Positions 1 through 31,249 of a stretch of DNA of 31,249 bases are shown here, piece by piece. The position numbers and the translations under genes were made by a program. The stretch comes from a virus. Below the pieces are notes generated by a model, which saw nothing but the letters and a program-made list of their open reading frames with translations, made no database searches and was not told where the DNA came from. Location of the stretch: positions 1 through 31,249 of IMG/VR virus record IMGVR_UViG_3300044591_000854; one strand, written 5' to 3'. Each line of letters opens with the position of its first letter. The first letter of the stretch is position 1.

Positions 1-1599
1 CTTAAGATAAATGTCAATATAGCCGCTTTGCAGGGCACTACAGCGCTGAATGATTTGCGCGTTGACTTATTGCAAGGGACTACAACAAAAAAGCGCCCCC
101 TCAATAGCGATGGAACGCCATGGATAGATGCATTCACTACGACAGAGCAAACTGAATTCGATGCATTCAATACTTTTGTTCTGCAATACAATGACGGCTC
201 GGGATTCAAGACTGCATTCATAGGATGCCAAAAATACAGCGCGGAAAATGAGCTCGAAATAACCGCGCTTGATAATGTGATTACATATACAATTGAAATT
301 TACGACATACAACGATGCATCGGAGAGGCAATTACTCCTCATATATGGTCGCGATTGCTAATGAGGGATGATACAACCGTCAATTATTCAGCATCCGTAG
401 CCTTAAGTGAAAACACGCAATTTAATCAGTTATATTCGGGATTTATGCTTGATGACCCGAATACTGGTTATGCAATGCTTGATATTTTGCCCGATGGATT
501 CTCGATGTATATCAGTACATTCGCAAGGCTCAAAACTAAGATAGGTGAAATGTACTCAAAATACCTCAGAGCTCTTACAGGTAAATTGACCGCGTCCTTT
601 GTATGCCATGATATATTTACTTATTCGGTATTTCTTAAAGATTCAAGCAATAACTTTATTTTGCCTCAGTATCTTTGTTATGTATCCGAAATTTACGATA
701 ATCAAGGTCAACTCGTAGGTGGCGCTCTTGGTGATTCTAAGATGTTTGCACAGTTTACGAATTTCTACGAAGCATATAAGATGCTTTGCGATAATGCTCT
801 TGAAACTGTAAGACCTACATATAGCTTCACAAGCGGTAACCCCGACGCTTATACTATTACAATGGTATCAAGTAATCCTTATCCAGTGCTTGCAACGCCG
901 TCAATTACATTCGATCAGGATAATACATATAGCAATTTCAAAATAAAAATGTTTAGCGAAGTGCTTAATCAAGTAACTACGGAAGTTACAAGCATAACGG
1001 GAAATAGTGATACAACTTCATTCCCAAGCGGAAAACAAGGGACAAGCGGCGATAATAGCAAAGACTTGAAAATCATGTTTCATAATGTGCCTCAATTGAC
1101 AAGCCGTTCTGCAAATCTTGCATCCTATGCAGATATACCGTACTCGTCATTCATAAAATGGCAAAGAAATACGATAAATAGTGGATACTTGCTATACTTT
1201 GAGGCAAGTAATATAATTATAGTTCCAAAACCTATTGTAAATGTATTTTTTGGTGGTGAAGATTACGCCGCCCCAACTGATACAAGCCCCTATATCGATC
1301 CAAGTACGCAAGTAATTTGGAAGCAACAAAATGCTTGCCTCCCTCAAACTATATCAGAGGCTATGGTCAATTTTTTAGGTCGTAAAAAACAAGCCGAAGC
1401 GACTCTAACAACAAATTTCACTACTGCAAAGTTTACGGATGTAGGTAAACGATGTACAATTGACCTTGTAGACTATAATACGCTCTTGGAGTCGATCTAT
1501 GGCGAAGAGACCGCGCTTGCAGTTATGACAAAACACTCGCATAAAGTCTATGAAGGTATGGCCGATATTACACTACGAATCGACGCGGAGTCCGAATAA
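1..1599 (+). CDS. Probable tail/baseplate structural protein, 5' end outside window
   Basis: The reading frame is open from base 1, so the gene almost certainly starts upstream; the first in-window start (TTG at 28) has no ribosome binding site and is probably not used. At least 523 residues are encoded, rich in Thr, Ser, Asn, Tyr and beta-prone segments, with no signal peptide or membrane segment. The last ~80 residues (a 'GKRCTIDL' strand followed by 'MTKHSHKVYEG' and a closing 'ITLRI' strand) resemble the C-terminal part of tail-hub proteins, but I do not recognise a named family. It is followed by a 1-nt TAATG overlap with the next virion-type gene. A tail or baseplate role is inferred from size, composition and position at the end of the late operon. 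Confidence 0.6.
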   Translation, partial: LKINVNIAALQGTTALNDLRVDLLQGTTTKKRPLNSDGTPWIDAFTTTEQTEFDAFNTFVLQYNDGSGFKTAFIGCQKYSAENELEITALDNVITYTIEIYDIQRCIGEAITPHIWSRLLMRDDTTVNYSASVALSENTQFNQLYSGFMLDDPNTGYAMLDILPDGFSMYISTFARLKTKIGEMYSKYLRALTGKLTASFVCHDIFTYSVFLKDSSNNFILPQYLCYVSEIYDNQGQLVGGALGDSKMFAQFTNFYEAYKMLCDNALETVRPTYSFTSGNPDAYTITMVSSNPYPVLATPSITFDQDNTYSNFKIKMFSEVLNQVTTEVTSITGNSDTTSFPSGKQGTSGDNSKDLKIMFHNVPQLTSRSANLASYADIPYSSFIKWQRNTINSGYLLYFEASNIIIVPKPIVNVFFGGEDYAAPTDTSPYIDPSTQVIWKQQNACLPQTISEAMVNFLGRKKQAEATLTTNFTTAKFTDVGKRCTIDLVDYNTLLESIYGEETALAVMTKHSHKVYEGMADITLRIDAESE

Positions 1600-2348
1600 T
1601 GAAATTTAATGAACCCGTAAGACCTTCAGGGATTGGAAGAAAGCAAGTAGCTTTTTCAATGCCCGATATGCCTAGTAGCTTGACAATAGTTGAGCAACAA
1701 GACAATGAAGAAATAAATAACATAGAAGAGAATCAAGCCGTATTTGCACAAGCCGTGCAAAGTGCCCGCGTAATTGCTTATTCCGCTGCAAGCTCTGCAA
1801 TTAGCAATAATATGAATGAAGTCTGGGGAATTAAGACCGTAGTGCCTTGGACTCATACTGTAAACGCTCAACACCTCGGCACTAGCCTCATTAAATGGGA
1901 ATCAGACCCGCGTAATGAAGCCTATGGAATAAATACAAGCCTCGCATATATCGACACTGAAGACCCGACAATTATCAGAGTCCGCAAAAAAGGATGGTAT
2001 CTCGTAAATGTGATATTTTTACAGACCGAGTGGCATCATAACAACTCAATATATTATCTTAGAGCGCTCGCAGTTGATCAGCAAGACTCATTCTATACCA
2101 TGCAAGATGTATGCATTACAGATACATACCCTGTATTGCGCCTTTCGACGCTTATCGGCGTTCCGGGCGGTAATAACCTAGGAAAACCAAGCACGACTAT
2201 CGATGGTGGAATACAGATAGAATTTAGAAGCCAAAACCCCGGCCACGGCACTGAAGTTTACGAGCTTGACGATGAAAATGTCGAGGCGCAACTTCAGATA
2301 ATTTGGCTAAGACCCTTTGAAGATGAAAATACTTACAACTTTGCATGA
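1599..2348 (+). CDS. Putative virion protein with helical N-terminus and beta-rich C-terminus
   Basis: This encodes 249 residues. The start overlaps the previous stop by one base (TAATG). Residues ~28-70 are Glu/Gln/Ala-rich and probably helical, as in the trimerising shaft of fibre proteins. Residues ~75-245 are beta-rich; the spacing of 'IIRVRKKGWYLVNV' and 'LQIIWLRPF' strands looks like a jelly-roll of the C1q/TNF-like kind, but that is a visual impression. Its place between a large tail protein and two related small virion-type proteins suggests a tail fibre, appendage or receptor-binding role. No catalytic motif is visible. Confidence 0.5.
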   Translation: MKFNEPVRPSGIGRKQVAFSMPDMPSSLTIVEQQDNEEINNIEENQAVFAQAVQSARVIAYSAASSAISNNMNEVWGIKTVVPWTHTVNAQHLGTSLIKWESDPRNEAYGINTSLAYIDTEDPTIIRVRKKGWYLVNVIFLQTEWHHNNSIYYLRALAVDQQDSFYTMQDVCITDTYPVLRLSTLIGVPGGNNLGKPSTTIDGGIQIEFRSQNPGHGTEVYELDDENVEAQLQIIWLRPFEDENTYNFA

Positions 2349-2355
2349 GTGAGAG

Positions 2356-2898
2356 ATGAATAACAGATATTTAGGTATGACAGGTGAAGATAACAGTATA
2401 GTAGAATTCAAACTTGCTGACTTTGGCAAAGGTGCTAACGAGTACTTTGAAGAAATCGGTCTCATTATGACAAACGGAGTAATTTCCGTAACTGCACCTA
2501 CTCAAGTTGGTAAAATTGTGAAAATTAGACTACTTCAAAGGGCGGGAATATACCCGGTTTACAATTGGATATCTATGCGCTTTTGGCTTTTTAATAAACC
2601 GACAAGCACTCAAGTCCTAAGACAAATGCAAAACTTCACCTCTACCGATATGGATGGACTGATAGGTTTTACTGACTTCAAAGGTGTAAATTACACTCCA
2701 TATCCAGATACAACATGGGAGATAGGTGGTGATTATGATTCTCTTGGAGATAACACTATGACTCTTGAGAATATAGTAAATACACCCTTTGTTCTTGATG
2801 AAACGCAGAAAATTTATATTGTCGGCGAAAACATAGGAGATCCAAGAACTTACTCCGACAATACTATATTTGCTTACTTATACTTTAAAATGGATTAA
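2356..2898 (+). CDS. Putative virion-associated protein, paralogue A
   Basis: A 180-residue protein with start ATG at 2356, preceded by GTGAGAG. It is clearly related to the next gene's product: both carry a short beta N-terminus containing 'TG.D', an 'IR/MR.W.F' segment, then a 'T..D.L.G..D' segment and a strand-rich C-terminus ending in Asp. Here the middle reads MRFWLFNKP...MDGLIGFTDF (around residues 75-112). Tandem related beta proteins at the end of a late operon are commonly fibres, decoration proteins or adhesins. The exact role is unknown. Confidence 0.55.
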   Translation: MNNRYLGMTGEDNSIVEFKLADFGKGANEYFEEIGLIMTNGVISVTAPTQVGKIVKIRLLQRAGIYPVYNWISMRFWLFNKPTSTQVLRQMQNFTSTDMDGLIGFTDFKGVNYTPYPDTTWEIGGDYDSLGDNTMTLENIVNTPFVLDETQKIYIVGENIGDPRTYSDNTIFAYLYFKMD

Positions 2899-2899
2899 A

Positions 2900-3391
2900 A
2901 TGGAATTCTATACAGGCAAAACAGGACAAGATAGAGTATTAAGAGCCTTTGACTTTGGAACGCTCGATACCGCAACTTATGCCGATGGAGATGTACTCAC
3001 TTCAGGGGCAATAGCTGTCGATGCGACTCGCTTTCTAGGCTTCTCTGGTGTCATTGAGCAAGTAATACTTAAAGAGACAACATCAGGGACTCGGCAAAAG
3101 CCTAATATAAGAATGTGGATATTCGGATCGGCCTTAACGCCTGCAGCCCGAAACTCTCCGCAGGCTTTCAACGGAACTCAATTTGATACACTTGTCGGTT
3201 ATTTTGATACCGGGATTAATTGGGTAGATGGAGCGGCGGGAGTATGTGTTCTTCAGACTTCACTCGATATTAAATATGTATGTCAGCCGACAAGCAAGAC
3301 TCTTTATTTAGTGCCCGTTCTTCAAAGTAGCAGTAAGACTTTCGCATCCGGCGCAACCATCAAAGGTCAAATCGTACTGAGACGCGATTAA
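2900..3391 (+). CDS. Putative virion-associated protein, paralogue B
   Basis: The frame extends back to 2870, but the ATG at 2900 (one base after the previous TAA) gives an N-terminus MEFYTGKTGQD that aligns with the upstream paralogue's MNNRYLGMTGED, so I place the start there (163 residues). The core matches the paralogue: IRMWIFGSA...FDTLVGYFDT. The protein is beta-rich and Thr/Ser-rich, without signal peptide or membrane segment. It is most likely a second copy of the same virion component after gene duplication. Specific function is unknown. Confidence 0.55.
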   Translation: MEFYTGKTGQDRVLRAFDFGTLDTATYADGDVLTSGAIAVDATRFLGFSGVIEQVILKETTSGTRQKPNIRMWIFGSALTPAARNSPQAFNGTQFDTLVGYFDTGINWVDGAAGVCVLQTSLDIKYVCQPTSKTLYLVPVLQSSSKTFASGATIKGQIVLRRD

Positions 3392-3588
3392 TGGTCATTC
3401 GCATTACCGACCCAAAAGAAGAGCGTGCTATCAGAGCCTATGCTATTCGCAAGAAGCTACCAATAAACAAGGCCGTATCTTTGGCCGTAAAAGAATGCGA
3501 TCAGCTTCTTATGGCTCAAGGCGAGATAGCAACTTGCAGATTCATGCTGAAAGTCATGAAGGAAGACTACTATAATAAAAAGCCCTGA
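3391..3588 (+). CDS. Small basic protein, hypothetical
   Basis: This encodes 65 residues, starting in a TAATG overlap with the previous gene. It is Lys/Arg-rich, and the pattern 'ITDPKEERAIRAYAIRKKLPINKAVSLAVKEC' resembles a ribbon-helix-helix (MetJ/Arc-type) DNA-binding fold: one strand, then two helices. That assignment rests on pattern only. It is the last gene before the terminator region, and a hairpin-forming inverted repeat (3580-3610) spans its stop codon. It could be a late regulator. Confidence 0.5.
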   Translation: MVIRITDPKEERAIRAYAIRKKLPINKAVSLAVKECDQLLMAQGEIATCRFMLKVMKEDYYNKKP

Positions 3589-3610
3589 AAGTTTATGGCT
3601 TTCAAGGCTT
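3580..3610 (+). terminator. Hairpin spanning the stop codon of the last late gene
   Basis: AAGCCCTGAAAG (3580-3591) and CTTTCAAGGCTT (3599-3610) form a 12-bp stem with one C-A mismatch around the loop TTTATGG. No T-tract follows, so it is not a classic intrinsic terminator. It may protect the 3' end of the late transcript or add to termination together with the hairpin at 3667-3695. Confidence 0.45.
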
Positions 3611-3666
3611 ATGCTCTGGGGGGAGGCATACGGCTATGATAGGCCGCTGATTGCAATATACAAAAA

Positions 3667-3695
3667 AAAAGGCTACCTTCCCCGGGTAGCCTTTT
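3667..3695. terminator. Intrinsic terminator, possibly bidirectional
   Basis: AAAAGGCTACC (3667-3677) pairs perfectly with GGTAGCCTTTT (3685-3695) around the loop TTCCCCG. Read on the + strand the stem ends in TTTT; read on the - strand it is followed by a run of nine T (complement of 3662-3670), so both directions have a plausible U-tract. It separates the late operon (ending 3588) from the early small-gene region (starting 3740). 3589-3739 otherwise holds no gene I can support. Confidence 0.7.
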
Positions 3696-3739
3696 CGCAC
3701 GCCAATGCTTTGAGTATTTGGCCACCTGCAAAATAAAGC

Positions 3740-3952
3740 ATGATGACAAACAAATATACTAAAATGATTCAAATAGAAATACATAAAAAAAACGGCGAAT
3801 CTTACCGCGCCGCCGTCCCCTCTCTGAATGCAGTCGTGAATCTTGCCGAAATTACCACAATTTCGAAAATTTTTATTTTTGCCATAACTCCCCGCGAATT
3901 CAACTACTTACGCTCGCTTGAACTACCTAGCAAAGTAATTATTACTAGATAA
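3740..3952 (+). CDS. Hypothetical small protein
   Basis: This encodes 70 residues, starting at a double ATG (3740/3743) without a strong ribosome binding site. The sequence suggests a short beta/alpha domain ('IQIEIHKKNGESYRAAV' strand, turn, strand), with no recognised motif. It lies alone between the terminator at 3667-3695 and the promoter-like region near 3967. It may be an early-expressed gene; real coding status is likely but not certain. Confidence 0.45.
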   Translation: MMTNKYTKMIQIEIHKKNGESYRAAVPSLNAVVNLAEITTISKIFIFAITPREFNYLRSLELPSKVIITR

Positions 3953-3966
3953 ATAAAAAAAAAGAC

Positions 3967-3995
3967 TTGACATGTATTGATATGTTTCGTAAGTT
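3967..3995 (+). promoter_or_regulatory. Possible early promoter
   Basis: A perfect TTGACA (3967-3972) follows an A-rich tract and is separated by 17 bases from TAAGTT (3990-3995), a weak -10 match. It lies about 40 bases upstream of the first of a run of small genes with good ribosome binding sites. The poor -10 keeps confidence low. Confidence 0.3.
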
Positions 3996-4036
3996 CGCAC
4001 CGTAATAAACAACGCACTAACAAAGGAGTGAACGCG

Positions 4037-4171
4037 ATGAAACTCAAACCACACAAAATCTACAACACTTTTGCCGAGGCAATGGCTGCAATCTTCTTGC
4101 ATCCACCAGGCGAAGCTCAAGTAATGCCATACAACGGCAAATGGGTAATCCTCAAGCGAGGTGCAAAATGA
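4037..4171 (+). CDS. Hypothetical 44-residue protein
   Basis: The ATG at 4037 has a strong ribosome binding site (AAAGGAG, 4022-4028), so I reject the upstream in-frame start at 3977. The product begins MKLKPHKIY and contains an amphipathic helix ('FAEAMAAIFL') followed by a short beta hairpin ('VMPYNGKWVILKR'). The stop overlaps the next ATG (ATGA). Function unknown; it heads a chain of translationally coupled microgenes. Confidence 0.5.
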   Translation: MKLKPHKIYNTFAEAMAAIFLHPPGEAQVMPYNGKWVILKRGAK

Positions 4172-4278
4172 AGCCCGATCTTAAGCGCGCGATATTCGAG
4201 ATGGCCGTCGGACTCTTCGGCGGCCTATTCCTAAGCTACTTAATTGTTTATGCAATCATTAATGGACTAGTACGATGA
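4168..4278 (+). CDS. Single-span membrane microprotein
   Basis: This encodes 36 residues, below usual gene-calling limits. It has ATGA overlaps at both ends (with 4037-4171 and with the gene at 4275), which supports real translation. A charged N-terminus (MKPDLKRA) is followed by one hydrophobic helix at about residues 12-33. Function unknown; small early phage membrane proteins can affect the host envelope or block superinfection, but nothing here shows that. Confidence 0.5.
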   Translation: MKPDLKRAIFEMAVGLFGGLFLSYLIVYAIINGLVR

Positions 4279-4373
4279 AACTCAAACCTTGGCATATGGT
4301 GGTAATTTTTGCACTCTGCTTTATCGCTATTCGAACCTACGACTTCTGGCTATATGGACAGGAGATAAAATGA
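4275..4373 (+). CDS. Single-span membrane microprotein
   Basis: This encodes 32 residues, starting in an ATGA overlap with the previous microgene and ending in an ATGA overlap with the HTH gene at 4370. It begins MKLKP, like the 44-residue protein at 4037, followed by a hydrophobic stretch at about residues 8-19 and an aromatic/charged tail. The tight coupling is the main evidence that it is translated. Function unknown. Confidence 0.45.
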   Translation: MKLKPWHMVVIFALCFIAIRTYDFWLYGQEIK

Positions 4374-4582
4374 GTGACTGGCTGACTATTCGCGAGGCCG
4401 CTCAACTATTCCAAGTATCAAGGCGGCTCTTGCACTATATGGCCGTCGGACGGCCTGCAAGTAAAGTCCGAAACGAAAAAGAGGCGGTTCTAAGACAAGT
4501 AAAGCAAGTGCCTTATGGCGAAAAGACAATGTATCTATTAAACTATAACGAATTAAAAAGAATACTAGGAGCAAAGAGATGA
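4370..4582 (+). CDS. Small helix-turn-helix DNA-binding protein (excisionase/MerR-like fold)
   Basis: A longer frame begins at 4289, but the ATG at 4370 follows AGGAGATAAA and overlaps the previous stop, so I use it (70 residues). The N-terminus 'WLTIREAAQLFQVSRRLLHYM' is the winged-helix DNA-binding pattern of excisionase/MerR-family proteins: a 'T..EAA..F.VS...' helix-turn-helix followed by a wing ('VPYGEKTMYLLNYNELKRIL'). With no integrase in view, a role in transcription or DNA transactions is more likely than excision. It is coupled to the next gene by ATGA. Confidence 0.65.
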   Translation: MSDWLTIREAAQLFQVSRRLLHYMAVGRPASKVRNEKEAVLRQVKQVPYGEKTMYLLNYNELKRILGAKR

Positions 4583-4818
4583 AAACAATGGCAAAACACA
4601 CTATGCCCGCCGCGCATAGAGCAACTGAAGAACTTCGCGAGGCACTAAGCCCGCAAGACTTCGCAAAAGTTGAGGATATTCTACGCTATGTGAGACAAAC
4701 AGAAAATATGCAATTTCAACTTGCATTTAGATACGGACAAGAAGGCAAAACATTCGATGAGTTTATGGCAAGTTTTACTAAACAAGTGCCCTATGTGAAC
4801 TGGGGCAATAAAATCTAA
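4579..4818 (+). CDS. Hypothetical helical protein
   Basis: This encodes 79 residues, starting at ATG 4579 in overlap with the previous stop; a second in-frame Met lies at residue 4. The sequence is largely helical ('EELREALSPQDFAKVEDILRYVRQTE'). No domain recognised. It belongs to the same coupled early operon. Confidence 0.5.
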   Translation: MKTMAKHTMPAAHRATEELREALSPQDFAKVEDILRYVRQTENMQFQLAFRYGQEGKTFDEFMASFTKQVPYVNWGNKI

Positions 4819-4838
4819 TTTATTAAAGGAGACGAGAC

Positions 4839-5015
4839 ATGAGACAAGATTCTGAAGAAAAGTGGATGACTGAAGCATATAAAATTGCATTACAGGCATT
4901 GTTATCAGAAAGTGCTAATAAAAGAGCATCTCGTAAAATCTATACAGACAAATTAAATGCAAAGATCAGATCATTAAAACAACAAATCAAAGAGTTAAGA
5001 AGGAGAAAAGCATGA
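4839..5015 (+). CDS. Hypothetical small basic helical protein
   Basis: This encodes 58 residues and was found by reading the gap before the ATPase gene. The ATG at 4839 has a good ribosome binding site (AAAGGAG, 4826-4832), and the stop overlaps the ATPase start at 5012 (ATGA). It is AT-rich, Lys/Arg-rich and almost entirely helical, with a C-terminal segment (about residues 38-58) that could form a short coiled coil or bind nucleic acid. It may be a partner of the ATPase; that is only inference from coupling. Confidence 0.55.
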   Translation: MRQDSEEKWMTEAYKIALQALLSESANKRASRKIYTDKLNAKIRSLKQQIKELRRRKA

Positions 5016-5905
5016 GACTAATCACACAAACAGGCGGGATGCAAGTAAACGGACTTAATGTACTAATATACGGCGATCCCGGAATCGGCAAGACCACACT
5101 CGCGAATACCGCGCCGAATCCAATTGTATTGGACTTCGATAGAGGACTTCATAGATCCTCACTACTCAAGAACGGCTTGCAGTTCGAATCATGGCAAGAC
5201 TTGCTGAATAATAAGCAAGAGCTAGATAGCATCCTTGCCAAGCATGATACTATCATTATCGATACGGCGGGCACTGTTATTGAATTAATGCAGATGCACC
5301 TTACCATTAATAACCCCGGACTTCTTCGCAATACGATCAAGTTATGGGGCGAAACAAAGCGAACATTCCAAGAGTTTTTTACGCCTCTGAAGTTAAGCGG
5401 TAAGAATGTAGTTTTTATTGCACACGCAAAAGAAAAAGAAGAAGGCGATATGCGAATTAAGAGGCCATTGATTCCGGGCGCAAGTTATGACCTACTTATG
5501 CAGTCATGCGACCTAGTAGGCTACTATACGACTCAAGGCAATAAGAGAGTATTGACCTTTGACCTCTCTGATAGCATCGTAGCTAAAAATTGCGCGGAAA
5601 TCGCGCCCGTACATGTCGATGGCTTGCACTCTATGACTACTTGTCTTGCTGATATCTTAGAACATACCAAATCGGCAATAAGCAGACGCTCCAAAGAGCA
5701 AGAGGCCGCCATTGCCTTGGTCAGCGAGTGGAGCGAAAAGGCAAAAGCCGCAAAGGATGCTAATAAGTTTGTATCAGAACTTAGCAAAGCAGGCTTAGAG
5801 GATGCCTTAAAGCGCGCGGTATGGGCTTCAGTAGTTACTTCATTCGGAGAGCGTGGCTTGCAATGGAATAAAGAAAGCGGTAAGTTTGAAGAGGTGGTGA
5901 GATGA
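5012..5905 (+). CDS. Sak4-like RecA-type ATPase (recombination/annealing)
   Basis: This 297-residue protein has a RecA-fold NTPase core. Walker A GDPGIGKT lies at residues 21-28, a Walker B strand 'TIIID' at 80-84, and a third core strand 'NVVFIAHAKE' near 132-141. This is the layout of phage Sak4/AAA_24 proteins, Rad51-related ATPases that assist single-strand annealing and replication-linked recombination, usually with a phage ssDNA-binding protein. The C-terminal ~90 residues are helical and charged, with no recognised domain. It sits in a coupled early operon upstream of a RecB-like nuclease, a frequent pairing. The ATP-binding fold is clear; the Sak4 role is inferred. Confidence 0.8.
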   Translation: MRLITQTGGMQVNGLNVLIYGDPGIGKTTLANTAPNPIVLDFDRGLHRSSLLKNGLQFESWQDLLNNKQELDSILAKHDTIIIDTAGTVIELMQMHLTINNPGLLRNTIKLWGETKRTFQEFFTPLKLSGKNVVFIAHAKEKEEGDMRIKRPLIPGASYDLLMQSCDLVGYYTTQGNKRVLTFDLSDSIVAKNCAEIAPVHVDGLHSMTTCLADILEHTKSAISRRSKEQEAAIALVSEWSEKAKAAKDANKFVSELSKAGLEDALKRAVWASVVTSFGERGLQWNKESGKFEEVVR

Positions 5906-6174
5906 TTTGGAAATATATGACAGAAAGAATGCTAGAAGAATTAGAAGAAGAATATAATTATGTATGGAAAAAGAATAATGAAATCTATAAAATCTTTCAA
6001 GATTCATCCTTCATGGAAATTCCTGAATACGATAGGGTGCAACTTGAAATGCAATACTGCGCTCAAAATCTATATTTAGATATTTTGACAAATAGGCTGG
6101 AGTTTCATGGTGAAAATATGCATAGAAAATCTGGTCTAGTATACAATGAAGTTAGATATAAAGAACCAAGGTAG
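5902..6174 (+). CDS. Hypothetical Glu/Tyr-rich helical protein
   Basis: This encodes 90 residues, starting in an ATGA overlap with the ATPase stop. It is AT-rich and strongly helical near the N-terminus ('RMLEELEEEYNYVWKKNNEIYKI' region), with many aromatic and acidic residues. No motif recognised. Its base composition differs from the ATPase gene in front and resembles the other AT-rich small genes nearby. Confidence 0.5.
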   Translation: MIWKYMTERMLEELEEEYNYVWKKNNEIYKIFQDSSFMEIPEYDRVQLEMQYCAQNLYLDILTNRLEFHGENMHRKSGLVYNEVRYKEPR

Positions 6175-6184
6175 GAGAACAACA

Positions 6185-6391
6185 ATGACTAACACATTCG
6201 AAGTCTGGGGCGCATTTGACGAAGACGATATCCTCCTTGACTACTCGCTATCCGAAGAGGATGTCAGAGAGTGGGCTTATGATCGCTTCGAGAAAGAGAT
6301 GGTATCAATTGCCCGCATTACAATACACGAACGCGAACAAGTGAAGATTCGCAATTTAAGAGACCCGTATCAGGAGTATAGAGATGAGTAA
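6185..6391 (+). CDS. Hypothetical acidic small protein
   Basis: A longer frame starts at 6146, but the ATG at 6185 lies behind AGGAGAACAAC and avoids overlapping the previous gene, so I place the start there (68 residues). It is acidic, with 'FDEDDILLDYSLSEEDVREWAYDRF' followed by a basic/acidic tail. No family recognised. Its last bases overlap the next start by 8 nt. Confidence 0.5.
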   Translation: MTNTFEVWGAFDEDDILLDYSLSEEDVREWAYDRFEKEMVSIARITIHEREQVKIRNLRDPYQEYRDE

Positions 6392-6668
6392 GCAAACAGA
6401 CTGGACTGCAAAATACTATGAAGGCATGAGAATAAATGCGCATCACCATTATACGAAGATGGTAGAGCAAACAGGCAATTCTCACAGTTTAATACGCACC
6501 GCAATAGATTTTTATTGCGAATATCAGAAGCTATCAAAATTTCAAAGGATTATTCAAGCGATACAATTTAAGCGCAAAAGATTTAATCCGCCTTCAGTAG
6601 ATGAAACGCCAATTACTAATAATTTCAATCAGAATTTGCAAGCATATATTGGAGGCGACCATGAGTAA
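6384..6668 (+). CDS. Hypothetical protein, MSKQT start
   Basis: This encodes 94 residues and overlaps its neighbours on both sides by 8 nt. It begins MSKQTDW, like the next gene (MSKQTAVEW), and is Tyr/His/Gln-rich and mostly helical. Its last eight bases lie within a repeated start cassette (6651-6670). Function unknown. Confidence 0.5.
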   Translation: MSKQTDWTAKYYEGMRINAHHHYTKMVEQTGNSHSLIRTAIDFYCEYQKLSKFQRIIQAIQFKRKRFNPPSVDETPITNNFNQNLQAYIGGDHE

Positions 6669-6882
6669 GCAAACGGCGGTGGAGTGGTTAGTAAAAGAAA
6701 TTTATCGAGACTTAGTATATGATAATAATGTAAAATGGCTTATTGACCAAGCCAAGCAAATGGAAAAAGAGCAAGTTCAAAACGCATTTGATGAAGGCGT
6801 TGATTGGCATAGAGATTATTTTGGAAAACAAAAGGGAATGGTAAAAAATCTACCAGAAACCTACGGAGGCGACAATGAGTAA
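6661..6882 (+). CDS. Small phage protein of the 'TAVEWL...MEKEQ' type
   Basis: The in-frame ATG at 6661 (ribosome binding site GGAGG, 6651-6655) gives 73 residues beginning MSKQTAVEWLVKEIY, so I reject the upstream start at 6601. The pattern TAVEWL, then 'QAKQMEKEQV..AF..G', matches small helical proteins that I recall from many phages of Bacteroidota; their function is not known to me. The downstream gene at 6973 carries a related 'KEREQIIKAFEAG' segment, so the two may be diverged copies. Confidence 0.6.
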   Translation: MSKQTAVEWLVKEIYRDLVYDNNVKWLIDQAKQMEKEQVQNAFDEGVDWHRDYFGKQKGMVKNLPETYGGDNE

Positions 6883-6976
6883 GCGACCTGTATTTGATAT
6901 CGTAGAAATTGTAATGATTAGTATTTTCGTTATATGTATAACTGGAGCATTTTATTTTTTATGGAGATGTCCATGA
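6875..6976 (+). CDS. Single-span membrane microprotein
   Basis: This encodes 33 residues, with ATG at 6875 behind GGAGG (6865-6869), overlapping the previous stop by 8 nt and the next ATG by 4 nt. It begins MSKRPVFD, then a hydrophobic helix at about residues 9-30 ending in an aromatic cap and Cys-Pro. The ribosome binding site and overlaps support translation. Function unknown; it is the third membrane microprotein in this early region. Confidence 0.5.
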   Translation: MSKRPVFDIVEIVMISIFVICITGAFYFLWRCP

Positions 6977-7206
6977 GTAAAACCGCAATGCAGACCCTAC
7001 GACAATCACTCGACTTCGCATATTATGAGGCCTCAGTGAGTCGGACACCAGGCGAGGTATTATCGCAGGTGAGATTCCAAACAGTTGACTTAATTGCAAA
7101 GGAACGCGAGCAAATAATTAAAGCATTCGAGGCGGGCGCAAAACTTAAAGAAGCATGCACGCCGGAAGCGTATTATAGGCTGGTTTATGGAGGTGGTGAT
7201 GATTGA
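6973..7206 (+). CDS. Small helical phage protein
   Basis: I use ATG 6973 (MSKTAMQTL, ribosome binding site GGAGA) rather than the upstream start at 6934, giving 77 residues. It is helical throughout, with 'LIAKEREQIIKAFEAGAKL' near residues 43-61, resembling the product of the gene at 6661. Function unknown; possibly a paralogue kept in tandem. Confidence 0.55.
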   Translation: MSKTAMQTLRQSLDFAYYEASVSRTPGEVLSQVRFQTVDLIAKEREQIIKAFEAGAKLKEACTPEAYYRLVYGGGDD

Positions 7207-7483
7207 ATTAAAAGCTAGTATGATGATTAAAGCATCCTACGAAATGGATATAAATACTAAGCACCTTATTACATGGATTGGATTTGATGAGATTGTTGAC
7301 TTCAAAAATGCAGATACATTTAATGGTGTTGTTGTTTTAACAACACGCAATGATCAAGAAGTGTATTATATTCATAATGCAACATCAGAAGAGTTACAGC
7401 ATAGCATTGATAAGCTTAAATACATGGAGAAGTCGGCTAGGCATTTAGCTGGGTTATTAGGAGGCTACAATGATCAAAATTAG
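7199..7483 (+). CDS. Hypothetical alpha/beta protein
   Basis: ATG 7199 follows GGAGGTGG (7189-7196) and overlaps the previous stop, so it is preferred over an in-frame ATG at 7187; the product is 94 residues. A repeated strand pattern ('HLITWIGFDEIVDF', 'GVVVLTTRNDQEVYYI') is followed by a helix with 'LKYMEKSARHLAGLL'. No family recognised. The gene overlaps the nuclease gene by 14 nt, so the two are probably translated together. Confidence 0.5.
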   Translation: MIELKASMMIKASYEMDINTKHLITWIGFDEIVDFKNADTFNGVVVLTTRNDQEVYYIHNATSEELQHSIDKLKYMEKSARHLAGLLGGYNDQN

Positions 7484-8087
7484 TGCAACCCAGCTCGAAT
7501 CTTACCGCCGCTTTCTTGATGGTCTGATTACAGTCGAGCAGTTCGAGCGCTCACTTTTGAGACTCGATCCACCTAATGCAATGATGCAAAGAGGCATCGC
7601 ATTCCACGAGATGATGCAAACCGACAGCCCGCAAGAGTTCGAAGGACAATTTAGCGATAACTGCATTATCAATGCCCGTAATTGCATGGATTACCGCTCG
7701 CGAGTATTCGAGTACAAAGTTCGCAAAGTATTCCGCACCCAATTCGGAGATATATCAGTAACAGGCGTCGCAGACCAGCTTATCGGGCTTGATGTTGTAG
7801 AAATCAAAACTAAGTATAGTGCAATCAGTTTTGATGACTATTACAACTCAATACAATGGCGTGTATATTGCGAGCTATTCAACGCGCCCTTTGTCCATTA
7901 CAAGATATTCGAGTTCGACTCACCTGAAGCGATGGACTTCAAAAACAAAGCGGAATACTCATTCCCGAGACCCGCGTACAATTACGAATATGTTCGTAAT
8001 ATGATACACTACTTGCATGAGTATATCTTAGTTCGAGGACTTGATAAAGAGGATGTTTTAAATACAAAAAAATGGAGCGTTGTATGA
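7470..8087 (+). CDS. PD-(D/E)XK nuclease, RecB/Cas4-like
   Basis: This encodes 205 residues. It shows the core of the RecB-like nuclease family in order: an N-terminal 'ISATQLESYRRFLDG' helix, 'RGIAFHEMMQ' (residues 41-50) with the helical His, 'GVADQL' with Asp102, 'VVEIKTK' with Glu111 and Lys113, and a 'SIQWRVY' helix with Gln129 and Tyr133. These are the metal-binding and catalytic positions. Such enzymes act as phage exonucleases that generate 3' single strands for annealing proteins; the Sak4-like ATPase upstream fits that pairing. There is no four-cysteine cluster as in true Cas4. Ribosome binding site is GGAGG at 7460-7464. Confidence 0.8.
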   Translation: MIKISATQLESYRRFLDGLITVEQFERSLLRLDPPNAMMQRGIAFHEMMQTDSPQEFEGQFSDNCIINARNCMDYRSRVFEYKVRKVFRTQFGDISVTGVADQLIGLDVVEIKTKYSAISFDDYYNSIQWRVYCELFNAPFVHYKIFEFDSPEAMDFKNKAEYSFPRPAYNYEYVRNMIHYLHEYILVRGLDKEDVLNTKKWSVV

Positions 8088-8509
8088 AAAAGATAGCGCC
8101 GTTCTTTGCAGAATATACAGTTTGGGAAGATTACATAAATGGTATGTACAATCCATGTAATCAAAACGAAGAAGAACAGCTGATAACTTATGCTGTAGAA
8201 ATTTTAAGCAACAAGTCGTTGTTTAAAAGAACCTGCTTGTCATTACTTATAGATTGGCCAATATCTTCAAAGGTCAACTTAACTAATCAATCATGCAATA
8301 GGAGAGCATGGCTTGGACAAGCTGCTTGTAGCTATAAATTTAAAGTACCTGAAATATGCACAAGGATAGCTTGGTCAAGGTTGACAGATATTCAAAGATA
8401 CGAAGCGAACAAAGTTGCCGATACAATAATTAATTATTTTGAGAATACTTATGCAAAAGAAAGTAAGAGATTACATCAAAAAATGGACAACTACAGTCTA
8501 TTTGAATGA
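8084..8509 (+). CDS. Unknown protein, first gene of the AT-rich sulfur/cupin island
   Basis: ATG 8084 overlaps the nuclease stop (ATGA) and lies 7 nt behind GGAG, so I prefer it to the in-frame ATG at 8072 (141 residues). The C-terminal half, about residues 73-125, holds 'CNRRAWLGQAACSYKFKVPE' followed by 'TRIAWSRLTDIQRYEANKVAD', which I think recurs in small phage proteins encoded beside IbrA-like genes, though I cannot name a domain. Cys and aromatic residues are frequent. Codons are AT-rich with mostly AGA/AGG arginine, unlike the nuclease gene in front. The 3' end overlaps the next gene by 59 nt. Confidence 0.6.
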   Translation: MKKIAPFFAEYTVWEDYINGMYNPCNQNEEEQLITYAVEILSNKSLFKRTCLSLLIDWPISSKVNLTNQSCNRRAWLGQAACSYKFKVPEICTRIAWSRLTDIQRYEANKVADTIINYFENTYAKESKRLHQKMDNYSLFE

Positions 8510-8714
8510 TTTACCAGATGAAGCACCTCGAAGGCTTGAAGAGCTTAACAAAGTACCTAGTTATCGACAAATTTGTATCGCTATACTAAAAAATGACAAA
8601 CATCTTAAAACCTTAGGCCAAAGTCAACCTATTAGCAAAGTGTATAGTCAATTAAAAAGAAAAGAGCTTGAAGAAAGAGGCGTAATACCTAAACAATGGA
8701 GACTTGAGTTATGA
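8451..8714 (+). CDS. Stand-alone DUF3440 C-terminal-like protein
   Basis: This encodes 87 residues; ATG 8451 is chosen over an in-frame ATG at 8439, though neither has a strong ribosome binding site. Residues 36-66, 'PSYRQICIAILKNDKHLKTLG' onward, match the C-terminal tail of the next gene's product ('TSWKRFAITILKNDHTCKYLG', from residue 385), so this is a free copy of that segment. DUF3440 is the C-terminal region of IbrA-type PAPS-reductase-like proteins. The stop overlaps the start of the IbrA-like gene (ATGA), suggesting the two act together, perhaps as subunits. Biochemical role unknown. Confidence 0.65.
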   Translation: MQKKVRDYIKKWTTTVYLNDLPDEAPRRLEELNKVPSYRQICIAILKNDKHLKTLGQSQPISKVYSQLKRKELEERGVIPKQWRLEL

Positions 8715-9991
8715 GTAAGAATGTTTATGAAGCATCGATTGATAGAATTGACTTTATCTTTAAAAATTTTAAAAGAATTTATGTCAGTTTCTCTGGCGGA
8801 AAAGATTCTGGTGTTATGCTTAACCTAGTTCTGCAGTATATGAGAAATAACAATATAAAAGACAAAGTTGGTGTAATGATACTAGATAATGAAGCTAACT
8901 ATAATATGTCTTTAGAATTTATGCATTCTATTTTAGAAGCAAATCTTGACTTGCTTGATGTCTATTGGTGTTGTTTGCCTATAACATTGCCTTGTACCGT
9001 TTCTTCCTATGCGACGGAATGGCAGTGTTGGGGTGAAAGGGACAAAGCAAGATGGATAAGACCAATGCCAACCAATAGTTATGTAGTCAATATAGATAAC
9101 CATAAATTTGATTTCTTCAAAGAGGATATGAGTTATCAAGAATTTTGGGATAAGTTTGGAGACTGGTATGGACAAGGAGAAGAAACTGCTTGTTTAATTG
9201 GAATTAGAACGCATGAAAGCTTAAACCGTTGGAGAGCGATACAAAACGAAAACAAGATAATGAAACATGGTAAAAAGTGGACGAAGAAAAATACGAAACT
9301 TGTTTTTAATTGCTATCCTATTTATGACTGGAGAACTGAGGATGTTTGGATCGCAAATTGTAAGTTTGAATGGAATTACAATAAGCTGTATGACATATTT
9401 TGGAAAGCTGGACTTTCTATACACCAAATGAGAGTCGCATCACCTTTTATGAGTGAAAGTAAATCTAGCTTAAATCTGTATCGTGTCATAGATCCTCATG
9501 TGTGGGTTACTTTATGTGCAAGAGTCCAAGGTGCGAATTTTGTGGCAACTTATGGCAAACAGCTTAATTATCATTCATTTAAATTGCCTGAAGGTCATAC
9601 ATGGAAAAGCTTTGTCAAATTCCTACTAGACACTTTACCACCGGAAGTCTCAGAAAATTTTAAGATGCGCTTTGCTCAAAGCTTAAGATATTGGGCAAGA
9701 GTAGGGCGCGGATTAGATGACAAGGTTATAAAAGACCTCGAAAATAATGATGTTATTTTTAATCTAGGAAATAAAACTAGGCATGGTAAAAAAGTAAAAA
9801 CTTGTGTAAAAATGATACCACCTGATCATTTAGACTTTTTAAGATGCCACAATTCAGAAGTTACAAGTTGGAAAAGATTTGCAATAACAATTTTGAAAAA
9901 CGACCATACTTGTAAGTATCTTGGATTAGCCCCTACTGCAGAGCAAGCCAAAAGACAAAGACAAATTATGGAAAAATACAAAAATATCTAG
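8711..9991 (+). CDS. PAPS-reductase-like PP-loop protein, IbrA/DUF3440 type
   Basis: This encodes 426 residues. The PP-loop 'SFSGGKDSG' is at residues 26-34; an arginine motif 'GIRTHESLNRWRA' and 'YPIYDWRTEDVW' follow, both typical of the adenosine-phosphosulfate reductase superfamily, and residues ~385-426 form the DUF3440 tail ('ILKND...YLG'). The family uses ATP or a nucleotide to activate a substrate for sulfur transfer or reduction. IbrA of Escherichia coli is encoded beside the ParB-like IbrB, as here (with a cupin gene between), and DndC of DNA phosphorothioation systems belongs to the same superfamily. It lacks the usual C-terminal CGLH-type Cys of assimilatory CysH, so a sulfate-assimilation role is unlikely. 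Codons are AT-rich. Target of the reaction unknown. Confidence 0.85.
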   Translation: MSKNVYEASIDRIDFIFKNFKRIYVSFSGGKDSGVMLNLVLQYMRNNNIKDKVGVMILDNEANYNMSLEFMHSILEANLDLLDVYWCCLPITLPCTVSSYATEWQCWGERDKARWIRPMPTNSYVVNIDNHKFDFFKEDMSYQEFWDKFGDWYGQGEETACLIGIRTHESLNRWRAIQNENKIMKHGKKWTKKNTKLVFNCYPIYDWRTEDVWIANCKFEWNYNKLYDIFWKAGLSIHQMRVASPFMSESKSSLNLYRVIDPHVWVTLCARVQGANFVATYGKQLNYHSFKLPEGHTWKSFVKFLLDTLPPEVSENFKMRFAQSLRYWARVGRGLDDKVIKDLENNDVIFNLGNKTRHGKKVKTCVKMIPPDHLDFLRCHNSEVTSWKRFAITILKNDHTCKYLGLAPTAEQAKRQRQIMEKYKNI

Positions 9992-10000
9992 GAGCGTAAA

Positions 10001-10375
10001 ATGAAAATAGTTGAAGAATTCGAACTTATAGGTTCAGAAAGAGATGTAGATGGCATTGGGTTTAAATCCTTGCGTTATTTATTGGCTAGTGACAACATGG
10101 GTTTCTCATTGCACAAAACAATAATACCTAAAGGCGGCCCTTATTATTGGCATTATAAGAAACACTTTGAAGCTTGTTTTTGTGTTAGTGGTGAAGGTAT
10201 GTTGTATGACATGGTTAATAAAAGGTATTATTCTATAAAGCCTAATACAACTTATGTACTAGACAAAAATGATCCACATACTTTTGAAGCTTTAACTGAC
10301 GTAGTTTTGATATCTATATTTAATCCACCAGTAACAGGCCGCGAAATACATAAAGAAGACGGCAGTTACGAATAA
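10001..10375 (+). CDS. Ectoine-synthase-like cupin (EctC family)
   Basis: A 124-residue protein with start at ATG 10001 behind GGAG. The sequence follows EctC closely: 'HYKKHFEACFCVSGEG' (residues 51-66), 'KPNTTYVLDKNDPHTF' (80-95) and 'FNPPVTGREIHKEDGSY' (107-123). The three metal ligands known from EctC structures (Glu57, Tyr85, His93) are present at the same numbering. EctC closes N-gamma-acetyl-diaminobutyrate into ectoine. No ectA, ectB or ectD is in the window, and the N-terminal ~45 residues are less like EctC, so the true substrate may differ. It sits between the PAPS-reductase-like and ParB-like genes with matching AT-rich codon use, suggesting a shared pathway. Confidence 0.8.
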   Translation: MKIVEEFELIGSERDVDGIGFKSLRYLLASDNMGFSLHKTIIPKGGPYYWHYKKHFEACFCVSGEGMLYDMVNKRYYSIKPNTTYVLDKNDPHTFEALTDVVLISIFNPPVTGREIHKEDGSYE

Positions 10376-10393
10376 TAAAAAAAAGGAGTGTTT

Positions 10394-10909
10394 ATGAGCA
10401 ATTTTAAAAGCCCTGTATACAATGTGCTTAGAGTACATATCGACAAGGTTCAAGCAAACGATTACAATCCAAACAAAGTAGCACCACCAGAAATGGAACT
10501 TCTTGAAACTTCTATATGGGAAGACGGTTACACTCAACCAGTAGTGACTTATTATGATAGTGAGCTTGATAAGTATATTGTTGTCGATGGTTTCCATAGA
10601 TATACAATCCTTAAAACATCTAAAAGAGTATATGAAAGAGAAGAAGGTCATTTGCCAGTAGTGGTAATTGACAAGCACATATCTGATAGAATGGCTTCGA
10701 CAATTAGACATAATCGTGCAAGAGGATCGCATAATATTGACTTAATGTCAAATATAGTTTCTGAGTTGGTAGAAATGGGAAAAGGCGATGCATGGATATG
10801 TAAGCATGTAGGTATGAGCAAAGATGAACTTTTGAGATTGAAGCAGATTACAGGCTTAGCTTCATTATTTGCCAATACATCGTTTTCTATGTCTGAAGAA
10901 GGAGACTGA
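10394..10909 (+). CDS. ParB/sulfiredoxin-fold protein, IbrB type
   Basis: ATG 10394 sits 6 nt behind AAAGGAG, so the upstream GTG at 10388 is rejected; 171 residues. The N-terminal domain is ParB/Srx-like: 'DYNPNKVAPPEMELLETSI', 'QPVVTYYD', then 'VVDGFHRY' (residues 63-70), the counterpart of the GCHR/GxHR nucleotide-binding signature, and 'RHNRARGSHN' (105-114). A helix-turn-helix-like region follows at ~119-155 ('WICKHVGMSKDELLRLKQ'). This is the arrangement of IbrB, the partner of IbrA. The Srx fold binds and hydrolyses nucleotides; ParB relatives bind DNA and CTP. It probably gives DNA binding to this island's system. Confidence 0.8.
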   Translation: MSNFKSPVYNVLRVHIDKVQANDYNPNKVAPPEMELLETSIWEDGYTQPVVTYYDSELDKYIVVDGFHRYTILKTSKRVYEREEGHLPVVVIDKHISDRMASTIRHNRARGSHNIDLMSNIVSELVEMGKGDAWICKHVGMSKDELLRLKQITGLASLFANTSFSMSEEGD

Positions 10910-10911
10910 AA

Positions 10912-11220
10912 ATGAAAACATCCGCCCTATACAAAGAAGTAGCCGGAATCGAGACTTCGCTTAAGCTTGGAGTCCCTTTGTCTCAGCAATTACGCGAGGA
11001 ACGCAAGGTAATTGAGAAAACTGCAATCGGATACAAAAAAAGCAAAGGCGAAGGACTCACACCAGATGAAAGACAAGGCATTACGCCGCTTGCACTCAAG
11101 TTACCAAACGCAATGGCAGATCGATTCCGAGCACTTGCAAAGGCGCAAAATATCTCACAAAGAGAGCTATTCCGCCGAGCACTAACTAAATACTTTAAAG
11201 ATTTCGAGGATGTAAAATGA
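10912..11220 (+). CDS. Ribbon-helix-helix-like DNA-binding protein
   Basis: This encodes 102 residues, two bases after the previous stop, with GGAG at 10901-10904. Residues ~59-95 ('PLALKLPNAMADRFRALAKAQ' then 'ISQRELFRRALTKYF') have the strand-helix-turn-helix pattern of ribbon-helix-helix proteins. The N-terminus carries 'LSQQLREER' at residues 23-31, which recurs at the same position in the next gene's product. Base composition returns here to the GC-richer style of the genome, so the AT-rich island ends just upstream. Likely a regulator or replication accessory; stop and next start overlap (ATGA). Confidence 0.6.
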   Translation: MKTSALYKEVAGIETSLKLGVPLSQQLREERKVIEKTAIGYKKSKGEGLTPDERQGITPLALKLPNAMADRFRALAKAQNISQRELFRRALTKYFKDFEDVK

Positions 11221-11780
11221 ATTCAGTGTTTTTACTAGATGAGGGGGAAGGTCTACCGACCCCCTTCATCAAAGGCAAAAGCCTATCAGAACAACTTCGA
11301 GAGGAACGCGAAGAACTCGAACGCAAAACCAAACAAGCAATAAAAACTAAAAACAACCTTGCAGATTATTACTTTGCAAAACAAAAGAGACCTCAACTTC
11401 AGTATGCTAGAGTTGATCCGAAAACCAAAAGCGCTCACTTTATGAAACGAGGCATAGACTTCGCATTTGCAAATCCATACGCGGAGCTATCCGGTCTTGA
11501 AGTCGAAGTACTTAAACACTTTCCGACAAATCACACTCTTAGAGACAAGGTAAGATTCCAAGAGCTAATAGCAGCAAAGCGGATGTTTATATTCTTTGCA
11601 ACCGTATATCTGAAGCTCACATCATTCAAGATCGCCGAATACCTAGACATGAATCGCTCGACTCTTTCGCATCATATTTACGCGGCTATGGATGAACTCG
11701 ATACTTACTCGCAAGTGCAACTAACAGCGCAAAAAATCGAAGACTATCTCTGGACTCGACATGAACAATTTAGATCGTGA
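11217..11780 (+). CDS. DnaA domain IV-like DNA-binding protein, first copy
   Basis: This encodes 187 residues. Residues ~115-165 ('LIAAKRMFIFFATVYLKLTS' then 'IAEYLDMNRSTLSHHIYAAMDEL') follow the DnaA C-terminal domain pattern: an Arg-containing helix, 'a.yL...lt...Ia..l...rsTl.hh...'. In DnaA this helix-turn-helix domain reads the DnaA box of an origin. No AAA+ domain is present. The N-terminus has 'LSEQLREER' (residues 23-31), shared with the preceding protein. With the next DnaA-IV-like gene and the primase-helicase, it probably binds the phage origin or acts as a regulator. Confidence 0.65.
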   Translation: MNSVFLLDEGEGLPTPFIKGKSLSEQLREEREELERKTKQAIKTKNNLADYYFAKQKRPQLQYARVDPKTKSAHFMKRGIDFAFANPYAELSGLEVEVLKHFPTNHTLRDKVRFQELIAAKRMFIFFATVYLKLTSFKIAEYLDMNRSTLSHHIYAAMDELDTYSQVQLTAQKIEDYLWTRHEQFRS

Positions 11781-11819
11781 AACTACTTTACAAGTCGGAT
11801 ATTATATTGAGGAAAAAAT

Positions 11820-12260
11820 ATGCCCTTACATCCGATCGGTCACATCAGTGATCTCGCGCAAGATACAAACCCTAAGCCGCTGGCTACGCTCCCGCTTTCA
11901 GCGATTCTTAAAATAGAACGCGAGGAATTGTTCGGAAATCGAACAAAGAAACCGCGCGGGCGTGTTCGAAAATTGAACACCGCCGAGCTGTATGAAGTAT
12001 CCGAGCGGGTTATTGAAGTGGTTGCTGAATACTACGAGATCAGTATTCAGCATATTCACCAGCGACAAAGCTTCGCAAGGCATGTGGCCATAACAATATG
12101 CTATCAAGACTTTGCTTTCACTATGACGGATATCGCTTTTATCTTTAATTGCGATCGTAAATTGCCTATAATTGCAGCCCGAAATATAAAACACGAGCGC
12201 ATACTAGATCCAAACTTTAACGAAATCTACTTACAACTTATTCGCAAGGCCAAGGCATGA
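11820..12260 (+). CDS. DnaA domain IV-like DNA-binding protein, second copy
   Basis: This encodes 146 residues; ATG 11820 follows GAGG. Residues ~64-125 match DnaA domain IV: 'VIEVVAEYYEIS...IHQRQSFARHVAITICYQDFA' then 'MTDIAFIFNCDRKLPIIAARNI'. The DnaA 'R.H.TV' position reads 'DRKLPII', so any DNA specificity should differ. A basic stretch 'KKPRGRVRK' (43-51) looks like an AT-hook, and 'LSAILKIEREEL' (26-37) resembles the motif in the two preceding proteins. The stop overlaps the primase-helicase start (ATGA), which suggests it works at the origin with that enzyme. Confidence 0.65.
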   Translation: MPLHPIGHISDLAQDTNPKPLATLPLSAILKIEREELFGNRTKKPRGRVRKLNTAELYEVSERVIEVVAEYYEISIQHIHQRQSFARHVAITICYQDFAFTMTDIAFIFNCDRKLPIIAARNIKHERILDPNFNEIYLQLIRKAKA

Positions 12261-14461
12261 GTATTACTATTTCTTTCTTCAACTCAACACGCGAAACCAA
12301 AGCCGCGAAGACCATGGACTTCGACTTCTTTCTGAAGTCAGTAGAACAAGGCATATGGCAAGATATCGTTATTACTTACCGGAATCTACCCGAAGGCGAA
12401 AATAAAACCAACTTTAAACGCAAGCTACCTGCTATCTCACCATCCGGCAAGTTCGCAGAACGCAAAGCGGACGCGCTCGAAGCTCACTCGGGTATTCTTT
12501 GCATGGATATCGATGAGAAAGACAACCCCGAAATGCAAATAGAGCAACTGCAATCGGACCCGTTTGTATATGCTTACCATCAGTCAGTCGGAGGATACGG
12601 CTATGCAGTATACTTCTTAATAGAGCCTACAAAGCACTTAGAAGCCTACCACGCCATAGAAAAGCACTTAGCCGATAGTTATCACCTTATTTGCGATCCC
12701 GCGTGTAAGGATACCTCTAGACTTCGCTTTGTATCATTTGACCCGCATCTCTATAGACGCGAGGGCAAAACACAAGTATTTAAACGATACCTTAAGCAAC
12801 CAAAAGCAGAGGCGCGCCGGTATTACCCACACACCAAATCAGATATAGATCATATCCTTACTCAAATCGGCTCGCGTGGTATTGACCTTGTAGATTCTTA
12901 CTATGACTGGATGCAAATCGGCTTCGCTCTCGCAGGACACTACGGAGAACAAGGCCGTCACTATTTCCACTGCATATCTCAGCAAGGATCTAAGTACGAT
13001 GCCGCAAAGTGCGATGCTAAGTATAATGAGTGCCTCAAAAGCGGCAAAGGCCGCGTGCGTATCAATACCTTTTTTTACAAGTGCAAAGATGCGGGTATTG
13101 AGATACAAACAGAGCAAACTAAAAGAGTCCAACGATTAGCAACTTACCAAGCACTACAAGGATTCAAATCGGATGCCGAAATAATCGAATCAGTTGTAAA
13201 GTTAGCTAAGGAGGATGGCATTCCAACGGAAATAGCAGCAGAGATTGCAGAACAAACAGTTGCAATACCACGCTCCGAGCTAAGCAGAGAAAAACAGGCT
13301 AATCTTTTACCCGAAATCCGCGCCGCGCTGGCTACTTATGGACTGAAACGCAATGAAGTGACCGGTATAGTCGAATATCAAGACCGACCGCTTACCGACT
13401 GGGATGTTAACACTATATGGGGCGAAATTGCCGATAACCTAGGCTCTAGATGCGCTAAAAGTACCGTCGAAGACATAATTAACTCGGATGCAACGCCCTC
13501 TTATAACCCTTTTACCGAGTTTTTCGCAAAACATCAAGACAAAACACCTCAAAACTGCATAGATAGACTTGCCGAATGCATAACACCATACTTCGACGGA
13601 GAAACCGAAGAGAACGCACGAGCAATTGCTACTATCTTTATTCGCAAGTGGATTGTATCAATCGTTGCATCCATGCACGGTACTTACTCGCTCTTGATCC
13701 TGGTGCTTGTCGGAGGCCAAGGCATTGGCAAGACTAACTTCTTCAGGTGGCTATTACCAGATGAACTCCGAGACTATTATGGCGAGTCTAAACTCGACTC
13801 CGGCAAAGACGATGCCATGCTAATGACTTCAAAGCTGATACTATGCGATGATGAGTTTTCCGGCAAAAGCAAAAGCGAGTACAAACATCTAAAAGACATA
13901 TCATCAAAGCAGTTTTTCAATATGAGACTACCATACGGCCGCCGGACTCAAGACTTCAGGCGATACGCCGTGCTTTGTGGTACTTCAAATGATTCCGAGA
14001 TCATAAATGACCCTACCGGGAACCGACGCATCGTGCCTATCAATGTCAAGTCCATAGACTTTCAAGCATTTAAAGCGATTGACAAGGTAGATCTACTCTT
14101 AGAAGCCTATCATATATACAAAAGCGAGGGAGATACCTCTTGGCAATTGGAAAAACAAGATATTCAGCTACTAAATGACTCTGCAAAGTCCAATGAGCAA
14201 GTAGATACAGTCGAAGAGGCTATTCTTATGTATTTCGAAAAGACTGAAGTCGATATCGATGCAAACTGGTGGACTACTACCGAAATTGTATCTCACATGA
14301 TGCAATTCACAAAGTTGCATTTTAACATGACTCGCATAGGAATCGCTATGAAAAATCTCGGCTTTCCAAAAGCATCAAGGCGCAAAAATGGCAAAGTTAT
14401 GCGCTGTTACTGGGTTCGCGAAAGGGTACAACACAAACCTGACAACATATATTATGGCTAA
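12257..14461 (+). CDS. Primase-helicase: VirE-N/BT4734, PriCT-2-like and VapE-type ATPase
   Basis: This encodes 734 residues. The N-terminal ~180 residues are a BT4734/VirE-N domain ('GILCMDIDEKDNP', 'VGGYGYAVYFLIEP', 'KDTSRLRFVSFDP'), a primase-polymerase-related module. About 194-290 looks like PriCT-2 ('YYDWMQIGFALAGHYGEQGR'). The C-terminal half is a VapE-type P-loop ATPase with Walker A GGQGIGKT at 486-493, Walker B 'LILCDDE' at 527-533, and 'GTSND...NDPTGNRRIVPI', a signature of the family. It is probably the replicative primase and helicase of this phage. Its last codons contain one copy of the AAACCTGACAAC repeat that continues downstream. Confidence 0.85.
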   Translation: MSITISFFNSTRETKAAKTMDFDFFLKSVEQGIWQDIVITYRNLPEGENKTNFKRKLPAISPSGKFAERKADALEAHSGILCMDIDEKDNPEMQIEQLQSDPFVYAYHQSVGGYGYAVYFLIEPTKHLEAYHAIEKHLADSYHLICDPACKDTSRLRFVSFDPHLYRREGKTQVFKRYLKQPKAEARRYYPHTKSDIDHILTQIGSRGIDLVDSYYDWMQIGFALAGHYGEQGRHYFHCISQQGSKYDAAKCDAKYNECLKSGKGRVRINTFFYKCKDAGIEIQTEQTKRVQRLATYQALQGFKSDAEIIESVVKLAKEDGIPTEIAAEIAEQTVAIPRSELSREKQANLLPEIRAALATYGLKRNEVTGIVEYQDRPLTDWDVNTIWGEIADNLGSRCAKSTVEDIINSDATPSYNPFTEFFAKHQDKTPQNCIDRLAECITPYFDGETEENARAIATIFIRKWIVSIVASMHGTYSLLILVLVGGQGIGKTNFFRWLLPDELRDYYGESKLDSGKDDAMLMTSKLILCDDEFSGKSKSEYKHLKDISSKQFFNMRLPYGRRTQDFRRYAVLCGTSNDSEIINDPTGNRRIVPINVKSIDFQAFKAIDKVDLLLEAYHIYKSEGDTSWQLEKQDIQLLNDSAKSNEQVDTVEEAILMYFEKTEVDIDANWWTTTEIVSHMMQFTKLHFNMTRIGIAMKNLGFPKASRRKNGKVMRCYWVRERVQHKPDNIYYG

Positions 14462-14594
14462 TTTTCGCAAATAGTCTCAAAAATGGCGTGTTGTCAGGTT
14501 TAGGAAAAAATACCCCCTCATTAGGCTATAAAAAAATTATGTGTGTATGTATGTAATATCATGTACTCTATTCCTATAATATATATAAAATAAC

Positions 14595-14622
14595 TTGACA
14601 ACTTGACAACATTTAGTATAAG
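14595..14622 (+). promoter_or_regulatory. Candidate promoter inside the repeat array
   Basis: TTGACA (14595-14600), 16 bases, then TATAAG (14617-14622) is a good sigma-70-type match; transcription would begin about 60 bases before the helicase ATG. The -35 box is itself part of a repeat copy, so a repeat-binding protein would block or modulate it. A perfect TATAAT also lies at 14575-14580 but has a poor -35 (TGTAAT). Confidence 0.4.
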
Positions 14623-14646
14623 TAACTGAAAATAAACAATTTAAGT

Positions 14647-14676
14647 GTTGCCAGGTTTACTTTCAAACCTGACAAC
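14647..14676 (+). repeat. Inverted repeat before helicase start
   Basis: GTTGCCAGGTTT (14647-14658) and AAACCTGACAAC (14665-14676) form a 12-bp stem with one mismatch and a 6-nt loop. No T-tract follows. As DNA it is a dyad for a dimeric binding protein; as RNA it would fold just upstream of the helicase start codon. Confidence 0.55.
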
Positions 14677-14687
14677 AACCTGACAAC

Positions 14688-16109
14688 ATGACAACACTAA
14701 GAAAATACCAAGCCGATGCAATCGAGAACCTACGCAAAGCTTTTGCCGATGGACACCGCGCCGTAATTCTTTGCGCTCCGACTGGAGCTGGTAAGACAAT
14801 AATGTTCTCTGCTATTGCACAAAGCGCATTGCAGAAAGGCAAAAGAGTTATGATAGTGACCGACCGAGGCGAGCTGCTATGGCAAGCAGGCGGGGCGCTT
14901 AATAACCTTGCTATCGTTCCCGAACTCATTACCGCTGATACTACCCGGGTAAACTCAAGCCAGCGAATCTTTGTGGCTATGATCGAGACGATATACCGCC
15001 GGGCTGAACAGCGGATCTACAGCGAACTACTTCAGAGCGTTGACTTATTCATATTTGATGAGTGCCACAAGCGTACATTCGACAAGCTCTTCCCTCTTCT
15101 TCCCTCTCATGCGAGAGTGCTTGGAGCGACGGCTACGCCATACCGAGAGGGGAAGGGAACGCCTTTGACTGACTTGTATACTCACATGGTCGAGGCTTCG
15201 ACTATTCCGAGTCTTATCTCTGATGGCTACTTAGCCAAGCCTTCATACTATTCCGTGCCTATCGATCTAAGCGGCGTAAAAACCAAGGGTAATGACTTTG
15301 ATGCTGATTCATTAGGAGCTGAATACTCAAGAATGCAGATATTCAAGGGCGCGGTGCAAAACTACCAGAGGTGGACACCAGGGACAAAGGCCATAGCTTT
15401 TGCGCCGAATTTAAAGAGCGCGGCCGAACTCTATGCAGAATTTGAGAAGGCGGGGCACCCTGTAATATCATTAGACGGATCTGCGGGGCTCGTAGAGAGG
15501 CGAAACGCTCTCAAGTGGTATAAAGAGACCCCCGCCGCGGTTTTAATCAATGTAGGGCTTTTTACCACTGGTTTTGACGAGCCTTCGATCGAGACGGTCA
15601 TTCTATACCGTGCTACGAAGAGTTTACCGTTGTTTCTTCAGATGGTCGGACGCGGTTCGAGGACTTGCGAGGGTAAGGACTCATTTACGGTCTTGGACTT
15701 CGGTAATAACCTTTACCGCTTTGGGATGTGGGACGATTCGAGAGATTGGACTAAGCCGCCGAAGAAGAAGCGGGATGGATTAGCAGTTTACAAGAATTGC
15801 ATTCACTGCGACGCGTTCCTATATGCCAGTGCAAGAGTTTGCTCGGAGTGTGGAAAACTTATCCCGAAAACAGAACGCGAAGTTCTCGAAGAGTTAGTTA
15901 TATTGACAAAGCATGAAGCTCGCGAGATGGCTAAGCTCGGAGGTTTGCCGGATTGGATCGCCTTGACCAAGGCGGGTAAATTACATCCTTTGTATGTTCT
16001 GCAAAGTTTGTGTAAGTTGCGAACTGAAGCCGAGGCCTACCGAGATGCGATGGGATATGCAAAAGGCTGGCTATTCATACATAAAGACAAGACAGGACAC
16101 TTGCGATGA
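14688..16109 (+). CDS. SF2 DEAD-type helicase with C-terminal zinc ribbon
   Basis: This encodes 473 residues. Motif I PTGAGKT is at 31-37, motif II DECH at 124-127, motif III TATP at 148-151, and a helicase C-terminal domain follows with 'TGFDEPSIETVILYR' and 'QMVGRGSRT'. Cys371, Cys374, Cys385 and Cys388 form a CxxC...CxxC zinc ribbon near the C-terminus. The enzyme is an ATP-driven helicase/translocase of the type common in phage replication clusters. The ATG lies within the TGACAAC array and has no visible ribosome binding site, yet the N-terminus fits the family, so the start is sound. ATGA overlap with the methyltransferase. Confidence 0.85.
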   Translation: MTTLRKYQADAIENLRKAFADGHRAVILCAPTGAGKTIMFSAIAQSALQKGKRVMIVTDRGELLWQAGGALNNLAIVPELITADTTRVNSSQRIFVAMIETIYRRAEQRIYSELLQSVDLFIFDECHKRTFDKLFPLLPSHARVLGATATPYREGKGTPLTDLYTHMVEASTIPSLISDGYLAKPSYYSVPIDLSGVKTKGNDFDADSLGAEYSRMQIFKGAVQNYQRWTPGTKAIAFAPNLKSAAELYAEFEKAGHPVISLDGSAGLVERRNALKWYKETPAAVLINVGLFTTGFDEPSIETVILYRATKSLPLFLQMVGRGSRTCEGKDSFTVLDFGNNLYRFGMWDDSRDWTKPPKKKRDGLAVYKNCIHCDAFLYASARVCSECGKLIPKTEREVLEELVILTKHEAREMAKLGGLPDWIALTKAGKLHPLYVLQSLCKLRTEAEAYRDAMGYAKGWLFIHKDKTGHLR

Positions 16110-17077
16110 GGCATGGCAGTTTATTTAGTGGTATTGGAGGCTTTGAGCTTGCAGCCGAGTGGATGGGATGGGAAAATACATTCCATTGTGAATTTAATGA
16201 GTTTGGATCAAAAGTATTAAGCCATTATTGGCCGGAGTCGAAGCACTATGGAGATATTACCAAATCAGATTTCTCTGAGTTTAGAGATAGAATCGACATC
16301 CTCACTGGAGGATTCCCTTGTCAGCCGTACAGCGCAGCGGGCAAAAGAAAAGGGAAAGACGATGCCCGTCACCTTTGGCCCGAAATGCTTCGAGTTATTC
16401 GAGAAGTCAAACCGCGCTACATTGTGGGGGAGAATGTTTATGGACTCGTTACTTGGAACGGCGGACTTGTTTTCGACGAGGTGTGCACTGACTTGGAAGC
16501 TGAAGGTTACGCCGTATGGCCGATTGTTATTCCAGCTGCAGCCGTCGGCGCGCCGCACCGAAGAGATAGGGTGTGGTTTGTTGCCTACTCCAAGAACGGC
16601 AGACATAGAGGGCGGGTGTGTGAACAATGTACAAATAGAGAACGGGAGTTACTTCAGAACGAATGCAAATGGAGTGAGGTGGGGTGTAAAGTTAAGGGAT
16701 GTTGTAGAGTCGGGCTTGCTACCGACTCCGACTTGTCAAGATGCGAAGGGGAAAGAGAACAGTCCGAGTCAGATAGGGAAAACAGAGCTATCAGTAATGG
16801 CAGGAAGCGGCTTGCTACCGACTCCGAGAGCGTTTTGCTACAAAGACAGTGCAGTGGACAGAGGCAAGGGAAATTTAGGAGAGGTAACTGGGACGGGTTC
16901 CCGACTGAGTCCCCGGTTTGTAGCGGAGATGATGGGATTCCCTCCGAATTGGACGGAATTACCTTTTCTAAATGGCGAAACGAAAGCATAAAGGCATATG
17001 GAAATGCAATTGTCCCTCAAGTTGCTTATCAAATTTTTAAGGCAATAGAAGACCATGACTACCGAGCAATGGCTTAA
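16106..17077 (+). CDS. DNA (cytosine-5) methyltransferase
   Basis: This encodes 323 residues. The C5 methyltransferase motifs are in order: motif I 'SLFSGIGGFELA' (5-16), motif IV 'GGFPCQPYS' with catalytic Cys72, motif VI 'GENV' (108-111), motif VIII 'HRRDRVWFVAYS' (151-162), and motif IX/X 'YGNAIVPQVAYQIFKAI' near the C-terminus. It transfers methyl from S-adenosylmethionine to cytosine, probably to protect phage DNA from restriction; no cognate endonuclease gene is adjacent. The region between motifs VIII and IX, normally the target-recognition part, is Ser/Arg/Glu-rich and low in hydrophobics, and overlaps a second long ORF (16248-16991) in the +1 frame. Confidence 0.88.
   Translation: MRHGSLFSGIGGFELAAEWMGWENTFHCEFNEFGSKVLSHYWPESKHYGDITKSDFSEFRDRIDILTGGFPCQPYSAAGKRKGKDDARHLWPEMLRVIREVKPRYIVGENVYGLVTWNGGLVFDEVCTDLEAEGYAVWPIVIPAAAVGAPHRRDRVWFVAYSKNGRHRGRVCEQCTNRERELLQNECKWSEVGCKVKGCCRVGLATDSDLSRCEGEREQSESDRENRAISNGRKRLATDSESVLLQRQCSGQRQGKFRRGNWDGFPTESPVCSGDDGIPSELDGITFSKWRNESIKAYGNAIVPQVAYQIFKAIEDHDYRAMA
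16248..16991 (+). CDS. Overprinted protein nested in the methyltransferase gene
   Basis: A 247-residue ORF lies entirely inside the methyltransferase gene in the +1 frame. It is not noise: it has a repeated 'GLLPTP' motif (three copies), a 'FELFEKSNRATLWGRMF' segment, 'CALTWKLKVTPYGRLLFQL', and a closing 'EMMGFPPNWTELPF', all of which I recall as conserved in proteins encoded with phage C5 methyltransferases. ATG 16248 has GGAG at 16234-16237; an alternative start is 16362. The Ser/Arg/Glu-rich stretch of the host gene fits constraint from this frame. The function is unknown; a role in methylation specificity is only a guess. Confidence 0.65.
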   Translation: MEILPNQISLSLEIESTSSLEDSLVSRTAQRAKEKGKTMPVTFGPKCFELFEKSNRATLWGRMFMDSLLGTADLFSTRCALTWKLKVTPYGRLLFQLQPSARRTEEIGCGLLPTPRTADIEGGCVNNVQIENGSYFRTNANGVRWGVKLRDVVESGLLPTPTCQDAKGKENSPSQIGKTELSVMAGSGLLPTPRAFCYKDSAVDRGKGNLGEVTGTGSRLSPRFVAEMMGFPPNWTELPFLNGETKA

Positions 17078-17216
17078 CGACATGATCGACGATATAGTCA
17101 TGGAATACGGCGTGTCTCATGATACGGCGCGTATTATGCTCTTTGCTTGGCTTGCAGAGTTACTAAGATGGAGTCCGAAGTTTTACGCAATGATGGATTA
17201 TTTGTTAAATGACTGA
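17055..17216 (+). CDS. Hypothetical 53-residue protein
   Basis: The ATG at 17055 overlaps the end of the methyltransferase gene by 23 nt; the frame runs 53 residues, beginning MTTEQWLNDMIDD and rich in Met, Trp and Leu, probably two helices. No motif recognised and no strong ribosome binding site, so it depends on coupling. It fills the gap before the gene at 17239. Confidence 0.4.
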   Translation: MTTEQWLNDMIDDIVMEYGVSHDTARIMLFAWLAELLRWSPKFYAMMDYLLND

Positions 17217-17238
17217 GCAATTTATAGGAGAATGAAAG

Positions 17239-17475
17239 ATGACATTGGAAGAACTACTTGAACACAATAAAAAAGCACAAGCCTATCAAGATTCATTACC
17301 AATTGAACAACAGATAGAGCTTTTAAAACAATACAAAAAAAGCGTGTTTACATTCCACATGGAAGACGGTCGCAAATTGGTAAGAGGCGATTCAGAATCG
17401 GACAAAACAGAAATGCAAGATTTCTTTGCAAAGCACCCTCAAACTGGTTGCAAGTGGATTGAGTTTCATGACTGA
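17239..17475 (+). CDS. Hypothetical small protein
   Basis: This encodes 78 residues, with ATG 17239 behind AGGAG (17226-17230). It is helical at the N-terminus ('MTLEELLEHNKKAQAYQDSLP') with a strand-turn-strand centre ('VFTFHMEDGRKLVRGD'). No recognised family. Its end overlaps the VRR-NUC gene start by 8 nt. Confidence 0.5.
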   Translation: MTLEELLEHNKKAQAYQDSLPIEQQIELLKQYKKSVFTFHMEDGRKLVRGDSESDKTEMQDFFAKHPQTGCKWIEFHD

Positions 17476-17788
17476 ACAACAACTACAAGCGCACTGCTTT
17501 ACCTGGCATTGGAATAATTGCCCAAGAGAGCGCGGGCTTTTGTACATGAATCACAATAACCCCCGCGATGCGAGGCAAGGCGCTCAGCTTAAGGTGATGG
17601 GTATGATATCGGGCGTTGCAGATATGACTTACCTATCCAAGAGCGGTCCGGTCTTTCTCGAGTTCAAGACTCCGACCGGCCGGCAAACAGACCGCCAAAA
17701 GTGGTGGCAAAGCCAAGTCGAAGCGGCGGGGTATCGCTACGAGATAGTAAGAAATTTTGAAGAATTTGTAAAGTCCATAGATATTTGA
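17468..17788 (+). CDS. VRR-NUC domain nuclease
   Basis: ATG 17468 is used instead of the upstream 17426, giving 106 residues. The small PD-(D/E)XK fold of VRR-NUC proteins is visible: 'MNHNNPRDARQGAQLKVMGM', 'GVADMTYL' with Asp52, 'FLEFKTPTG' with Glu65 and Lys67, then 'QTDRQKWWQSQVEAAGYRYEIV'. Stand-alone VRR-NUC proteins are common in phage replication/recombination clusters and can cut branched or structured DNA, so a Holliday-junction-resolvase-like role is plausible but unproven. It is the second PD-(D/E)XK nuclease in this genome. Confidence 0.8.
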   Translation: MTEQQLQAHCFTWHWNNCPRERGLLYMNHNNPRDARQGAQLKVMGMISGVADMTYLSKSGPVFLEFKTPTGRQTDRQKWWQSQVEAAGYRYEIVRNFEEFVKSIDI

Positions 17789-17801
17789 GTATATTACACT
17801 T

Positions 17802-18386
17802 ATGAATCATTACTACCAAAACATTCACGGCTGGTTTGACTACGAAGAGATAATCAAGCTAGCAATTGACAAAGCCGAAGACGGCGCAAAGTTCGTAGAG
17901 ATCGGAGCTTGGAAAGGCAAGAGCGCCGCATATGCAGGCGTTGAGATCATGAATAGTGGAAAGGCAATCACTTACTATGCAGTTGATCACTTCTTAGGCT
18001 CTGAAGAGCATCGCAATCCCGTGAGTGACTTTTACGACTTTAAATGCCAAAGTGGCGAATTACGAACGGAATATCATGCAAACATCGAGCCTGTTAGCAA
18101 GGTAATTAGAACTTACGACATGACAAGCGCGCAAGCGTCTAAGAACTTCAAGAAGCGAAGCGTTGACTTTATCTTCATTGACGGCTCGCATGACTACGAC
18201 TCTGTTTGTGTTGATATTGAGATATGGCTACCAAAGCTCAAGCCCGGCGGAATGATTGGCGGTCACGATTATACGACGCATGAAACAGTAAAGAATGCAG
18301 TAGATACATATTTTACGGACTTGCAAATAGTCGGCAAGTCATGGTTATACATTTCTAGGAGTGAAGAGAATGGACAAGGTAAGTAA
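17802..18386 (+). CDS. SAM-dependent class I methyltransferase (Methyltransf_24-like)
   Basis: This encodes 194 residues. The Rossmann motif is 'FVEIGAWKGKSAAYAGVE' (31-48), with acidic post-I residue in 'YYAVDHF' (58-64), and 'VDFIFIDGSHDYDSV' (121-135) and 'LKPGGMIGGHDY' (146-157) are typical of small O-methyltransferase-like enzymes that act on sugars or amino acids rather than DNA. The putative GT7 glycosyltransferase downstream could be a pathway partner, as such methylases often modify glycans. The last 16 residues overlap the following gene's start region, within the repeat at 18357. Confidence 0.75.
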   Translation: MNHYYQNIHGWFDYEEIIKLAIDKAEDGAKFVEIGAWKGKSAAYAGVEIMNSGKAITYYAVDHFLGSEEHRNPVSDFYDFKCQSGELRTEYHANIEPVSKVIRTYDMTSAQASKNFKKRSVDFIFIDGSHDYDSVCVDIEIWLPKLKPGGMIGGHDYTTHETVKNAVDTYFTDLQIVGKSWLYISRSEENGQGK

Positions 18387-18783
18387 ACTACAGAAGCTGT
18401 TGCCGTATGATTGGCGAATAGTAAACGAATTAAAACGAGAGCTGACTGCAGATGAATATGCGGTGTGTGTTTCGTGGTTGGCTTTTATGAATTTAAGCAT
18501 TGAAAAAAAGAATAGTTATTATGTTGCTAGGCCTTGTGTCAATATATCAAAAAACGCACAGTTAGACTTTTTGAATTTCTGGGGTTTAGGTGATGAAGAA
18601 GTGAAAACAATCTACATTAATAAATCGTCTAGTGAATCAATTAGAAATGACGAGCGCAATGGAATGGAATCAAAGAAAAAACTTAATAGTCTTAATAGAT
18701 ATCTTGAATTTATGGGTTGGTTATAAGTAACTGACAAAAAACAAATAAATATATCCTAGATTTAGAAGGAGTGAAGAGAATGG
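18357..18783 (+). repeat. 17-bp exact direct repeat at both junctions of an AT-rich gene
   Basis: AGGAGTGAAGAGAATGG occurs at 18357-18373 and again at 18767-18783, 410 bases apart. Each copy contains the ribosome binding site and ATG of the gene that follows it (18370 and 18780). Between the copies is one AT-rich gene. The coordinates given span both copies. Confidence 0.85.
18370..18726 (+). CDS. Hypothetical AT-rich cargo-like gene
   Basis: ATG 18370 lies 8 nt behind AGGAG; an upstream in-frame GTG at 18361 is rejected. 118 residues, mainly helical, with 'PYDWRIVNELKRELTADEYAVCVSWLAFMN' near residues 12-41; no family recognised. It is visibly more AT-rich than the genes on either side and is bracketed by an exact 17-bp repeat, which suggests it was inserted or can be lost by recombination. 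Confidence 0.6.
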   Translation: MDKVSKLQKLLPYDWRIVNELKRELTADEYAVCVSWLAFMNLSIEKKNSYYVARPCVNISKNAQLDFLNFWGLGDEEVKTIYINKSSSESIRNDERNGMESKKKLNSLNRYLEFMGWL

Positions 18784-19103
18784 CAAAGATTGAGATTAGC
18801 GGCGAAGTGGTGTATGTCGGAGCGCCTGTAAAGTATTCCGATAAATTCACCAAAGCGGAGATCGTGGTAAAAGACTCGACAAGCAAGTATCCTGAATTTA
18901 TCAAGTTCGAGGCGATTAATGACAAGGTCGAACTCATGCGAGGGTATCCAGTTGGTACTCAAGTAATTGCAGAGGGCTTTGTCGGTGGTAAGGAATACCA
19001 AAAGAAAGAGGGCGGGATTGGATACATCACAAGTATCAAACTCGCTAAGATTTACGAAAACAAGCCCGCGCCTGTAGAGGTTCCCGATGCTATACCATTT
19101 TGA
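18780..19103 (+). CDS. DUF3127-type OB-fold protein, candidate ssDNA-binding protein
   Basis: ATG 18780 follows AGGAG; 107 residues. The layout 'IEISGEVVYV...AEIVVKD', 'PEFIKFEAINDKVELMRGYPVGTQVIAEGFVGGKEY', then 'GYITSIKLAKI' is that of DUF3127, an OB-fold family. The tail ends in 'VPDAIPF', which recalls the acidic C-terminal 'DDDIPF' tip of bacterial SSB used to recruit partners. It probably coats single-stranded DNA during replication and could be the partner of the Sak4-like ATPase. Confident in the OB fold; ssDNA binding is inferred. Confidence 0.75.
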   Translation: MAKIEISGEVVYVGAPVKYSDKFTKAEIVVKDSTSKYPEFIKFEAINDKVELMRGYPVGTQVIAEGFVGGKEYQKKEGGIGYITSIKLAKIYENKPAPVEVPDAIPF

Positions 19104-19347
19104 CGATAGCTTTGATGAGATGCCTACTCTTGACTGGGAGGAACTCAAAGACAAAGACTTCAAGACAGAGATCATGAAAAACGGCGTGCCTTTCGAGGCG
19201 CGTCTGTTTCTCGCGGGTTCGGGATGGAAGCTGAAGTTAACTAACAAAGTAACAGGCCGTTATGCTTTGGAGCTTAGGTTCCGAAATATGAGTCTTAACG
19301 ATGCGATGGTAAAAGCGGAATTCTACATATTGGAGAACTTGGAATGA
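19087..19347 (+). CDS. Hypothetical acidic small protein
   Basis: This encodes 86 residues; ATG 19087 overlaps the preceding gene by 17 nt and has GAGG at 19078-19081. Acidic N-terminus ('DDSFDEMPTLDWEELKDKDF') then a beta-rich core ('WKLKLTNKVTGRYALELRF'). No family recognised. Coupled by ATGA to the glycosyltransferase. Confidence 0.5.
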   Translation: MLYHFDDSFDEMPTLDWEELKDKDFKTEIMKNGVPFEARLFLAGSGWKLKLTNKVTGRYALELRFRNMSLNDAMVKAEFYILENLE

Positions 19348-19979
19348 GACTTGAAGTAATTATTCCCTATCGCAATCGCGAGGCTCACATTCGTAAACAG
19401 ATACCTCACTTATTCAAGACGCTTGAGGCTCAAGGCTTGGAGTTTGGCATAACGATTGTAGAGCAAGAAGAGGGCAAGCTGTTTAATACCGGCATGATGA
19501 AGAACATCGGATTCCTAGAGTCTCAGCATGCTGATTACTTTTGCTTTCACGATGTGGATATGTACGCTCAAGACGCGGATTATTCACCAGTCACGATGCC
19601 GACTCACTTGGCAAGGTATGTAGAACAATACGACTGGGATATGCCATACCGTGCTTACTTTGGCGGTGTGACGTTATTCGACAAAGATAGTTACCGCAAA
19701 ATAAACGGGTACTCAAATGAGTACTGGGGCTGGGCTGTCGATGACGACGATCTATACTGGCGATGCGTATTAACAGGCTTTGCAAGGAGAGAGGGGCGGT
19801 TCTGGTCTGATGATCATGACCGCGAGAACTATGACAAATGGCAAGAGGAAAACTGGAGTAAGTTTCAGGCTTCGCTTTTGGATACTGAAGCCAAGAGCGG
19901 AATTACAACAACGGAATACACTGTACTAGAGTCTAAGCAATTTAATCCACAGCTTAGACGCATTTTAGTTTCTATTTAG
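19344..19979 (+). CDS. GT7-type (beta-1,4-galactosyltransferase-like) glycosyltransferase
   Basis: This encodes 211 residues. It has the GT-A fold signature of family GT7: 'VIIPYRNREAHI' (5-16), the metal-binding 'FHDVDM' with DVD at 70-72, 'YFGGVTLF' (105-112) and 'INGYSNEYWGWAVDDDDLYWR' from residue 120, very close to animal beta-1,4-galactosyltransferases ('YFGGVS...NGF.N.YWGWGGEDDD'). Here the glycine pair before the acidic run reads 'AV'. It transfers a hexose from a UDP-sugar. In a phage the acceptor could be a virion protein, modified DNA base or host surface glycan; none is shown by the sequence. Confidence 0.8.
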   Translation: MRLEVIIPYRNREAHIRKQIPHLFKTLEAQGLEFGITIVEQEEGKLFNTGMMKNIGFLESQHADYFCFHDVDMYAQDADYSPVTMPTHLARYVEQYDWDMPYRAYFGGVTLFDKDSYRKINGYSNEYWGWAVDDDDLYWRCVLTGFARREGRFWSDDHDRENYDKWQEENWSKFQASLLDTEAKSGITTTEYTVLESKQFNPQLRRILVSI

Positions 19980-19990
19980 GAATAATCACA

Positions 19991-20257
19991 ATGGATGCAT
20001 TGAAGACCTTTGTCCCTTTGGTCGCATTATCAGTAATTGCACTTGGTGCGACCTTAGGAGTGGGAGATGGGAGTTTTAGCACATTCGCGGTCGGTCTTAG
20101 CAAGTATGCACTTGCAGTGGGGGCGGCGTGGTTTGTGGATTCGTACTTAATCAAGGAGGTAAATACTCGTGAAATTATCGCACAAAATCCTATCGCTTAC
20201 GCTCTTTACTTGTCTGCTAACATCATCACCGCTGCACTCTGCTTCTCTCAGTCCTAA
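19991..20257 (+). CDS. Probable holin (small membrane protein)
   Basis: This encodes 88 residues, with hydrophobic segments at about 8-25, 31-50 and 66-86 and short charged links. It immediately precedes and overlaps the endolysin gene by 89 nt, the usual holin position. AGGA at 19978-19981 serves as ribosome binding site. No conserved holin motif is recognisable, and holins are too diverse for assignment by sequence alone. Confidence 0.6.
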   Translation: MDALKTFVPLVALSVIALGATLGVGDGSFSTFAVGLSKYALAVGAAWFVDSYLIKEVNTREIIAQNPIAYALYLSANIITAALCFSQS

Positions 20258-20726
20258 AGTCCTCTTAATAGCCAAGGGATTTATCGGCACGAAAGAAGAG
20301 GGCAACAACGGCGGCTACTGGGTTCGCCGCTTTCAAGCGAGCACTAAGAGCCCAAAGGGCGCTCAATGGTGTGCAAGTTTTGTGAACTTTTGCTTAGACT
20401 CTGCAGGGGTCAAAGGCTTGCCGTTCACGGGATCGGGACTTGCTAGGCACTTCGCTACACGGAATAAGACCATAAAGGCTACGAAAGTCATTGCTGAAAA
20501 CATGACACTACCACCGGGCACGATCATTGTATGGCGAAGGGGAACTACTCCCTTTGGTCATGCAGGCATAGTAGATAAATGGCAAGGGAAGACCGGGACT
20601 ACAGTCGAAGGAAATACAAGCTCCGGACTTCGCGGCTCTCAGCATGACGGTGATGGCGTTTGGGCACGCACGCGAGTAATTAACCCGACTTCATACTTCA
20701 GGATTACGGACTTTGTGATTTATTAA
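20169..20726 (+). CDS. CHAP-domain endolysin with signal peptide
   Basis: The start is a GTG (20169) behind AAGGAGG, 89 nt inside the holin frame; 185 residues. Residues 1-26 look like a signal peptide (basic start, hydrophobic core, 'PLHSA' cleavage site). The catalytic domain is CHAP-like: 'GAQWCASFVNFCLDSAG' with Cys68, 'PFGHAGIV' with His131, and 'TTVEGNTSS' with Glu147. It would cleave peptidoglycan amide or peptide bonds. An exported endolysin would need the holin only to trigger, not to release it. Confidence 0.8.
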   Translation: MKLSHKILSLTLFTCLLTSSPLHSASLSPKVLLIAKGFIGTKEEGNNGGYWVRRFQASTKSPKGAQWCASFVNFCLDSAGVKGLPFTGSGLARHFATRNKTIKATKVIAENMTLPPGTIIVWRRGTTPFGHAGIVDKWQGKTGTTVEGNTSSGLRGSQHDGDGVWARTRVINPTSYFRITDFVIY

Positions 20727-20812
20727 AAATAAAATTTCTAAGTCCGTTTTACTTGTGCTTATATTTGTTTTGCCAACATAGGCACTCCTTATCTCATGCC
20801 TTCACTCCGCGG

Positions 20813-20839
20813 GGGCTTCTTTCGGGAAGCCCTTGTTTT
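20813..20839 (+). terminator. Intrinsic terminator after the lysis genes
   Basis: GGGCTTC (20813-20819) pairs with GAAGCCC (20826-20832) around TTTCGG and is followed by TTGTTTT. It ends only 13 bases before the ATG at 20852, so the downstream gene needs read-through or antitermination. I see no convincing promoter between 20727 and 20851. Confidence 0.75.
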
Positions 20840-20851
20840 AAGATAGATACA

Positions 20852-21148
20852 ATGGATATATTTAGTGAACTCTTGCGTAATGTTCTAGCGACTCTGGTAA
20901 GTACGGTAACGATTGTTATTATGTTCTTCAGATTCATGAATAGGGAACGCTTGCAACACGCAAAACAAATTGCAGATGTCATTGAGAAAACGGCTAAGCA
21001 CGTATTTAATACTGCTACTTTAGAGCACCGCGTGGCTAACTTGGAGAAGACCGAGAAAGAGCAAGCGGAATCGATAGACAAGCAATTTGCTTTGGTTCAC
21101 TCAAGACTTGATCAGATCTACTCCATAATTGCAGGGCTTAACAAGTGA
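20852..21148 (+). CDS. Membrane-anchored coiled-coil protein, lysis region
   Basis: The frame is open from 20753, but that start lies upstream of and across the terminator; ATG 20852 is the likely start (98 residues). One membrane helix at about 8-28 is followed by a basic linker and a coiled coil (about 55-90, with 'HRVANLEKTEKEQAESI'). This topology occurs in phage haemolysin/holin-accessory (XhlA-like) and inner-membrane spanin proteins. No ribosome binding site is obvious. Assignment to lysis is inferred from topology and place. Confidence 0.6.
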   Translation: MDIFSELLRNVLATLVSTVTIVIMFFRFMNRERLQHAKQIADVIEKTAKHVFNTATLEHRVANLEKTEKEQAESIDKQFALVHSRLDQIYSIIAGLNK

Positions 21149-21345
21149 GTTTGCATTTTGGCTTTAAATATTGGAACGAGCCTACACCTGCAAAGATTCG
21201 CAGAGTGTCTAGTGCTTTAGCCGCCGCTGGCATTGCCGGTTGCGGTTTTGCCTATTTACGCGATAATGTAACTCTTGCTATTACCTTGCTTGGGTTTGCG
21301 GTTGGTGGGTCTTTCATTGCAAAGCTATTTACGGATAAGCCATGA
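21145..21345 (+). CDS. Small two-span membrane protein, possible holin
   Basis: Starts with GTG in a GTGA overlap with the previous stop; 66 residues. Two hydrophobic segments (about 21-37 and 42-60), the first Ala/Gly-rich, with a basic N-terminus and charged tail: a two-helix holin-like topology. It could be the true holin or an antiholin partner to the protein encoded at 19991. ATGA overlap with the next gene. Confidence 0.55.
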   Translation: MSLHFGFKYWNEPTPAKIRRVSSALAAAGIAGCGFAYLRDNVTLAITLLGFAVGGSFIAKLFTDKP

Positions 21346-21683
21346 GAAGAGATAGATTCAATATAGCAATTTACCGAGGTGAGACTTTCTCACTTGCAGT
21401 CGAATTGAAAGACGCGGACGGCGCGGCTATTACTTTGGTGAATGCGACTTTGACAGCTCAATGCAGAGTAAAGGCTACGAATGCGACGCTCTTTACTTTC
21501 AATACGACAATAACCTCCCCTGCAAGCGATGGTAAGTTTTCGATCTCTTTGCCGGGAGCTACAAGCCTTGCCTTGACTCCGCAAAAGGGACTTGTGTATG
21601 ATGTCAAGATAACATGGCTTGGTGGTGATACGAAGTATTGGCTTGGTGGTGATTTGGATATTATTGATACGGTGACTTCATGA
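21342..21683 (+). CDS. Putative tail/baseplate beta-sandwich protein
   Basis: This encodes 113 residues. The pattern 'IYRGETFSLAVELKDADGAAITLVNATLTAQCRV' and 'GLVYDVKITWLGGDTKYWLGGDLDI' is that of short immunoglobulin-like modules found at the N-terminus of baseplate upper proteins (BppU-type) and other phage adhesion proteins. It lies first in a coupled run of fibre-like genes (ATGA at 3' end), so it probably links a fibre to the tail. Confidence 0.5.
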   Translation: MRRDRFNIAIYRGETFSLAVELKDADGAAITLVNATLTAQCRVKATNATLFTFNTTITSPASDGKFSISLPGATSLALTPQKGLVYDVKITWLGGDTKYWLGGDLDIIDTVTS

Positions 21684-21982
21684 GTACTAACAATGTAGTC
21701 ATTACGGCGCTTCCTGAAGTTGTCCGAGTTTCAGTTGGTGCTACGATCAACTCAGGCGCGGCTGTTTTCATCTGGAATGAAACGCCGACTGGAAATATCA
21801 ACGGCTCAAATGCGACTTTCACATCATTGCAGAACTTTGTCCCTAACTCTTTGCAAGTCTTCATTAATGGCGTATTGCAAGTGCTTACAAACGATTATAC
21901 GACAAGCGGATCGACGACAATAACTCTTAATGTTTCGCCTGTCGTTGGTGATGTTATACGAATACATTACAAACTAGGATAA
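21680..21982 (+). CDS. Putative tail fibre protein, single beta domain
   Basis: This encodes 100 residues. Residues ~31-99 ('NETPTGNINGSNATFTSLQNF', 'SLQVFINGVLQ', 'DYTTSGS', 'VVGDVIRIHYKL') form a domain repeated at the C-terminus of the next gene's product ('IPSGNIDGSNTAYTL', 'LRLHLNGMRL', 'DYTISTN', 'ISGDVLLADYL'). The domain is frequent in phage fibres and virion-associated proteins. No catalytic residues. Likely structural. Confidence 0.6.
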   Translation: MSTNNVVITALPEVVRVSVGATINSGAAVFIWNETPTGNINGSNATFTSLQNFVPNSLQVFINGVLQVLTNDYTTSGSTTITLNVSPVVGDVIRIHYKLG

Positions 21983-21986
21983 TACG

Positions 21987-22811
21987 ATGCCAGAGACCAC
22001 AATAGCAGGCCGTCAGATTAGAGATGGTGCGATAACCAATAGCAAGGTATCAGCGGGCGCTGCAATAGATTCGAGTAAATTAGCGGACGGCGCGAACTTT
22101 GTCAAGAAGGATGGGAGCGTAGCGTTTACGGGCGCTCAGTCAATGGGTAACAACAAGCTTACGACCATTGCAACTCCGACTGACTCAGGCGATGCTGCAA
22201 CCAAGGGGTATGTAGATACGCAAATAGCAGGCTTGTCAAGTGCTTACAAGTATCGCAATGTCCACGCGGCTACGACTGCGAATATCACCATAAGCAATCC
22301 CGGAACGGATACTTTCGACGGTCACCAACTTACAAGCGGTCAGCGTCTTTTGGTATGGCAGCAATCGACTCAAAGCCAAAACGGTATTTATGTTTTCAAT
22401 GGGTCTTCAAGCGCTTTAACTCGTGCAACTGATTCGGACGCTTGGGACGAGCTTACAGGCTCTTTTGTTCATGTTGACGCGGGTACGACTTATGGCGATA
22501 AGAGATTCTATTGCACTTCAAATTCAGGCGGAACGCTTGGTTCTACGGCGGTCACTTATGTGCAAGATGAGTCAGGAACTTTGACTCCGAGCAACTTTGC
22601 AACTGAAGTCATACCAAGCGGAAATATTGACGGTTCGAATACGGCTTACACTTTACCCGACACTCCGACTGCAGGGACTTTGCGTTTGCACTTGAACGGT
22701 ATGAGGCTAAGAAGCGGCGCGGGTAATGATTACACGATTTCAACGAATACAATCACGATGGCGACGGCTCCAATTAGCGGAGATGTTTTACTTGCTGATT
22801 ATTTGAAGTGA
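21987..22811 (+). CDS. Putative tail fibre protein
   Basis: This encodes 274 residues, with AGGATAA before ATG 21987. N-terminal 'AGRQIRDGAITNSKVSAGAAI' then 'TDSGDAATKGYVD' (residues ~61-75) are the typical fibre segments ('...DA.TKGYVD') that trimerise along a shaft; the middle is beta-rich and the last ~70 residues repeat the domain of the preceding gene. Probably part of the tail fibre or host-recognition apparatus. Confidence 0.7.
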   Translation: MPETTIAGRQIRDGAITNSKVSAGAAIDSSKLADGANFVKKDGSVAFTGAQSMGNNKLTTIATPTDSGDAATKGYVDTQIAGLSSAYKYRNVHAATTANITISNPGTDTFDGHQLTSGQRLLVWQQSTQSQNGIYVFNGSSSALTRATDSDAWDELTGSFVHVDAGTTYGDKRFYCTSNSGGTLGSTAVTYVQDESGTLTPSNFATEVIPSGNIDGSNTAYTLPDTPTAGTLRLHLNGMRLRSGAGNDYTISTNTITMATAPISGDVLLADYLK

Positions 22812-22815
22812 TAAG

Positions 22816-23649
22816 ATGCCTACAACAAAACTAAATAACGGCCAATTGCCTAACTCGTTTGATTCAAAGACAATCGGGACAAGCAATACAATCAATACGA
22901 ATCTTACCAAACTTAGCATAGCAGGCGGGTCAAATGGTCAAGTATTAAGCACTAATGGTAGTGGTACTTTGTCTTGGGCTACGGCGGGCGGTGGTGGTGT
23001 AACTGATGGGGACAAAGGCGATATTACCGTCTCTGGTAGTGGTGCTACTTGGACTGTCGATAATGACGCGGTCACTTATGCAAAAATTCAGAATGTATCA
23101 GCCGCTTCAAAACTTTTAGGCCGTGGTGATTCAGGTTCAGGCGATGTGCAAGAGATTACACTCGGAACAGGCTTGACAATGACGGGCACTACTTTGGCCG
23201 CTAGTGGTGGCGGTGGTTCTCTTGGCGCTCCGACTTATGTAGTGACCAAAACTGCAGATGAAACAATTACAAGCTCGTCGACTTTGCAAGATGATGACCA
23301 TTTATTCCAAGCGTTAACAGCGAATAAAACATATTGGATAGAGTTAAATTTGATTTTGAGTAGAGGAAATACTACTAACTCATTAGCGATACAAGTTGCA
23401 ATGAGTGGTAATTCAGAGGGACATTTTGGAAATTTGTCAGGAATGGTAACTACGATAATGAATGGAACTTCAACTCTTTCAACTGCGCAAAGTACAAATG
23501 CATCTGTTGTTACTCGTTATCCGGTAGGTGGTACAATAAAAACAACAAGCGCGTATACATTGCAAATCAAATGGTCTCCAAGTTCAAATAACACTACGCC
23601 TATAACGGTTCACAAAGGATCTCAGCTTGTTATATGGGAGGTTGCATAA
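22816..23649 (+). CDS. Putative tail fibre/receptor-binding protein
   Basis: This encodes 277 residues. The N-terminal half is Gly/Ser/Thr-rich with fibre-type segments ('GQVLSTNGSGTLSWATAGGGG', 'GDKGDITVSGSGATW', 'YAKIQNVSAASKLLGRGD') that recur in phage tail fibres. Poly-Gly linkers at ~57-60 and ~131-134 divide it from a C-terminal beta domain (about 135-277). That C-terminal domain, which is more AT-rich, would be the host-binding head. Its stop overlaps the next start (TAATGG). Confidence 0.7.
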   Translation: MPTTKLNNGQLPNSFDSKTIGTSNTINTNLTKLSIAGGSNGQVLSTNGSGTLSWATAGGGGVTDGDKGDITVSGSGATWTVDNDAVTYAKIQNVSAASKLLGRGDSGSGDVQEITLGTGLTMTGTTLAASGGGGSLGAPTYVVTKTADETITSSSTLQDDDHLFQALTANKTYWIELNLILSRGNTTNSLAIQVAMSGNSEGHFGNLSGMVTTIMNGTSTLSTAQSTNASVVTRYPVGGTIKTTSAYTLQIKWSPSSNNTTPITVHKGSQLVIWEVA

Positions 23650-23858
23650 TGGAAATAACACTCTACAAAAAAACTGAAGCTATGAATACGCCTGTCTTAG
23701 CATGGGATGAAAACGGCAATGCGACTGAATACGGCGCTTCGTTCCCCGTAATGCTTTGGAAATTCATAGATGAGAACGGCAATATATGGAATACCGAAAC
23801 TGCAATCGACGGTACTGAAGAAGAAGCCGCAAGTATCATTCTAGGCATTACCAAGTGA
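23649..23858 (+). CDS. Hypothetical small protein, fibre cluster
   Basis: ATG 23649 lies 7 nt behind GGGAGG, so it is preferred to the in-frame ATG at 23634; 69 residues. Beta strands ('EITLYKKTE', 'VLAWDENGN', 'VMLWKFIDENGNIWNTE') suggest a small structural or chaperone protein for the fibre. No family recognised. The stop overlaps a GTG start downstream. Confidence 0.5.
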   Translation: MEITLYKKTEAMNTPVLAWDENGNATEYGASFPVMLWKFIDENGNIWNTETAIDGTEEEAASIILGITK

Positions 23859-24712
23859 GTCAATACAGACCCCGCTTAAACCATGAAGAGTACACGGCGG
23901 TGCTTAACTATCGGATAGGTAAAGGCTTTGAGCCTAGCCCTGAAGACAAGCCCGAGATCGTACCTGAATGGCTAAATACCTTTGAAGATGGACGCGAGGA
24001 GGTTTTGCCCGTTTTGCGCATTCAAGGCAAGACGGCGGTCTTCAGTGATATTCACTTAGGTATCCATGACAAAGCGGCGCTTATTGCAGCGATTCAATAT
24101 GCAAAACAAGACCGAGTAGAGAATATCATTTTGAACGGTGATATACTCGACTCGGCTCAAATCTCAAGGCACCCGAAACACGCTGATACGCCAAAATTCT
24201 TAAACGAGATCGAACTTGCCAAGCAGTTTTTAGAAGGATTGAGGTCCGAGTTCAAAGACCAGAATATCTACTTTAAAATTGGCAATCATGAAGACCGATT
24301 AGAGCGATACTTAATGCAGAATGCAGACGCGCTTGCTGGTTTGATTGATTTTAGAAAACTGCTAAAACTTGATGATCTTGGAATACGCTTTGTCGAATCT
24401 ACGCAATTTATGAAAGTTGAAAACACATACATAGTCCACGGTCACGAGATGAAAGTAAGCGGCGGCGTAAACCCCGCCCGCGCTTTGATTCTCAAAGCGG
24501 CGGCGAATGTAGTGATGGGTCATGTGCATCGTACTTCTTTTGCATCTATCAAGAGCTTGGACGGTAAGTTTTACAAAGCATATACAATGGGATGCCTATG
24601 CAAATTAAGACAAGCATATATGCCACACTCAAATAGCAATCATGGTTTTGCAATCATTCAAGAGAATGGTATGGTAGATAATCTCTTTATTGAGAATGGA
24701 GTAGTGCAATGA
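23855..24712 (+). CDS. Calcineurin-type metallophosphoesterase
   Basis: This starts with GTG (GTGA overlap); 285 residues. All metal-binding motifs are present: 'FSDIHLG' with Asp65 and His67, 'NGDILD' with Asp96, 'GNHEDR' with Asn144 and His145, 'VHGHEM' with His195/His197 and 'GHVH' (222-225). This is a two-metal phosphoesterase; substrates in the family range from nucleic acids to cyclic nucleotides. It is not in a replication cluster but sits between fibre genes and the terminase, so it could act late on DNA or on signalling nucleotides of host defence. Residues 1-50 are an added N-terminal segment of unknown role. Confidence 0.8.
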   Translation: MSQYRPRLNHEEYTAVLNYRIGKGFEPSPEDKPEIVPEWLNTFEDGREEVLPVLRIQGKTAVFSDIHLGIHDKAALIAAIQYAKQDRVENIILNGDILDSAQISRHPKHADTPKFLNEIELAKQFLEGLRSEFKDQNIYFKIGNHEDRLERYLMQNADALAGLIDFRKLLKLDDLGIRFVESTQFMKVENTYIVHGHEMKVSGGVNPARALILKAAANVVMGHVHRTSFASIKSLDGKFYKAYTMGCLCKLRQAYMPHSNSNHGFAIIQENGMVDNLFIENGVVQ

Positions 24713-25185
24713 GATTCAATGATGTACTAAATGCAATGATAATACTTGCAGTCTTGCTTATTATCGGCTTTGTTTCGGGGCTTCACGTAGGCCGTACGAG
24801 CGCAAAGCGCGTAACTGATACAATTACTCAAGTGCAACTAATTGAGCGCCCTGTAACGATTAGAGACTCAGTACATACGAAGTCAGTTACTATCAAAACA
24901 AAAGATACTATTTACTTTCTTGATAAGCCCGTAGTTATCCCTTGCGGAGATACTTCGTTTATCGCTCAAAGCGACTCGGTAATTACCGCGACTCGCGATA
25001 CGATCAATATGGCTTTTGCCTATGCAAATCGCAAGGGGCACTTTTCACTTGTTTACCGCCCGCGCCCTGACTCAATTAAGGTAATTACTTTACCGACTGA
25101 AGTCAGAACGGAGAATAACTGGGGATGGGTTGTTGGTGCTCTTGGTGTTGGATTAGGTTTGGGAGTTTATTATGGCAGGCGCTGA
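24709..25185 (+). CDS. Membrane-anchored protein, possible spanin-like
   Basis: This encodes 158 residues; ATG overlaps the previous stop (ATGA). One hydrophobic helix at ~7-26, a beta-prone Thr/Ile/Asp-rich middle ('VTIRDSVHTKSVTIKTKDTIYFLDKPVVIP') and a Gly-rich hydrophobic C-terminus (~139-156). A protein with both ends in membranes could bridge them as a unimolecular spanin does, though its C-terminus is not a lipobox. Position just before the terminase genes is common for such proteins in phages of Bacteroidota as I recall. Function uncertain. Confidence 0.5.
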   Translation: MRFNDVLNAMIILAVLLIIGFVSGLHVGRTSAKRVTDTITQVQLIERPVTIRDSVHTKSVTIKTKDTIYFLDKPVVIPCGDTSFIAQSDSVITATRDTINMAFAYANRKGHFSLVYRPRPDSIKVITLPTEVRTENNWGWVVGALGVGLGLGVYYGRR

Positions 25186-25510
25186 TAATCTCAAAGGACA
25201 TAGCTTCAGAGACAAGCCCGAGCGTATCAATCGAAATGGTAGGCCAAAGGGTAGCATCGTGTATCTCAAAGACCTTGCAAAGATGGCAGCTGAAGAGCTA
25301 TCAAAGCCCGGCAAAACAAAAGAAACTGTAGCTGGTGATATAATCGAAATGCTGATTCATAAAAAGATCTTGCTGAAAGAAGATATTACTGCAATGAAAC
25401 TGCTAATGGAGTTGCTATCTCACATGGATAATCAAGTAGCAGAGAAAGGCAAAATGATAATAGAGTGGGGTTCGCAAAATGGATACAGTGATACGGATAA
25501 AACCGCATGA
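25172..25510 (+). CDS. Probable terminase small subunit
   Basis: This encodes 112 residues; ATG 25172 with GGGAG at 25161-25165. N-terminal 'RINRNGRPKGSIVYLKDL' (residues 18-35) is the basic start typical of phage DNA-packaging small subunits (DUF5681-like), followed by helical DNA-binding/oligomerisation segments. It overlaps the large subunit by 32 nt, which supports the pairing. It would recognise phage DNA and load the motor. Confidence 0.65.
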   Translation: MAGADNLKGHSFRDKPERINRNGRPKGSIVYLKDLAKMAAEELSKPGKTKETVAGDIIEMLIHKKILLKEDITAMKLLMELLSHMDNQVAEKGKMIIEWGSQNGYSDTDKTA

Positions 25511-26639
25511 TAAACAGCTTGAGATACTTCGGAATCGGAAGCGCTTTAATGTTGTTCGGTGCGGCCGTCGCTTTGGGAAGTCTTATCTGGCTTTTGCTTT
25601 GGCCCTTGAGAAAATGCTGGAAGTTGATGGCTCGTATGTTCTCTATACAGCGCCTTCATACACCGAGCTCTCAGGAAGAGAAACCGAAGCACAGAATTTC
25701 TTTGCACCGCTTGGCGCAACTTACAAACAAGGCCAGATTAAACTAGGTCGTAGTACATTGGTTTTGCAAGGTATTTACCGAGCGGATGGCTTAAGAGGTA
25801 ATAAGTTTCATAGAGTGATTTGCGATGAGTGGGCACATTGCCCGAATGCTGAAGACGATTGGAACTTTGTATTAAGTCCGATGCTAGCAGATTATGAAGG
25901 TGATGCTTATTTCTTCTCAACGCCGAAAGGTAAAAATCACTTTTGGCAATTAGATCAGCTCTCCGAGACTATGTCAGACTGGCAATCATTCCACTACTCG
26001 ACATACGACGGCGGGCAAATCAAGATAAGCGAAGTCGATAGACAAAAAGAGTTGCTACCGAGCTTGGTATTCGCACAAGAGTTTCTTGCAGAATATGTCG
26101 ATAGATCGGCGGCTAAAATCAAGCGCGAATGGTTACGCACGACAAACGGCCAAGAATGTACGGCGTATTACATTGGAGTGGATTTGGCAATTAGCCAAAA
26201 AGAGACTGCAGACTATACGGCAATCGTTGTAATAGGCACGACAAAAGATGGAGATGTTGTTGTAGTTGAAGCGGACCATTTTAGAGCGCAGTTCCAAGAG
26301 ATAGGCCGTAAGATTATGTCAGCCGAGCAAAGATGGAATGCAAGAGTAGTTGCAGTGGAATCAAATCAGGCGCAAGCTTGGATGGTGCAAGAGCTGAAAA
26401 GAAATACTAAGATGAATGTCGTAGGTGTGAGAGCGGATCGAGATAAGGTTATTCGCTTTCAGCCAGTCGAGGCAAGATATGAGCAAGGCCTTGTTTATCA
26501 TGTCCCTCATATCAACCCGGAATTTACCGAGGAGCTGCTATCTTTTACGGGCACTCCGCAAGACAAGCATGATGACTTTATTGACGCGTTGGGTTATGCC
26601 TTCAACGCTATTCGCAAAACACCCCAGATATATGTATGA
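25479..26639 (+). CDS. Terminase large subunit
   Basis: This encodes 386 residues, short for the family (usually 420-600). The ATPase domain has a Walker A variant 'CGRRFGKS' (28-35), Walker B 'RVICDEW' (113-118, Asp116 and catalytic Glu117) and a coupling motif 'FFSTPKGKNHFW'. The C-terminal RNase-H-like nuclease has 'IGVDLAISQKETADYTAIVV' (Asp234), 'VVAVESNQAQ' and 'DDFIDALGYA'. It packages DNA into proheads and cuts it. ATGA overlap with the portal gene. Confidence 0.92.
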   Translation: MDTVIRIKPHDKQLEILRNRKRFNVVRCGRRFGKSYLAFALALEKMLEVDGSYVLYTAPSYTELSGRETEAQNFFAPLGATYKQGQIKLGRSTLVLQGIYRADGLRGNKFHRVICDEWAHCPNAEDDWNFVLSPMLADYEGDAYFFSTPKGKNHFWQLDQLSETMSDWQSFHYSTYDGGQIKISEVDRQKELLPSLVFAQEFLAEYVDRSAAKIKREWLRTTNGQECTAYYIGVDLAISQKETADYTAIVVIGTTKDGDVVVVEADHFRAQFQEIGRKIMSAEQRWNARVVAVESNQAQAWMVQELKRNTKMNVVGVRADRDKVIRFQPVEARYEQGLVYHVPHINPEFTEELLSFTGTPQDKHDDFIDALGYAFNAIRKTPQIYV

Positions 26640-28654
26640 GTCTACTTGACCAACTTAGAGATAGAATCGCGAGCGCAGTTGCACCGCGAAGAAACGACAG
26701 ACCGTATATTCGGTCGGGTGGCTCTCGCAATATCGGTGCGACTCAAGTCGGTAATGAGTTAAGCGCCTCGCTTCGAGGGACTGTATTCGCTTGCTTGCAG
26801 CATCGTGCAAATGCTTTGAGTGGTATCAAGTTCGATGCATACAAAGAGCAAAACTATGAAAAAGAGGAACTCGGACGCGGTCACTGGACAAACGAGCTGC
26901 TTAGCAATCCGAATCCGTATTTCACACGCTCGCAAGTCTTTGGATATATTGAAAACTGGCTATCGATTAATGGCAATGCGTTTATATGGACTCCGACAAA
27001 CGGCTACCGCGTGCCCTTGCAGATGTGGGTGCTTAATCCGACAAGAATGCGAGTCATTAAAGGCGAGAATAACTTTATTGATGGGTATGTCTATCAGTCA
27101 GCTCAAGAAGGTAATATAGCCATACCGGAGAAGGAGATCATTCACCTTGCTAAGCTCCACCCCGCCGCACGTCCTGAAGAGATAATCGGTATGAATATCT
27201 TCGGCGTTGGTCTTGTTTCAGCCGCTTTGGAATATGCGAATATCGACCGCGAAGTTAGTGCTTATCTTGCACGCCTCTTTGCTAATAATACCGTCCCGCC
27301 GCTTATTGCAAAGTTCCCCGAAAGATTCGAGCAAGATGAATGGCAAAAGCTTAAAAGCGCTTGGAATGAGGAACTACCAGACTACAAGCTCCGAGCTTTG
27401 CTTGGAGGTGGTATGCAATTAGAACTTCCGCCGAAAGGCGAGCTTTCAGTTAGTTATGACGCGGTTAGCCGTGATACACGCGCTCAAATCGCTCAAGTCT
27501 TTGGCGTGCCTCCTGGAATGCTTGATGGATCATTCCAAAACAGAGCGACTGCAGAGGTTCAATTCGCAATCTTTAGACAAAACACGATAGACCCCGAAGC
27601 GCTCTATATTGCTGAAGAATTTACACGCCATTTCCGTAGATGGGAAGAGGATGTACTCATCCAAGCACAACCGTATGAATATGCAGATCCCGATGCTGAT
27701 ATGAGGCAAGAAGAGTTCGAGCTTAAATGGGGAATCAAGACGATCAATGATGCAAGAGGCGAGCGCGGATATGATCCGATACCTGAAGGCAATACGCCGC
27801 TTATTGCAAGTGGTTTTGTCCCTCTTCAAAGCGCCGTAAACCCCGCTCCCGCGCCCGTGGTGGCACGAAAAGTATTAACCCGAGCAAATGCCAAGCTCCC
27901 TATCGTTACAGCCGATGCAAAAGACTTGTTTTGGAGAAACTTTGACGGGATAACTGAAGCGAATGCAGGTAGCCTCGAGAATGTAGTTGAGATGATCATA
28001 GCACAAATCAAAGAGCAAGTTTTTCAGCTTGCAGATGACGGCGTAATTAGCCTTTCGACTGTAGATATTCCAGAGAGCGAACTCGCAAAGTATGATGCAA
28101 TCATAGCCGATGCTGCAAATCAAGTAGCTACCGAACTCTATGCGACTCTTGCAATCGAGGGCGGCGTGCCTCCGACTGCAGAGGTTATTGCTTTGGTCGA
28201 AGAGTCAAGCGCTCAAATCCGAGATTCTATCGGAGTTATCAAGCAAGAAGTACAAGCGACTCTCACTGCAAACGCCGGTAAGGATAAAGAAGAGCTTTTC
28301 AAGATCCTGAATACCAAATTCGACTCACTTCAAACAAGCAGAGCGCGTGCGATTGCAAATACGACAAGCGCAAATGTGACAAGCGGAATGCAATATGCCG
28401 TATATAAAGACGAGGGTTTTGAGATGGTATGGCTAACACAAAGAGACGGCCGCGTAAGACCAGCTCATGCTGCTATGGAAGGCTCGACTCAAGGCGCGGA
28501 CGGATACTTTACGGTAGTGACTGAAGTTCGCGATAAAGAAGGCAATATCATTGAAGTCAAAACCGAGAAAGCGAAGCGCCCGCTTGGTAGTGGACTAAGC
28601 GCTTCAAATGCAGTGAACTGCAGATGTCAATTATTCCCAGTTGAAAAGCAATAA
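26636..28654 (+). CDS. Portal protein fused to a MuF-like head morphogenesis domain
   Basis: This encodes 672 residues. Residues 1-~400 are an HK97-type portal ('TVFACLQHRANALSGIKFDAY', 'WLSINGNAFIW', 'VFGVPPGMLDGSFQN..TAEVQFAIF'). After a linker (~400-430) comes a long helical region, then the phage-Mu-gpF-like domain: 'RARAIANTTSANVTSGMQYAV' from about residue 564, 'VWLTQRDGRVRPAHAAMEG' (~597-615) and 'NAVNCRCQLFP' near the end. MuF proteins are normally separate and are injected or help assemble the head. No toxin domain is attached at the C-terminus. Confidence 0.88.
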   Translation: MSLLDQLRDRIASAVAPRRNDRPYIRSGGSRNIGATQVGNELSASLRGTVFACLQHRANALSGIKFDAYKEQNYEKEELGRGHWTNELLSNPNPYFTRSQVFGYIENWLSINGNAFIWTPTNGYRVPLQMWVLNPTRMRVIKGENNFIDGYVYQSAQEGNIAIPEKEIIHLAKLHPAARPEEIIGMNIFGVGLVSAALEYANIDREVSAYLARLFANNTVPPLIAKFPERFEQDEWQKLKSAWNEELPDYKLRALLGGGMQLELPPKGELSVSYDAVSRDTRAQIAQVFGVPPGMLDGSFQNRATAEVQFAIFRQNTIDPEALYIAEEFTRHFRRWEEDVLIQAQPYEYADPDADMRQEEFELKWGIKTINDARGERGYDPIPEGNTPLIASGFVPLQSAVNPAPAPVVARKVLTRANAKLPIVTADAKDLFWRNFDGITEANAGSLENVVEMIIAQIKEQVFQLADDGVISLSTVDIPESELAKYDAIIADAANQVATELYATLAIEGGVPPTAEVIALVEESSAQIRDSIGVIKQEVQATLTANAGKDKEELFKILNTKFDSLQTSRARAIANTTSANVTSGMQYAVYKDEGFEMVWLTQRDGRVRPAHAAMEGSTQGADGYFTVVTEVRDKEGNIIEVKTEKAKRPLGSGLSASNAVNCRCQLFPVEKQ

Positions 28655-28669
28655 AAATAAAGGTTTTAT

Positions 28670-29644
28670 ATGAATTTAATAACACGCGAGCTGAACCTAC
28701 AACTTAGGGACGGCTACGAAATGGAGGAAGGCTACGAAGAGAAAGAGAATGATCTCTATACATTCGTAGTATCGACTCCCGAAGTTGACCGGTATGGGAC
28801 TATCATAGTTCCAAGTGGAATAGACTATCAAGCATATCTAAATAATCCCATAGTCTTAGCTCAGCATGACTCTGACAAGTGGCCTATCGGTCGCTGTTTG
28901 GGTTTTGCAATGAATGGCGAAAACTTAGAAGCGACAATTCAAATTGAGTGTATTACTGAAGAAGGTAAGAAACTCAACAAGCTAATCAATGCAGGTTTTG
29001 TAAAGGCCGTTTCAGTTGGTATCATACCAAATGAATACGAAGATAAAACAATCGACGGTCAAAAGGTAACTGTTTACACAAAGTCCGAACTTGTAGAGTT
29101 TAGTGTCGTATCAGTTCCTGCAAATCGCCAAGCCTTGCTTAAGAAATCAATCAAGACTTTACTCCAAGATTCAATTCAAAAATACAAAAAGGAAAGTAGA
29201 ATGTTAACCCCAGAGATCGAAGCCAAGATCAAAGACGAACTTCTTCCGGCAATCAAAGAAGCGTTTGTCAATGAGGTAATCAATCTCGGCTTTTCACCTG
29301 AAGAAGCCGAAGCATCCGTAAACGCTTTTATTACTGCAGGCGCTCCTCCAATGCTAGCAGTTTTGCAAGGCGAAGTCGCACCCGAAGTAGCCGAAGAACC
29401 AGCCGCCGCCGAGCCCCCAGTCGAAGTGGTAGCCGAGTCCATCGAGGCTAGTTTCGAGGTTCCTGAAACTCGAGTCGGCAAGAAAATTGCAGCTTCAACA
29501 CAAGCGCAAATTAATGAAGGTATGGATATGATTCAAAACGGTTACAAGATTATCAAATCTGCAGTAGCCGGCGAAGCAGGCCGTTCAATTACTTTGAACA
29601 TGCCTAAAAAACTCAATACAGACGAATTACTTAATTTAATCTAA
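28670..29644 (+). CDS. Prohead protease (S78/HK97-type) with scaffold-like C-terminus
   Basis: This encodes 324 residues; GG-poor but A-rich ribosome site 'AAAGG' at 28659. Protease domain ~25-165: 'ENDLYTFVVSTPEVDRYGTII', 'IVLAQHDSDKWPIGR' with His66, 'VKAVSVGIIP' with Ser115 and 'SELVEFSVVSVPANR' with Glu143, which together match the His-Ser catalytic layout of the family. From residue 178 on it is acidic, helical and Pro/Ala/Glu-rich, like an internal scaffold. ATG 29201 (Met178) has an AAAGGAAAG in front and could start a nested scaffold protein. Confidence 0.85.
   Translation: MNLITRELNLQLRDGYEMEEGYEEKENDLYTFVVSTPEVDRYGTIIVPSGIDYQAYLNNPIVLAQHDSDKWPIGRCLGFAMNGENLEATIQIECITEEGKKLNKLINAGFVKAVSVGIIPNEYEDKTIDGQKVTVYTKSELVEFSVVSVPANRQALLKKSIKTLLQDSIQKYKKESRMLTPEIEAKIKDELLPAIKEAFVNEVINLGFSPEEAEASVNAFITAGAPPMLAVLQGEVAPEVAEEPAAAEPPVEVVAESIEASFEVPETRVGKKIAASTQAQINEGMDMIQNGYKIIKSAVAGEAGRSITLNMPKKLNTDELLNLI
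29201..29644 (+). CDS. Possible nested scaffold protein (in-frame internal start)
   Basis: Inside the protease gene, ATG 29201 is preceded by AAAGGAAAG (29187-29195), a plausible ribosome binding site 5 nt upstream, and begins exactly where the protease domain and its linker end. The 147-residue product (MLTPEIEAKIKDEL...) would be acidic and helical, as scaffolds are. Phage lambda makes Nu3 from gene C in the same way. Here the evidence is position and site only. Confidence 0.35.
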   Translation: MLTPEIEAKIKDELLPAIKEAFVNEVINLGFSPEEAEASVNAFITAGAPPMLAVLQGEVAPEVAEEPAAAEPPVEVVAESIEASFEVPETRVGKKIAASTQAQINEGMDMIQNGYKIIKSAVAGEAGRSITLNMPKKLNTDELLNLI

Positions 29645-29656
29645 GGATATTGCATA

Positions 29657-30841
29657 ATGGAAAACATTATCGTAACAAAAGACCAACTGAAAGAAGTTGT
29701 TGACCGCAAAGTAGCCGATCAACTTCGTACACAAAAGCCATCAAGTAACAATGGCTTTGTAACAATCAAAGCAGATCATGATGCACGCCGCGATCAAGCT
29801 CGCGTAGTTGCTGACTATATTCTTGCAGTTCACAAAGGCCGCGAAGGACAAGCAGACGATATCGCACGCAAAGCAAACGAAAAGTACATCACAAGAGCTG
29901 ACTTTAATACTGGTACAGCATCTCAAGGCGGCGCGGCGGTTCCTCAGTTTTGGGTAGAAGAGATCATGAACTTTGCAGATCAGTACGGATATGCAAGAGC
30001 GCTCGCGAAGATCTATCCGATGCGCGGTAAAACTGAAAACTTGGTATCAAGTGGCGCGTTCACTGGCGCGGTAGTTGCTGAAGGTTCTGGCTTGACTTTG
30101 ACTGACTCAACTAACTTCTTTACAGCGACTCAACTTACAGCTCGTAAGATTGTAGCCGGTGCTATTATCTCCGAAGAGCAACTTCAAGATGCAACCCCTG
30201 CATTCTTGGATTATGTAGTAAACGGTCTTGGCCGCGCGCTTGCTGAAACAGAAGACAAGCAGTTTTTCAATGGTAATGGTACGGCTCCAAACTTTACAGG
30301 CTTAACAGGTATCTCCGGAACTACAACAGTTCGCCAAGGTGGTGCTAATAACTCTGGTAAAGATACATTCGGCGAGATCTCATGGACTGACCTTTGGAAC
30401 TTGCGTCTCGGTGTAAATTCTGGTGTTGGTGCAAATGGTGCATTCGTAGTGCCTCAATCAGTTTTCGGATTCTTGATGAAAGAAACAGCAGGCTCGCGCC
30501 CTGTTTTCGACATGGTTCGTCCTATCGAAATCACATCAATCGGCTTGACTGCACTTACAGGTAATTCATACTTTACTCCAACAGGCCGCCCGATGCATGT
30601 CGTGCCAGATGCACTCTTCCCAACAAGTGCAGCAAATACAGCGTCTGCATTCTATGCTGATTGGAATCAATTCACTGTTATGGGTATCCGCGAGGATGTA
30701 ACAGTTAACGAATACAAAGAATATTTCGGTGCGACTGGTCTTGGTGGTACTCACCAAAAAGGTATCGAAGTAGTTGAGCGCGTTGCTTTCGCATTCCCTG
30801 CTCCAAGTGCTATCGGTGTTCTCAAAACTTCAACAACCTAA
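29657..30841 (+). CDS. Major capsid protein (HK97 fold)
   Basis: This encodes 394 residues, following the protease by 12 nt. After a short helical N-arm (~1-80) comes 'NTGTASQGGAAVPQFWVEEIM' (84-104), the usual start of the mature HK97-type domain, then 'TARKIVAGAIISEEQLQDAT', 'AETEDKQFFNGNGTAPNFTGLTGI' and C-terminal 'RPMHVVPDALF' and 'VMGIREDVTVNEYKEYFGATG', all characteristic of phage_capsid proteins. The short N-arm fits a separate or protease-fused scaffold. Confidence 0.92.
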   Translation: MENIIVTKDQLKEVVDRKVADQLRTQKPSSNNGFVTIKADHDARRDQARVVADYILAVHKGREGQADDIARKANEKYITRADFNTGTASQGGAAVPQFWVEEIMNFADQYGYARALAKIYPMRGKTENLVSSGAFTGAVVAEGSGLTLTDSTNFFTATQLTARKIVAGAIISEEQLQDATPAFLDYVVNGLGRALAETEDKQFFNGNGTAPNFTGLTGISGTTTVRQGGANNSGKDTFGEISWTDLWNLRLGVNSGVGANGAFVVPQSVFGFLMKETAGSRPVFDMVRPIEITSIGLTALTGNSYFTPTGRPMHVVPDALFPTSAANTASAFYADWNQFTVMGIREDVTVNEYKEYFGATGLGGTHQKGIEVVERVAFAFPAPSAIGVLKTSTT

Positions 30842-30852
30842 TTAGGTGATTT

Positions 30853-31011
30853 ATGCTCGTAGATGTAATTCTAATCGAGCCGTATAAAGGTGTTTCGGCA
30901 GGGTATGAGACTTCTCTCCCTGCCGAGATTGCCGAGGCTCTTATTAAACAAGGCAAGGCGAAAGATGCAAAGCCCGCGCCGAAAGTAGAAACAAAGAAAA
31001 CAGGTAAATAA
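30853..31011 (+). CDS. Small protein following the capsid gene, hypothetical
   Basis: This encodes 52 residues; ATG 30853 behind AGGTGA. N-terminal 'MLVDVILIEPYKG' strand, 'LPAEIAEALIKQGKAK' helix, then a Lys/Pro-rich tail. Small proteins with this strand-helix pattern ('aG....lp...A..Li..G.A') often follow the capsid gene in HK97-type operons. Function unknown; perhaps a head completion component. Confidence 0.6.
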   Translation: MLVDVILIEPYKGVSAGYETSLPAEIAEALIKQGKAKDAKPAPKVETKKTGK

Positions 31012-31013
31012 CC

Positions 31014-31249
31014 ATGCCATATACAAGCGCAAATCCGAGGGCGTTTAATGCTCTCATGACCTTTCTTAATTTGGAAGTTAATGGCGATCCGACCTCCGAG
31101 GATACGGCGCTGTATACTTGGTTTGATGACCTGATAACAACTTGCTATGTAGAGGCTGAAGGCTATTGCGGTCAGCCTCTTCGTAGTGGGACGATATATT
31201 ACCAATTTTACGCCTCAAAAGCCCAACGCGGCCTCGAAGCTAATCACTC
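31014..31249 (+). CDS. Probable head-tail connector protein, 3' end outside window
   Basis: ATG 31014 starts two bases after the previous stop; 78 residues are visible. 'FLNLEVNGDPTSEDTALYTWFDDLITTCYVEAEGYCGQPL' resembles the N-terminal helices of gp6/YqbG-like head-tail connector proteins ('LK.h..vd.d..D..l..li..A...ve...gr.l'), expected just after the capsid gene. Cut by the window end. Confidence 0.65.
   Translation, partial: MPYTSANPRAFNALMTFLNLEVNGDPTSEDTALYTWFDDLITTCYVEAEGYCGQPLRSGTIYYQFYASKAQRGLEANH

Follow-up and report, generated by a model that had tools for sequence, protein, structure and literature searches.

Ectoine synthase (EctC) converts an N-acyl diamine, by cyclodehydration, into a cyclic amidine, and the hydroxylase EctD acts on that product. 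Among EctC proteins encoded in ect gene clusters, Trp21 is present in 437 of 437; it contacts both substrate and product and is needed for activity (PMC6344544), and its replacement by alanine leaves the P. lautus enzyme with 9.7% activity (PMC6344544). Other EctC-like proteins are encoded in cells with no ectA or ectB nearby, and published work treats the role of these solitary, or orphan, proteins as an unsettled question (PMC5924519, PMC6344544).

A second described system consists of IbrA, a DUF3440 protein with a PP-loop, and IbrB, a ParB/sulfiredoxin-fold (Srx) protein. The two are encoded side by side in phages of Streptococcus and Fusobacterium, and we found no paper in the open-licence literature that gives them a biochemical function. 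All three proteins meet in mycobacteriophage Gaia and Pseudoalteromonas phage XCL1123, where an ‘Ectoine synthase/ParB multidomain protein’ is annotated beside a PAPS reductase. In the same literature we found neither a described IbrA-EctC-IbrB system nor a function for the Gaia and XCL1123 protein. Here we compare these systems with a stretch of 31,249 bases (the window), an IMG/VR virus record that contains terminase, portal, protease, capsid, primase and helicase genes.

The EctC-like gene and its cassette

The EctC-like gene occupies positions 10001-10375 on the plus strand and encodes a metal cupin of 124 amino acids (P0001), with an ATG start and an AGGAG a few bases upstream. Its product matches the Pfam family Ectoine_synth over its full length (residues 1-124, 5.8e-41) and the NCBIfam ectoine synthase model PRK13290 with 137.1 bits, above the cut-off of 128; there is also a weak match to the AraC-binding profile. 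Among solved structures, EctC of P. lautus and of S. alaskensis are nearest. We used 39 viral sequences to build an AlphaFold2 model (pLDDT 92.6), and it lies 1.0 Å from the S. alaskensis protein (5bxx). The metal ligands Glu57, Tyr85 and His93 are present, as is the C-terminal lid, the tail FNPPVTGREIHKEDGSY at residues 107-123. Sequence, profiles and superposition thus bear out the EctC core, ligand numbering and tail reported in the preliminary description, and the full-length match, the cupin fold and the three ligands place the protein in the EctC family. When the gene is compared with that of a relative (L005), we find 27 synonymous and 8 nonsynonymous differences, giving a dN/dS of 0.055 (two other pairs were set aside, L055/L071 as misaligned and L249/L258 as saturated). 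The gene is under purifying selection, and it is a real and actively maintained relative of ectoine synthase.

By tblastn, ectA, ectB and ectD were not found in the window (best E-values 0.63, 3.6 and 2.5, respectively), as had been reported. The neighbours are of another kind. Just upstream, at 8711-9991 (plus strand), lies an IbrA-like protein with a PP-loop (SGGKDSG) PAPS-reductase domain and a DUF3440 domain (DUF3440 3.3e-56, PAPS_reduct 1.3e-09; PHROG 2302). Downstream, at 10388-10909 (plus strand), lies an IbrB-like protein of the ParB/sulfiredoxin fold with a DGFHR motif, whose real start is probably the ATG at 10394, given its better spacing from GGAG; by profile it matches both ParB proteins and SbnI, an amino-acid kinase. 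The window thus has the adjoining pair that defines an IbrA/IbrB system. Two small companions on the same strand recur with the cassette: an all-helical protein at 8072-8509, for which a fold search of the PDB gave nothing below an E-value of 2.3, and, overlapping it, a stand-alone protein at 8439-8714 that resembles the C-terminal part of DUF3440 (3e-08). Although the IbrA-like protein weakly matches, by profile, the PAPS-reductase-like proteins DndC and BrxP of DNA phosphorothioation, it scores 24 bits on the DndC equivalog, where the cut-off is 290, and we identified no further Dnd genes in support of a Dnd assignment. A role in anti-phage defence was likewise rejected: PADLOC gave no meaningful match for EctC or IbrB, and a weak DndC match for IbrA.

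This arrangement is conserved among relatives. In a first large set both IbrA and IbrB were present at 79 of 80 EctC loci, and the converse search, by IbrB alone, found EctC at 79 of 80 loci. A second search, started elsewhere in the family, brought the total to 139 distinct viral sequences, and both partners lie beside EctC in 133 of these. Five more lack IbrA on short contigs or at contig ends, and the last (contig L084/L232) has neither partner intact, with an inverted IbrA fragment at the contig end. EctC and IbrB form a single open frame in 20 of 82 cassettes, including Gaia gp104, where gp103 is the IbrA; in the window they are separate genes. Membership is constant while gene order varies: writing A, E and B for IbrA, EctC and IbrB, and o and t for homologues of the window frames at 8072-8509 and 8439-8714, we observe AEBot, otAEB, EBotA, BotAE and AEotB. 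Additional recurrent neighbours are few and lineage-specific, and no cassette contains ectA or ectB. The preliminary description had brought up solitary EctC-like proteins in connection with the gene, a term that misses its setting; the EctC-like gene is not solitary, but a regular member of a conserved IbrA/IbrB cassette. The sulfur-chemistry-like and ParB-like setting noted for this one window is likewise found across relatives.

IbrA/IbrB pairs also occur in distant phages that have no EctC. The window IbrA is about 63-82% identical to that of most cassette relatives and 26-41% identical to that of the EctC-less phages; in the Streptococcus and Fusobacterium phages IbrA is about 41% and IbrB about 69% identical to the window's. 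Since the resemblance to the window's proteins is far weaker for the IbrA of EctC-less phages than for their IbrB, the EctC cassette has its own IbrA lineage.

Several further genes were observed in passing. Inspection by eye found GIY-YIG homing-endonuclease-like frames inside three cassettes (L006 4510-5262, L044 2532-2852 and L270 5666-5983). A DGQHR-domain (DndB-like) protein lies between IbrA and EctC in L262 (4934-6001), and in L112 a 1-Cys peroxiredoxin (3868-4617) fills the usual EctC slot between IbrA and IbrB. Elsewhere in the window, a frame at 16106-17077 reads as a C5-cytosine DNA methylase whose Pfam match is limited to residues 1-167; wholly within it, in another frame, lies a candidate 247-residue product with repeated LLPTP motifs at 16248-16991, and either frame may be the one translated in the overlap. 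A Methyltransf_24 protein (17802-18386) and a galactosyltransferase-family (Glyco_transf_7) protein (19344-19979) are possible modification enzymes of this phage.

Pocket residues, phylogeny and EctD homologues

We compared active-site positions among 74 viral proteins, 33 ectB-linked EctC and 17 solitary cellular EctC. Ser23, Arg25, Thr40, Tyr52, Glu57, Tyr85, Glu115 and His117 are invariant across the 74 viral proteins, and His93 and Phe107 are each retained in 73. With EctC of the EctABC pathway the window protein shares fold, length, the three metal ligands, Ser23, Arg25, Thr40, Tyr52, Phe107 and the C-terminal lid. The differences lie at other positions. Trp21 is found in none of the 74 viral proteins and in all 33 ectB-linked ones; the window protein has Phe21, and one viral protein carries Trp at a neighbouring position. 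Cys59 replaces Val59 in 74 of 74 viral proteins and in no ectB-linked protein, and Trp50 is present in 73 of 74. Cys61, for its part, is also common among canonical EctC.

Because the original search pattern itself included positions 51 and 59, we counted again among loci retrieved by way of IbrB, a set that shares some contigs with the first. There, Trp21 was found in 0 of 61 proteins, Cys59 in 64 of 64 and Trp50 in 49 of 63, and the metal ligands were again near-invariant. By this recount the loss of Trp21 and the gain of Cys59 are robust features of the viral family, and Trp50 is common rather than universal. The viral subfamily keeps the metal ligands and most catalytic residues, with altered residues in the pocket. 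The loss of Trp21 is no proof of a changed substrate, since Phe can partly substitute for Trp. Two other replacements carry less information: Asn38 to His was rejected as a sign of changed function, His38 being present in 30 of 33 ectB-linked proteins, and Cys105 to Ser, which the window protein shows near the active site, is weak evidence, as Ser105 is common in orphan EctC and the C104S variant of P. lautus EctC is about 60% active (PMC6344544).

In a phylogenetic tree, which rests on few alignment columns and for which no root was inferred, all viral EctC gather on a single branch (support 100/100), separate from both the ectB-linked and the solitary cellular proteins. The window protein thus groups outside canonical EctC, and its substrate residues are not all intact. 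Solitary cellular EctC resemble it in lacking ectAB nearby; they fall on other branches, 14 of 17 keep Trp at or near position 21, and our searches found no IbrA/IbrB neighbours for them. A scan of genomes for viral-type EctC returned only three cellular contigs; as its patterns were strict, restriction of the subfamily to viruses is likely rather than proven. One GenBank record, MT835761.1 (‘Bacteriophage sp.’, L012), was rejected as a phage EctC and left out of the viral count because it is a fragment bearing an ectB-ectC pair of chromosomal type, probably bacterial. We also observed, in a gammaproteobacterial MAG, tandem EctC-like pairs within single frames of 311 and 424 amino acids (L221 and L222, G003), which lack Trp21.

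Three viral relatives (L020, L050 and L229) have a homologue of ectD placed after one of ibrA and ectC and before the other. When all of IMG/VR was scanned for exact matches to HSDFETWH, the core of the EctD signature, those three contigs alone came up, although such a scan may overlook divergent members. The L020 protein matches crystallised EctD at 2.5e-76, and ectoine hydroxylase is the top NCBIfam match for all three, at 285, 173 and 189 bits, respectively, each below the cut-off of 336.5. All three proteins have Trp in place of the first Phe of the 17-residue signature FxWHSDFETWHxEDG[ML]P, and a Glu is also changed in L050 and L229. The accompanying EctC proteins carry the viral signature, and the three cassettes fall at separate places on the viral EctC tree, which corresponds to three separate changes. 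In L229 a frame at 3775-4308, between EctD and EctC, looks by eye like a class-I methyltransferase; it has no NCBIfam match. The preliminary description had suggested recruitment to a different substrate. The separate branch and altered pocket agree with this, whereas the EctD homologues, on which the argument mainly rests, suggest that the cassette product is still ectoine-like and not something unrelated.

Function of the cassette

We consider it about an even bet (probability roughly 0.5) that the viral protein is an EctC-family cyclodehydratase acting as one step of an IbrA/IbrB-based phage pathway, and that it converts a substrate provided by IbrA/IbrB into a cyclic amidine of the ectoine type, a product that would be hydroxylated in some phages. 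The metal held by Glu57, Tyr85 and His93 would polarise the amide carbonyl of the substrate; a neighbouring amine would attack this carbonyl, and loss of water would leave a six-membered cyclic amidine, as in the formation of ectoine. The substrate may be a group resembling the ectoine precursor that IbrA and IbrB, with the two small proteins, make or present, rather than free N-gamma-acetyl-diaminobutyrate from the host, and in some phages the EctD homologue would then hydroxylate the product. We infer catalysis from the conservation of the metal ligands and acid/base residues. Supply of the substrate by IbrA/IbrB is the simplest account of cassettes that lack ectAB, nearly always contain IbrA and IbrB, and sometimes fuse IbrB to EctC. 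The ParB and SbnI matches of IbrB and the ATP-binding PP-loop motif of IbrA make it conceivable that an amino-acid-like group is activated. Against a pathway stand the record annotations, in which IbrA and IbrB coactivate the expression of prophage genes and which allow a regulatory role, and the confinement of EctD to three cassettes; the peroxiredoxin in the EctC slot of L112 speaks against a simple one.

The pathway has to be weighed against three other readings. The gene might encode a true ectoine synthase of the auxiliary metabolic kind, turning host N-gamma-acetyl-diaminobutyrate into more ectoine, or in some phages hydroxyectoine, during infection. The intact metal site and most substrate residues, the 1.0 Å superposition and the three EctD homologues would all fit, and a solitary P. 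syringae EctC does complement a Halomonas ectC mutant (PMC5924519). We nevertheless find this unlikely: ectA and ectB are missing from every viral cassette, Trp21 is lost, the link or fusion to IbrA/IbrB is constant and these have no known role in ectoine synthesis, and full-strength EctC occurs in none of 295 sampled Bacteroidota genomes besides one that holds a viral-type contig, a group that may not be that of the host. For the first three of these reasons an osmoprotectant auxiliary gene is disfavoured as the default label.

Cupin domains serve as controlling ligand-binding sensors in AraC-type regulators, and the viral cupin could similarly sense a ligand and control IbrB, its catalysis being vestigial. 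Such a sensor would fit the coactivator annotations, the weak AraC-binding match of the window protein and the fact that about one cassette in four fuses EctC with a ParB-fold protein, but all three metal-binding residues are almost invariant, as are those for acid/base chemistry, and EctD homologues keep it company, which makes this reading very doubtful. It also seems improbable to us that the protein carries out a different cupin reaction, with a substrate unrelated to the ectoine precursor, such as cyclisation of a glutamine-like amide or thiol chemistry through the viral Cys59 and Cys61. EctC does cyclise glutamine to ADPC in a side reaction (PMC5924519), Cys59 is universal in viral and absent from ectB-linked proteins, and the neighbours resemble sulfur enzymes; yet Cys61 is common in canonical EctC too, and the EctD linkage indicates an ectoine-like product.

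A more specific form of the phage pathway is quite a long shot: the cassette would attach a cyclic amidine of the ectoine type to a macromolecule, phage DNA or an RNA being the most plausible, with IbrA and IbrB activating and loading an amino-acid-like group and EctC closing the ring, which in some phages would be decorated by EctD or by a methyltransferase.

Implications for viral ectC genes

The preliminary description had warned that an osmoprotectant label would be risky, and we agree, since the protein is tied to PAPS-reductase-like and ParB-like neighbours; the altered residues and the separate branch point the same way. A 2026 paper already labels a viral ectoine synthase a salt-stress gene (PMC13079714). 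For the viral EctC described above, annotation as host osmoprotection is not justified, and the protein more probably performs one step of some phage chemistry than helps the host to survive salt. It is important, therefore, that metagenome surveys not read a viral ectC as a salt-stress gene. The cassette also joins two questions, the role of solitary EctC and the role of IbrA/IbrB, and Gaia, growing on M. smegmatis, is a cultured phage in which both are testable.
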